Positions 1-43,700 of a DNA stretch of 43,700 bases are shown piece after piece; the first letter of the stretch is position 1; each line of letters begins with the position of its first letter. This DNA is from Lachnospiraceae oral taxon 107 str. F0167. Its GTDB lineage: Bacteria > Bacillota > Clostridia > Lachnospirales > Lachnospiraceae. A model generated the notes under the pieces. That model worked only from the letters and a program-made list of their open reading frames with translations. It did not search any database and was not told the DNA's origin. Position numbers and translations under genes: made by a program. The stretch spans positions 45,160 through 88,859 of the forward strand of contig GL890589.1 in the NCBI GenBank assembly GCA_000209465.1, in the 5' to 3' direction.

Positions 1-385
1 AAAGCAGGATATAGCAAATATATTGAGCATGTTATGTAAAAGAAAAGAAGTACATATAGTGGAAGCAGAAGTATGTCCGGATCACATACATATGCTGGTA
101 GAGATTCCACCCAAAATGAGTGTATCAGTATTTTGTAGGATATTTAAAAGGTAAGAGTACACTAATGATATTTGAAAGACATGCAAATCTAAAATACAAG
201 TATGGGAATAGACATTTTTGGTGTAGGGGATATTATGTAGATACGGTAGGAAAAATGCAAAAAAGATAGAAGAATACATAAGAAACCAGCTAAATGAAGA
301 TATGTTATATGACCAAATGAGTATGAAAGAATATATAGACCCGTTTACGGGTGAGCCGGTAATAAAAAGCAATAAGAAAAAATAA
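1..385 (+). pseudogene. tnpA: IS200/IS605-family Y1 transposase TnpA, partial and frameshifted
   Basis: Reading the plus strand from base 2 gives a TnpA-like protein with the HUH metal motif (PDHIHMLV) around bases 80-105, then, after a frame change, the RHFWCRGYYVDTVG segment that carries the catalytic tyrosine, and after another change a tail ending NQLNEDMLYDQMSMKEY and the stop at 383-385. The first break fits one extra A near 146-149, and the second fits one missing A in the run at 251-255. The 5' end lies outside the window. Y1 transposases move single-stranded elements by recognising end hairpins. Here the protein cannot be made intact, so the copy should be inactive unless both indels are sequencing errors. 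Family assignment is strong because both catalytic motifs are recognisable in order. Confidence 0.88.
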
Positions 386-433
386 GCCCAAGGGGCTAAG
401 CAAGTAAATGATGTGCGGTTGGCGAACTTTCGA

Positions 434-507
434 TGAGTCTTTAGACTCAAGCGCAGGTAAAGAGCCCTTATAGGGCGAAACAACAAACCACCGGCTTAGC
501 CGGTGGT
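434..507 (+). repeat. IS200/IS605 right-end hairpins
   Basis: Three stem-loops follow the tnpA stop. TGAGTC/GACTCA pairs at 434-449 with loop TTTA. GCCC/GGGC pairs at 464-476. A near-perfect palindrome of ACCACCGGC and GCCGGTGGT occupies 487-507. The last is the usual form of a subterminal hairpin recognised by Y1 transposases at the right end. The boundary with host DNA is probably just after it, only some 20-30 bases before the TTG start of the next gene. In IS605 relatives this region is also where the omega RNA of TnpB lies, but no tnpB is present here, so that role is speculation. Confidence 0.7.
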
Positions 508-534
508 ACTGATTATCAGAGCAAAAAGGAGGGA

Positions 535-2733
535 TTGCGTATTAAAGGAATAAAAAGAATTTTAGGTTTTATAATTATCATATTTATGTTTGTGTTGCTG
601 CTTTCCGGTTGTTCTAAGAAAGCTGAAAGCAAGAACATTCATCTTGGTACAGGTGGAACGGGCGGTACATATTTTGCCTATGGCAATGCCCTAAAGAATG
701 TGGCGGAGCAGGAGAGCGATATTGATATGAGTATTCAGATTACGGCAGGTTCGGCGGCAAATCTGAGATTGATTGAGAATAATATCGTAGATATGGCAAT
801 AGTACAAAATGATACACTTTCAGATGCTTATAAGGGGAATGGAGAGTTTGAGGGCAATCCGTTAAAAATAACCAAGGCTGTAGCAGGTCTGTATACCGAA
901 AGTTATCAGATAGTGGTAAATAAGAAGTTAAGGTTGAATTCGGTGGAGGATTTGGCGGGGCTTAGAGTTTCTGTAGGTGAAGAGGGCTCCGGCGTTTTAA
1001 AGAATGCAAAAAATATTTTAAAAGCTTATGGAATGGGAATAGATGATATTGATGTAAGATATCTCTCATTTGAGGATGCGGCAAATGCCTTAAAAAACGG
1101 TGAGATAGATGCATTCTTTGTAACCGCATCGGCACCTACCAGGGCGATATCCGAATTGGCGGACAGCAATGTAGCAATTGATATTCTCTCATTGGATGAG
1201 AGAGCGATAAGATTCCTTCAGGACAGTTATAGCGGCTATAGCATTACCACAATAAAAAAGGGTACATATAAGGGAATAAACAGGGATATCACCACTGTAG
1301 GAGTTATGGCAGTTCTGGTGGCAAATGAGAATATGAGCTCAAGTAATATTGAAACCGTACTAAACTTATTGAAAAATCATCAGGAGAGTTTCAATAAAAT
1401 TTCGGGAAATACCATAAATATTTTTGATGAAAGCACTTTAAACAGTATAGAGGCAAATTTTCATAAGGGGGCTAATACTTGGTACAGTGAAAACGGAATA
1501 ATCGGAGTAAAGGCTGATGTGAAAGCTGATACAGCGCCCGGAAAAACTCTAAATCTTGATATGTATCAGACTGTTGCTGTTGCGGTACTTGCACTCTTTA
1601 TAGGAGTACTTTTAAAGGAGAGAATAAAGTTTTTGACTACCTTTTGTATTCCCGCACCTGTAGTAGGCGGTATGATATTTGCAGTAATATTTTGTGTATT
1701 GTATGCACTGGATATTATAGAGATTAACTTTGATGAAACTCTTAGAAATGTCTGCATGGTAATGTTTTTTACATCTGTAGGATTTCAGGCAAATATGAAG
1801 GTGCTAAAGAGCGGTGGGAAGGGCACATTTATCTTCCTTGCACTTGTATTGGTTTTGATAATATCTCAAAACTTTGTAGCCGTAGGACTTTCAAAACTGC
1901 TTGGTATAAATCCGCTTATCGGTATGTGTACAGGCTCCATACCTATGATTGGAGGGCATGGCACTGCGGGAGCTTTCGGACCGCTTCTTGAAGATATGAA
2001 TGTTGACGGTGCGACAACTCTTGCTACAGCAGCGGCTACTTTCGGACTTGTAGCAGGTTCATTGATGGGTGGACCTTTGGCAAACAGCCTTATAAAAAAG
2101 AAAAACCTCATGGATACTGCTGTATATGAAGATGACAGTATGCTTGTGGAAGAGGAGATAAAGCATAGGAGAGAGGTCTCCATGTATGCACCTGCAGTAT
2201 ATCAACTGACACTTGCCATGGGCATAGGAACTGTTATATCTTTTGTACTTTCAAAGACAGGTATGACTTTTCCGATATATATAGGCTCTATGATTGTTGC
2301 AGTTATAATGAGAAATATCAGTGAATATACCGATAAGTTCAGAATACATATGGGAGAAATAAATGATCTCGGAAGTATCTGCCTTTCGCTTTTCCTTGGT
2401 GTTGCAATGATTACACTTAAGCTTTGGCAATTGGCTGCGCTGGCACTTCCGCTATTTATATTGTTGGCAGGTCAGGTGGCACTGATGTACATTTTTGCAA
2501 GATTTATAGTATTCAAATGTATGGGAAGTGATTATGATGCTGCTGTACTTGCAGCCGGAACCTGTGGTTTCGGTATGGGTGCCACGCCGAATGCTATGGC
2601 AAATATGCAGGCTGTAACGGAAAAGTATTTGCCTTCCGTAAAGGCATTTTTACTTGTGCCGATAGTTGGAAGTATGTTTGCGGATTTTTTAAATAGTTTG
2701 ACTATTACATTTTTTATAAACTTCCTTGGTTAA
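535..2733 (+). CDS. TAXI-family solute receptor fused to GltS-type sodium/glutamate carrier
   Basis: This 732-residue protein joins two transport modules that are normally separate. Residues 1-26 form a lipoprotein signal ending LLLSGC. About residues 34-320 match the TAXI class of TRAP receptors, including the GTGGTGGTYFAYG start and the ITAGSAANL segment. From about residue 340 the sequence is a GltS (ESS family) carrier, with roughly ten hydrophobic segments and the hallmark GGHGTAGAFG loop. The start is TTG at 535 with AAAAGGAGGGA just before it. No TRAP membrane genes DctQ/DctM adjoin it, so the carrier domain presumably replaces them. Glutamate or a related dicarboxylate is a reasonable guess from GltS and is not shown by the sequence. 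A terminator follows. The IS remnant ends immediately upstream and may have displaced the native promoter. Confidence 0.87.
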   Translation: MRIKGIKRILGFIIIIFMFVLLLSGCSKKAESKNIHLGTGGTGGTYFAYGNALKNVAEQESDIDMSIQITAGSAANLRLIENNIVDMAIVQNDTLSDAYKGNGEFEGNPLKITKAVAGLYTESYQIVVNKKLRLNSVEDLAGLRVSVGEEGSGVLKNAKNILKAYGMGIDDIDVRYLSFEDAANALKNGEIDAFFVTASAPTRAISELADSNVAIDILSLDERAIRFLQDSYSGYSITTIKKGTYKGINRDITTVGVMAVLVANENMSSSNIETVLNLLKNHQESFNKISGNTINIFDESTLNSIEANFHKGANTWYSENGIIGVKADVKADTAPGKTLNLDMYQTVAVAVLALFIGVLLKERIKFLTTFCIPAPVVGGMIFAVIFCVLYALDIIEINFDETLRNVCMVMFFTSVGFQANMKVLKSGGKGTFIFLALVLVLIISQNFVAVGLSKLLGINPLIGMCTGSIPMIGGHGTAGAFGPLLEDMNVDGATTLATAAATFGLVAGSLMGGPLANSLIKKKNLMDTAVYEDDSMLVEEEIKHRREVSMYAPAVYQLTLAMGIGTVISFVLSKTGMTFPIYIGSMIVAVIMRNISEYTDKFRIHMGEINDLGSICLSLFLGVAMITLKLWQLAALALPLFILLAGQVALMYIFARFIVFKCMGSDYDAAVLAAGTCGFGMGATPNAMANMQAVTEKYLPSVKAFLLVPIVGSMFADFLNSLTITFFINFLG

Positions 2734-2751
2734 TACCTATAATTTTACCAT

Positions 2752-2800
2752 TATATTTTAAAGCTCTTCTTAAAGGAGAGCTTTTTTATTGTAATGGTAT
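2752..2800 (+). terminator. Rho-independent terminator after the TAXI-GltS gene
   Basis: An inner stem AAGCTCT/AGAGCTT is followed by TTTTTTATT near 2781-2790. An outer pair, TACCATTA and TAATGGTA, extends the fold. It separates the transporter from the glycan-phosphorylase genes. Confidence 0.75.
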
Positions 2801-2819
2801 ATATTGACAAAGATTATAG

Positions 2820-2848
2820 TTGAATTTTTTGTGTTAAAATATTATATT
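2820..2848 (+). promoter_or_regulatory. Possible sigma-A promoter for the GH112 operon
   Basis: TTGAAT at 2820-2825 and TATATT at 2843-2848 are separated by 17 bases, 46 bases before the start codon. A better -35 hexamer, TTGACA at 2804-2809, lacks a well-spaced -10. The assignment is weak. Confidence 0.35.
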
Positions 2849-2894
2849 TGATATGAAGATTTAATACGAAAAATACCTAGGATAAGGGGGCAAA

Positions 2895-5048
2895 ATGCTA
2901 AAAGGGAGAGTAACGATACCTACAGATATTGATATCATTGAAGAAACAAAGAAGATAATGGAACTTTGGGGCGCAGATGCCGTCAGAGACTGTGACGGTA
3001 CCGATATGCCAAAGGAATTAGAGGAGCTGGATGCGAAGATTTATGCCACTTATTATACTACCAGAAAGGATAATGAGTGGGCAAAGGCAAATCCTGATGA
3101 AGTTCAGCAAATGTATATAATGACCGACTTTTATACGGCTACAGAGGATATTATAAGAATAAATCTTATGAAGGGTTTACATCCTGATTTACTTAAGGTA
3201 AATGATCGTGATGATATAAAGAGATGGTGGGAGGTAATGGATCGGACAACCGGTGAACCCGTGTCCACGGCAGATTGGCATTATGAAGACGGTGAAGTAT
3301 TTATAAATGCAAAGAAATACCACGAGTATACAGTCAGTTTCCTGGCGTATATAATCTGGGATCCGGTGCATATGTACAATGCGGTAACTAATGGCTGGAC
3401 AGATTTTGAAAAGCAGATAACCTTTGATGTGCGTCAACCAAAAACAAGAAAATATTCAATGAAAAGGCTCAGAAAATTTTTGGAGGAGCATCCAAAAGTG
3501 GATGTAATAAGATTTACTACATTTTTCCATCAATTTACCTTGATATTTGATGAGCTTGCAAGACAAAAATATGTGGATTGGTATGGTTACAGTGCTTCAG
3601 TAAGCCCGTATATTTTGGAGCAATTTGAAAAAGAGGTAGGGTATAAATTCAGACCTGAATATATAATAGACCAGGGATATATGAATAATACCTACAGAGT
3701 TCCGACTGATAAATATTTTGATTTTATAGATTTCCAAAGAAGAGAAGTGGCAAAGCTTGCCAAGGAGATGGTGGATATCGTACATGAGTATGATAGGGAA
3801 GCCATGATGTTTTTGGGAGACCATTGGATAGGCATGGAACCATATATGGAAGAGTTTAAAAGTATAGGTCTTGATGCCGTGGTTGGAAGTGTCGGAAACG
3901 GGCAGACTTTGAGACTAATAAGTGATATTGAGGGGGTAAAATATACCGAGGGCAGACTTTTACCGTATTTTTTTCCGGACACCTTCTATAAGGGAGGAAG
4001 TCCTTTAAGAGAAGCTAAGATAAACTGGATAACTGCCAGAAGAGCAATACTTAGAAAACCTGTGGACAGAATAGGATATGGCGGATATTTAAAGCTTACT
4101 TTGGATTTCCCTGATTTTATTGACTACACAAAAAAGGTTTGTGATGAATTCAGAGAGCTGTATGAGAATGCCAAGGACTGCAAAGCACATTGTATTAAGA
4201 AGGTTGCCATACTTAGCGTATGGGGAAGATATAAGTCATGGGGCAATCATATGGTTCATCATGCAATATATTATAAAAAGAACTATTCCTATGCCGGAGT
4301 GATAGAGGCATTGAGCGGTGCTCCTGTTGATGTATCCTTTATAAGCTTTGACGATATTATAAAAGACAGGGTAAAGCTCGAGGATTTTGATATTGTAATG
4401 AATATCGGTGATGTAAATACAGGTCAAGCCGGTGGTGAATATTGGAGCGATGAAAGAATTTTAAGAGCAGTAAGAGATTTTATATACAATGGCGGAGGCT
4501 TTATAGGTGTAGGTGAGCCAAGCGGACATATTTATCAGGGTAGAGTTTTACAGCTTGCAAGTCAGCTTGGAGTGGAGATAGAAAACGGATTTACTTTAGG
4601 CAAGGGAAAATACAATAAAAATATCAAATCACATTTTATTACAGCTCAGATTGACGAAGAGATAAACTTCGGTGAAGGCAAGGATTTTGTATATGCTCTT
4701 GAAGGAACTGATGTTTTGGCTGTAAGAAATGACTCTGTACAGCTATCAAGCAAAGAGTTCGGCAAGGGAAGATGTGTATATATAAGCGGATTGCCTTACA
4801 GCCTTGTAAATACAAGATTGCTGTACAGGTCAATACTTTGGGCATCACATGATGAAGAGGGCATTTACAGATGGTGCAGCGACAATCTGAATGTAGAGGT
4901 AAATGCCTATGTTGAAAATAATAAATTTTGTGTTGTAAACAATACTTATGAGACTCAGGAAACTACCATTTATAAAGGAGATGGAAGTTCTTTCGAGGTT
5001 ATATTAAAACCTACTGAGATAAAATGGTTTACAATAAAGGGGGTTTAA
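2895..5048 (+). CDS. lnpA: 1,3-beta-galactosyl-N-acetylhexosamine phosphorylase (GH112)
   Basis: The enzyme phosphorolyses galacto-N-biose and/or lacto-N-biose I in the cytoplasm to alpha-galactose 1-phosphate plus GalNAc or GlcNAc, the entry step for mucin and milk glycan cores. At 717 residues it has typical family length. Recognisable segments are the N-terminal WGADAVRDCDGTD, the barrel strand motif VIRFTTFFHQF, and LGDHWIGMEPY, whose Asp at residue 309 lies where the family general acid (Asp313 in the Bifidobacterium longum enzyme) is expected. The beta-rich C-terminal part is complete. ATG at 2895 follows AAGGGGG. The kinase gene starts two bases after its stop, so the two are an operon. 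Sequence alone does not tell whether GNB, LNB or both are preferred. Genes for UDP-sugar conversion (galT, galE) are not in the window. Confidence 0.94.
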   Translation: MLKGRVTIPTDIDIIEETKKIMELWGADAVRDCDGTDMPKELEELDAKIYATYYTTRKDNEWAKANPDEVQQMYIMTDFYTATEDIIRINLMKGLHPDLLKVNDRDDIKRWWEVMDRTTGEPVSTADWHYEDGEVFINAKKYHEYTVSFLAYIIWDPVHMYNAVTNGWTDFEKQITFDVRQPKTRKYSMKRLRKFLEEHPKVDVIRFTTFFHQFTLIFDELARQKYVDWYGYSASVSPYILEQFEKEVGYKFRPEYIIDQGYMNNTYRVPTDKYFDFIDFQRREVAKLAKEMVDIVHEYDREAMMFLGDHWIGMEPYMEEFKSIGLDAVVGSVGNGQTLRLISDIEGVKYTEGRLLPYFFPDTFYKGGSPLREAKINWITARRAILRKPVDRIGYGGYLKLTLDFPDFIDYTKKVCDEFRELYENAKDCKAHCIKKVAILSVWGRYKSWGNHMVHHAIYYKKNYSYAGVIEALSGAPVDVSFISFDDIIKDRVKLEDFDIVMNIGDVNTGQAGGEYWSDERILRAVRDFIYNGGGFIGVGEPSGHIYQGRVLQLASQLGVEIENGFTLGKGKYNKNIKSHFITAQIDEEINFGEGKDFVYALEGTDVLAVRNDSVQLSSKEFGKGRCVYISGLPYSLVNTRLLYRSILWASHDEEGIYRWCSDNLNVEVNAYVENNKFCVVNNTYETQETTIYKGDGSSFEVILKPTEIKWFTIKGV

Positions 5049-5050
5049 TT

Positions 5051-6139
5051 ATGGAATCAAATGTACTGGATGTATTAAAGCATTATAAGGACTTTGACAA
5101 GCTTAAAAGTTTCGGTGAATATGGCAACGGACATATAAATGATACCTATCTTATTGAATATGAGGGTAATAATAAGATTATTTTACAGAAAGTAAATAAA
5201 AATATTTTTAAAGAGCCTAAAAAGCTTATGGAAAATATTTCACTTGTGACATCATATCTAAGAGAAAAAATTATTGAAAAGGGTGGAAATCCGGATCGTG
5301 AGACTCTAAACCTTATAAATACGGAAGAGGGAAATTACTTCTATGAGGATAGTAACTCAGATATTTGGAGAATGTATGAATTTATAGATAATGCTATATG
5401 CTATGAGCAGGTAACAAATACGAATGAATTTTATGAGTCAGGATATGCCTTTGGAAATTTTCAAAATCTTTTGGAGGGATTTCCTGTAAATAAGCTCAGT
5501 GAGGTTATTAAAAATTTCCACAACACAGAGGACAGATTTAAAACCTTTAAGGCTATTTTAGATGAGGATTTGCTTGGAAGAGCAAAGTCTGTACAGGATG
5601 AGATAGACTTTTTTATAAAGAGGGAAGAATACAGCCATATCTTTAATGAAGCATTAAAAAATAATGAAATCTCTTTAAAGGTTACACATAATGACACCAA
5701 GCTGAATAATATTTTATTTGATAATGCCACTAAAAAGGCATTATGTGTAATTGATTTGGATACTATAATGCCGGGCTTTGCAGCCTTTGACTTTGGAGAT
5801 GCCATAAGATTCGGAGCCAATAAGGGGCTGGAGGATGAAGTGGATTTGTCAAAGGTAGGGCTTGATATAGAGCTGTTTGAGGCTTTTACAAAAGGATTTT
5901 TGGAGGCATGTGGTAAGAGTCTGAGCAAAAGGGAAATAGAGCTTTTACCTATGGCGGCTATGGTTATGACTTTTGAATGCGGTATGAGATTTTTGGGAGA
6001 TTATATTGCAGGAGATAAGTATTTTAAGATAAGCAGAGAAAAACATAATCTTGATAGAGCCAGAACTCAAATAAAGTTGATTTCAGATATGGAAGCAAAT
6101 ATAGAAGAGATGAAAAAGATTGTAGCTAAATATGTGTAG
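5051..6139 (+). CDS. nahK: N-acetylhexosamine 1-kinase (NahK/LnpB)
   Basis: This phosphotransferase-fold kinase phosphorylates GlcNAc or GalNAc at C1, using the amino sugar released by the upstream phosphorylase. I start it at ATG 5051, giving 362 residues, close to the usual length. A longer TTG start at 5024 would lie inside the phosphorylase. The AAAGGGGG ribosome site is made of the last bases of the upstream gene, which implies translational coupling. Catalytic motifs are clear: VTHNDTKLNNILFD (catalytic loop with Asp and Asn) and VIDLDTIMPGFAAFDFGD (metal-binding Asp). The amino-terminal glycine loop is FGEYGNGHINDTYL. Family placement follows from motifs plus the GH112 neighbour. Function on a different amino sugar remains possible. 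Confidence 0.92.
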   Translation: MESNVLDVLKHYKDFDKLKSFGEYGNGHINDTYLIEYEGNNKIILQKVNKNIFKEPKKLMENISLVTSYLREKIIEKGGNPDRETLNLINTEEGNYFYEDSNSDIWRMYEFIDNAICYEQVTNTNEFYESGYAFGNFQNLLEGFPVNKLSEVIKNFHNTEDRFKTFKAILDEDLLGRAKSVQDEIDFFIKREEYSHIFNEALKNNEISLKVTHNDTKLNNILFDNATKKALCVIDLDTIMPGFAAFDFGDAIRFGANKGLEDEVDLSKVGLDIELFEAFTKGFLEACGKSLSKREIELLPMAAMVMTFECGMRFLGDYIAGDKYFKISREKHNLDRARTQIKLISDMEANIEEMKKIVAKYV

Positions 6140-6202
6140 ATTTTAAAATGCCACAAATGTTGCAATAAAGTGATTCTGTTTTATAGAAATGGATACTTAG
6201 AT

Positions 6203-6712
6203 ATGTTGGATAAAAAAATTATACTATGCGGTTTTATGGCAAGCGGAAAGACTACAATAGGCAGGGCTTTGGCAGAAAAAATAAATATTGAATATGTAGA
6301 TACAGATGAATTGCTTGTAAAGACTTATGGCATGGATATTCCGACCATATTTGAAAAGTATGGTGAGGAGTATTTTAGAGATTTGGAGCATAATATAGCC
6401 AAAAAAGTCGTAGAAATGCCTGTTGCAGTTATTTCTACCGGTGGTGGAATGCTTACCTTTGAGAGAAATGGTGAGCTTTTGAAAAAAAACGGTATTATTA
6501 TCTGCCTTGTTAGAGATTTTGATAAAATATATGAAGATTTGCTTGCAGATAAAAACAGACCTCTGGCAAAATCAAAGTCAAAGGATGAGCTTGCAAGCCT
6601 TTATGATATGAGAATATCCAAATATCAAAAGTATGCCGATTATACTGTAGAAAACAATGGCAGTCCGGAGGATTGTATAAAAAAAATAATATCCATTATT
6701 GACGAGAGTTAA
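6203..6712 (+). CDS. aroK: Shikimate kinase
   Basis: Catalyses ATP-dependent 3-phosphorylation of shikimate in aromatic amino-acid synthesis. Visible features are the Walker A loop GFMASGKTTIG, the DTDELL shikimate-contact motif, the ISTGGGM glycine motif and the lid residue segment KNRPLA. I prefer ATG 6203 (169 residues), because the protein then begins MLDKKIILCGF, as usual for the family. A GTG start at 6170 would add eleven residues that look unlike the family. Neither start has a strong ribosome site. It lies 63 bases after the kinase gene with no obvious terminator between, so it may be co-transcribed, but it has no pathway link to glycan use. Confidence 0.9.
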   Translation: MLDKKIILCGFMASGKTTIGRALAEKINIEYVDTDELLVKTYGMDIPTIFEKYGEEYFRDLEHNIAKKVVEMPVAVISTGGGMLTFERNGELLKKNGIIICLVRDFDKIYEDLLADKNRPLAKSKSKDELASLYDMRISKYQKYADYTVENNGSPEDCIKKIISIIDES

Positions 6713-6731
6713 AATACATTATATACTGTTA

Positions 6732-6757
6732 CGAAAGTATGTTCGAATTTATCGAAC
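6732..6757 (+). promoter_or_regulatory. Putative LexA (SOS) operator upstream of uvrA
   Basis: CGAAAGTATGTTCG at 6732-6745 differs at one arm base from the Gram-positive LexA pattern CGAACNNNNGTTCG. It overlaps a second inverted repeat, GTTCGA-ATTTA-TCGAAC, at 6741-6757. It lies 31-44 bases before the uvrA start, and uvrA is a standard SOS gene. No clear promoter hexamers were identified around it. Confidence 0.65.
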
Positions 6758-6775
6758 ATGTAATGGAGATGTTTA

Positions 6776-9595
6776 ATGGATACAAAATATATAAAGATAA
6801 GAGGTGCCAATGAGCACAATCTAAAAAATATATCAGTGGACATACCAAGAGGAGAATTGGTTGTTTTAACAGGGCTTTCCGGTTCAGGAAAGTCCTCTTT
6901 GGCGTTTGATACCATATATGCGGAAGGACAAAGAAGATATATGGAGTCTATGTCATCATATGCGAGGATGTTTCTCGGACAGATGGAAAAACCGGATGTT
7001 GAAAGTATTGAAGGGCTTTCACCTGCGATTTCCATAGACCAAAAGTCAACGAACAGAAACCCGAGATCCACAGTGGGTACTGTGACGGAAATATATGATT
7101 ATCTAAGGCTTTTGTATGCAAGAATCGGAATACCGCATTGCCCATGTTGCGGTAAAGAGATTCATAGGCAGAGTATTGATCAGATGGTTGACAGAGTAAA
7201 GACATTGCCTGAAAAGACAAAGTTTATGATACTATCACCTGTAGTAAAGGGTAAAAAGGGCAGACATGAGAAGGTACTTGAAAGTGCCAAGAGATCAGGC
7301 TATGTCCGTGCCATGATTGACGGAAATATGTATGAACTCAGTGAGGAAATCGTACTTGAAAAGAATATAAAACATAGTATCGATATTGTAATAGACAGAC
7401 TTTCCGTAAAGGAAAATATAGAAAAGAGACTTACAGATTCGCTGGAGGCTGCATTAACCCTTGGTGGCGGTTATGCCACTATTGATATAATAGACGGAGA
7501 ACCTATAAAGTTTTCACAAAACTTTGCCTGCCCTGACTGTGGTATTTCTATTGATGAGGTGGAGCCGAGGACTTTTTCATTTAATAATCCTTTCGGGGCA
7601 TGTCCTGATTGTGCAGGGCTTGGGTATACCATGGAATTTGATGAGGATTTGATGATTCCTGATAAATCTCTTTCCATAAATCAGGGTGCCATAATAGTGC
7701 TTGGCTGGCAGAGCAGCAATGATAAAAAGAGCTTCAGCAATGCAATGCTGAGAGCGCTTGCAGAGAAGTTTAACTTCAGTTTGGATACACCTTTTGAGGA
7801 CTATCCTAAAGAAATACATGATATATTGATTTACGGTACTACCGAGCAGGTGGATGTGGCATATACAGGTCAGAGAGGAAGCGGTGTATATCCTGTTATC
7901 TTTGAAGGTCTTATAAAAAATATGGAAAAGCGTTATAGAGAAACCTTTTCACAGAGTGCCAAGGAAGAATATGAGCAGTATATGAGGATTGCTCCCTGCA
8001 AGTCCTGTGGCGGAAGAAGATTAAAAAAAGAAGCTTTGGCTGTAACTCTTGGCGGAAAGAATATATATGATGCCACAGATGCGTCCATTACCGATTTTAG
8101 AAATTTTATAGACAGCTTGGAGCTTACAAAAATGCAGGAAGCCATAGGTGCATTGATTTTAAAGGAAATCAGAGCAAGAGTTACCTTCCTTATAGATGTA
8201 GGCCTTGATTATCTAAGTCTTACCAGAGCTACAGGTACACTCAGCGGTGGTGAAGCACAAAGAATAAGGTTGGCAACTCAGATAGGCTCAGGGCTTGTAG
8301 GAGTGGCATATATACTGGATGAGCCAAGTATCGGACTTCATCAAAGAGATAATGATAAATTGCTTGCAACATTAAAGCATCTAAGAGATATCGGAAACTC
8401 CGTTTTGGTGGTGGAGCATGATGAGGATACCATGATGGAGGCTGATTATATTGTGGATATAGGACCCGGAGCCGGCAGTCATGGCGGTGAGGTGGTAGCC
8501 ACAGGCAGTGCAAAGGAAATAATGGCAAATCCAAACTCCATCACTGGTAAATATCTCTCGGGTGAGATAAAAATTCCTGTACCAAAGAGCAGGAGAACAC
8601 CTACAGGATGGCTGAGTGTAAAAGGTGCGGCACAGAACAATCTGAAAAATATAAATGTAAAGATTCCTACAGGAGTAATGACCTGTGTAACAGGTGTTTC
8701 AGGCTCCGGTAAGTCATCCCTTGTAAATGAGATAGTATATAAGGCATTGGCTAAGAAACTGAACCGTGCCCATACTATTCCCGGAAAGTATAAGTCAATA
8801 GAGGGAGCGGAGCAGCTTGATAAGGTAATTGCTATAGACCAGTCACCGATAGGAAGAACCCCAAGATCAAATCCTGCTACATATACGGGCGTATTTGATA
8901 TGATCAGAGATCTCTTTGCGGCAACACAGGATGCAAAGATGAGAGGCTACAAAAAAGGAAGATTCAGTTTTAATGTAAAGGGTGGAAGATGTGAGAGCTG
9001 CTCAGGTGACGGTATTATAAAGATAGAGATGCATTTCCTGCCTGATGTATATGTACCATGTGAAGTCTGTGGCGGAAAAAGATATAACAGAGAGACCTTG
9101 GAAGTAAAATATAAGGGCAAATCCATATATGATGTACTTAATATGACTGTGGAAGAGGCTCTAAGCTTTTTTGAAAATGTGCCTACCATAGCAAGAAAGA
9201 TACAGACCTTATATGATGTAGGACTTTCATATATAAAGCTTGGTCAGCCGTCTACAGAACTCAGCGGTGGAGAAGCACAGAGAATAAAGCTTGCAACCGA
9301 ACTTTCAAAGAGGGCTACGGGAAAGACTATTTATATCTTAGATGAGCCTACTACAGGACTTCATTTTGCGGATGTACATAAGCTTGTTGAGATACTTAGA
9401 AGACTTTCAGACAGCGGAAATACGGTACTTGTAATAGAGCATAATCTTGATGTTATAAAATGTGCCGATTATATAATTGATATAGGTCCCGAAGGCGGTG
9501 CCGGAGGTGGCGAGGTAGTAGCTACCGGTACACCGGAGGAGATAGCAAAAATAGAAAAATCGTATACCGGAAAGTATGTGAAGAGATATCTGTAG
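6776..9595 (+). CDS. uvrA: Excinuclease ABC subunit UvrA
   Basis: DNA-damage recognition ATPase of nucleotide excision repair, acting as a dimer that loads UvrB. The 939 residues match full-length UvrA. In order I see Walker [15 protein letters not shown], a zinc-binding CPCC/CPDC segment, signature [14 protein letters not shown] with Walker [14 protein letters not shown], the second Walker [14 protein letters not shown], the CESCSGDG and CEVCGGKRY zinc module, and the second signature [15 protein letters not shown] with [16 protein letters not shown] 6776 follows GGAGATG. A LexA-like box lies upstream. uvrB and uvrC are not adjacent. No damaging change is visible. Confidence 0.97.
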
Positions 9596-9683
9596 TTACA
9601 ATGCGGTTGGAGAAGCAGCGGGAAGAGATATAGGCGAATATAAAAATAATACATAAGAATACTGCATACATTTGTAGGAAGTG

Positions 9684-9738
9684 TTGATTTGATAAGATAA
9701 AATGATAAAATATACTTGCCTCTTGATAGAGACTATCA
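9684..9738 (+). promoter_or_regulatory. dps promoter with Fur/PerR-like operator
   Basis: TTGATT (9684-9689) and TAAAAT (9706-9711) are spaced by 16 bases. Just downstream, TGATAGAGACTATCA (9724-9738) is a palindrome shaped like the 7-1-7 box of Fur-family regulators, with three differences from TGATAATNATTATCA. It would cover the start of transcription, a normal repressor position for PerR on dps-type genes. Confidence 0.5.
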
Positions 9739-9847
9739 TTTCAAAGTTAACTGCGTCAAATAGACTGTTGTAAGTTATCTTATGAAAAGTTGGAGGTGAT
9801 AGAAACGGATTGCATAAATAGTATTGTTTTGCGGAAAGGAATATTTT

Positions 9848-10291
9848 ATGAAACAGGAATTACTTGCAAAAATGAATGCTTATTTGGCAAATCAGGAGAT
9901 TATGTACATCAAACTACATAATATGCACTGGAATCTGAAGGGACATGGATTTTTCACTCTTCATTCCAAATTAGAGGAATATTATGATCAGACAGCCGAG
10001 ATTATTGATGAGGTAGCTGAGAGAATACTTGCTATGGACGCTCTGCCAATAGCTAACTTAAGGGAAGCATTGGAAATCAGCAAGGTAAAGGAACTTCCGG
10101 ATAAAGCCATTAACATTGATGAGGCTATTCGTATACTTACAATTGATGTTGAGTATTGGGTAAAGGATTCAAAGGAAATTGTGGAATTGGCTGACAAGGA
10201 AGGTGATGTGGTAACTGCCGATATCTTTACAGGCTATGTAAAAGAATATGAAAAGACTCTGTGGATGCTTAAGGCATTTGCACAAAACTAA
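9848..10291 (+). CDS. dps: Dps-family ferritin-like DNA-protection protein
   Basis: A 147-residue mini-ferritin that oxidises and stores iron, removing hydrogen peroxide and in many species shielding DNA. The family pattern is intact: HNMHWNLKGHGFFTLHSKLEE followed by YDQTAEIIDEVAERI, supplying the His, Asp and Glu residues of the inter-subunit ferroxidase site. I start at ATG 9848, which follows AAAGGAAT. An upstream in-frame TTG at 9824 would add MFCGKEYF, which is not family-like. It stands alone, between a Fur/PerR-like operator and a strong terminator, which suggests its own peroxide- or iron-responsive unit. Confidence 0.93.
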   Translation: MKQELLAKMNAYLANQEIMYIKLHNMHWNLKGHGFFTLHSKLEEYYDQTAEIIDEVAERILAMDALPIANLREALEISKVKELPDKAINIDEAIRILTIDVEYWVKDSKEIVELADKEGDVVTADIFTGYVKEYEKTLWMLKAFAQN

Positions 10292-10304
10292 ACACTAAAA
10301 AGCT

Positions 10305-10337
10305 CAAGGCACAGCCATATAAACGGCTGTGCCTTTT
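10305..10337. terminator. Terminator between dps and the nitroreductase gene
   Basis: AAGGCACAGCC (10306-10316) and GGCTGTGCCTT (10325-10335) form a perfect 11-bp stem followed by TTTT. The opposite strand has GAGCTTTTT after the stem, so it may stop both convergent genes. Confidence 0.85.
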
Positions 10338-10372
10338 AAAGTTGTCTTTATTTATATACCTAAAAATAAATT

Positions 10373-11239
10373 TTATATATCTAAAACCGCCACCAATGTA
10401 TAATCACTTGGATTCTTAAAATTAGTCTTGATATTTGAAACATCAAGGCTCCAGTTTCCGATTCCTGAATATTTTGATGACAATATCATATGGAAATTAA
10501 GCATTGCGGCACCAAGCCCTAGCAAATTATCGGTCTTTGTAACCATTTCATCAAAATGATTAAATAAATATATATGAGTTCCGTTTATAACAAAGCGATA
10601 GTTTTGATGATTTAAAAAGCTTGGTGAAAGACTGGCTGCATAAAGCGCGTCGGCTATAACCGGATCTGCATACTCATCATCAAAATTATAAGGAGTATCA
10701 AAATCAGAATCAAATGACAGGGTGGTAACTGCTATCTTTGGAGCGATATGCCCTGATTTACTGCTGATACTTATATTTGAAGGTGAATGTATATCAAGCT
10801 TTGTGGTATCTTTTTCTTTTTTACCATATCCGAATGCTACCATAGCGGCTATACCCATGTCAGATTCGATAAGTAAGACTTTCTTTACCATATCACTGTC
10901 ATCACAAGTTAAAAAGCATGAAGACAAGCCCATTTCTTCAAGTCTTAAAATAACATTTTCCGCCATAAATCCTGCATTGATAAGATAATTATCCTTTTCT
11001 TCAGATAAAATAACAAGGTAAGCGGGAGCATTAAAGGCATTGCCACGATAGCCTGCCACACCTGAAAGTCTTTGAGCGGTATCTTCATTAGCGGCTATAA
11101 GCACTTTTGTATTTACATCAAAAAGCTTTTGAGCTGAGTTAAAAAAGCCTACTATCTCATCTAATTTACTTTTCTCAACCGGCTTTTTGTGAAAATCCCT
11201 TATAGAATTTCTTTTTTCAATAAGTTCTAAATAATTCAT
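10373..11239 (-). CDS. Nitroreductase-family flavoprotein
   Basis: An FMN-dependent oxidoreductase-like protein of 288 residues. The N-terminal part carries the family pattern RNSIRDFHKKPVEKSKLDEI, the middle has NAPAYLVIL and the AGFMAENVILRLEEMGLSSC helix, and there is a glycine-bearing MVAFGYGKKEKD. The C-terminal half (after about residue 165) contains a second SPSFLNHQNYRFVI segment, as in the long two-lobed nitroreductase-like proteins often labelled TM1586-type. I start at ATG 11239, nine bases after GGAGGG. An upstream in-frame start would add a cysteine-rich stretch without family match. Substrate is unknown. It is a single gene with its own consensus promoter. Confidence 0.82.
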   Translation of the reverse strand: MNYLELIEKRNSIRDFHKKPVEKSKLDEIVGFFNSAQKLFDVNTKVLIAANEDTAQRLSGVAGYRGNAFNAPAYLVILSEEKDNYLINAGFMAENVILRLEEMGLSSCFLTCDDSDMVKKVLLIESDMGIAAMVAFGYGKKEKDTTKLDIHSPSNISISSKSGHIAPKIAVTTLSFDSDFDTPYNFDDEYADPVIADALYAASLSPSFLNHQNYRFVINGTHIYLFNHFDEMVTKTDNLLGLGAAMLNFHMILSSKYSGIGNWSLDVSNIKTNFKNPSDYTLVAVLDI

Positions 11240-11287
11240 ACATTTATTCCCTCCACAGTACAAATTTCAAACGATTAAATTATATAT

Positions 11288-11316
11288 ATTATACAAAAAA
11301 TAGCCCTAAAGGTCAA
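11288..11316 (-). promoter_or_regulatory. Promoter of the nitroreductase gene
   Basis: On the minus strand TTGACC (11311-11316) and TATAAT (11288-11293) are spaced by exactly 17 bases. The -35 region reads TTGACCTTTAG, nearly identical to that of the minus-strand gene ending at 18516. Confidence 0.8.
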
Positions 11317-11540
11317 TTTTAAGTGTAGTTTTGTTTTAAAAAATATACCGGATAAGAGCTGTTTATAGACGAGCAATGTATTGGAGATTAAAGGGGTAAA
11401 AGTTTTTTTGAAGCACAAAAATACTATACATCATGCATAATTTTTTGATAAAAGACAGGTAAATTTATCTATATACAAAAAAGCATAAAGTGCTATTATA
11501 ATGTTATAATATTTATCATTTTATTTTAAGGAGAGGGTGT

Positions 11541-11981
11541 ATGTTAAAAGGAATTCCGGAAAGAATAGGTTCAGATTTATTGAAAGCCATGGCGGATATG
11601 GGACATGGAGATTTGCTGGTTATTGCTGATGATTTTTATCCGGCATTCAGTAAAAGTCCGGATGCCAGAGTAGTACAGGCAAAGGGTAACACCGCAGCGC
11701 AAATGCTTGGTGCTATACTCACATTACTTCCTATTGATACGGAGTATTCAGATTATCCGGTGGAATATATGGTTCCTGATATAGATTCAGGTGATGAGAT
11801 GGAAACCAATCCGGTATGGGATGAAATAAGAGATGTTATGATAAAGTACGACTATGAGTATTCACTTGGAAGTCTGGAAAGATCCGAGTTTTACGGAAAG
11901 GCTAGGAATGCATTTGTAGTTGTATCTACAAGTGAAAGAGAGCCTTTTGGTTGCATAATAATTCAAAAGGGAGTAAAGTAA
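11541..11981 (+). CDS. fucU: RbsD/FucU-family sugar mutarotase, FucU-like
   Basis: A 146-residue protein of the pyranase/mutarotase family that interconverts anomers or ring forms of ribose or fucose. The catalytic-histidine region MADMGHGDLLVIADDFYPA and the C-terminal segment RSEFYGKARNAFVVVSTSE followed by FGCIIIQKGV match FucU better than RbsD. The ATG start follows AAGGAGAGGGTG. It has its own terminator and no fucose or ribose genes beside it, so the sugar handled is inferred from family only. The preceding 277 bases hold the divergent nitroreductase promoter and two TATAAT-like hexamers at 11497-11502 and 11505-11510 without good -35 partners. Confidence 0.87.
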   Translation: MLKGIPERIGSDLLKAMADMGHGDLLVIADDFYPAFSKSPDARVVQAKGNTAAQMLGAILTLLPIDTEYSDYPVEYMVPDIDSGDEMETNPVWDEIRDVMIKYDYEYSLGSLERSEFYGKARNAFVVVSTSEREPFGCIIIQKGVK

Positions 11982-12004
11982 ATATATTATAAATATTTAA
12001 TAAG

Positions 12005-12034
12005 AATGTCAAGTCAATAGACTTGGCATTTTTT
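12005..12034 (+). terminator. Terminator after fucU-like gene
   Basis: ATGTCAAGTC and GACTTGGCAT pair across a short AATA loop and are followed by TTTTTT. Confidence 0.8.
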
Positions 12035-12087
12035 ATTAGAAAACAGAATCTATAAAGTATTTCTTTATATAAATTTCTTTGTTTTAA

Positions 12088-12169
12088 TTGCATTTATTAG
12101 ATATTATGATATAATAATTTTACAATATTATTAAGTGGAATAGGGTATATATATTAAGAATGATATACC
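12088..12169 (+). promoter_or_regulatory. gntP promoter and downstream inverted repeat
   Basis: TTGCAT (12088-12093) and TATAAT (12110-12115) are spaced by 16 bases. Downstream, GGTATAT (12144-12150) and ATATACC (12163-12169) form an inverted repeat in the untranslated leader that could be a regulator site or small hairpin. The repeat is AT-rich and may be chance. Confidence 0.5.
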
Positions 12170-12194
12170 TATATATCTGGGTAAGGAGGTTTAT

Positions 12195-13586
12195 ATGACA
12201 GGTTTACCACTTATATTCGTGTTTATTTTGGCAGTTATTGTGATGATAATTGCTATCTCAAAGTTTGGTGTACATCCCTTTATATCAATTATGTGTATAT
12301 CACTGATTTTGGGACTTGTAGCAGGAATACCTTTGGTGGATAAGACTTTGGAAGACGGAACAAAGATTTCCGGTCTTGCAAGTGTAATCGGTGCAGGATT
12401 TGCAGGTACATTTTCAAGCATAGGTATAGTTATCATACTAGGTGCATTGATAGGTACTATTTTAGAGAAAACAGGTGCGGCTTTTAAGCTTGCGGATATG
12501 GTTATAAAGCTGGTAGGTAAAAACAATCCTGTTTTGGCAGTGGAACTTATGGGTTGGGTAGTATCAATCCCGGTATTTTGCGATTCCGGATTTGTTATCT
12601 TAAACCCTATCAGAAAGGCGCTTGTAAAGAGAACGGCACAGTCATCAGTGGCTATGACTGTAGGTCTTTCAGCAGGTCTTTATATTTCTCATGTATTTAT
12701 ACCGCCTACACCGGGACCTATTGCGGCAGCTTCAACACTTGGTATAGGTGATAATCTTTTGCTTGTAATGGGAATGGGTGTGGTATGTTCGATACTTCCT
12801 TTGATAGCGGGACTTTTCTATGCTAAATTTATCGGAAAGACCGTAAAGTCTGATGATGAGGCTGATTCAGATGAGGTTACAAAGACATATGAAGAACTTG
12901 TAGCAGAATATGGCAAGCTTCCAAACGGTATGATTTCTTTAGCACCTATTGTTGTTCCTGTACTGTTTATGGCTATTGCATCAATAGTTTCAATGATGAA
13001 GATGGACGGGATGCCGGCCGATATATTAAAGTTCCTTGGAACTCCTATTATAGCTCTTGCCGTAGGAACTGTTTTTGGTGTATTACAGCTTCAGGGAGCA
13101 GGCAAGATGAAGGAATTTTATGCCATAACCAATGATACATTAAAGACGGTAGGACCTATATTATTTGTTACTGCGGCAGGTGGAGTACTCGGTAAGGTTA
13201 TTGCATCATCAGATATGGTTAATTTTATAAAGGACCATGCGGCGGTTTTAAGTTCAATGGGTATGCTTTTCCCGTTCTTATTATCCGCAATTTTAAAGAG
13301 TGCACAGGGTTCATCCACAGTAGCACTTACGACTACAGCAGGTATTGTGGCACCGCTTTTGCCGGCACTGGGACTTGCGAGCCCTATGAGCGCTACTTTG
13401 GTAACTATGGCTATAGGTGCAGGTGCAATGACAGTTTCACATGCGAATGATTCATATTTCTGGGTGGTTACAAACTTCGGTGCAATGACACCTGAAAAGG
13501 GCTATAAGACACAGACTGTGTGTACATTGTTGCTTGGTATTGCAGGTATTATAGAAATAATGATTTTAAGCCTGTTTTTACATTAA
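12195..13586 (+). CDS. gntP: GntP-family gluconate/organic acid permease
   Basis: An integral membrane carrier of 463 residues with about twelve hydrophobic segments, the normal GntP size. Family features are the N-terminal FGVHPFISIM segment, the GTILEKTGAAFKLADM region, SIPVFCDSGFVILNPI, the HVFIPPTPGP loop and the C-terminal AQGSSTVALTTTAG with SHANDSYFWVV. Members take up gluconate, glycerate or related sugar acids with protons. ATG 12195 follows AAGGAGGT. No gluconate kinase or GntR-type regulator is adjacent, so the substrate cannot be fixed from context. A long hairpin follows the stop. Confidence 0.92.
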   Translation: MTGLPLIFVFILAVIVMIIAISKFGVHPFISIMCISLILGLVAGIPLVDKTLEDGTKISGLASVIGAGFAGTFSSIGIVIILGALIGTILEKTGAAFKLADMVIKLVGKNNPVLAVELMGWVVSIPVFCDSGFVILNPIRKALVKRTAQSSVAMTVGLSAGLYISHVFIPPTPGPIAAASTLGIGDNLLLVMGMGVVCSILPLIAGLFYAKFIGKTVKSDDEADSDEVTKTYEELVAEYGKLPNGMISLAPIVVPVLFMAIASIVSMMKMDGMPADILKFLGTPIIALAVGTVFGVLQLQGAGKMKEFYAITNDTLKTVGPILFVTAAGGVLGKVIASSDMVNFIKDHAAVLSSMGMLFPFLLSAILKSAQGSSTVALTTTAGIVAPLLPALGLASPMSATLVTMAIGAGAMTVSHANDSYFWVVTNFGAMTPEKGYKTQTVCTLLLGIAGIIEIMILSLFLH

Positions 13587-13605
13587 TTGAATAGACATTT
13601 TATAG

Positions 13606-13653
13606 GAGGCACAGATTTTACGAATTTTTGTTTTGTAAGATTTGTGTCTCATT
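13606..13653 (+). terminator. Probable terminator after gntP
   Basis: A 16-bp stem (13606-13621 with 13635-13650) containing three G-T pairs is followed by ATTTTCATT, a modest T tract. Confidence 0.6.
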
Positions 13654-13907
13654 TTCATTATAAAAGATTGTAATGATTTGAGAGTTTTTATGGCTCTGTA
13701 ACTTATATTAGTGAAATAGGAGAAAATTTCTGATATTATAATGCGATATATCATTAAATTTGCTGACACCGGTTTTTATATATGGTATATTTATAATGTT
13801 TGCGCTTTGTATTTAAGAGATTTTATTTATCGAATTTAGACTTCTGTTTAAAACCATAATACATGGCGGATAATACAAAGATTACCGGATTTTTATAAGG
13901 AAAGAAG
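13654..13907. other. Intergenic stretch with no recognisable gene
   Basis: The gap between gntP and the TPR gene is 321 bases, of which the first part holds the terminator. The remainder is AT-rich, has several TATA-like hexamers, and shows no convincing open frame, RNA fold or paired promoter hexamers. Confidence 0.5.
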
Positions 13908-15419
13908 ATGGAATTACTGGAACAATGTAAAAATTGGAATGAGGACGGCGAGTATGAGAAGGTGGTGGATGCCCTTGAGATACTTCCTGATAATGCAAGG
14001 ACTCCAGAGATGGATTCGGAATTGGCAAGAGCCTATAATAATCTCGGTGAGCCGGGGGAATATGAATTATTTTCACAGGCACTTGAGTTATTAAAACCAC
14101 ATGAGGAATATTTTAGAGGGAATCATAAATTTTACTTCAGAATGGCTTATTCATATTATTACTTGGATGAAGACGGACTTGCACTGCATTATTTTAAGAA
14201 AGCTCTTGATGCAAAACCGGGGGATAAGGATACCATAGATATGATGTCCTCATGCGTGGATTTACTTACGGATTCAAATTTTGAAGTAAAGATGTCTGAT
14301 AGAGTTTGTTTGATGTGGGAAGAGGCCGGAAAAGATATAAGAAAATACAATAAAAATGATGCCCTGTATTACACAAAAATAACAGAGATAATTGCAAATG
14401 GTATAAAGAGTGTTAATTACAGGATAAATGTACATATTTCAGAGGAAAAAAAGCTTATTGAAGTGGAAGCCGGAGATGATAAGTCGGATGTTTTTATGCT
14501 GAAATATATAAAGGATATGATGCCCGAAAGTCTTAAATATCTTTGTGATATAAAAATAGGTCTTTTGCCGAAGAAATATGTAAATAATATAATTCATTAT
14601 AATGATGAGGAGTATAATATAGAGGAACTGAGGTTTTTTATAAGTGATGACAGGCATATTGTAATATATTCAGATAAATTTGATATGCCGATAGAGGTTA
14701 TACAAAGGCTTTTTATAGATATATTCGGTGAAATAGATTTGATGGCAAATGATTTTTCATTTGATATTGCCGACAGAGAAGATTTTGAAGCTCCTGATGA
14801 GAACACCTGTGAAGCTGTAAATTCTTTTAAAGATATAGACGAGTTTTTAAAATCATGTGTGGATTATAAGGGGCTTAGAGAAAAGGCGGAGAGTAAGGGT
14901 TTTAGGATTGGGATTGATGCGGGAGACTATTTAAAAATGTATTCGGGCTATCAATTGCAGCATATAGATGAGGATGAGATAAGAGAGGATATATATACAG
15001 GAACTACCTGTTTACCATCCCTTATAAGTGAATATATGTATTCGGGACTTTTTGATAAAATGCCGATAGTGGACGAGCTTTACAGAAATGGTGTAGCTGC
15101 CGGTTTCTTTTGCTTTTCTATAGTAAGTGATAATCAGTCAAATGATCCTTTAGAATATGAGTTTGAAATAATGAGTCTTAGAAACAGGCTTGTTGAATAT
15201 ATTAAAAAAAGACTGAAAGAAAAAGGCAGAGCAAGTGATATTGCTTTTTTGGACGGGGCAACCGGGAAAAAATACGGGTATCTGGATTTTCTGATATTCG
15301 GAAGCTTTGCTTATATTATGAACTGTGCCTGCGACTTTTTTAAAGACAGCGGAATAAAATTTGCAGGATATAAGACTTTTAGAAAAATATCAAAAATAGT
15401 AGTTTTTGTGGAGGAATAA
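13908..15419 (+). CDS. TPR-repeat protein of unknown function
   Basis: A 503-residue soluble protein without signal peptide. Residues 1-125 read as tetratricopeptide repeats (SELARAYNNLGEPGEYELFSQA; FRMAYSYYYLDEDGLALHYFKKAL). The remaining 375 residues are acidic and mixed alpha/beta and have no motif I can name. They include a region after residue 165 (INVHISEEKKLIEVEAGDD) that is similar in style to the next gene's first half. ATG 13908 follows AAGGAAAG. Its TAA overlaps the next ATG as TAATG, so the two are translated together. TPR-DUF pairs of this kind are often linked to self/non-self or surface secretion systems, but nothing here proves that. Confidence 0.72.
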   Translation: MELLEQCKNWNEDGEYEKVVDALEILPDNARTPEMDSELARAYNNLGEPGEYELFSQALELLKPHEEYFRGNHKFYFRMAYSYYYLDEDGLALHYFKKALDAKPGDKDTIDMMSSCVDLLTDSNFEVKMSDRVCLMWEEAGKDIRKYNKNDALYYTKITEIIANGIKSVNYRINVHISEEKKLIEVEAGDDKSDVFMLKYIKDMMPESLKYLCDIKIGLLPKKYVNNIIHYNDEEYNIEELRFFISDDRHIVIYSDKFDMPIEVIQRLFIDIFGEIDLMANDFSFDIADREDFEAPDENTCEAVNSFKDIDEFLKSCVDYKGLREKAESKGFRIGIDAGDYLKMYSGYQLQHIDEDEIREDIYTGTTCLPSLISEYMYSGLFDKMPIVDELYRNGVAAGFFCFSIVSDNQSNDPLEYEFEIMSLRNRLVEYIKKRLKEKGRASDIAFLDGATGKKYGYLDFLIFGSFAYIMNCACDFFKDSGIKFAGYKTFRKISKIVVFVEE

Positions 15420-16714
15420 TGTTTAATTTTTTTAAGAAAAAGCAAAATGAGGTGGAAATACCACAGGTGCAGCCTATGGCTACATGGGAGGAAAACTCCT
15501 ATATGCATGTTTTATCGGATAATGTGGAAGCTGAGAATATTGAAGGTGCAAAGGAAAGAATAGAAAGTATCGAAGGCTTAAAGCTGATAGAATTCAATAT
15601 AAGAGATAATAATTCCGGGAATCTCACATTGGAATATCATGGAGATGAATATGGTGTAGGCTTTTATTTTGATGATTTCGTATTGGACAGTTTATATTCC
15701 TTGCAAAATCAGAAGATGCATGATGAAGATTTTGAAAAAATACAGCAAAAAACAAAGTCATTTGTTATTTATATGAAGTTTAATAAAAATTATATGGACT
15801 CATATCATTTGCAGGTAAAACTTATAATGGCATTTTTTCCGGATACATTGGCTGTAGTAGATGAGAGTGCGGAGCGACTGCTAAGCGGAAGATGGGTGGA
15901 ATTGGCTGCCAAATCCAAGGTTACACCTAATGCTGAAAGCTTGTTTACAGTACAGGCTGTTTTTGATGAAAAGACAAAAAAAGTATGGCTGCATACACAT
16001 GGAATATGCAGAACCGGATTTTCCGAGTTTGAGCTTTTAGATGTAAGTCAGGAGAATGTAAATGATGTGTATTATTTGATAAATACTATGGCAAACAGAG
16101 TATTATATCAAAATGAGGCTGTGGAAGATTATATATTCCTTGGTGAGTTTGTAGACGGAAATATGATAGTGGCGGCAACCCTGCCATGGAATGAGGGTGT
16201 AGCAAAGTATCCGGCAAATATTCCGGGTGGAGCAAATGACAGAGAGGGAAGTCATAATACAAACAGTAAAATAATCTTTTTATTCCTTACAGAGGATGAT
16301 GCAAATAATGGAAAGTATACAAAGCCGTCCGAAATAGAGGATAAGCTTATTGAGAATCCGCTGTACTATTATTCAAATGAGCAGACAGATCATATGAAAT
16401 TTATGGCAAGAGACAGATTTGATTTGTTAAAAAAATCAATAGAGGAGCATCCAAGCTATAAGGCACTTATTAAGGTCGGACTTCCAACAGATAATGAGGA
16501 TGGAAGTATTGATTATGAAAATCTGGAACATATATGGTTTGAACTTAAGGAATTTACAGATGCAGGATTCAAGGCGGTACTTACCCAGGAACCATACAGA
16601 GTTTCATCTATAAAAGAAGGTGATGAGGGTGAATATACCATAAATGATGTAACAGACTGGATAATTTATACCGATGAAATGAGTATAGATCCAAATATCG
16701 CATATTTATTATAA
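15419..16714 (+). CDS. DUF4026-like protein with C-terminal DUF2314-like domain
   Basis: A 431-residue cytoplasmic protein. The long first part (MFNFFKKKQNEVEIPQVQPM and onward, including VKLIMAFFPDTLAVVDESAERLLSG and LPWNEGVAKYPAN) resembles DUF4026. The last 75 or so residues (EHIWFELKEF, then ALTQEPYRVSSIKEGDEGEYT and the DVTDWIIYTD segment) have the DUF2314 pattern of a small beta domain with a terminal Asp-Trp. Neither domain has an established activity that I know. It starts inside the stop of the TPR gene and is followed after 12 bases by yhcH. Domain names are from memory of family patterns and carry moderate certainty. Confidence 0.65.
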   Translation: MFNFFKKKQNEVEIPQVQPMATWEENSYMHVLSDNVEAENIEGAKERIESIEGLKLIEFNIRDNNSGNLTLEYHGDEYGVGFYFDDFVLDSLYSLQNQKMHDEDFEKIQQKTKSFVIYMKFNKNYMDSYHLQVKLIMAFFPDTLAVVDESAERLLSGRWVELAAKSKVTPNAESLFTVQAVFDEKTKKVWLHTHGICRTGFSEFELLDVSQENVNDVYYLINTMANRVLYQNEAVEDYIFLGEFVDGNMIVAATLPWNEGVAKYPANIPGGANDREGSHNTNSKIIFLFLTEDDANNGKYTKPSEIEDKLIENPLYYYSNEQTDHMKFMARDRFDLLKKSIEEHPSYKALIKVGLPTDNEDGSIDYENLEHIWFELKEFTDAGFKAVLTQEPYRVSSIKEGDEGEYTINDVTDWIIYTDEMSIDPNIAYLL

Positions 16715-16726
16715 AGGGGAGAGAGC

Positions 16727-17179
16727 ATGTTTTTTACAAATATTGATTTGGCACAGAAATATAATTATTTAAATGAAAAGTTTTTGGCAGCTTATGAATG
16801 GCTTAAGAACACTGATTTAAAGTCATTACCTGCAGGAAGATATGAGATTATCGGCAGTGATGTGGTTGCAAATGTACATGAGTATACCACATTAAAAATC
16901 GAAGAAAAATTATTTGAAGCTCATGATAAATTCTTTGATATTCAATGCCTTGTAGAGGGAGTTGAACTCTTTGGTATATGTAATAGAGACGGATTAAAGG
17001 TAAATGAGGCAAGACCTGAAAATGATATAATCCTTTATGAAAAACCTGAGATATATGGTCATGTTATACTTTATCCGGGTGACTTTATAGTGGTGGCACC
17101 TGAGGATGCTCATATGCCGGGATGTTGTCTTGATGCTCCGGCAGAGGCTAAAAAGGTGGTTGTAAAAGTAAGAGTATGA
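16727..17179 (+). CDS. YhcH/YjgK/YiaL-family (DUF386) sugar-handling protein
   Basis: A 150-residue cupin-like protein of the family that includes EbgC (beta subunit of evolved beta-galactosidase) and the sialate anomerase NanQ/YhcH. Diagnostic segments are LPAGRYEIIGSDVVANVHEYTT, EAHDKFFDIQCLVEGVE and the metal-binding PEDAHMPG near the end. The Glu/His residues of these motifs probably bind a metal at the active site. ATG 16727 follows GGGGAGAG. Its last codons overlap the brnQ start by four bases (ATGA). Sialate or galactoside genes are not nearby, so the sugar is unknown. Confidence 0.87.
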   Translation: MFFTNIDLAQKYNYLNEKFLAAYEWLKNTDLKSLPAGRYEIIGSDVVANVHEYTTLKIEEKLFEAHDKFFDIQCLVEGVELFGICNRDGLKVNEARPENDIILYEKPEIYGHVILYPGDFIVVAPEDAHMPGCCLDAPAEAKKVVVKVRV

Positions 17180-18507
17180 TAAAAAAAGGTTTTTTGATAG
17201 GACTTTTACTTTTCGGTATTTTTTTTGGAGCCGGTAATCTGATTTTTCCGGCAGAACTTGGATTTAGGGCAGGAGGGAATTTCTCTCCTGCCATGTTCGG
17301 GTTTGTATTATCAGGTGTAAGTATTGCTATAATTACACTGGTAGTAGGTACCATGGTAAATGGGGGATATAAAAGAGAATTGAGTATAAAGGTCAGTCCT
17401 ATCTTTTCAAAAGCTTATTTGACCATACTATATCTTGCAATTGGTCCTTTCTTTGCAATACCGAGAACAGCCGGCACATCATTTTCCATAGGTCTTGCTC
17501 CGGTAACAGGAAACGGGAGGTTTCCTTTATTTATATTCAGTGCTGTATATTTTTTATTTGCATATATTATTGCTATCAATCCTTCAAAACTTATGGACAG
17601 GGTGGGCAAGGTGCTTACCCCTATGTTTGCAATACTTATAATCATACTTATCATAGTCGGAAATCTAAATTTTAATACTGTGAATGTCGGTGAGATGAGT
17701 GGAAGTATGGAGGCATTGAAAAAGGGATTTTTTGAGGGTTATAATACCTTGGATGCATTGGCATCTGTGAGTTTTTGTTTGATTGCGACTTCAAGTATAA
17801 AAACTTTCGGGTTTTCTTCGAAGAAAGAGTATATAAAGATAATGGCGATAGTAGGTATAGTGACCGCCATATTCTTTAGCAGTCTTTATATAGGGCTTGG
17901 TGCTTTGGGAAATAAGTTCAGTATTCCTGCTGATGTGTTAAAAGATTCAAATACTAATATAGGAACATATATATTATCAAAAAGTTCTTATGAGCTTTTT
18001 GGAAATTTCGGACAGATTTTTTTAGGCGCAATGACCATACTTACATGCTTTACTACTACTGCAGGTCTTATAGTTGCAGTTTCGGAGTTTTTTGCTGAGA
18101 CATTCCCGAAATTCGGCTATAAAGTGTATGTAAATGTGTTTACGATTATAGGTTTTGCAATGTCCAACTTCGGTCTTAATAATATTATTAAGATATCCAT
18201 ACCTGTTTTGATGATTTTATATCCTATTACGATAGTAGTTGTTGCAATAGTGATTTTAAATAAACTTATAAAGCTTTCAAAAAAAGGTATGAGACTTACA
18301 ATTATCATGACTACTGCAGCTTCAACAATAGAGGTACTTGTGAGTACTTTAAATTTAAAAACTGTAAAATCTCTGATTTCTGTATTTATAGGAGGTAATT
18401 CAGGTTTTTTATGGTTAAACTTTGTTATCTTAGGGATAGTTTTATCACTATTATTGAGAGATAAGATAAAGGGCGAGAGTTTTGAAATAAAAAATCAGCC
18501 GTTATAA
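17176..18507 (+). CDS. brnQ: BrnQ-type branched-chain amino acid:cation symporter
   Basis: A membrane carrier of 443 residues (LIVCS family) that imports leucine, isoleucine and valine with sodium or protons. The start GLLLFGIFFGAGNLIFPAELG is the family hallmark. About twelve hydrophobic segments follow, including ATSSIKTFGFSSKKEY in the middle. It begins four bases inside yhcH and therefore seems translationally coupled to it, although the functions are not obviously related. The last codons, K-N-Q-P-L-stop, form the left arm of the following terminator. Confidence 0.92.
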   Translation: MIKKGFLIGLLLFGIFFGAGNLIFPAELGFRAGGNFSPAMFGFVLSGVSIAIITLVVGTMVNGGYKRELSIKVSPIFSKAYLTILYLAIGPFFAIPRTAGTSFSIGLAPVTGNGRFPLFIFSAVYFLFAYIIAINPSKLMDRVGKVLTPMFAILIIILIIVGNLNFNTVNVGEMSGSMEALKKGFFEGYNTLDALASVSFCLIATSSIKTFGFSSKKEYIKIMAIVGIVTAIFFSSLYIGLGALGNKFSIPADVLKDSNTNIGTYILSKSSYELFGNFGQIFLGAMTILTCFTTTAGLIVAVSEFFAETFPKFGYKVYVNVFTIIGFAMSNFGLNNIIKISIPVLMILYPITIVVVAIVILNKLIKLSKKGMRLTIIMTTAASTIEVLVSTLNLKTVKSLISVFIGGNSGFLWLNFVILGIVLSLLLRDKIKGESFEIKNQPL

Positions 18508-18534
18508 GGAGTAACTTATAACGGCTGATTTTTT
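18491..18534. terminator. Bidirectional terminator embedded in two convergent coding ends
   Basis: AAAATCAGCCGTTATAAG (18491-18508) and its exact complement (18515-18532) form an 18-bp stem around loop GAGTAA, with T runs on both strands. The left arm contains the brnQ stop (18505-18507) and the right arm contains the stop of the minus-strand gene (18516-18518). Confidence 0.93.
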
Positions 18535-19364
18535 AGTAATCTTAAAACCTTTAAAGGAGTAGTTTCATGTGATGCAAGGCTGTATGCACAGTTTTTATCA
18601 AGGGATTCCATTCTAACCCATTCCAATGAACGCATGGAAGCTTCCTTATCGACTGAGACAGCCGGAGGTGTAAGCTCTTTCCAGGCAAGCTCGCCATAAC
18701 CGGCATCTGCATAGAGCAGAGTAAACTTTTTGTTTTCTGAGGTTGCCCTTACTCCGAACATACCTGATGAATGTCCGAAAAGCTTTATAAGTGTTATTGA
18801 ACCGTCTCCCAAAAGGTCTAAGGACTTTTCAAAAGGACCTTCCTTGCCGTTCCAGTCAAAAATCGATATATTGGCATCCTTCCACCAACTTCTGGAATAT
18901 CTGAGAGGATTTTTAACGGCTGATTTTGCTTCATCTCTTGATACTAAAATCTTTGTATTTGGAGAAAAGTCTGCGACACCGCTGACATTCTCAAAGTCCA
19001 AATGTGTTAAAAGTATATAGTCTATATCCTTTGGAGAAAGGTTGATTTCTTCAAGTCTTGAAATAAGTGAAGAATCTTTCGGCAGAAAAAAGCGGGTGGA
19101 TGCAAAGGTGTGAGGAGCCTTTATAGCCTTGAATTGCTTGTCAAAGCTAAGAGGAATTTTAGACTCCAATTCCTTTTTTATACCTGTATCTACCAAAATA
19201 TTTTTGTTTCCGGTTTGTATAAGAAATGAAAGAACGGGAATATTTATTCTGTCTTCATTTTTTAAAAGCAAACCATGTGTTTGTGGATTAAAACCTGTAT
19301 TTCCATTATAGGCAAGAGAAGGAGCCACCATCACTTCTCCGGCTTGTAATATATGTATTTTCAT
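18516..19364 (-). CDS. Metallo-beta-lactamase-fold hydrolase with altered metal motif
   Basis: A 282-residue hydrolase of the lactonase-like MBL group. NILVDTGIK follows the N-terminal strand region. The normally HxHxDH motif reads H121-L-D123-F-E125-N126, so the two later ligands of the usual Asp-His pair are Glu and Asn. Remaining ligand sites look present: H198 in LFGHSSGM, D220 in LLYADAGYG and H266 in ASHETTP. Family members hydrolyse lactones, esters or thioesters in the cytoplasm. With this substitution metal binding may be single-site, changed or lost. ATG at 19362-19364 is the first codon. It has a consensus promoter upstream and shares its terminator with brnQ. Confidence 0.83.
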   Translation of the reverse strand: MKIHILQAGEVMVAPSLAYNGNTGFNPQTHGLLLKNEDRINIPVLSFLIQTGNKNILVDTGIKKELESKIPLSFDKQFKAIKAPHTFASTRFFLPKDSSLISRLEEINLSPKDIDYILLTHLDFENVSGVADFSPNTKILVSRDEAKSAVKNPLRYSRSWWKDANISIFDWNGKEGPFEKSLDLLGDGSITLIKLFGHSSGMFGVRATSENKKFTLLYADAGYGELAWKELTPPAVSVDKEASMRSLEWVRMESLDKNCAYSLASHETTPLKVLRLLKNQPL

Positions 19365-19405
19365 AAATAACCATACCTTATTGATTTTTAGTTGTTTGAA
19401 ATACT

Positions 19406-19434
19406 ATTATACAAAATTTAATACTGAAGGTCAA
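19406..19434 (-). promoter_or_regulatory. Promoter of the MBL-fold gene
   Basis: On the minus strand TTGACC (19429-19434) and TATAAT (19406-19411) are separated by 17 bases. The stretch TTGACCTTCAG matches the nitroreductase promoter at 10 of 11 positions. Confidence 0.78.
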
Positions 19435-19463
19435 ACTTAATATATTCTTACTATATTCTTATA

Positions 19464-19492
19464 TTGTTAATGCGAATACCATTATGTATAAT
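19464..19492 (+). promoter_or_regulatory. Promoter of the barnase-barstar operon
   Basis: TTGTTA (19464-19469), a 17-base spacer and TATAAT (19487-19492) lie 22 bases before the start codon, followed by the ribosome site GAGGTGG. Confidence 0.7.
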
Positions 19493-19514
19493 CATAAAGA
19501 TGTGAGGTGGCAAT

Positions 19515-20210
19515 ATGGTAAACAAGAAAAAAGAAGATGGAAATATACTGAAAAAACTGCTTTGGTGGATTCCCATAATCATTTTGGGCTTGATGTTCGC
19601 CCTTGGCGCTTGTACAAAGCAGGAAGCCAAAAAAGAAAGTTTAAAAGCTGAAAGTACTCAAGCTGAAAGTGCTCAAGCTGAAAGTGCTCAAAAAGAAAGT
19701 AGCGAAAAGGAATCCAAAGAAGAAACTACTTATAGCAGTAAAAAAAGCCGGAAAGAAAAGAAGAAAAAAAATCATACTAAAGAGTCAAATGAGGAAACGA
19801 CCGAATCTGTACAGGAAACTACAGAGGAAACCGAGCAGGTAAGTACATATGAAAGCAGAAGCTTAAATGTAGAAGAAAACGGAAATTATACTTCCAAAGA
19901 AGAAGTGGCATTATATATCCATACTTATGGAAAACTTCCTGTAAATTACATTACAAAAAAGCAGGCACAGGAACTTGGATGGGATCCTGAAAAGGGTAAT
20001 CTTTCAGATATATTGCCGGGAATGAGCATTGGCGGTAATGTCTTTGGAAATTATGAGGGGGCATTGCCGAGAGCCGGAGGAAGAAGATATTTTGAATGTG
20101 ATATTGACTATGAGGGCGGATACAGAGGTGCCAAAAGAATAGTTTATTCAAATGACGGGCTGGTATTTTATACGGAAGACCATTATAATACTTTTGAACA
20201 AATATATTAG
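19515..20210 (+). CDS. Barnase-family ribonuclease with lipoprotein anchor
   Basis: A secreted guanyl-type ribonuclease of 231 residues. Residues 10-33 form a hydrophobic signal with lipobox ALGAC (Cys33), predicting a lipid anchor on the outer face of the membrane. Residues 34-115 are a disordered Ser/Glu/Lys linker including three 15-bp DNA repeats (19647-19691). Residues 127-231 are a complete barnase domain: GKLPVNYITKKQAQELGW, KGNLSDILPGMSIGG, and the active residues corresponding to barnase K27, E73, R83, R87 and H102 at K140, E194, R204, R208 and H223. All are present, so the enzyme should be active. The next gene encodes its barstar-type inhibitor. Classical barnase is freely secreted, so the tether is unusual. 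Confidence 0.9.
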   Translation: MVNKKKEDGNILKKLLWWIPIIILGLMFALGACTKQEAKKESLKAESTQAESAQAESAQKESSEKESKEETTYSSKKSRKEKKKKNHTKESNEETTESVQETTEETEQVSTYESRSLNVEENGNYTSKEEVALYIHTYGKLPVNYITKKQAQELGWDPEKGNLSDILPGMSIGGNVFGNYEGALPRAGGRRYFECDIDYEGGYRGAKRIVYSNDGLVFYTEDHYNTFEQIY

Positions 20211-20214
20211 GTAA

Positions 20215-20493
20215 ATGCAAATGAATAATATAACTTTGAAATTGGATAAATTTAGCACAAAAAACGAGATTCATAATTATTTAAAAAAGAAAATGAAATT
20301 TCCTGATTATTATGGTGGAAATTTGGATGCGCTGTTTGATTGTCTGACCGATATAAGTTCTGATACGGCTATTGATATAAGATATGATATAAACAGCGAT
20401 ATACAAAGGGCAGTACTTGAAGTATTCAGTGATGCTGTAGCTGCAAATACACATTTAGCCATAATAAAGACAAAGGTAAGTAAAAAAAAGTAA
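20215..20493 (+). CDS. Barstar-family ribonuclease inhibitor
   Basis: A 92-residue cytoplasmic immunity protein for the adjacent barnase. The barnase-binding helix FPDYYGGNLDALFDCLTD is clearly conserved. Asp38 and Asp42 fit barstar Asp35 and Asp39, the latter being the main residue that plugs the ribonuclease active site. The helix ending near VLEVFSDAVAAN corresponds to the region around barstar Glu76-Glu80. It begins four bases after the ribonuclease stop, and ATG 20215 and ATG 20221 are both possible starts, with little ribosome-site evidence to choose between them. The pairing gives high confidence in both assignments. Confidence 0.92.
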   Translation: MQMNNITLKLDKFSTKNEIHNYLKKKMKFPDYYGGNLDALFDCLTDISSDTAIDIRYDINSDIQRAVLEVFSDAVAANTHLAIIKTKVSKKK

Positions 20494-20519
20494 ATTTGTG
20501 ATCTTGGAACGGAGAGTAG

Positions 20520-22238
20520 ATGGAGTCAAAGTGGATGCTTTATACAAAGCGGGCTGAATTTGAGAAAATATCAGCCCGTTTTAATATTTCACCTGTATTG
20601 GCAAGGATTATAATAAATAGAGATATAAAGGAAGAGGATTTCTCGATATTTCTTCAAAATGATTTAAAACTTATGCATAATGCAGGAGGGCTTACAGGTA
20701 TAGAAAAAGCCTATGAAATTATTATGGAGGAGATAGAATCCGGAAGAAAAATAAGGGTTGTGGGAGATTATGATATTGACGGAGTATGCTCATCATATAT
20801 TCTTGTAAAGGCATTAAAATATTTCGGAGCAAATGTAGATGTAAAAATACCCGACAGGATAAAAGACGGCTACGGAATCAATGATAATATTATAAATGAT
20901 GCGGCAAATGACGGTGTTTCAATGATTATCACCTGTGATAACGGCATTGCGGCACATAGTCAAATGGAGCTTGCAAAAAGACTTGGAATAAAGGTAATTA
21001 TTACAGACCATCATGAGGTATATCAGGAGGATGGCAAAGACCTTCTGCCTGTTGCAAATGTGGTGATTAATCCTAAAAGAAGCGACTGTGATTATCCTTT
21101 TAAAAGTATTTGCGGAGGTTTGGTTGCATATAAGCTGATGGAATATATATATGAGAGATTGTATTCCAAAAAGATTTATGATGATGAGAAACTTACAGAC
21201 CTTTTGGAGGTGGCGGCAATAGCTACTATAGGTGATGTTATGCCGCTTGTGGATGAAAACAGGATACTGGTAAAAAACGGTCTGAAAAGCCTAATGCATA
21301 CAAAAAACCTCGGATTGCAGGCGCTTATAAAGGTGACAGGCATGGAGGGCAAAAAACTGACAGCCTATAGCATAGGTTTTGTACTGGGACCTTGCCTTAA
21401 TGCAGGAGGAAGGCTTGAGAATGCTCTGATTGCACTTAATATGTTTATGGCGGAAAGTGAAGAAGAGGCTATGGAATATGCTTCTCATCTAAAGGAACTT
21501 AATGATGAGAGAAAGGATTTGACATTAAAAAATGTAAAAAGGGCAATTGAAATAGCAGAAAATGAATATTCAGATAATGATATTTTGGTTATATATCTGG
21601 ATGATTGTCATGAGTCCATTGCCGGAATAATAGCGGGCAGAGTAAGGGAGGCGGTAGGAAAGCCGACCATTATACTTACGGAGGCTTTCGGTGAAGAGGG
21701 TATGATAAAGGGCTCCGGAAGGTCAATAGAAAGTTATAATATGTTTGAGGCATTGTATGAGGTCAAGGATATATTTGTGAAATTCGGAGGACATCATATG
21801 GCGGCAGGAATGAGTTTAAAAAAGGAAAGGCTTGATAAGTTCAGGGAGAGATTGAATGAAAACTCTAAGCTATGTGCTGAGGATTTTGTACAAAAGATAT
21901 GGATTGATATAGCATTGCCTTTTTCATATCTGAGTCTTGATTTTGTAAGGGAACTTGATAAGCTTGAGCCTTTCGGAAATAAAAATGAAAAACCGAAATT
22001 TGCAAGAAAGGATATAAAAATCATTTCAAAAACCATATTGGGAAAGAATAAAAATGTGGTGAAAATGGTATTGGAGGATGTGGACAAAACTGCTGTAGAA
22101 GCGATATATTTTGGTGACGGAGAGGAGTTTTTTAAAAGCATTCAGGATAAAAAAACAATAGATATAATATATTATCCCGATATCAATGAATATGGTGGCA
22201 GAGAAAGTTTGCAAATAGTTATAAGTAATTATAGGTAA
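20520..22238 (+). CDS. recJ: Single-stranded-DNA-specific exonuclease RecJ
   Basis: A 572-residue 5'-3' exonuclease of the DHH superfamily, used in recombination and repair. It contains VVGDYDIDGVCSSYIL (metal-binding Asp motif), IITDHHEVYQ (DHH motif), the FVLGPCLNAGGRLENA segment, and the DHHA1 motif KFGGHHMAAGMSL, followed by a C-terminal binding domain. The length is typical. ATG 20520 follows GGAGAGTAG. It sits 26 bases after barstar and 75 before glyA, so it may be read from the barnase promoter as well as its own. Confidence 0.93.
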   Translation: MESKWMLYTKRAEFEKISARFNISPVLARIIINRDIKEEDFSIFLQNDLKLMHNAGGLTGIEKAYEIIMEEIESGRKIRVVGDYDIDGVCSSYILVKALKYFGANVDVKIPDRIKDGYGINDNIINDAANDGVSMIITCDNGIAAHSQMELAKRLGIKVIITDHHEVYQEDGKDLLPVANVVINPKRSDCDYPFKSICGGLVAYKLMEYIYERLYSKKIYDDEKLTDLLEVAAIATIGDVMPLVDENRILVKNGLKSLMHTKNLGLQALIKVTGMEGKKLTAYSIGFVLGPCLNAGGRLENALIALNMFMAESEEEAMEYASHLKELNDERKDLTLKNVKRAIEIAENEYSDNDILVIYLDDCHESIAGIIAGRVREAVGKPTIILTEAFGEEGMIKGSGRSIESYNMFEALYEVKDIFVKFGGHHMAAGMSLKKERLDKFRERLNENSKLCAEDFVQKIWIDIALPFSYLSLDFVRELDKLEPFGNKNEKPKFARKDIKIISKTILGKNKNVVKMVLEDVDKTAVEAIYFGDGEEFFKSIQDKKTIDIIYYPDINEYGGRESLQIVISNYR

Positions 22239-22313
22239 AAAATATATAGCAAAGCAATTTGATTTATTGTATACTTTCATAAGCAATAGTATGCAGGTAG
22301 GAGAAAAACAGAT

Positions 22314-23561
22314 ATGGTTAATGAAGTGATGAACTTTTTAAAGGAGATTGACCCCGAGGTAGGAAATGCAGTAGAAAAAGAGGCAAACAGACAGAGAAGA
22401 AATCTTGAGCTTATTGCATCTGAAAATATTGTATCGGAAGCCGTAATGATGGCAATGGGGACAGTGCTCACAAATAAATATGCTGAAGGATATCCCGGAA
22501 AAAGATATTATGGCGGTTGTGAAGATGTAGATATTGTAGAAAGTATTGCAATCGAAAGAGCAAAGAAATTATTCGGTTGTGATTATGCAAATGTTCAGCC
22601 TCATTCAGGTGCACAGGCAAATATGGCTGTATTCCTTGCAATGCTTGAGGCAGGAGATACGGTTCTTGGAATGAATCTAAACCATGGAGGACATTTAACA
22701 CATGGTTCAGCAGTAAATTTCTCGGGAAAATACTTTAATATAGTTCCGTACGGTGTAAATGATGAAGGCTTTATAGATTATGATGAGCTTGAGAAGATAG
22801 CGATAGAGCATAAGCCCAAAATGATTATTGCAGGTGCAAGTGCCTATGCAAGAACAATTGATTTTAAGAGATTCAGAGAAGTTGCGGATAAGGTAGGGGC
22901 ATATCTGATGGTGGATATGGCACATATTGCAGGGCTTGTAGCGGCAGGAATTCATCCTTCACCGATAGGAATAGCTGATGTTGTAACTACTACAACACAT
23001 AAAACACTTAGAGGTCCAAGAGGAGGTCTTATTCTTGCCAATAAGGAAGCGGCTGAGAAATTTAACTTTAATAAGGCTGTATTCCCGGGAATACAGGGCG
23101 GACCGTTGGAGCATGTGATAGCATCAAAGGCGGTTTGTTTTGGTGAAGCTCTAAAGCCTGAGTTTAAAAAGTATCAGGAACAGATAGTAAAAAATGCAAA
23201 GGCATTGGCGGATGCATTGATATCTGAGGGCTTTAATATTCTTACAGGAGGAACCGACAATCATTTGATGTTACTTGACCTTAGAGGAACGGGCATCACA
23301 GGTAAGGAACTTCAAAACAAATGTGATGAAGTATATATTACTTTGAATAAGAATACAGTTCCAAACGATCCGCAGAGTCCTTTTACTACAAGCGGTGTCA
23401 GAATAGGAACTCCTGCCGTTACAAGCAGAGGCCTTGTGGAAGAAGATATGAAGCAGATAGCAAGACTTATAAAGATGACAGCTTATGAGTTTGATACAAA
23501 GGCGGATGAGATAAGAGCCGAAGTCATAAAGCTTATGGACAAATATCCTATTTACAAATAA
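22314..23561 (+). CDS. glyA: Serine hydroxymethyltransferase
   Basis: A PLP-dependent enzyme of 415 residues converting serine and tetrahydrofolate to glycine and methylene-THF, the main one-carbon source. Family motifs are intact: [26 protein letters not shown], the Schiff-base lysine in [14 protein letters not shown], and [15 protein letters not shown] near the C terminus. It runs from ATG 22314, nine bases after GGAGA. apt follows after 43 bases. Confidence 0.96.
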
Positions 23562-23578
23562 GAATAATTTGGAAAGGA

Positions 23579-23602
23579 CAGCCCAAGAATAATTTTGGGC
23601 TG
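23579..23602 (+). promoter_or_regulatory. Hairpin in the apt leader
   Basis: CAGCCCAA (23579-23586) and TTGGGCTG (23595-23602) pair perfectly between a Shine-Dalgarno-like GGAAAGGA (23571-23578) and the apt start codons. There is no T run, so it does not look like a terminator. Confidence 0.55.
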
Positions 23603-23616
23603 CTTTGGTGTGTTCA

Positions 23617-24141
23617 ATGAAAGAATTAAAGGATTATGTAAGGAGTATACCTGATTTTCCGGAGCCGGGAATAATATTCAGGGATGTAACCACTATATTG
23701 CAGGATGCCGACGGTCTTGCTCTAAGTATTGACGGTTTGAGAAATGAAATAAAAGATTTGGACTATAATCTCATTGTAGGTCCTGAATCAAGAGGATTTA
23801 TATTCGGTGTACCTGTAGCCTATGCAGAGCATAAGGCATTTATACCTGTAAGAAAAAAAGGTAAATTACCTTGTGAGACCGTGAGCATGGATTATGATTT
23901 GGAGTATGGCAAGGCTACAATTGAAATCCATAAGGATGCTATAAAGCCGGGTGATAAGGTGGTTATAATAGATGACCTTATTGCAACAGGAGGAACAATA
24001 GAGGCTATTACAAAGCTTGTAGAGAGTCTTGGCGGAGAGATTGTAAAGATTGTATTTGTTATGGAGTTGGAAGGATTGAAAGGCAAAGAAAAGCTCTCAA
24101 AATATGATATCGCAAGTTTAATAAAATATGAGGGCAAATAG
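23617..24141 (+). CDS. apt: Adenine phosphoribosyltransferase
   Basis: A purine-salvage enzyme joining adenine and PRPP to AMP. It has FPEPGIIFRDVTTIL at the N terminus, GPESRGFIFG, and the PRPP-binding loop VVIIDDLIATGGTIEA. From ATG 23617 it has 174 residues, matching the family. TTG 23605 and GTG 23608 are possible earlier starts. The ribosome site is distant (GGAAAGGA at 23571-23578) and separated by a hairpin, so the true start is less certain than the function. Confidence 0.93.
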   Translation: MKELKDYVRSIPDFPEPGIIFRDVTTILQDADGLALSIDGLRNEIKDLDYNLIVGPESRGFIFGVPVAYAEHKAFIPVRKKGKLPCETVSMDYDLEYGKATIEIHKDAIKPGDKVVIIDDLIATGGTIEAITKLVESLGGEIVKIVFVMELEGLKGKEKLSKYDIASLIKYEGK

Positions 24142-24146
24142 AATTA

Positions 24147-24187
24147 AAGAGGCATAATTTCTGTATTGGAGTTATGTCTTTTTTATT
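24147..24187 (+). terminator. Terminator after apt
   Basis: AAGAGGCATAA and TTATGTCTTTT pair with two G-T contacts around an internal GTATTG loop, followed by a T-rich run. Confidence 0.65.
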
Positions 24188-24211
24188 TGATTTTCTATTA
24201 TATTATTTTTT

Positions 24212-24267
24212 TTGACTTTTATAGCATTATAATATATAATATATAATATATAATATATTTGTACAAA
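24212..24267 (+). promoter_or_regulatory. Promoter with tandem AATATAT repeats and TTTGTACAAA palindrome
   Basis: TTGACT (24212-24217), 17 bases, and consensus TATAAT (24235-24240) form a strong promoter for the BlaI-type regulator gene. The -10 lies within four tandem AATATAT units (24231-24258), each carrying a TATAAT-like hexamer. The palindrome TTTGTACAAA (24258-24267) follows, in position for an autorepressor site. Confidence 0.7.
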
Positions 24268-24301
24268 CAAAAATATCATCAAAAGTAAAAGGATAGGTTT
24301 T

Positions 24302-24715
24302 ATGGGGAGCGGTTTCTTGGAATACTTAGGCGGAATGAAGAATTTAACGCCCAAAGAATATGATTTTATGAAGAAATTTATATGGACACATTCAGGCGAG
24401 ATATCAAGCAGTGAGATTTATGAGGAAGCAGGAATGCCGAGAGGAAGTGTAAGCGGAATTTTATTCAGCGTTTCCGAAAAGGGATATTTGAAAAAGAAAC
24501 AAGTCGGCTGGCATCATATATACACTGTTTTAATATCCGAGCTTGAATATGAAAGGGCATTGTTAAGACAGCAGATAAAAGAGGCGACAGGCAAAGGCTC
24601 CTTTGAATATCTGATAGCCGCCTTTTATGGAAAAGATACATTAAGTGAGGAGCAGCTTGGTAAAATCAACAATTTATTAAAGGACTTTGAAAATGCTTTG
24701 GGCGATGACAAATGA
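24302..24715 (+). CDS. BlaI/MecI-like winged-helix repressor
   Basis: A 137-residue predicted DNA-binding protein. Its central part (LTPKEYDFMKKFIWTHSGEI, then IYEEAGMPRGSVSGILFSVSEKGYLKKK) has the winged-helix arrangement of BlaI/MecI repressors, and a leucine-rich C-terminal dimer region follows. ATG 24302 follows AAGGATAGG. ATG 24335, beginning MKNLTPKEY, looks more like the family N terminus, so the first eleven residues are uncertain. It overlaps the M56 peptidase gene, the standard two-gene sensor arrangement in which the peptidase signal leads to cleavage of the repressor. Confidence 0.82.
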   Translation: MGSGFLEYLGGMKNLTPKEYDFMKKFIWTHSGEISSSEIYEEAGMPRGSVSGILFSVSEKGYLKKKQVGWHHIYTVLISELEYERALLRQQIKEATGKGSFEYLIAAFYGKDTLSEEQLGKINNLLKDFENALGDDK

Positions 24716-26132
24716 CATGGGGGCGGCAAGTGATTTTCTATTTATACTGTTTGTGCCTATAATAGTTACGAACATAGTTATTGTTTTAATGGTATTTATT
24801 AAAGACTACCTTGAAAAGATATTAAGTATGTGTCAGCTTAACAAACTGCTTAAGGGTTTTATGCTGTATATTTCATCTTCACTCCTGGTAATTACAGGAT
24901 ATATTGTAGGCAGGTTTTTGATTACTGAAAAACTCAATGTTATAAGCAATGATGTATCCGAATTGTCTTTTGTCAGAGATAAGACCATTGCTAATGCCAC
25001 TTCTTTTGGCGGAAACCTTATATTCTTAATTCTGCTTGCAGTCTGGTTTATAGGGATATTTGCTTTAGGAATAAACCAGTTAATTAAGGAAAGAGCTTTC
25101 TTAAAGAAACTTGATAGACTAAGTGAACTCATAACTGACGGTACAAGTATTGAAACAAAAGATAGGCTTATTGAAGAAATGGGCATAAAAAAGGATTTCA
25201 GGGTGTTTATAAACTCCATAATACCTTCCCCGTTTATAATAGGGTTTGTTAAGTCGAAGATATTTTTATCAGAAAATAGTCTCTCGGATTTGGAAACGGA
25301 GATTATATTAAGACATGAAATGACGCACTTAAAAGCTAAGGATTATTTTTATCGCAGGCTTATGTTTATGCTTTGTGTGATGTATTGGTTTAATCCTGCC
25401 GTACATATTTTTCTGAATAAATTCATTGAAATAAATGAAATGGCGTGTGATGAAGCCACATTAAAAAATTATTCAGACAGAGAAAAATTAATTTATGCAA
25501 AGCTTCTGCGTGATATGGCGTGCAGTAAGCCTGATATAGAAAATATTATATGTTTAACAGGAAAAACAACGATAAGTCTCCAAAGGAGGATAATTAACAT
25601 TATGAATAGTAAAAAAATGATGAAAAGGATACCCTATATTGCTTTATCAACACTGATACTTGGAATATGCCCTGTAATATCTTATGCGGCAACCAACAGC
25701 TCTATAGATATGCAGACTTATGTAATTGACATGCTGGATAAAGATATAGAAGAAACTGCTGATACTGAACTTATAGAACAGCAGGAAATGGATAATACGG
25801 ATATTACAGCAGTTATGTTAGAGGAAGCAGTGCCTATGAGCGGAAGCGTTGACATAGACATAAATGTGGACGGTAAAATCAGGGTTATTACAAACACAGT
25901 ATATATGAGAAAAGGTTCAAAAGTAACTTTTACATTATATGCTGACAATTCCGACAATAAGTTCAGAATCGGATTATTGGACAGTAAAAATAAAAAGGTT
26001 TTTGTAAATTCAAAAAGTGGAGAGGCTAGACATACATTTACGGTCAATACTTCCGGAGAATATAGACTTTTTATAGAGGGACTTGAGAATAAAAACATTC
26101 ATATAACAGGAAGCATATATATAAAAAATTAA
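24693..26132 (+). CDS. BlaR1-like M56 membrane metallopeptidase without penicillin-binding domain
   Basis: A 479-residue polytopic membrane protein with N-terminal hydrophobic segments, a cytoplasmic M56 zinc peptidase segment with HEMTH at 208-212 and the following EINEMACDEATLKNYSD, then a last membrane segment (RIPYIALSTLILGICPVISYA). After that comes an extracellular tail of about 140 residues: an acidic linker, then a beta-rich stretch (DINVDGKIRVITNTVYMRKG; GEYRLFIEGLENKN). Classical BlaR1 ends in a beta-lactam-binding domain with SxxK, which is absent here, so the signal sensed is probably different. I prefer ATG 24693 after AAAGGA. It overlaps the repressor gene by 23 bases. Confidence 0.83.
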   Translation: MLWAMTNDMGAASDFLFILFVPIIVTNIVIVLMVFIKDYLEKILSMCQLNKLLKGFMLYISSSLLVITGYIVGRFLITEKLNVISNDVSELSFVRDKTIANATSFGGNLIFLILLAVWFIGIFALGINQLIKERAFLKKLDRLSELITDGTSIETKDRLIEEMGIKKDFRVFINSIIPSPFIIGFVKSKIFLSENSLSDLETEIILRHEMTHLKAKDYFYRRLMFMLCVMYWFNPAVHIFLNKFIEINEMACDEATLKNYSDREKLIYAKLLRDMACSKPDIENIICLTGKTTISLQRRIINIMNSKKMMKRIPYIALSTLILGICPVISYAATNSSIDMQTYVIDMLDKDIEETADTELIEQQEMDNTDITAVMLEEAVPMSGSVDIDINVDGKIRVITNTVYMRKGSKVTFTLYADNSDNKFRIGLLDSKNKKVFVNSKSGEARHTFTVNTSGEYRLFIEGLENKNIHITGSIYIKN

Positions 26133-26492
26133 AATCATGCAAGCTTGTGTAGCAGATGTAATCTTGTAACATTAGGTGATTGCAAGAGCTGACTAAATCA
26201 ATTTATTTATAAATAGTGAATGTATAATTTACTATAGGCACATAAGCAAAAATATTAATTTGATTTTAGTATTTTGCAAGTACCTGTAGCGATAAAAAAT
26301 CTAAAGAAAGGAAAGGAGTACAATTTTTATGAAAAAGATAAATCCTATGAGGTACAAGAATGGAGATTATTATTTTGTTTAGTTTTGGAATGTTGCTATA
26401 ATCAAGTATTTTTCGATATTTTAATACTGGCAATATAAAAGAATAGAAAAATATATATTTGAAGATTTTTATTAAGCAAGGAGGAATGCAAG
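26133..26492. other. 360-base intergenic region with a minor ORF and promoter
   Basis: This AT-rich stretch holds a 17-residue ORF (26329-26382) and a possible promoter (TTGTTT 26375-26380, 16 bases, TATAAT 26397-26402) serving the downstream secreted protein. I see no RNA gene in it. Confidence 0.5.
26329..26382 (+). CDS. Possible 17-residue basic peptide
   Basis: ATG at 26329 follows an excellent ribosome site (AAAGGAAAGGAG, nine to ten bases upstream). The peptide reads MKKINPMRYKNGDYYFV and ends in TAG. Nothing matches a known family. It could be a real small protein, a leader peptide, or the preserved start of a deleted gene. Its last codons overlap the promoter proposed for the next gene. 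Confidence 0.3.
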   Translation: MKKINPMRYKNGDYYFV

Positions 26493-27269
26493 ATGAAAAA
26501 ATATTTAAAAATAATGTCTCTGGTATTAAGTATATGTTTATTATCATTGAATGTTGGATTTAATACTTATGCCTCAGAGAATGATACGTTGTATTATCAG
26601 GGTGTTGCTATTGAACAAAAAGAACTATCAGAAGACACATTAGAGTGGTTAGATTGGTATAATTCTTTATCTCTGGATGAACAAGATAGCATTAATTATG
26701 AGCCAGTAGACTTACAAAAGCTGATTGTCAATTCTGAAGATATTATAGTATCCGAACCAGAACTAGGTGAATTAGGCATAGATGACATAGTGCCTTTTGC
26801 ATTAGGAGCACCAGTATATAATCCAAGTTGGTGGAATAATAGAAATCGTATAAAGAGAGCTAATTGTTATGCCTATTCAATGGACATAATTCAAAATTTT
26901 GTAGGAAGATTACAGCCTGGTCAACTGTCAGGATGAACTTTTGAGGTATTATCTGAATCAAGTATCTTTAGTGCTGTTGTGCGTGATGGTTCTCGTTTAG
27001 GTGGAGGACGCTATATTAGAAGGTCAAGCTTAAGTGAACGTCCAGGTTCAGGAGAGTATAAAGTTGCTTTAGTCATTGCACCAGATAGGGATTACCATTG
27101 GTATGTACTTAACACTAATGGGTATTGGTCACACAAAAGAGGATATTTAAAAGTTACAAATGTAGATGCTAGTGGGAAAAGGATTACAAACCCTCAAACC
27201 TGCAACCGAAATTATGGAAATTTAAACTATTCAGTTTTCTGTGGCTTTTACATTGTAAAGAGAGGATAG
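26493..27269 (+). pseudogene. Secreted NCYAY/HWY protein interrupted by in-frame TGA
   Basis: The frame opens at ATG 26493 (GGAGGAAT upstream), runs to a TGA at 26934-26936 and continues in the same frame to TAG 27267-27269. Without the stop it would be 258 residues: a signal peptide (residues 1-28, LLSLNVGFNTYAS), an acidic region, then RANCYAYSMDIIQNFVG and, after the stop, YKVALVIAPDRDYHWYVLNT with GYWSHKRGYLKVTNVDASG. Conserved Cys and His in this order suggest a papain- or NlpC-like fold, a guess I cannot verify. The stop replaces one residue between a Gly and a Thr, so nonsense mutation is the simplest reading. Confidence 0.7.
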
Positions 27270-27514
27270 AAATAGACAATTCAATTTTAACTAGAGAATA
27301 TATTGATAGGTTAATACTTCTAAAAGGAAAAGAGAATATAAGTTGGAACGATTTTACAAAATTCACATACAAAGATATTGGAAGTGGGGGCTATGTATAT
27401 GAATACCCAATGAAAAATAATGAATATTTATATATCATAGGTTATGACTTAAATATTAGTCCTAAATCCATTTATATTATTAGTGAAATAAAAGAGAAAA
27501 TATCTATCAAATAA
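27266..27514 (+). CDS. Small ORF without a standard start codon (about 82 residues)
   Basis: A coding-like frame extends from the end of the secreted-protein gene to TAA 27512-27514, with content such as ILTREYIDRLILLKG, NISWNDFTKFTYKD and GGYVYEYPMKNNEYLYI. The first codons after the ribosome-like AAAGAGAGG are ATA GAA ATA. The only in-frame ATG is late. The ATA overlaps the preceding TAG as ATAG, as coupled ATGA starts do. It may be a rare ATA start, a start-loss pseudogene, or an immunity-like partner. The family is unrecognised. Confidence 0.4.
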   Translation: MEIDNSILTREYIDRLILLKGKENISWNDFTKFTYKDIGSGGYVYEYPMKNNEYLYIIGYDLNISPKSIYIISEIKEKISIK

Positions 27515-27548
27515 TTACTTCTCAAAAGAGCTATATATAATCTCATAT

Positions 27549-27582
27549 AGAGACAGGGTAGTTTTCTACCTTGTCTCTTATT
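27549..27582 (+). terminator. Terminator after the small ORF
   Basis: AGAGACAGGGTAG and CTACCTTGTCTCT pair across a TTTT loop (one G-T pair), followed by TATTT. Confidence 0.72.
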
Positions 27583-27585
27583 TAT

Positions 27586-27660
27586 AAAGGCATAGTAAAA
27601 CTATATGATATTAATGCCTTTTGCTAAAGTTCTACTATGCAAAATGTAGAACTTTTTTTA
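27586..27660 (+). promoter_or_regulatory. Two-hairpin, attenuator-like structure
   Basis: AAAGGCAT/ATGCCTTT (27586-27593 with 27614-27621) is followed by AAAGTTCTAC/GTAGAACTTT (27626-27635 with 27646-27655) and a run of T. An alternative pairing, GCATAGTAAAAC (27590-27601) with GTTCTACTATGC (27629-27640), matches at 11 of 12 positions and would dissolve both hairpins. The shape is that of a terminator with an antiterminator. No ligand or leader peptide is apparent. Confidence 0.5.
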
Positions 27661-27748
27661 TTTTTCAAATTTATCTCAAAAACTTTGGCATTTTTGAAAT
27701 TTCGTTGTTGTAGGTAGTGAAAGGGGAAACAGGAAATGTTCATAGTAA

Positions 27749-28795
27749 GAAAGTCATAAATCAAAGGGAGAAGAGCTGAATAAGGATTTTGAAATAGTAA
27801 AGGGCGGAAATATTGTAAAAGAAGTCAGAAAGCTTACTGATGAGGAGATGGATTCAAGGCTTAGACAGGTGGCAAGAATTGTAAAAATCGGTATGTTTAT
27901 GGACAGATATCCGGCGGAGTTTTCCGGAGGGCAGCAGCAAAGAGTTGCAATTGCCAGAACACTTGCCACAAGACCTCAAGTATTGTTTATGGATGAGCCG
28001 TTATCAAACCTGGATGCCAAGCTGAGACTTGAAATGCGTTATGAGTTACAAAGGCTTCATGTGGAGACCGGAAGTACATTTGTTTATGTTACACATGACC
28101 AGATGGAGGCAATGACTCTTGCTACTCAGATATGTCTGGTAGAAAACGGTGTATTGCAGCAGTATGCACCGCCGCTGGAAGTTTACACAAGACCTGAAAA
28201 TCTTTTTGTTGCGGACTTTGTAGGCAATCCTTCCATCAACTTTGTTGAGGCGAAGGGAACTCAGCAAAATGACGACAGTATTTCTTTGAATATTTTGGAC
28301 GGAGTAAATGTAAAATTTATCCCGAATGAGAAAATAAAACTGGATGAGTGGTTTGATAAAAGAGATGATGATATTGCAAAAAGACATGAACATCACAAGG
28401 AACTTTTGAAAAGCAAAAACTTTGTTGAAAAGTTAAATAAGGATGAGGTATTTAAATATCATATAGCAAAGGTTATGGAGGAAGACAGCAGTATACAAAC
28501 AGAGCCGGTACTTAGCAATGAGGATTTTGTGCTGGGTATAAGACCTGAAGCCATCGGTATTACATCTGATGACGGACTTAAGACCACAATCTACGGAGCA
28601 ATGCCCACAGGTATGGAAAGTACTCTAAAGCTTAGATTCGGTGATTATCTTCTTACCGGTGTAATATTTGGAAATACGGCATATAAAATAGGTGAAAATG
28701 TCAATATAAATATAAATGGAGATGAAATATTAATATTTGACAGAAATTCGGGCAGAAGAATTGCTGCAGGCAGATTGGTTTTGGAAAATACTTAA
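27749..28795 (+). pseudogene. 5'-truncated sugar ABC transporter ATPase (UgpC/MsmX type)
   Basis: From 27749 an open frame carries the last two thirds of an ATP-binding subunit: signature FSGGQQQRVAIARTLA, Walker B VLFMDEPLSNLDAKLR, H-loop VYVTHDQMEAMTLATQ, and the C-terminal TOBE-type domain (DFVGNPSINFVEAKG onward to VLGIRPEAIGIT). Walker A and the Q-loop, normally in the first 100 residues, are missing, and TAG TAA stops lie just before 27749. The first ATG is 27848. Without Walker A it cannot hydrolyse ATP, so it is most likely a remnant of a shared sugar importer ATPase whose 5' end was lost beside the accessory patch to its left. An assembly join would give the same picture. Confidence 0.83.
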
Positions 28796-28835
28796 ATATT
28801 GCTTCATAAGTTTTAAAAATGCTTAAATATTGGTA

Positions 28836-28864
28836 TTGACAAATAAAGGAAAGTTAAATATAAT
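28836..28864 (+). promoter_or_regulatory. Consensus promoter of rplM-rpsI
   Basis: TTGACA (28836-28841), 17 bases, TATAAT (28859-28864): both hexamers match sigma-A consensus exactly. Confidence 0.9.
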
Positions 28865-28874
28865 TATTAATTGT

Positions 28875-28955
28875 GACATTAGAGATTGATGCTTATTCCA
28901 ATGCCCCGGAGAGCATTTATCCATATAAAGCGAAGTTAAAAGATTAATGGAGGTC
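28875..28955 (+). ncRNA. Possible L13 leader in the rplM 5' untranslated region
   Basis: About 85 bases separate the likely transcript start from the rplM ATG. Within them ATGC...GCAT (28888-28916) can form a hairpin with a GCCCCGG loop segment. Many Firmicutes have an autoregulatory L13 leader RNA here. I could not verify its consensus by eye, so this is tentative. Confidence 0.3.
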
Positions 28956-28960
28956 AGTCA

Positions 28961-29395
28961 ATGAAAACTTTTATGGCTAATCCGGATAAGATCGACAGAA
29001 AATGGTATGTTGTCGATGCAAAGGGAGCTACATTGGGACGACTTGCTTCAGAAGTTGCAAGTGTATTAAGAGGAAAAAACAAGCCGGAATTTACACCACA
29101 CGCTGATTGTGGAGATTATGTTATTGTAATCAATGCTGCAGAGGTAAAGGTTACAGGTAAAAAGTTAGATCAGAAGATTTATTACAACCATTCAGAGTAT
29201 GTTGGTGGTATGAGAGAGACAACACTTCGTGAGCTTCTTGCTAAGAAGCCTGAGAGAGTTGTAGAGCTTGCCATCAAGGGCATGCTTCCAAAGGGACCAC
29301 TTGGTAGAGATATGTATAGAAAGCTTCATGTTTATGCAGGCGAGACTCATGGACATCAGGCACAGAAACCGGTAGTAATGGAAATTAAAGGCTAA
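28961..29395 (+). CDS. rplM: 50S ribosomal protein L13
   Basis: A 144-residue protein of the large ribosomal subunit, an early assembly protein that binds 23S rRNA. It begins [20 protein letters not shown] and has the family segments [32 protein letters not shown] and [19 protein letters not shown]. The ribosome site GGAGG lies before ATG 28961. It is followed by rpsI after 23 bases, the usual gene order. Confidence 0.97.
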
Positions 29396-29418
29396 TAATC
29401 TTTAAGAAGGAGAATGGT

Positions 29419-29811
29419 ATGGCTAACGATAAGTTTTACGGAACAGGTAGAAGAAAAAGTTCTATCGCTAGAGTGTATCTTGTGCCGGGAACAGGCAAGA
29501 TAACAATAAATAAAAGAGATATTGATGAGTATTTTGGTCTTGAGACATTAAAGGTTGTTGTTCGTCAGCCTTTAGTAGCTACAGACAATGTAAATAAATT
29601 TGATGTACTTGTAAATGTTTGCGGTGGCGGTTTCACAGGACAGGCAGGCGCTATCAGACATGGTATATCAAGAGCACTTCTTCATGCGGATGAGGAATAC
29701 AGACCAACTTTAAAGAAGGCAGGATTCCTCACAAGAGATCCAAGAATGAAAGAGCGTAAGAAATACGGTCTTAAATCAGCAAGAAGAGCACCACAGTTCT
29801 CAAAGAGATAA
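29419..29811 (+). CDS. rpsI: 30S ribosomal protein S9
   Basis: A 130-residue small-subunit protein whose C-terminal tail reaches the P-site tRNA. It has [18 protein letters not shown] near the start, [19 protein letters not shown], and the terminal [17 protein letters not shown] ending in the conserved Lys-Arg. AAGGAGAA precedes ATG 29419. It forms an operon with rplM and ends at a strong terminator. Confidence 0.97.
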
Positions 29812-29828
29812 TAAAGACACAAAATTAT

Positions 29829-29870
29829 ACCCGGTATATGCGAGGAAAACCTTGTATATACCGGGTTTTT
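29829..29870 (+). terminator. Terminator of the rplM-rpsI operon
   Basis: ACCCGGTATAT (29829-29839) and ATATACCGGGT (29856-29866) form a perfect 11-bp stem followed by TTTTT. Confidence 0.92.
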
Positions 29871-30226
29871 CTTTGTTTGAAATTCTGTCTGATTTTGCGT
29901 ACCGATAGTAAGATAGTAACTTACCGGTAACACTGTATTATGATCTTCCGTAAGACTTTTACAATCTTTTGTAAGATTGTCATATAAATGTTTAAGACAT
30001 GCTTATATCTCAAATGTTACTTTAATCTTAAAAAAAATTAAAAATGCTATGGACAGATATAAAAAGGAAAGGTAAAATAATAATTAACAAAACAGTGTAT
30101 ATATAGTGTAAATTCATCAAGTATATTCATAAATTTTCATATAAAACATAAAATTTATAAATGACTGATAAAAATATCTTAATTTGTATAGTAAAAAACA
30201 CTGGTTGCTTTAAGTGGGAGGACAAG
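29871..30226. other. Intergenic region with a small hairpin and weak promoter
   Basis: The gap before the binding protein holds an 8-bp perfect stem, ACAATCTT/AAGATTGT (29961-29980), with no T run. It also has a possible promoter, TTAACA near 30085 with TGTAAA 17 bases later. No open frame of note is present on either strand. The hairpin could be a regulator site. Confidence 0.4.
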
Positions 30227-31612
30227 ATGAATAAGAGAATGGGTATTATTTTTGCAGTGATTCTGATTACTGCGATTATTGTAGGATGTACGGGATTTGG
30301 AAGAAAAAATGATAAGCCTGTAGTTCTTACACTTTGGCATGTATATGGAGGTCAGACAGATTCTCCTCTAAATCAGACAATTGACAGATTTAATGAGACC
30401 ACAGGTAAGGAAAAGGGTATAAGGATACAGGTTACAAGTGTTTCAAATACCAATACTATACATGAAGCGGTAATTGCGGCTGCAAATAAAGAGCCGGGAG
30501 CCGCAGAACTTCCTGATATGTTTGTATCATATCCAAAGACTGTATTGTCTTTACCGGATAAGGATATATTGGTGGACTATAAGGATTATTTCAATGAGGA
30601 AGAGTTAAAGGCATTTATACCGGAGTTTATTCAGGAGGGAATGATTGATGATAAGCTTATGGTATTCCCTGTAGCAAAATCAACTGAGATTCTTTTTGTT
30701 AACAGAACATTGTTTGACAGGTTTTCAAAAGAAACCGGAGCTAAGGAAGAGGAACTTGCGACCTGGGACGGAGTGTTTAATATGGCAAAGCTTTATCAGA
30801 AATGGTCAGATGATAAAACACCTGATATTGCAAATGACGGAGGGAACTTTTTTGTTCATGACTATCATTTTAATTATTTTCAGGTGGGATGTGAGTCTTT
30901 AGGCGAGGATTTCTTTTCGGATATAGCTGATGGAGGAAAGCTTGCATTCGGTGAGAAGTTTAAACAGATTTGGCAGCCGTATGCAAATGCCGCAATATCA
31001 GGCGGTGTATGGCTTCGTGACGGATATGCAACAGAGCCGCTGCGAACAGGAAAGGCTATAGTTAGTGTGGCTTCATCTGCAAGTGTTTTATACTATGAAG
31101 ATGTGGTGACATATGAGAATAATATATCTGAACCTATAGAAGTCATATCATACCCTGTGCCTATCTTTGAAAACGGAAAAAAGATGGTTATGCAAAGAGG
31201 TGCCGGATTTTGTACCGTAAAATCCACTAAAGAGCGTGAGAAGGCTGCAGCTGAATTTTTAAAATGGCTTACAGAGCCTGAGAATAATATTGAATTTGTA
31301 GTTAAAGCCGGCTATATGCCTGTGACGGAGAAGGCATTTGAAGAATTGCCAAATGCGTCTGAAAAGCTTGAAAATCTTAAGTATAGGAGCTTATATGAGG
31401 CTTTAGCAAAAACCAAGAAAGATTATACTTTCTATGTTGCACCACAACTGCCGAATTATCTTGATTTGGAGATGCATTTTGAAAAAAATGTCAGACTTGA
31501 ACTTTCAAGAGTAGAGCAAGAGTATAAGGATGCTTTGCAAAATAATACTCAAACCGATATAAATACTTATATTGAGGAGGCATACGAAAATCTGGTGCAG
31601 GCTATGAAATAA
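30227..31612 (+). CDS. Sugar-type extracellular solute-binding lipoprotein
   Basis: A 461-residue family 1 binding protein of ABC sugar importers. The signal MNKRMGIIFAVILITAIIVG ends in Cys21, a lipid anchor. VVLTLWHVYGGQTDSP is the typical first strand with aromatic sugar-contact residues. LPDMFVSYPKTVLSLPDKDILVD, FPVAKSTEILFVNRTLFD and the RGAGFCTVKST hinge region follow the usual fold. I start at ATG 30227 after GGGAGG. An upstream ATG at 30161 would place extra residues before the signal. No permease genes adjoin it. The next gene, 14 bases away, encodes a membrane LuxR-type regulator, so the protein may act as a signal receptor as well as, or instead of, an importer component. Confidence 0.85.
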   Translation: MNKRMGIIFAVILITAIIVGCTGFGRKNDKPVVLTLWHVYGGQTDSPLNQTIDRFNETTGKEKGIRIQVTSVSNTNTIHEAVIAAANKEPGAAELPDMFVSYPKTVLSLPDKDILVDYKDYFNEEELKAFIPEFIQEGMIDDKLMVFPVAKSTEILFVNRTLFDRFSKETGAKEEELATWDGVFNMAKLYQKWSDDKTPDIANDGGNFFVHDYHFNYFQVGCESLGEDFFSDIADGGKLAFGEKFKQIWQPYANAAISGGVWLRDGYATEPLRTGKAIVSVASSASVLYYEDVVTYENNISEPIEVISYPVPIFENGKKMVMQRGAGFCTVKSTKEREKAAAEFLKWLTEPENNIEFVVKAGYMPVTEKAFEELPNASEKLENLKYRSLYEALAKTKKDYTFYVAPQLPNYLDLEMHFEKNVRLELSRVEQEYKDALQNNTQTDINTYIEEAYENLVQAMK

Positions 31613-31626
31613 CCCGGAGATAAAAT

Positions 31627-33246
31627 ATGGACCTGAAAAATGAAATAAATAAGCCTGTAAATACGAAAAAAACATCTATTCTTGATATATTTAAGGGAAC
31701 AAGCAAACAGAGCCGGTCAATGCGAAGCAAGCTTATGTTATATTTGTTCTGCCTGGTGTTGGCAGGTACAGGTATACTGCTGTTGCTATTGGTGGCAGGT
31801 GGTGTTTTTTCAGAGAGTGGAACCAGACTGGAACAGTACTTACAAGTACATTTGCAAAATCAAAAAAAGGATATAAAGGAGAGGGTGGATCTTTTTACGA
31901 CCAATGGTATAGATCTGTCAAAGCGGCTTTCAGGATTTTTGGAAAGAGAAGTGCTATCCTATCCCTATGATATAAAATCACTTGATAACAATGAGGTTGA
32001 GCTTAGAAAGATGCAGGAGAATATGTATCTCTTGCTGGAGAGTAAGCTTCATGTTACAAGGGCAAGCGGAGTGTTTGCGGTATTGGATACTACAGTCAAT
32101 ACCTCTGCTCCCGGAGCTGAACATTCACGCAGCGGTGTATATTTAAGAATTGCAAATATAAGCGGAAATGTTTTGGAAGATGATGTTTTTTTGTTTCGAG
32201 GAAATCCCAATGTAGCCATGCAGAATAAAATACAGATTCATAATCGCTGGAATATGGAATTTGATATACAAAACATGGATTGGTATAATGAGCAGATTTC
32301 AGCTGATAATAAAAAGTCGCTTTCAGAAAACTATTTATGGATCAACAGACAGCATTTGGAGGATACATGGGAAAATTGTATATTCTTAACTATACCGATT
32401 GTCGGAAGTGAGTCCGGCAGATATGGAATATGCGGTCTGGAAATAAGCAGCCTGTTGTTTAGATTAAGCTATCCCAAATATGAAAGTAAATATGGTGATA
32501 TGGTGACAATAATTGCCCCTACAGATCAGGGTAAACTATTGGTATCTGACGGATTATGCGGTTCTCAGGGCAGCAGTTATATAAATGAGAATGAAGATCT
32601 CTTTATCGATCCCGGTAAAACATATAATACTTATTTTAATGCACAGGGAAAATATATAGGAATACAGCAGCCTATCGACGGAGTATTTGACTTACAGGGA
32701 AGACAGTGGTCTGTTGCGGTACTCGTTTCATATAACAGCTTTAAGGAACAGGAAAGATATGAGAAACTGGTTCTGGTAATTATTTTAATGATGTTCAGCC
32801 TTGTTATGCTTTTGATATCATTTATAATATCCCGTAGATTTGTTAAACCTATTGAGAGAGGAATTGAAAATTTAAAAACAGAAGATTTTTATAAAACCCA
32901 AAATCACTCAGGTATCAAAGAAATAGATATACTTGCCGAATTCTTAAAAACAAAAGAGGAGCAATATAAGAACAAGGGAGGGGCATTGCCTAAGGAGGTA
33001 GAAGAACTTTTTGATCGTTTTATAGAAAATTCAAAGGAGCTGACCTCATCTGAGAGAAATATTCTCGGATACTATGCCAAGGGGCATGAGATTTCCGAAC
33101 TTCCGGATTTGCTTTGTATCAGTTTAAATACGGTTAGAAAACATAATAGAAATATCTATATGAAACTGGAAGTAAATTCAAAAGACGAGCTACAGATATA
33201 TCTTGATCTGCTGATAAGATGCGGAAGAATAAATGAAATAATATAG
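31627..33246 (+). CDS. Membrane-bound one-component regulator: extracytoplasmic sensor plus LuxR-type HTH
   Basis: A 539-residue protein with two membrane segments, about residues 35-61 and 380-402. Between them lies an outside domain of about 315 residues with the style of Cache/PAS-like sensors (GVFAVLDTTVNT; IFLTIPIVGSESGRYGICGLEIS). After the second segment comes a short linker (a coiled-coil-like FVKPIERGIENLKTEDF). Residues 471-527 form a LuxR/FixJ-type helix-turn-helix (ELTSSERNILGYYAKGHEIS, then LCISLNTVRKHNRNIYMKL). No kinase or receiver domain is visible, so signal and DNA binding are in one chain fixed in the membrane. It is co-transcribed with the binding lipoprotein, which probably supplies or modulates the signal. 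Confidence 0.82.
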   Translation: MDLKNEINKPVNTKKTSILDIFKGTSKQSRSMRSKLMLYLFCLVLAGTGILLLLLVAGGVFSESGTRLEQYLQVHLQNQKKDIKERVDLFTTNGIDLSKRLSGFLEREVLSYPYDIKSLDNNEVELRKMQENMYLLLESKLHVTRASGVFAVLDTTVNTSAPGAEHSRSGVYLRIANISGNVLEDDVFLFRGNPNVAMQNKIQIHNRWNMEFDIQNMDWYNEQISADNKKSLSENYLWINRQHLEDTWENCIFLTIPIVGSESGRYGICGLEISSLLFRLSYPKYESKYGDMVTIIAPTDQGKLLVSDGLCGSQGSSYINENEDLFIDPGKTYNTYFNAQGKYIGIQQPIDGVFDLQGRQWSVAVLVSYNSFKEQERYEKLVLVIILMMFSLVMLLISFIISRRFVKPIERGIENLKTEDFYKTQNHSGIKEIDILAEFLKTKEEQYKNKGGALPKEVEELFDRFIENSKELTSSERNILGYYAKGHEISELPDLLCISLNTVRKHNRNIYMKLEVNSKDELQIYLDLLIRCGRINEII

Positions 33247-33250
33247 AGGT

Positions 33251-33300
33251 AAATACACTGCATATATGCATAATTAATGTGATATGTGGTGTATTTTTTT
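33251..33300 (+). terminator. Terminator after the LuxR-type gene
   Basis: AAATACAC (33251-33258) pairs with GTGTATTT (33289-33296) around an AT-rich region that includes the palindrome TGCATATATGCA. A TTTTTTT run ends the structure. Confidence 0.65.
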
Positions 33301-33572
33301 ATGCAAAACATTGGTATTCAATAGATAGTATTTGAAAAACGAACTTAAAAGTATCCGTCGGATAATATATTTTAAAATAAAAAAGTGATATGAATAGTAT
33401 AAGCGGTAATTGAGTTTATGCCGGATATAAAATCAGGCAAAAGATTTTATTTTAGGCAGGAGAGCTATGGTAGGTTGAGGCCTTTATAAGAGTAGAGGAG
33501 ATTTCAAAGTCTGAGCTCTTTTTATTTATAATAAGTGGATTTTAAGTAAATTTACACGAGTGGAGGGGTAAA
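33301..33572. other. Intergenic region before the tandem lipoproteins
   Basis: The 326-base gap starts with a terminator. The remainder carries a purine-rich leader ending GTGGAGGGGTAAA at the start codon and a partly paired GAGGAGA...TCTGAGCTC stretch followed by TTTTT near 33500-33527, which could be another weak terminator. No gene is seen. Confidence 0.4.
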
Positions 33573-35290
33573 ATGAAGATTAAAAAGAAAATAAAAAAGA
33601 ACCTGCCGGTAACACTACTACTTATATTTATTATACTTATATCGACATCCTGTATAATAACAGATAAAAACGAAACAAAGTCTGCAAAAGAAACTACCGA
33701 AAAAGAAAGTAAAAAAAGGATGAACAAAAGACTAAGGATAAAAAGAAAGATAAAGAGAATAAAAATTCAGTATCCGAGTTGCCCTATATCCTTTTAGAAA
33801 GAACAGGTGAAGGACATTTTGATGAGGACTTTAATTATTTGTATATTATTCATAATGTACATCTTAAATTAGAGCAGACAACAAAAGAGTTCGAGCCGCT
33901 TATCAAGGCATTTGATAAGTATAATAAGGAGGCGGATGAAGTATATAAATATGAGCTTATGGAATTGGCATCCCCTCCACAATATACAGAGGAAGAAGAG
34001 TCGGAATATGGACAAATAACCCCAAGTGTGGGAACATCCACATATATTATAAGAGCGGATAAGGCTGTAGTAAGCATAGTAAATTATAAAAATGCCTATT
34101 ATGGAGGCGGAAGTATTGAATATCTAAGATACTCCACCAATTTTGATACAGCCTCAGGTAAGGAACTTGCATTTTCAGATGTGGTAAAGGATGAAAATAA
34201 ATTCTTAGAACTGGCAGATGCAAGAGCAAAAGAATATTATGATGATTTAAAACCTTCTGAGAGAATAAAAGAGGATGGAAAAGAGCTTACTTGGACTATA
34301 GGCTCTGAGGGAGTATCATTATATTTTGATATATATGAGCAGCAAGCATATGAAGAGCTGCCAAGGATTGTAACAGTTTATTTTGATGAAGATAAAAGTA
34401 TATTTAATCCCAAGTATACAAAGGCGGAAGGTGAATATGTGACTCCGCTTGTAAAGGGAATGAAGCTGGAACTTGATATTGACGGTGACGGCAAAAGGGA
34501 GTCTGTATATGCCGATAAAATACTAAGTGAAGGTCCGGAAGTTTATGACAGTATGTATTCGGGAATAAAAGTTACAGTCGGAGATAAGGAGAGTAAAAGA
34601 ATCGAGGGCTATGACTATGAGGCATATATAATTAAAAAATCAGGTAAATACTATATGTATGCATTTATGAGTGAATTGGATGATGCAAAATTACTGTATA
34701 TAGTAGATCTTTCAAATATTGATCAAATTGAAGATGAAAACCTGTATGTAAGTATCGGAAACAGAGAGAATGATTGGAAAAGAAGTGATGGTGTAGAAAA
34801 ATTTTACAGCCTGAATGAAACTTTTACCAACCCCGATTTTTTTATGGGATCATTCAGATATGATGTATTGGGTACAAATACCTGTATGACAAAGTGGACT
34901 ATAAAAGATGATGCCTATCCTGAGGCGGGACAAAGATATAAACTTACAGATAACAGTGTATTGCATACAAAGACAGATATATCCTGTACCGAGGTTGACG
35001 GAAAAGGAAATGAAAAGAATGAAGCGACCATACCAAGTGATTCCTATATATTATTGCTATACACAGACAAAGAGTATGTGGATGTAAGAATTATAGATGA
35101 AAAATATGTAGATGAACTCGAGTGGGGAGGAGTTGAAGAGAGGTATTTTGAACTTAATGACAAAAGCCTTTCAGATTATGAAGGCAGCTGTTATAGATTC
35201 AGGCTTGAAAGTGATGAGTATGGCCGGGATAAAAAGGTGAATGGAATAAATATAAATGAGCTTTTTGAAGGTTTATCATACTCTTCATAG
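33573..35290 (+). pseudogene. DUF3298-like surface lipoprotein 1, frameshifted at A7
   Basis: The first frame encodes a lipoprotein signal (IILISTSC, Cys27) and a lysine/glutamate linker, then hits AGT-AAAAAAA-GG at 33711-33717. The continuation lies in the -1 frame (DEQKTKDKKK, then NSVSELPYILLERTGEG) and runs to 35290. One extra A would restore a single protein of about 570 residues. The body contains a DUF3298/RsiV-like domain (NFDTASGKELAFSDVVKD; GVSLYFDIYEQQ) and a calcium-loop-like DIDGDGKRES, which suggest an extracytoplasmic binding domain. The body alone has a TTG at 33779 that could start separately but lacks a signal. Sequencing error, phase variation and slippage all fit. Confidence 0.72.
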
Positions 35291-35329
35291 CTTTAGATTA
35301 TGTGTTGTATATCATATAGGAGAAATATA

Positions 35330-37070
35330 ATGAGATATAGAAAACTATGGTTTTTTGCTATATTAGTTATGTTGATTATTGCATTTTCAACATCATGTAA
35401 AAAGCCGGATAATGACGGTGTGAGGGATGAAAAATTATCTGTTGAAAAGGAAAGTGAAATTGAAGAAGAAACTAAAAAGGATGAACAAAAAGATTTCGTA
35501 TTAGAAAAAGAGGGTAAAAAGAAAAAAACAATCAAACATACCTCATATAATTTTGAAGGAAATAATAGAGGAATGTAATGATGATGAGATTGGCAGCTCG
35601 TTGTACAGAATAAGAAACAATATGCTTCAACTAAAGGATGAAGGAAAAGATTTTGAAGCGCTTAACAATGCCTTTAAAGAATATAATAAAGAAGTAAGCG
35701 AAAAAATGGTATATACAAAGGAGTCTATGGATGAGCTGGCAGAGAGTGAAAAATCCAACAGACTCTCAGGATTTGGAGAACATACAAGATTATATGAGAC
35801 CGATACATATATAATGAGGGCAGATAATGTTGTAGTAAGCATACTTAATTATACAGAGTATGATTATACAGGTGGGAATCCGGGGTATATAAGAAGTTCA
35901 GCCAACTTTGATACTCTTAGCGGAGAAAATATAAAATTCACCGATGTGGTAAAGGATGATGAAAAATTCTTTGAAATGGTGGATAAGAGGGCAAAAGAAG
36001 ATTATGAAGAAAGTAATATCACAAAGCCTTCACAGTATGCTAAGGAGATTAAAGAAGACGGCTATAATGATCTTGTATGGACAATAAGTCCCATGGGAGT
36101 TACCGTATATTTTGATACGGAGATACTTGGGAAAAATACGGATGGTCCACAGGTTATTACGATTTCTTTTGAGGAAGCGAAGGATATATTTGAGCCAAAA
36201 TATATATATAAAGAGAAAGACTATGTATTTCCTGTAGTGGCGGGAAATATGAATCTCCATTTTGATATTGACGGTGACGGAAAACAGGAAAATGTGTCTG
36301 TAGATCCTGTTTATAATCAGAATGCAGAGACTCTTGAGATATATGAAACGGGATTAATGGTATATGGAGGAAAAACCGGAGAAAAGGAAATATCAGGTTA
36401 TGATGGAAGAGCCTATCTGGTAAGAAAAAATGATAATTACTATATGTATGTATTTATTGTAGATGAAATAAGTGCTCTTTACAGTCTGGACCTTAAAGGT
36501 GCAGAGGCAGAAAATGATTATGATATGCTAAGCCTGAGTATCAGAGATAACTCATGGGAAAAGGATGGGAATATCGAAAGGTATGAAGCATTAAAAGAAA
36601 CATTTACAGATACAAAATCTTTTATGGTGGAAACAATGGGTTATCTACTCGGTACTGTGATAGCAGAAAAGGAATGCTGTGTAGGAGATGAAGGTAAGCC
36701 TGAGATAAGCAGCGAGCGTGGAAAAGTTTCATCAGAGATTGCTTTGTATACATTAAGGGATATTGAATGTATGGTGGTGGATGAAAAAGGTAATATAAAA
36801 AGTGAAGATGTTGTGGTACCGGCGGATTCATATATTTTGCCAATCTATACCGATAATGAGAAATTTGTGGATGTAATAACTATAGATGAAAAATATCTGG
36901 ATGTCTTTGGAGAAGAAGGGGACAGATACTTTATATTAAACAAGAATATTTTTTCGGATTATGAGGGGTATTGCTACAGAATAATGGTTGAAACAGATGA
37001 AGAAGGATTTAATAAGGTCAACGGAGAAGATTTGGAGAAAATCTTTGAAGGGATAATGTATGCAGGATAA
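35330..37070 (+). pseudogene. DUF3298-like surface lipoprotein 2, frameshifted at A7
   Basis: A paralogue of the preceding gene. It starts at ATG 35330 after AGGAG, with a signal ending IIAFSTSC (Cys23) and a charged linker, and meets G-AAAAAAA-C at 35522-35528. The body continues in the +1 frame (QSNIPHIILKEIIEECNDD onward), homologous to the first protein's NSVSELPYILLERTGEG. Removing one A restores a protein of about 580 residues. The body has the same domain order: NFDTLSGENIKFTDVVKD, GVTVYFDTEI, the DIDGDGKQEN loop and a C-terminal acidic beta region. The second open frame can also begin at TTG 35553. The tandem arrangement and matching break points make this pair notable. Confidence 0.72.
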
Positions 37071-37119
37071 AATGATGATTAAAGGCAAATATATTTTAAA
37101 ATAAAAGAGGAGGGATGAT

Positions 37120-37800
37120 ATGCGTTATCAGATTGAGGGTGGAAACCTTCCGGCAGTGGTTATAGAGCTTGAAACCGGCGAGGTTATCATTAGCGAAGTA
37201 GGTGGAAGGACATGGGCAAAAGGACCTATAGAAACAGACACCAAAGCAACGGGAGGAATAGGAAAGGCTATTGGAAGAATGTTTAGCGGTGAAAGCTTTT
37301 TTATGAGTCATTATACTGCGAAGGGGCATGCTGAAATAGGTTTTTCTTCATCCTTTGCCGGAAGTATCATTGCAAAAGAACTTAAGGCGGGAGAAAGTAT
37401 AATCTGTCAAAAATCAGCATTTCTTTGTGCAACATCTGAAGTCAGTCTTTCCATTCACTTCCAAAAAAAGATAGGTGCAGGGTTCTTTGGAGGAGAAGGC
37501 TTTATAATGCAAAAGGTAACAGGACCGGGAACTGTATTTTTAGAACTTGACGGATATGTAAAAGAGTACGATCTTAATCCGGGAGAACAGGTAGTATGTG
37601 ATACAGGATTGATCGCACTGATGGATGAGAGCTGTACTATGGATGTAGTAGTTGTAAAGGGAATTAAAAATAAATTCTTTGGAAGTGAAGGACTGATAGA
37701 TACCGTAGTAACAGGACCGGGAAAGGTGTATATTCAGACAATGTCATTGCCAAGGCTTGGAGAGATGTTGACTCCGTTTATAAAAATCAGTAAACAATAA
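37120..37800 (+). CDS. AIM24-family (TIGR00266-like) protein
   Basis: A 226-residue beta-rich cytoplasmic protein of a family widespread in bacteria and present in mitochondria as Aim24, whose bacterial role is not established. Typical segments are MRYQIEGGNLPAVVIELETG, MFSGESFFMSHYTAKGHAEIGF, GFFGGEGFIMQKVTGPGTVF and FGSEGLIDTVVTGPGKVYIQT, showing the internal repeats of the fold. GGAGG precedes ATG 37120. It lies 49 bases after the second lipoprotein body and 23 before the next lipoprotein gene. Confidence 0.9.
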   Translation: MRYQIEGGNLPAVVIELETGEVIISEVGGRTWAKGPIETDTKATGGIGKAIGRMFSGESFFMSHYTAKGHAEIGFSSSFAGSIIAKELKAGESIICQKSAFLCATSEVSLSIHFQKKIGAGFFGGEGFIMQKVTGPGTVFLELDGYVKEYDLNPGEQVVCDTGLIALMDESCTMDVVVVKGIKNKFFGSEGLIDTVVTGPGKVYIQTMSLPRLGEMLTPFIKISKQ

Positions 37801-37823
37801 ATATTATAAAGAAGGGTAAAAAG

Positions 37824-38216
37824 ATGAAGAAAACATTTGGAATGAAATTATCGGGTTTTGTATGGATGCTTTGTGGAGTAATACTATTATCTATGTTGCT
37901 TGCAGGTTGTACAGGTAAGGCGGCAAAATCATCAGATGCAGGATATTATGTACTGGATTCTGCAAGTATGGAAGGTGCGGAGCTGAAAAAAGAAGAACTT
38001 GAAGGGCTCGGTATGGCATACTATATAGTATTTAACGATGACGGCAAAGGTATAGCCAACTTTGACGAACCGACAGAAATAGAATGGGGAGACGGTAAAT
38101 TCAGTGCTGACGGCGAAACTATCGAATATACCATCGAAGGTGATATTTTGACGATAGAAATCGAAGAATATACTATAAAATTTAAGCGAAGCAATGAAAC
38201 ACCACCGTCAGTATAA
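37824..38216 (+). CDS. Small lipoprotein with lipocalin-like beta domain
   Basis: A 130-residue predicted surface lipoprotein with signal FVWMLCGVILLSMLLAGC (lipobox LAGC). A short acidic beta-rich domain follows (GMAYYIVFNDDGKGIANFDE; WGDGKFSADGETIEYTIEGD). Such small domains are common in Lachnospiraceae lipoproteins of unknown role. No family is assigned with confidence. It ends at a terminator. Confidence 0.75.
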   Translation: MKKTFGMKLSGFVWMLCGVILLSMLLAGCTGKAAKSSDAGYYVLDSASMEGAELKKEELEGLGMAYYIVFNDDGKGIANFDEPTEIEWGDGKFSADGETIEYTIEGDILTIEIEEYTIKFKRSNETPPSV

Positions 38217-38248
38217 TAAAAAAAGAATTCAATGGCATGAATCTTTAA

Positions 38249-38284
38249 AAATAGGGAGGCTCTAAGTGAGTCTCTCTATTTTTG
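38249..38284 (+). terminator. Terminator after the small lipoprotein gene
   Basis: AAATAGGGAGGCTC (38249-38262) and GAGTCTCTCTATTT (38268-38281) pair with two G-T contacts around AAGT, followed by TTTG. Confidence 0.75.
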
Positions 38285-38410
38285 TATCATTTGTGAAATG
38301 GATGTCTGATTTTTGCTTTTTTAGGATTTGCTTATATACTGATAGGTATACCTGTAAAGCCACCTGTATTCACAATAGACGGTACAAAAATCATCGTAAG
38401 CAAAACAAAA

Positions 38411-38980
38411 GTGTCTGAGCTGTTGGATAGCGGATTTGATATTTATATAAGGGAAGATAATTCTTCATACAAATATGAGGAATTATTGACAGACGATTCG
38501 TTTATTAAGTATGAAAAAGGTCAAAATATAACCATAGAAAAAGGCTATCGACGGAATGGTGAATCAATGGAAAATATGCCCTATTTACTGGTGAAAGACG
38601 GAACTGTTATTGCAGGTATGGACTTTTATGGAAGTATGAAAGAAGATATGGATATAGAAGACTCTAAAGTTATTCATATTTGTATGGATGAGAATTGTGT
38701 AGCATCATCAAAGGAAAAATTCATTGATATAAAATTTGAAAGTATGAATTTACTTGATAAATTGGAACTTGAGGCAGTAAAAGAGGTATTTGGCAAAAAG
38801 TTATGGCTAATACCAAGCGGATATAATGATGATACAACAGATTTTGTATATGGAATAGCATGGCGTACCAATAGTGACAGTTTATTTTGGAACGAGTATT
38901 ATTGCTATATTCGTTTTGATGAAAACAAGAAAATGAGGGAATTTACGCTATCAACAAGTATAGCAAGAGATAAAAAGTAA
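38411..38980 (+). CDS. Uncharacterised protein, start uncertain and probably 5'-truncated
   Basis: From GTG 38411 the frame gives 189 residues (SELLDSGFDIYIREDNSSYK; GIAWRTNSDSLFWNEYYCYI). The same frame stays open upstream to a TGA near 38291 and reads FAFLGFAYILIGIPVKPPVF, a likely membrane segment followed by FTIDGTKIIVSKTKV, without ATG, GTG or TTG before it. That pattern suggests a membrane-anchored extracytoplasmic protein whose first codons are lost or frameshifted. Neither GTG 38411 nor any upstream codon has a ribosome site. The family is unrecognised. Confidence 0.5.
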   Translation: MSELLDSGFDIYIREDNSSYKYEELLTDDSFIKYEKGQNITIEKGYRRNGESMENMPYLLVKDGTVIAGMDFYGSMKEDMDIEDSKVIHICMDENCVASSKEKFIDIKFESMNLLDKLELEAVKEVFGKKLWLIPSGYNDDTTDFVYGIAWRTNSDSLFWNEYYCYIRFDENKKMREFTLSTSIARDKK

Positions 38981-39014
38981 AGCGGTAATTTTATGATTGA
39001 GAGTGATAGAATAA

Positions 39015-39043
39015 TTGCGTTTTTTTGGTATTTAGGATATATT
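39015..39043 (+). promoter_or_regulatory. Promoter of guaA
   Basis: TTGCGT (39015-39020), 17 bases and TATATT (39038-39043), 41 bases before the start codon. Confidence 0.5.
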
Positions 39044-39084
39044 ATTGTAAGTATAAATTATTTTATCAAGCATAGGAGATTCAT

Positions 39085-40638
39085 ATGGAATTAAAGCAGG
39101 AACTTATAATAGTCTTGGACTTTGGAGGTCAGTATAATCAATTAGTTGCAAGACGAGTAAGAGAGAATAATGTATATTGTGAAATCTATTCATATAAAAC
39201 ACCTTTGGAAGAAATAAAGAAGAAAAATCCAAAAGGTATAATACTTACAGGAGGACCGGACAGTTGTTATCTGCCTGATTCAGCCACATATTCAAAAGAA
39301 CTTTTTGCACTCGGAATTCCTGTGCTTGGGCTCTGCTACGGAGCACAGCTTATGCAGCATCTCCTTGGCGGAAAGGTAGAAAGAGCCGATATAAGAGAGT
39401 ATGGCAAAATACAGCTTACAGTGGACAAGTCAGAAAGTGAATTATTTGAAAATGTACCAAAGGAAAGCATAGTATGGATGAGCCATACCGACTATATAAG
39501 TAAGCTGGGTGAAGGTTTCGAAATAACATCACATAGCAAAGACTGTCCTGTGGCAACATATGAAAATACAGAAAAAAAATTATATGGAATTCAATTCCAT
39601 CCTGAGGTACTACATTCAGAGTACGGCTCAGTGATTCTTGGAAATTTTATAAAGAATGTTTGTAAATGCGAATGTAACTGGAAGATGGATGCCTTTGTAG
39701 AGAGCAGCATAAAGGCAATCAAGGAAAAAGTAGGAAATGGCAAGGTTCTATGTGCCCTTTCAGGTGGAGTGGATTCATCAGTTGCGGCAGTAATGCTAAG
39801 TAAGGCAGTAGGAGATAACCTCACCTGCGTATTTGTAGATCACGGACTCCTTAGAAAGAACGAGGGAGATGAGGTAGAGGCGGTATTTGGACCTAACGGC
39901 AACTACAAGTTAAACTTCATCAGAGTAAATGCGGCAGAAAGATTCTATGCAAAGCTTGCAGGTGTAAGCGAGCCTGAAAAGAAGAGAAAGGTAATAGGCG
40001 AGGAGTTTATCAGAGTATTTGAAGAGGAAGCAAAAAAAATCGGTAAAGTAGATTTCCTCGTACAGGGAACCATCTATCCTGATATAGTAGAATCAGGACT
40101 TGGAGGTGAGAGTGTAGTAATAAAATCCCATCACAATGTAGGAGGACTCCCTGACTATGTAGATTTCAAAGAAATCATAGAGCCGCTTAGAGATCTCTTC
40201 AAGGATGAAGTAAGAAAAGCCGGACTTGAACTTGGTATTCCAAAACATCTTGTATTCCGTCAACCATTCCCGGGACCGGGCCTTGGCATAAGAATTATCG
40301 GTGAAGTAACCGCCGAGAAGGTAAAGATAGTGCAGGATGCAGATGCCATATACCGTGAGGAGATAGATAAGGCAGGGCTTTCAATGGAAATCAACCAGTA
40401 CTTTGCAGCCCTTACCAATATGAGAAGTGTAGGAGTAATGGGTGACTACAGAACCTATGACTACGCCATAGCTCTCCGCGCCGTAAAAACAATAGACTTT
40501 ATGACAGCCGAAGCCGCAAGACTCCCTTGGGAAGTACTTGAGAAGGTGACCAACAGGATTATCAATGAGGTAGACCATGTAAACAGGGTACTCTATGATA
40601 TCACAAGCAAGCCACCGGGGACGATTGAGCTTGAATAA
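39085..40638 (+). CDS. guaA: GMP synthase (glutamine-hydrolysing)
   Basis: A 517-residue enzyme converting XMP to GMP using glutamine. The amidotransferase half has [16 protein letters not shown] with the catalytic Cys, and HPEVLHSE with the His/Glu. The ATP-pyrophosphatase half has [13 protein letters not shown] (P-loop) and [12 protein letters not shown], and the dimer domain has [13 protein letters not shown] and ends [14 protein letters not shown] lies before ATG 39085. The 3' terminus of guaA is a known integration site for genomic islands, and here the last codons recur 3 kb downstream. Confidence 0.97.
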
Positions 40639-40639
40639 A
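40627..40639 (+). repeat. Direct repeat, left copy (guaA 3' end)
   Basis: GAGCTTGAATAAA, which includes the guaA stop codon. An exact second copy is at 43672-43684. Likely attachment-site duplication. Confidence 0.65.
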
Positions 40640-40671
40640 GGTTTATATGCAATTTTAAGAGAAAAATATAA

Positions 40672-40830
40672 AGTAACAAGTGTTGGCATAAGAATACAAA
40701 AAGAATTTTCATTAAATCAATTTTGATAAGAACAAATGAAAAAGAAAATATAATTCCGAAAGATGGGATTATATTATTAGATTCAGTAGATGTAATAATC
40801 AAAAGGCATTTATATTGCTTAGACAAATAA
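40672..40830 (+). other. Possible gene fragment without start
   Basis: A 52-codon open frame between stops reads as plausible protein (FIKSILIRTNEKENIIPKDG, then ILLDSVDVIIKRHLYCLDK) but has no ATG and no ribosome site. It may be the tail of a gene lost from the island. The family is unknown. Confidence 0.25.
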
Positions 40831-40872
40831 GAATAAAAGCTTAGTTGGGTGTTACTTTGGAGGTACTTTAAA

Positions 40873-43548
40873 ATGACTGAAATCAATAGAGGTTCGGAAT
40901 GGAGAAAATGGGATTTACACATTCATTCCCCATATACAGTTGTAGATGGTAATGGTTTATATAAAGGTGTAACAGATGATGATTTTATAAAAAAAATATG
41001 TGAAGAAAAGATATCTGTTGTTGGGTTGACTAATTATTTTAAGTTTAGTGAAAGAGATTATGAATTAACAGATAAATTAAGAGCTAAGGGTATAACAACC
41101 TTTATGAATTTGGAGTTTAGGTTGACCAATTTTAATGACGATAAGATGTTATCAGATTATCATGTGATTTTTAGCGATAAACTGTCAAGAATAGAAATAG
41201 ATAATTTTTTATCCAATTTAGATATAAGTGTTGGTAGTTGTAAGAAGAAAATAAATTCATTAAAAGATGAAGAAATAAAGACAAATGCTGCGATTAGTTT
41301 TGAAGAGTTATTTAATACCTTACAAAATGAAAGTTTACACCTTAGAGGTAAGTTCCTAACTGCTTTTTTGAGCCGAGGGCATGGTAATAGTGTTTGTGGA
41401 AAGGGAAGAGGATATACTGTCTATGAGGAAATTGTACGTAAGTCAGATTTAGTGGTGCATTCTACTGACTTTAAGGAAACGCTTGAAAATGATAAATTGT
41501 ATTGGTTAGGGAAAACATCGCATAAAAATAAATATATAAAGCCTTTATTACAATCCAGTGATGCTCATTGCTTAGATGACATTGGATTTAAAATAAGGCA
41601 AGTGGAAGAAAAAAATAAAGATAAATATGGAGTTATTAAAAAAGGGAATAATTATTTTATCAAAATTCCTACATTTACTTGGATAAAATCTGATATAACT
41701 TTTGAAGGATTGAAGCAAATAATTTACGAACCTGAAGAAAGAATAAGATACGGTGCATCTAATCCGGATAATAAATCAAATTATATGGTGATTGATTATA
41801 TTGAATACTATGAAGGTGAACGAACATACTTTAATAGTGGATTAAATGCAATAATAGGAGGTAGGAGTACTGGAAAATCAACTCTATTAAATTCAATTGC
41901 TAAATATCAAAAAAATAAAAATTTCGACTCAGATAAACATTATACATTAGAGAATGGTTATAAGATAGTTTGGGGAGATGGCACTGCAGATGTAGAAAGA
42001 ATGGTCGAATTTATACCACAAGAATTTATGGTTACTATTTCGACAAATCGAAAAATGCTCAATGATCTTTTAGGAGAAATAATATCTAAAAAAAATATGG
42101 ATATTGAAGAAAGAAAATATAAAGAAAAGATAGAAAATATTAACAATGATATAAATTCTGTACTAAACGATTATTTTGCTCAATTATCTTTACAGAAACA
42201 GTTAATAAAGCCTGAAGGCGATAAAGTAGCTGCGAACAGTTCAATAGTAACTATAAGCGAAAATATAGAGAAAATAAGATTAGAAAATCAATTTAGTGAA
42301 GAGGATAATAAAAATTATAAATATGTGTCTGATAAACTAAACTCCCTATTAATAGAAATTCAAACGTTAAAATTAGAACAAGAACGATTGATGGAAATAA
42401 AAGGATTCGATTTTTCAGTAAGCATTGGACTAAATCAGATTAGCTCTAAGAATCAGTGCTTGATTGAAGAAAAATTAAAAAATATAGAAGAATCTTCCAC
42501 AAAACAGTGGATAACATTAATTGAAAAGCTAATTGCTGAAGTTGAAGATCAAATTAAAACTGGAAATGATGAACTTGAAGCATTAAAAGCATCAGATATA
42601 TATTTAAAAGGAAAAAACTTAGAATCAAAAAATGAAGAATTAAAACAATTGGAAGTACAATTGGAAACTCATAAAAAAGTAGTAAAAGAATTTGAAGCAT
42701 ATTATGAAAACTATAATCTGGCTGAAAGAATACTAGAAGAAAAATACAATTCAATTTTAAGCCTTTTCGATCAGTATCACGAAGCGATACAGAAATTTAA
42801 AACTAATTTTACAATTCAAGAAAGTGATCTTAAGATAGAAATAAAAGTGTCAACACTTGATTTTGAAGAAAAAATCGACTATTTGAATGCAAGAAATTCT
42901 ACAAACAACACCTTTATAGAAAATTTTAATAATAATATTAAAGAATTTGATGCAAAAACTTTTAAGGAGTTTTTTAAAGCGTGGTTGAGAGATAGTAAAT
43001 TTTCATTCAATCGAAACAAAAATATTGATGACTTGTTGAAAGATATAGTTACAACGAATTGGTTTAGTTATGATTATATGGTCACATATCAAAATGATGA
43101 ATTTCAAGATATGTCTCAAGGAAAAAAATCATTCGTAATTTTGAAATTATTGCTTGAATTTAGTGATGACAAAAAACCTGTTTTAATTGATCAACCAGAA
43201 GATAGTTTAGATAACCGGGCTATTTATTACGAATTAAGAAATTACTTATTAAGTACTAAAAATAATAGGCAAATAATTGTTGTAACACATAATCCTAATA
43301 TTGTTGTTGGTTCCGATACGGAGAATATTATTGTTGCCCACCAGCAAAGTAATCTGGAAAAAAATATAAATGGTAAAAAATTTCAATATATTAATGGTTC
43401 TTTGGAGAATACTCATGCACGCAATGAATCATGCGAATTTATTTTAGAATCACAGGGAATTCGAGAACATATTTTTGATGTTTTAGAAGGGGGTGAAGAA
43501 GCGTTTACAAAGCGTGAGCAAAAATATAACTATACAAAAATTATATAG
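40873..43548 (+). CDS. PHP-domain/ABC-type ATPase fusion, TrlF-like
   Basis: An 891-residue protein. Residues 10-260 are a PHP phosphoesterase domain beginning WDLHIHSP (metal-binding His16, His18) with a later SSDAH motif. Walker A GGRSTGKST is at 329-337. A long charged coiled-coil region spans about 400-650, like SMC/RloC-type ATPases. The C-terminal ATPase half has the signature-like MSQGKKSFVILKLL (from residue 747), Walker B VLIDQPEDSLDNR and the H-loop VVTHNPNIV. This layout matches proteins called TrlF-family, which are commonly found in defence islands; a nuclease or phosphatase activity controlled by ATP is an inference. I start at ATG 40873 after GGAGGT. The gene is more AT-rich than its neighbours and lies between att-like repeats. 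Confidence 0.85.
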   Translation: MTEINRGSEWRKWDLHIHSPYTVVDGNGLYKGVTDDDFIKKICEEKISVVGLTNYFKFSERDYELTDKLRAKGITTFMNLEFRLTNFNDDKMLSDYHVIFSDKLSRIEIDNFLSNLDISVGSCKKKINSLKDEEIKTNAAISFEELFNTLQNESLHLRGKFLTAFLSRGHGNSVCGKGRGYTVYEEIVRKSDLVVHSTDFKETLENDKLYWLGKTSHKNKYIKPLLQSSDAHCLDDIGFKIRQVEEKNKDKYGVIKKGNNYFIKIPTFTWIKSDITFEGLKQIIYEPEERIRYGASNPDNKSNYMVIDYIEYYEGERTYFNSGLNAIIGGRSTGKSTLLNSIAKYQKNKNFDSDKHYTLENGYKIVWGDGTADVERMVEFIPQEFMVTISTNRKMLNDLLGEIISKKNMDIEERKYKEKIENINNDINSVLNDYFAQLSLQKQLIKPEGDKVAANSSIVTISENIEKIRLENQFSEEDNKNYKYVSDKLNSLLIEIQTLKLEQERLMEIKGFDFSVSIGLNQISSKNQCLIEEKLKNIEESSTKQWITLIEKLIAEVEDQIKTGNDELEALKASDIYLKGKNLESKNEELKQLEVQLETHKKVVKEFEAYYENYNLAERILEEKYNSILSLFDQYHEAIQKFKTNFTIQESDLKIEIKVSTLDFEEKIDYLNARNSTNNTFIENFNNNIKEFDAKTFKEFFKAWLRDSKFSFNRNKNIDDLLKDIVTTNWFSYDYMVTYQNDEFQDMSQGKKSFVILKLLLEFSDDKKPVLIDQPEDSLDNRAIYYELRNYLLSTKNNRQIIVVTHNPNIVVGSDTENIIVAHQQSNLEKNINGKKFQYINGSLENTHARNESCEFILESQGIREHIFDVLEGGEEAFTKREQKYNYTKII

Positions 43549-43620
43549 ATGGGACTGGGACGGGTAAAAAAATCTAAAAACGAGCTTAAATTAAATAAAT
43601 TTCCCAGCACTCAACAAACG

Positions 43621-43646
43621 CAAAGCCTTTATTTTGAACGGCTTTG
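43621..43646. repeat. Short inverted repeat after the PHP-ATPase gene
   Basis: CAAAGCC (43621-43627) and GGCTTTG (43640-43646) are perfectly complementary. No T run follows on the plus strand, so the terminator role is doubtful. It may be a recombinase-arm or remnant site near the island end. Confidence 0.4.
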
Positions 43647-43671
43647 AATGTAGTGAACAGTAGAAAAAGAA

Positions 43672-43684
43672 GAGCTTGAATAAA
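43672..43684 (+). repeat. Direct repeat, right copy (island end)
   Basis: Second exact copy of GAGCTTGAATAAA. The next bases, CAAAAAACGCCAC, may be the original sequence downstream of guaA, perhaps the left arm of its lost terminator. Confidence 0.6.
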
Positions 43685-43700
43685 CAAAAAACGCCACAAA

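Follow-up and report, generated by a model that had tools for sequence, protein, structure and literature searches.

The analysed stretch of DNA, hereafter called the window, comprises 43,700 nucleotides. Near its right end lies guaA, which encodes GMP synthase (517-aa ORF, 39085–40638, + strand) and whose 3′ end is the integration target discussed here; all five other genomes of the genus encode a counterpart with 96% identical amino acids. The end of guaA including its stop codon lies within a 13-bp sequence, GAGCTTGAATAAA (40627–40639, + strand), which recurs exactly at 43672–43684 on the same strand, and no further match with up to one mismatch was detected on either strand of the window. 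The left copy, composed of an 11-bp core (GAGCTTGAATA) plus AA, is designated attL and the second one attR. Between them lies a segment of 3,032 bp (40640–43671) with one intact long gene on the + strand (40873–43548), encoding an 891-aa PHP/SMC-like ATPase of the TrlF family. A start-less open frame of 52 codons upstream of this ORF (40672–40830, + strand) is possibly a gene remnant; it had no match in plasmids, and its DNA gave only short AT-rich matches in 394 genomes of the family. Downstream of the TrlF ORF follow the right-end region adjoining attR (43550–43671, + strand) and, beyond attR, the displaced native 3′ flank of guaA with the left arm of its terminator (43685–43700, + strand).

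An earlier sequence-only reading of the window had described the direct repeat, the TrlF-like ATPase and the start-less fragment between its copies, a foreign-looking, AT-rich composition and the lack of an integrase, and all of these descriptions held. The GC content of the segment is 0.277 compared with 0.353 for the window, and the GC3 of the TrlF ORF (0.20) is the lowest of the 20 ORFs with at least 250 aa, the other 19 ranging from 0.27 to 0.37. No ORF encoding an integrase or relaxase was seen in 40640–43671, where the remaining ORFs are short and overlapping. The segment was also considered as an IS element or transposon, which was rejected because none of the 12 inverted-repeat pairs listed links its two ends and no transposase-size ORF besides TrlF is present. 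The 13-bp repeat alone is weak evidence of an insertion: when the whole window was shuffled 100 times, two of the shuffled sequences contained at least two matches at a tolerance of one mismatch, and among 2000 Markov sequences with the composition and length of the segment, two contained the 13-mer and nine the 11-bp core.

For a comparison within the genus six genomes were used, all of which contain guaA and one of which is that of the window (G000, 95.8% complete). Two of the six, G001 and G002, possess empty sites, in which the guaA core is joined directly to the flank that follows the right copy in the window. Each has only one core (GAGCTGGAATA for G001, GAGCTGGAGTA for G002), and immediately after it comes (T/C)AAAATAACGCCACAAA, which is the right flank of the window with one extra T; the segment 40640–43671 is absent from both. 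As these sites connect the core with the right-hand flank, the comparison demonstrates, at the level of sequence, an insertion of the segment at the 3′ end of guaA. A single core followed by the right flank had been named beforehand as the decisive arrangement to look for, and relatives lacking the ATPase while keeping both repeat copies, named as the arrangement that would refute it, were not seen among these genomes. In G001 and G002 the stop codon of guaA is immediately followed by A(T/C)AAAATAACGCCACAAATCC...GGGTTTGTGGCG, which forms a terminator hairpin. The counterpart of this flank in the window, CAAAAAACGCCACAAA, comes after the right copy, and the terminator-arm-like sequence that had been noticed there, CGCCACAAA (43692–43700), forms the left arm in the guaA terminator of G001 and G002. 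Right after position 43700 of the window, inside the hairpin, the contig of G000 has 330 N (L018:8861–9190) and then continues with TAGTAAATACAAGGGTTTAGTGGCGTTTTTATACG, the right arm of the terminator (GGGTTTAGTGGCG). With the N left out, both arms fold with −15 kcal/mol (z −4.4); judged against G001, few bases need be missing in the gap. The native guaA terminator is now located 3,045 bp further downstream. Between guaA and TrlF the consensus scan found no terminator, and the region 40600–40740 folds no better than its shuffles (z 0.5), which agrees with the earlier statement that guaA has lost its adjacent terminator.

The other three genomes of the genus have different sequences after guaA and are neither empty nor resolved sites. 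A small gene directly follows guaA in G003, the ORF tested in G004 has no Pfam family, and in G005 a tyrosine integrase and a relaxase are encoded. Since the CGCCACAAA terminator was not found in the 15–16 kb stretches of G003, G004 and G005 and the right core could not be placed in G004 or G005, the history of the site within the genus is not simple. Several observations concern its surroundings. G003 carries a copy of the guaA core with one mismatch 1.1 kb after guaA (L021:3701 and L021:4813), and the interval between these cores contains a small gene, a relative of which lies 1.7 kb beyond the right junction in G000. About 20 kb upstream of guaA, G003 moreover encodes an integrase 37% identical to the guaA class (G003:C1:1106377–1107417). 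In the empty-site species G002 a SIR2-domain gene is located just past the guaA terminator (L020:4070–5461), so that the flank of guaA is variable beyond the core too. A gene beyond the right junction of G000 (L018:9807–10349), which we take to be of the ORF6N type, resembles a longer gene of G001 and lacks about 230 bp of the G001 version.

The ATPase between the repeat copies matches the TrlF model NF045780 with 455.3 bits (cut-off 350) over profile positions 1–944 and is accordingly a full-length member of this family. In an alignment the ATPase and PHP motifs GGRSTGKST, PQ, MSQGKK, LIDQPED, VTHN, DLHIHS, NLE and SSDAH are kept. PHP motif II reads GLTNYF in the window and in five aligned sequences from Bacilli plasmids, and ALTDHH in G207, a family member of another genus. 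The PHP domain is weak in Pfam (E 0.48), and sequence matches to solved structures (AriA, E 8e-7) are confined to the C-terminal ATPase portion. Compared with members of the family such as that of the Lactococcus plasmid pNP40, the protein has the full-length match above the cut-off and the motifs in common, but its identity is about 40% and an insertion of about 27 aa follows its SSDAH motif. It was also compared with Ppl, an anti-phage protein with an architecture of PHP plus ATPase. The C-terminal ATPase motifs align with the Ppl model NF042955, but the score of 55.8 bits, with residues 740–834 as the better of two stretches, is far below the cut-off of 1000, and the assignment was rejected for this reason; Ppl is also the best match in PADLOC (55.7 bits, best stretch 740–835).

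The five aligned plasmid proteins are 39–43% identical to the TrlF of the window. A search of plasmids yielded 1104 matching records, 179 of which cover at least 80% of the protein, and the best full-length matches listed, from Staphylococcus, Levilactobacillus and Lactococcus including pNP40, are 37–41% identical; one record outside the 20 listed falls into the 60–80% identity band. Within 397 genomes of the family the best identity is 30%, which is below the best of the plasmids, and in viral contigs one pattern match and no relative by tblastn was found. The cut-off of NF045780 is exceeded in one of the six genomes of the genus and, in a search with the family model, in eight of 394 genomes of the family. 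In two of these eight the gene lies in an interval bounded by guaA cores, namely in the window, which is counted by selection, and in G207. In the other six, all draft assemblies, TrlF and guaA are found on separate contigs and may yet be linked; in one of them, G341, guaA ends 425 bp from the contig end.

The ends of guaA had been described as a recognized landing site of genomic islands. For a survey the best 80 guaA loci of 583 relatives were combined with the six loci of the genus, and 70 of these 86 were usable, i.e., contained the 3′ end of guaA plus at least 300 bp downstream. A tyrosine integrase is encoded within 10 kb downstream of guaA in at least 19 of the 70 loci, each 42–65% identical to one integrase of G207 (that of island C, see below); 19 is a lower bound because an integrase-like ORF at L100, recognized by eye, escaped the motif scan. 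Sixteen of the 19 genes are on the guaA strand and start 0.9–3.0 kb away, and three (L040, L061, L089) are on the opposite strand. With one family of tyrosine integrases recurring at this position, guaA is an integration hotspot in the Lachnospiraceae. Searching each locus for its own exact 11-bp core gave seven repeats on the + strand in 509,506 bases downstream, one of them that of the window, none on the − strand downstream and none in 576,922 bases upstream of the same loci. Eight loci have a second core copy, exact or with one mismatch; an integrase was recognized by eye in six of them and not in L052 and L077. The ORFs tested encode a Mob_Pre relaxase and an AAA_25 protein (L100), an integrase (L074), an AAA_15 ATPase (L039) and a SIR2 domain (L052), so that other guaA loci with the same kind of flanks and different cargo, for which a search had been proposed, do exist. 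The elements at L048 and L050 appear to be identical.

In G207, guaA ends at C22:89644 with the core at 89633. The core recurs at 94171 (one mismatch) and exactly at 98837 and 107702, and the region G207:C22:89633–107702 (L164, L165) is a tandem array of three intervals bounded by guaA cores. Its last interval, island C, encodes a tyrosine integrase, a NikA-like protein, an AIPR protein (AbiU-like in PADLOC), a TrlF (545 bits) and a Fic protein, and the integrase is 65% identical over 344 residues to the one following guaA in G005. In the middle interval no integrase was recognized among ORFs of at least 70 aa, and the two ORFs tested encode a DUF1016/YhcG nuclease and a Fic-type protein. The TrlF gene of G207 lies 14 kb after guaA inside its own core-bounded element. 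Given the identity of about 29% between both proteins, the TrlF genes of the window and of G207 look like separate arrivals, and a conserved chromosomal order of guaA and ATPase across distant species, which according to the sequence-only reading would speak against an island, was not seen.

Both ends of the island were compared with other genomes. The right end (43550–43682) is 78% identical over 134 columns to G248:C26:134602–134733, the sole sizeable match in 396 other genomes of the family, as a match in G360 spans 28 bp only. The sequence in G248 terminates in GAGTTTGAATA, which is also the end, i.e., the core, of this genome's own guaA. Because guaA of G248 lies 77 bp from a contig end, the right end is not linkable to guaA there. 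A degenerate pattern of the right end had no match in viral contigs, the G248 version none in phages or plasmids, and the corresponding peptide hit two plasmid records only (E 3 and 6). The idea that the right end is the tail of an integrase gene was dismissed, as the copies of the window and of G248 differ by frame-shifting single-base indels. For the left end no convincing relative was found in 394 genomes of the family; 77 of them, among which is that of the window itself, gave matches. Apart from the latter the best is one of 59 bp at 78% identity (G168), and the two matches inspected, in G244 (L156) and G327 (L162), have no core on the matched strand. The left end is also devoid of the CTTGCAAAATGCTTGCAGA-type sequence that follows guaA in G005 and L039. 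The genomes of the family yielded no other copy that shares both ends, and within 20 kb around guaA of G000 no third exact core exists; weaker matches are a one-mismatch copy (about L018:12572) and, at 10014, a pattern match, each of them within a reading frame, as well as a further pattern match at 16093.

Taken together, the island is likely a CIME, that is, a decayed guaA integrase element which retains attL, attR and the cargo gene trlF. Its entry into the 3′ end of guaA would have been a site-specific recombination at the 11-bp core, for which a tyrosine integrase specific to guaA, of the type often encountered at this gene in the family, would have been responsible. As the core restores the stop codon, guaA would remain intact and the insertion is expected to be neutral for it, while the terminator would have been pushed 3,045 bp downstream. 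Later the element may have lost its integrase, its mobilization genes and the integrase-side sequence on the left, so that what is left is a single intact cargo gene, trlF, with an attachment site on either side. The nearest relatives of trlF that were found are on Bacilli plasmids. Read-through from guaA might help to express trlF, in front of which no terminator was found, and a later guaA element could carry the island along in cis. The encoded ATPase would act against phages, with its PHP metallo-hydrolase as the effector. This explanation is favoured by the empty sites of G001 and G002, the integrases and core repeats at other guaA loci, the array of G207, the right end shared with G248, which ends in the guaA core of that genome, and G005 of the same genus with its relaxase and its integrase resembling that of G207. 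We infer descent from an integrase-bearing element and its subsequent decay, since the search revealed no ancestor in which these ends enclose an integrase. Any extra content of the terminator loop is hidden by the 330 N at the right junction, which counts against this explanation; moreover, the non-matching sequence starts right at the left core, which requires a deletion endpoint near the core or an unfamiliar type of end. Further points against it are the missing link between right end and guaA in G248, the complicated history of the site in the genus, the weak PHP domain and the selection of the window as one of the two TrlF genes at guaA.

The sequence-only reading had suggested either an island mobilized in trans or a decayed one, and the latter is better supported by the left end without the sequence type of G005 and L039 and by the fact that the best-scoring match of G000 to the guaA-class integrase covers the protein in part only, with 27% identity; no direct result speaks for mobilization in trans. 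Such a minimal element would have complete att ends and borrow the guaA integrase and the conjugation functions of a co-resident element of the G005 or G207 kind. The open cargo gene with its kept motifs, the exact core copies and the right end common to G248 are compatible with this, a helper-type integrase exists in the genus (G005), and in G207 an interval without recognized integrase stands in tandem with integrase-bearing ones. Yet the integrase match of G000, the left end and the failure to find a second copy with the same ends make it improbable. About equally doubtful is the wider proposition that in the Lachnospiraceae guaA serves as a trap dedicated to small mobilizable elements with defence genes, the island being its smallest working form, a one-gene defence cassette which has integrase core sites as its only borders and is moved by the guaA integrase of a resident element.

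The segment might also be what remains at the distal side of an earlier tandem array, comparable to the one in G207, after its inner islands were lost by recombination between cores. This is a sub-route of the CIME reading, with which its likelihood overlaps, and for this particular course we see a modest chance. Tandem core copies do occur in G207 and accretion of IMEs and CIMEs is described in excerpts of PMC5704250, but the 20 kb around guaA of G000 contain no third exact core, only the weaker matches given above. That a chance repeat surrounds an ordinary chromosomal gene is hardly conceivable. A repeat of 13 bp is short and was imitated in the two shuffles mentioned above, but two species with empty sites refute this notion, which also disagrees with the presence of a TrlF above the cut-off in a single genome of the genus as well as with the deviating GC and GC3 of the segment.

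In excerpts of PMC5704250 a CIME is an element which has no integration or transfer genes and retains attL and attR. The island, located at a site of integrative elements, resembles this type: exact 13-bp copies enclose it where empty sites have a single one, and one long ORF and no visible gene for integration or transfer lies in 40640–43671. An IME would contribute its own integrase and mobilization functions, but no integrase or relaxase ORF was seen in the interval. With respect to a parent ICE or IME, the right end is common to the guaA-core end in G248, but no parent with both ends was found. Islands at guaA as such are already known from Tn5801-like elements and IMEs. The guaA-integrating IMEs described comprise the streptococcal Tyr_3 family (PMC5357655) and those of S. 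suis (PMC12479173); they share the 3′ end of guaA as target and resemble the window's sister loci in their tyrosine integrases, whereas ORFs for an integrase or a relaxase are missing from the island of the window. The 3′ end of guaA is likewise the target of Tn5801-like islands, with 11-bp direct repeats as putative core (PMC4844618), but Tn5801 is a 25-kb putative conjugative element with tet(M), compared with 3 kb and one long gene in the window. The titles and opening abstract lines of a partial literature on guaA with genomic islands, Lachnospiraceae and defence hold no report of this island or of a TrlF at guaA, and in a similarly partial selection no paper on the function of TrlF was found.

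Genes next to trlF were inspected at 13 other loci, seven from genomes of the family and six from chosen plasmids, and defence-type genes were present at eight of them. Within the family these are a type I R-M system (G341), PglZ and BrxL (G156), SspB/SspC/BrxP-like proteins (G038) and AIPR (G207). On plasmids, annotation gives cytosine methyltransferases and Abi on pNP40, a type III R-M system on pIBB109 and HsdR on a plasmid of L. brevis, and a Shigella plasmid carries GajA/GajB and Abi. No defence gene was recognized by eye or annotation near TrlF in G233, G061, G288, S. epidermidis and L. lactis FDAARGOS_1064, with G061 and G288 being near contig ends. From the defence genes at eight of the 13 loci we infer a defence role of the TrlF in the window. 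It is probably a stand-alone or R-M-associated defence protein, and its family and neighbours suggest that it probably senses phage infection via the SMC-like ATPase and acts via the PHP metal site. The island represents a clean, bounded example, with empty site, core and cargo, of a single TrlF that settled at a housekeeping gene, and a further TrlF, distinct from the first, is found in another genus (G207) on a guaA element that includes an integrase. Both cases connect the uncharacterized family of these PHP-ATPases with mobile elements and with neighbouring defence genes, and TrlF can now be tested as an anti-phage protein in a straightforward manner. On four of the six plasmid stretches (L142, L143, L145, L146) TrlF has a gene annotated as "recombinase family protein" at a distance of at most about 1.4 kb, and on two lactococcal plasmids (L142, L146) a DUF2130 gene is located directly upstream of it.
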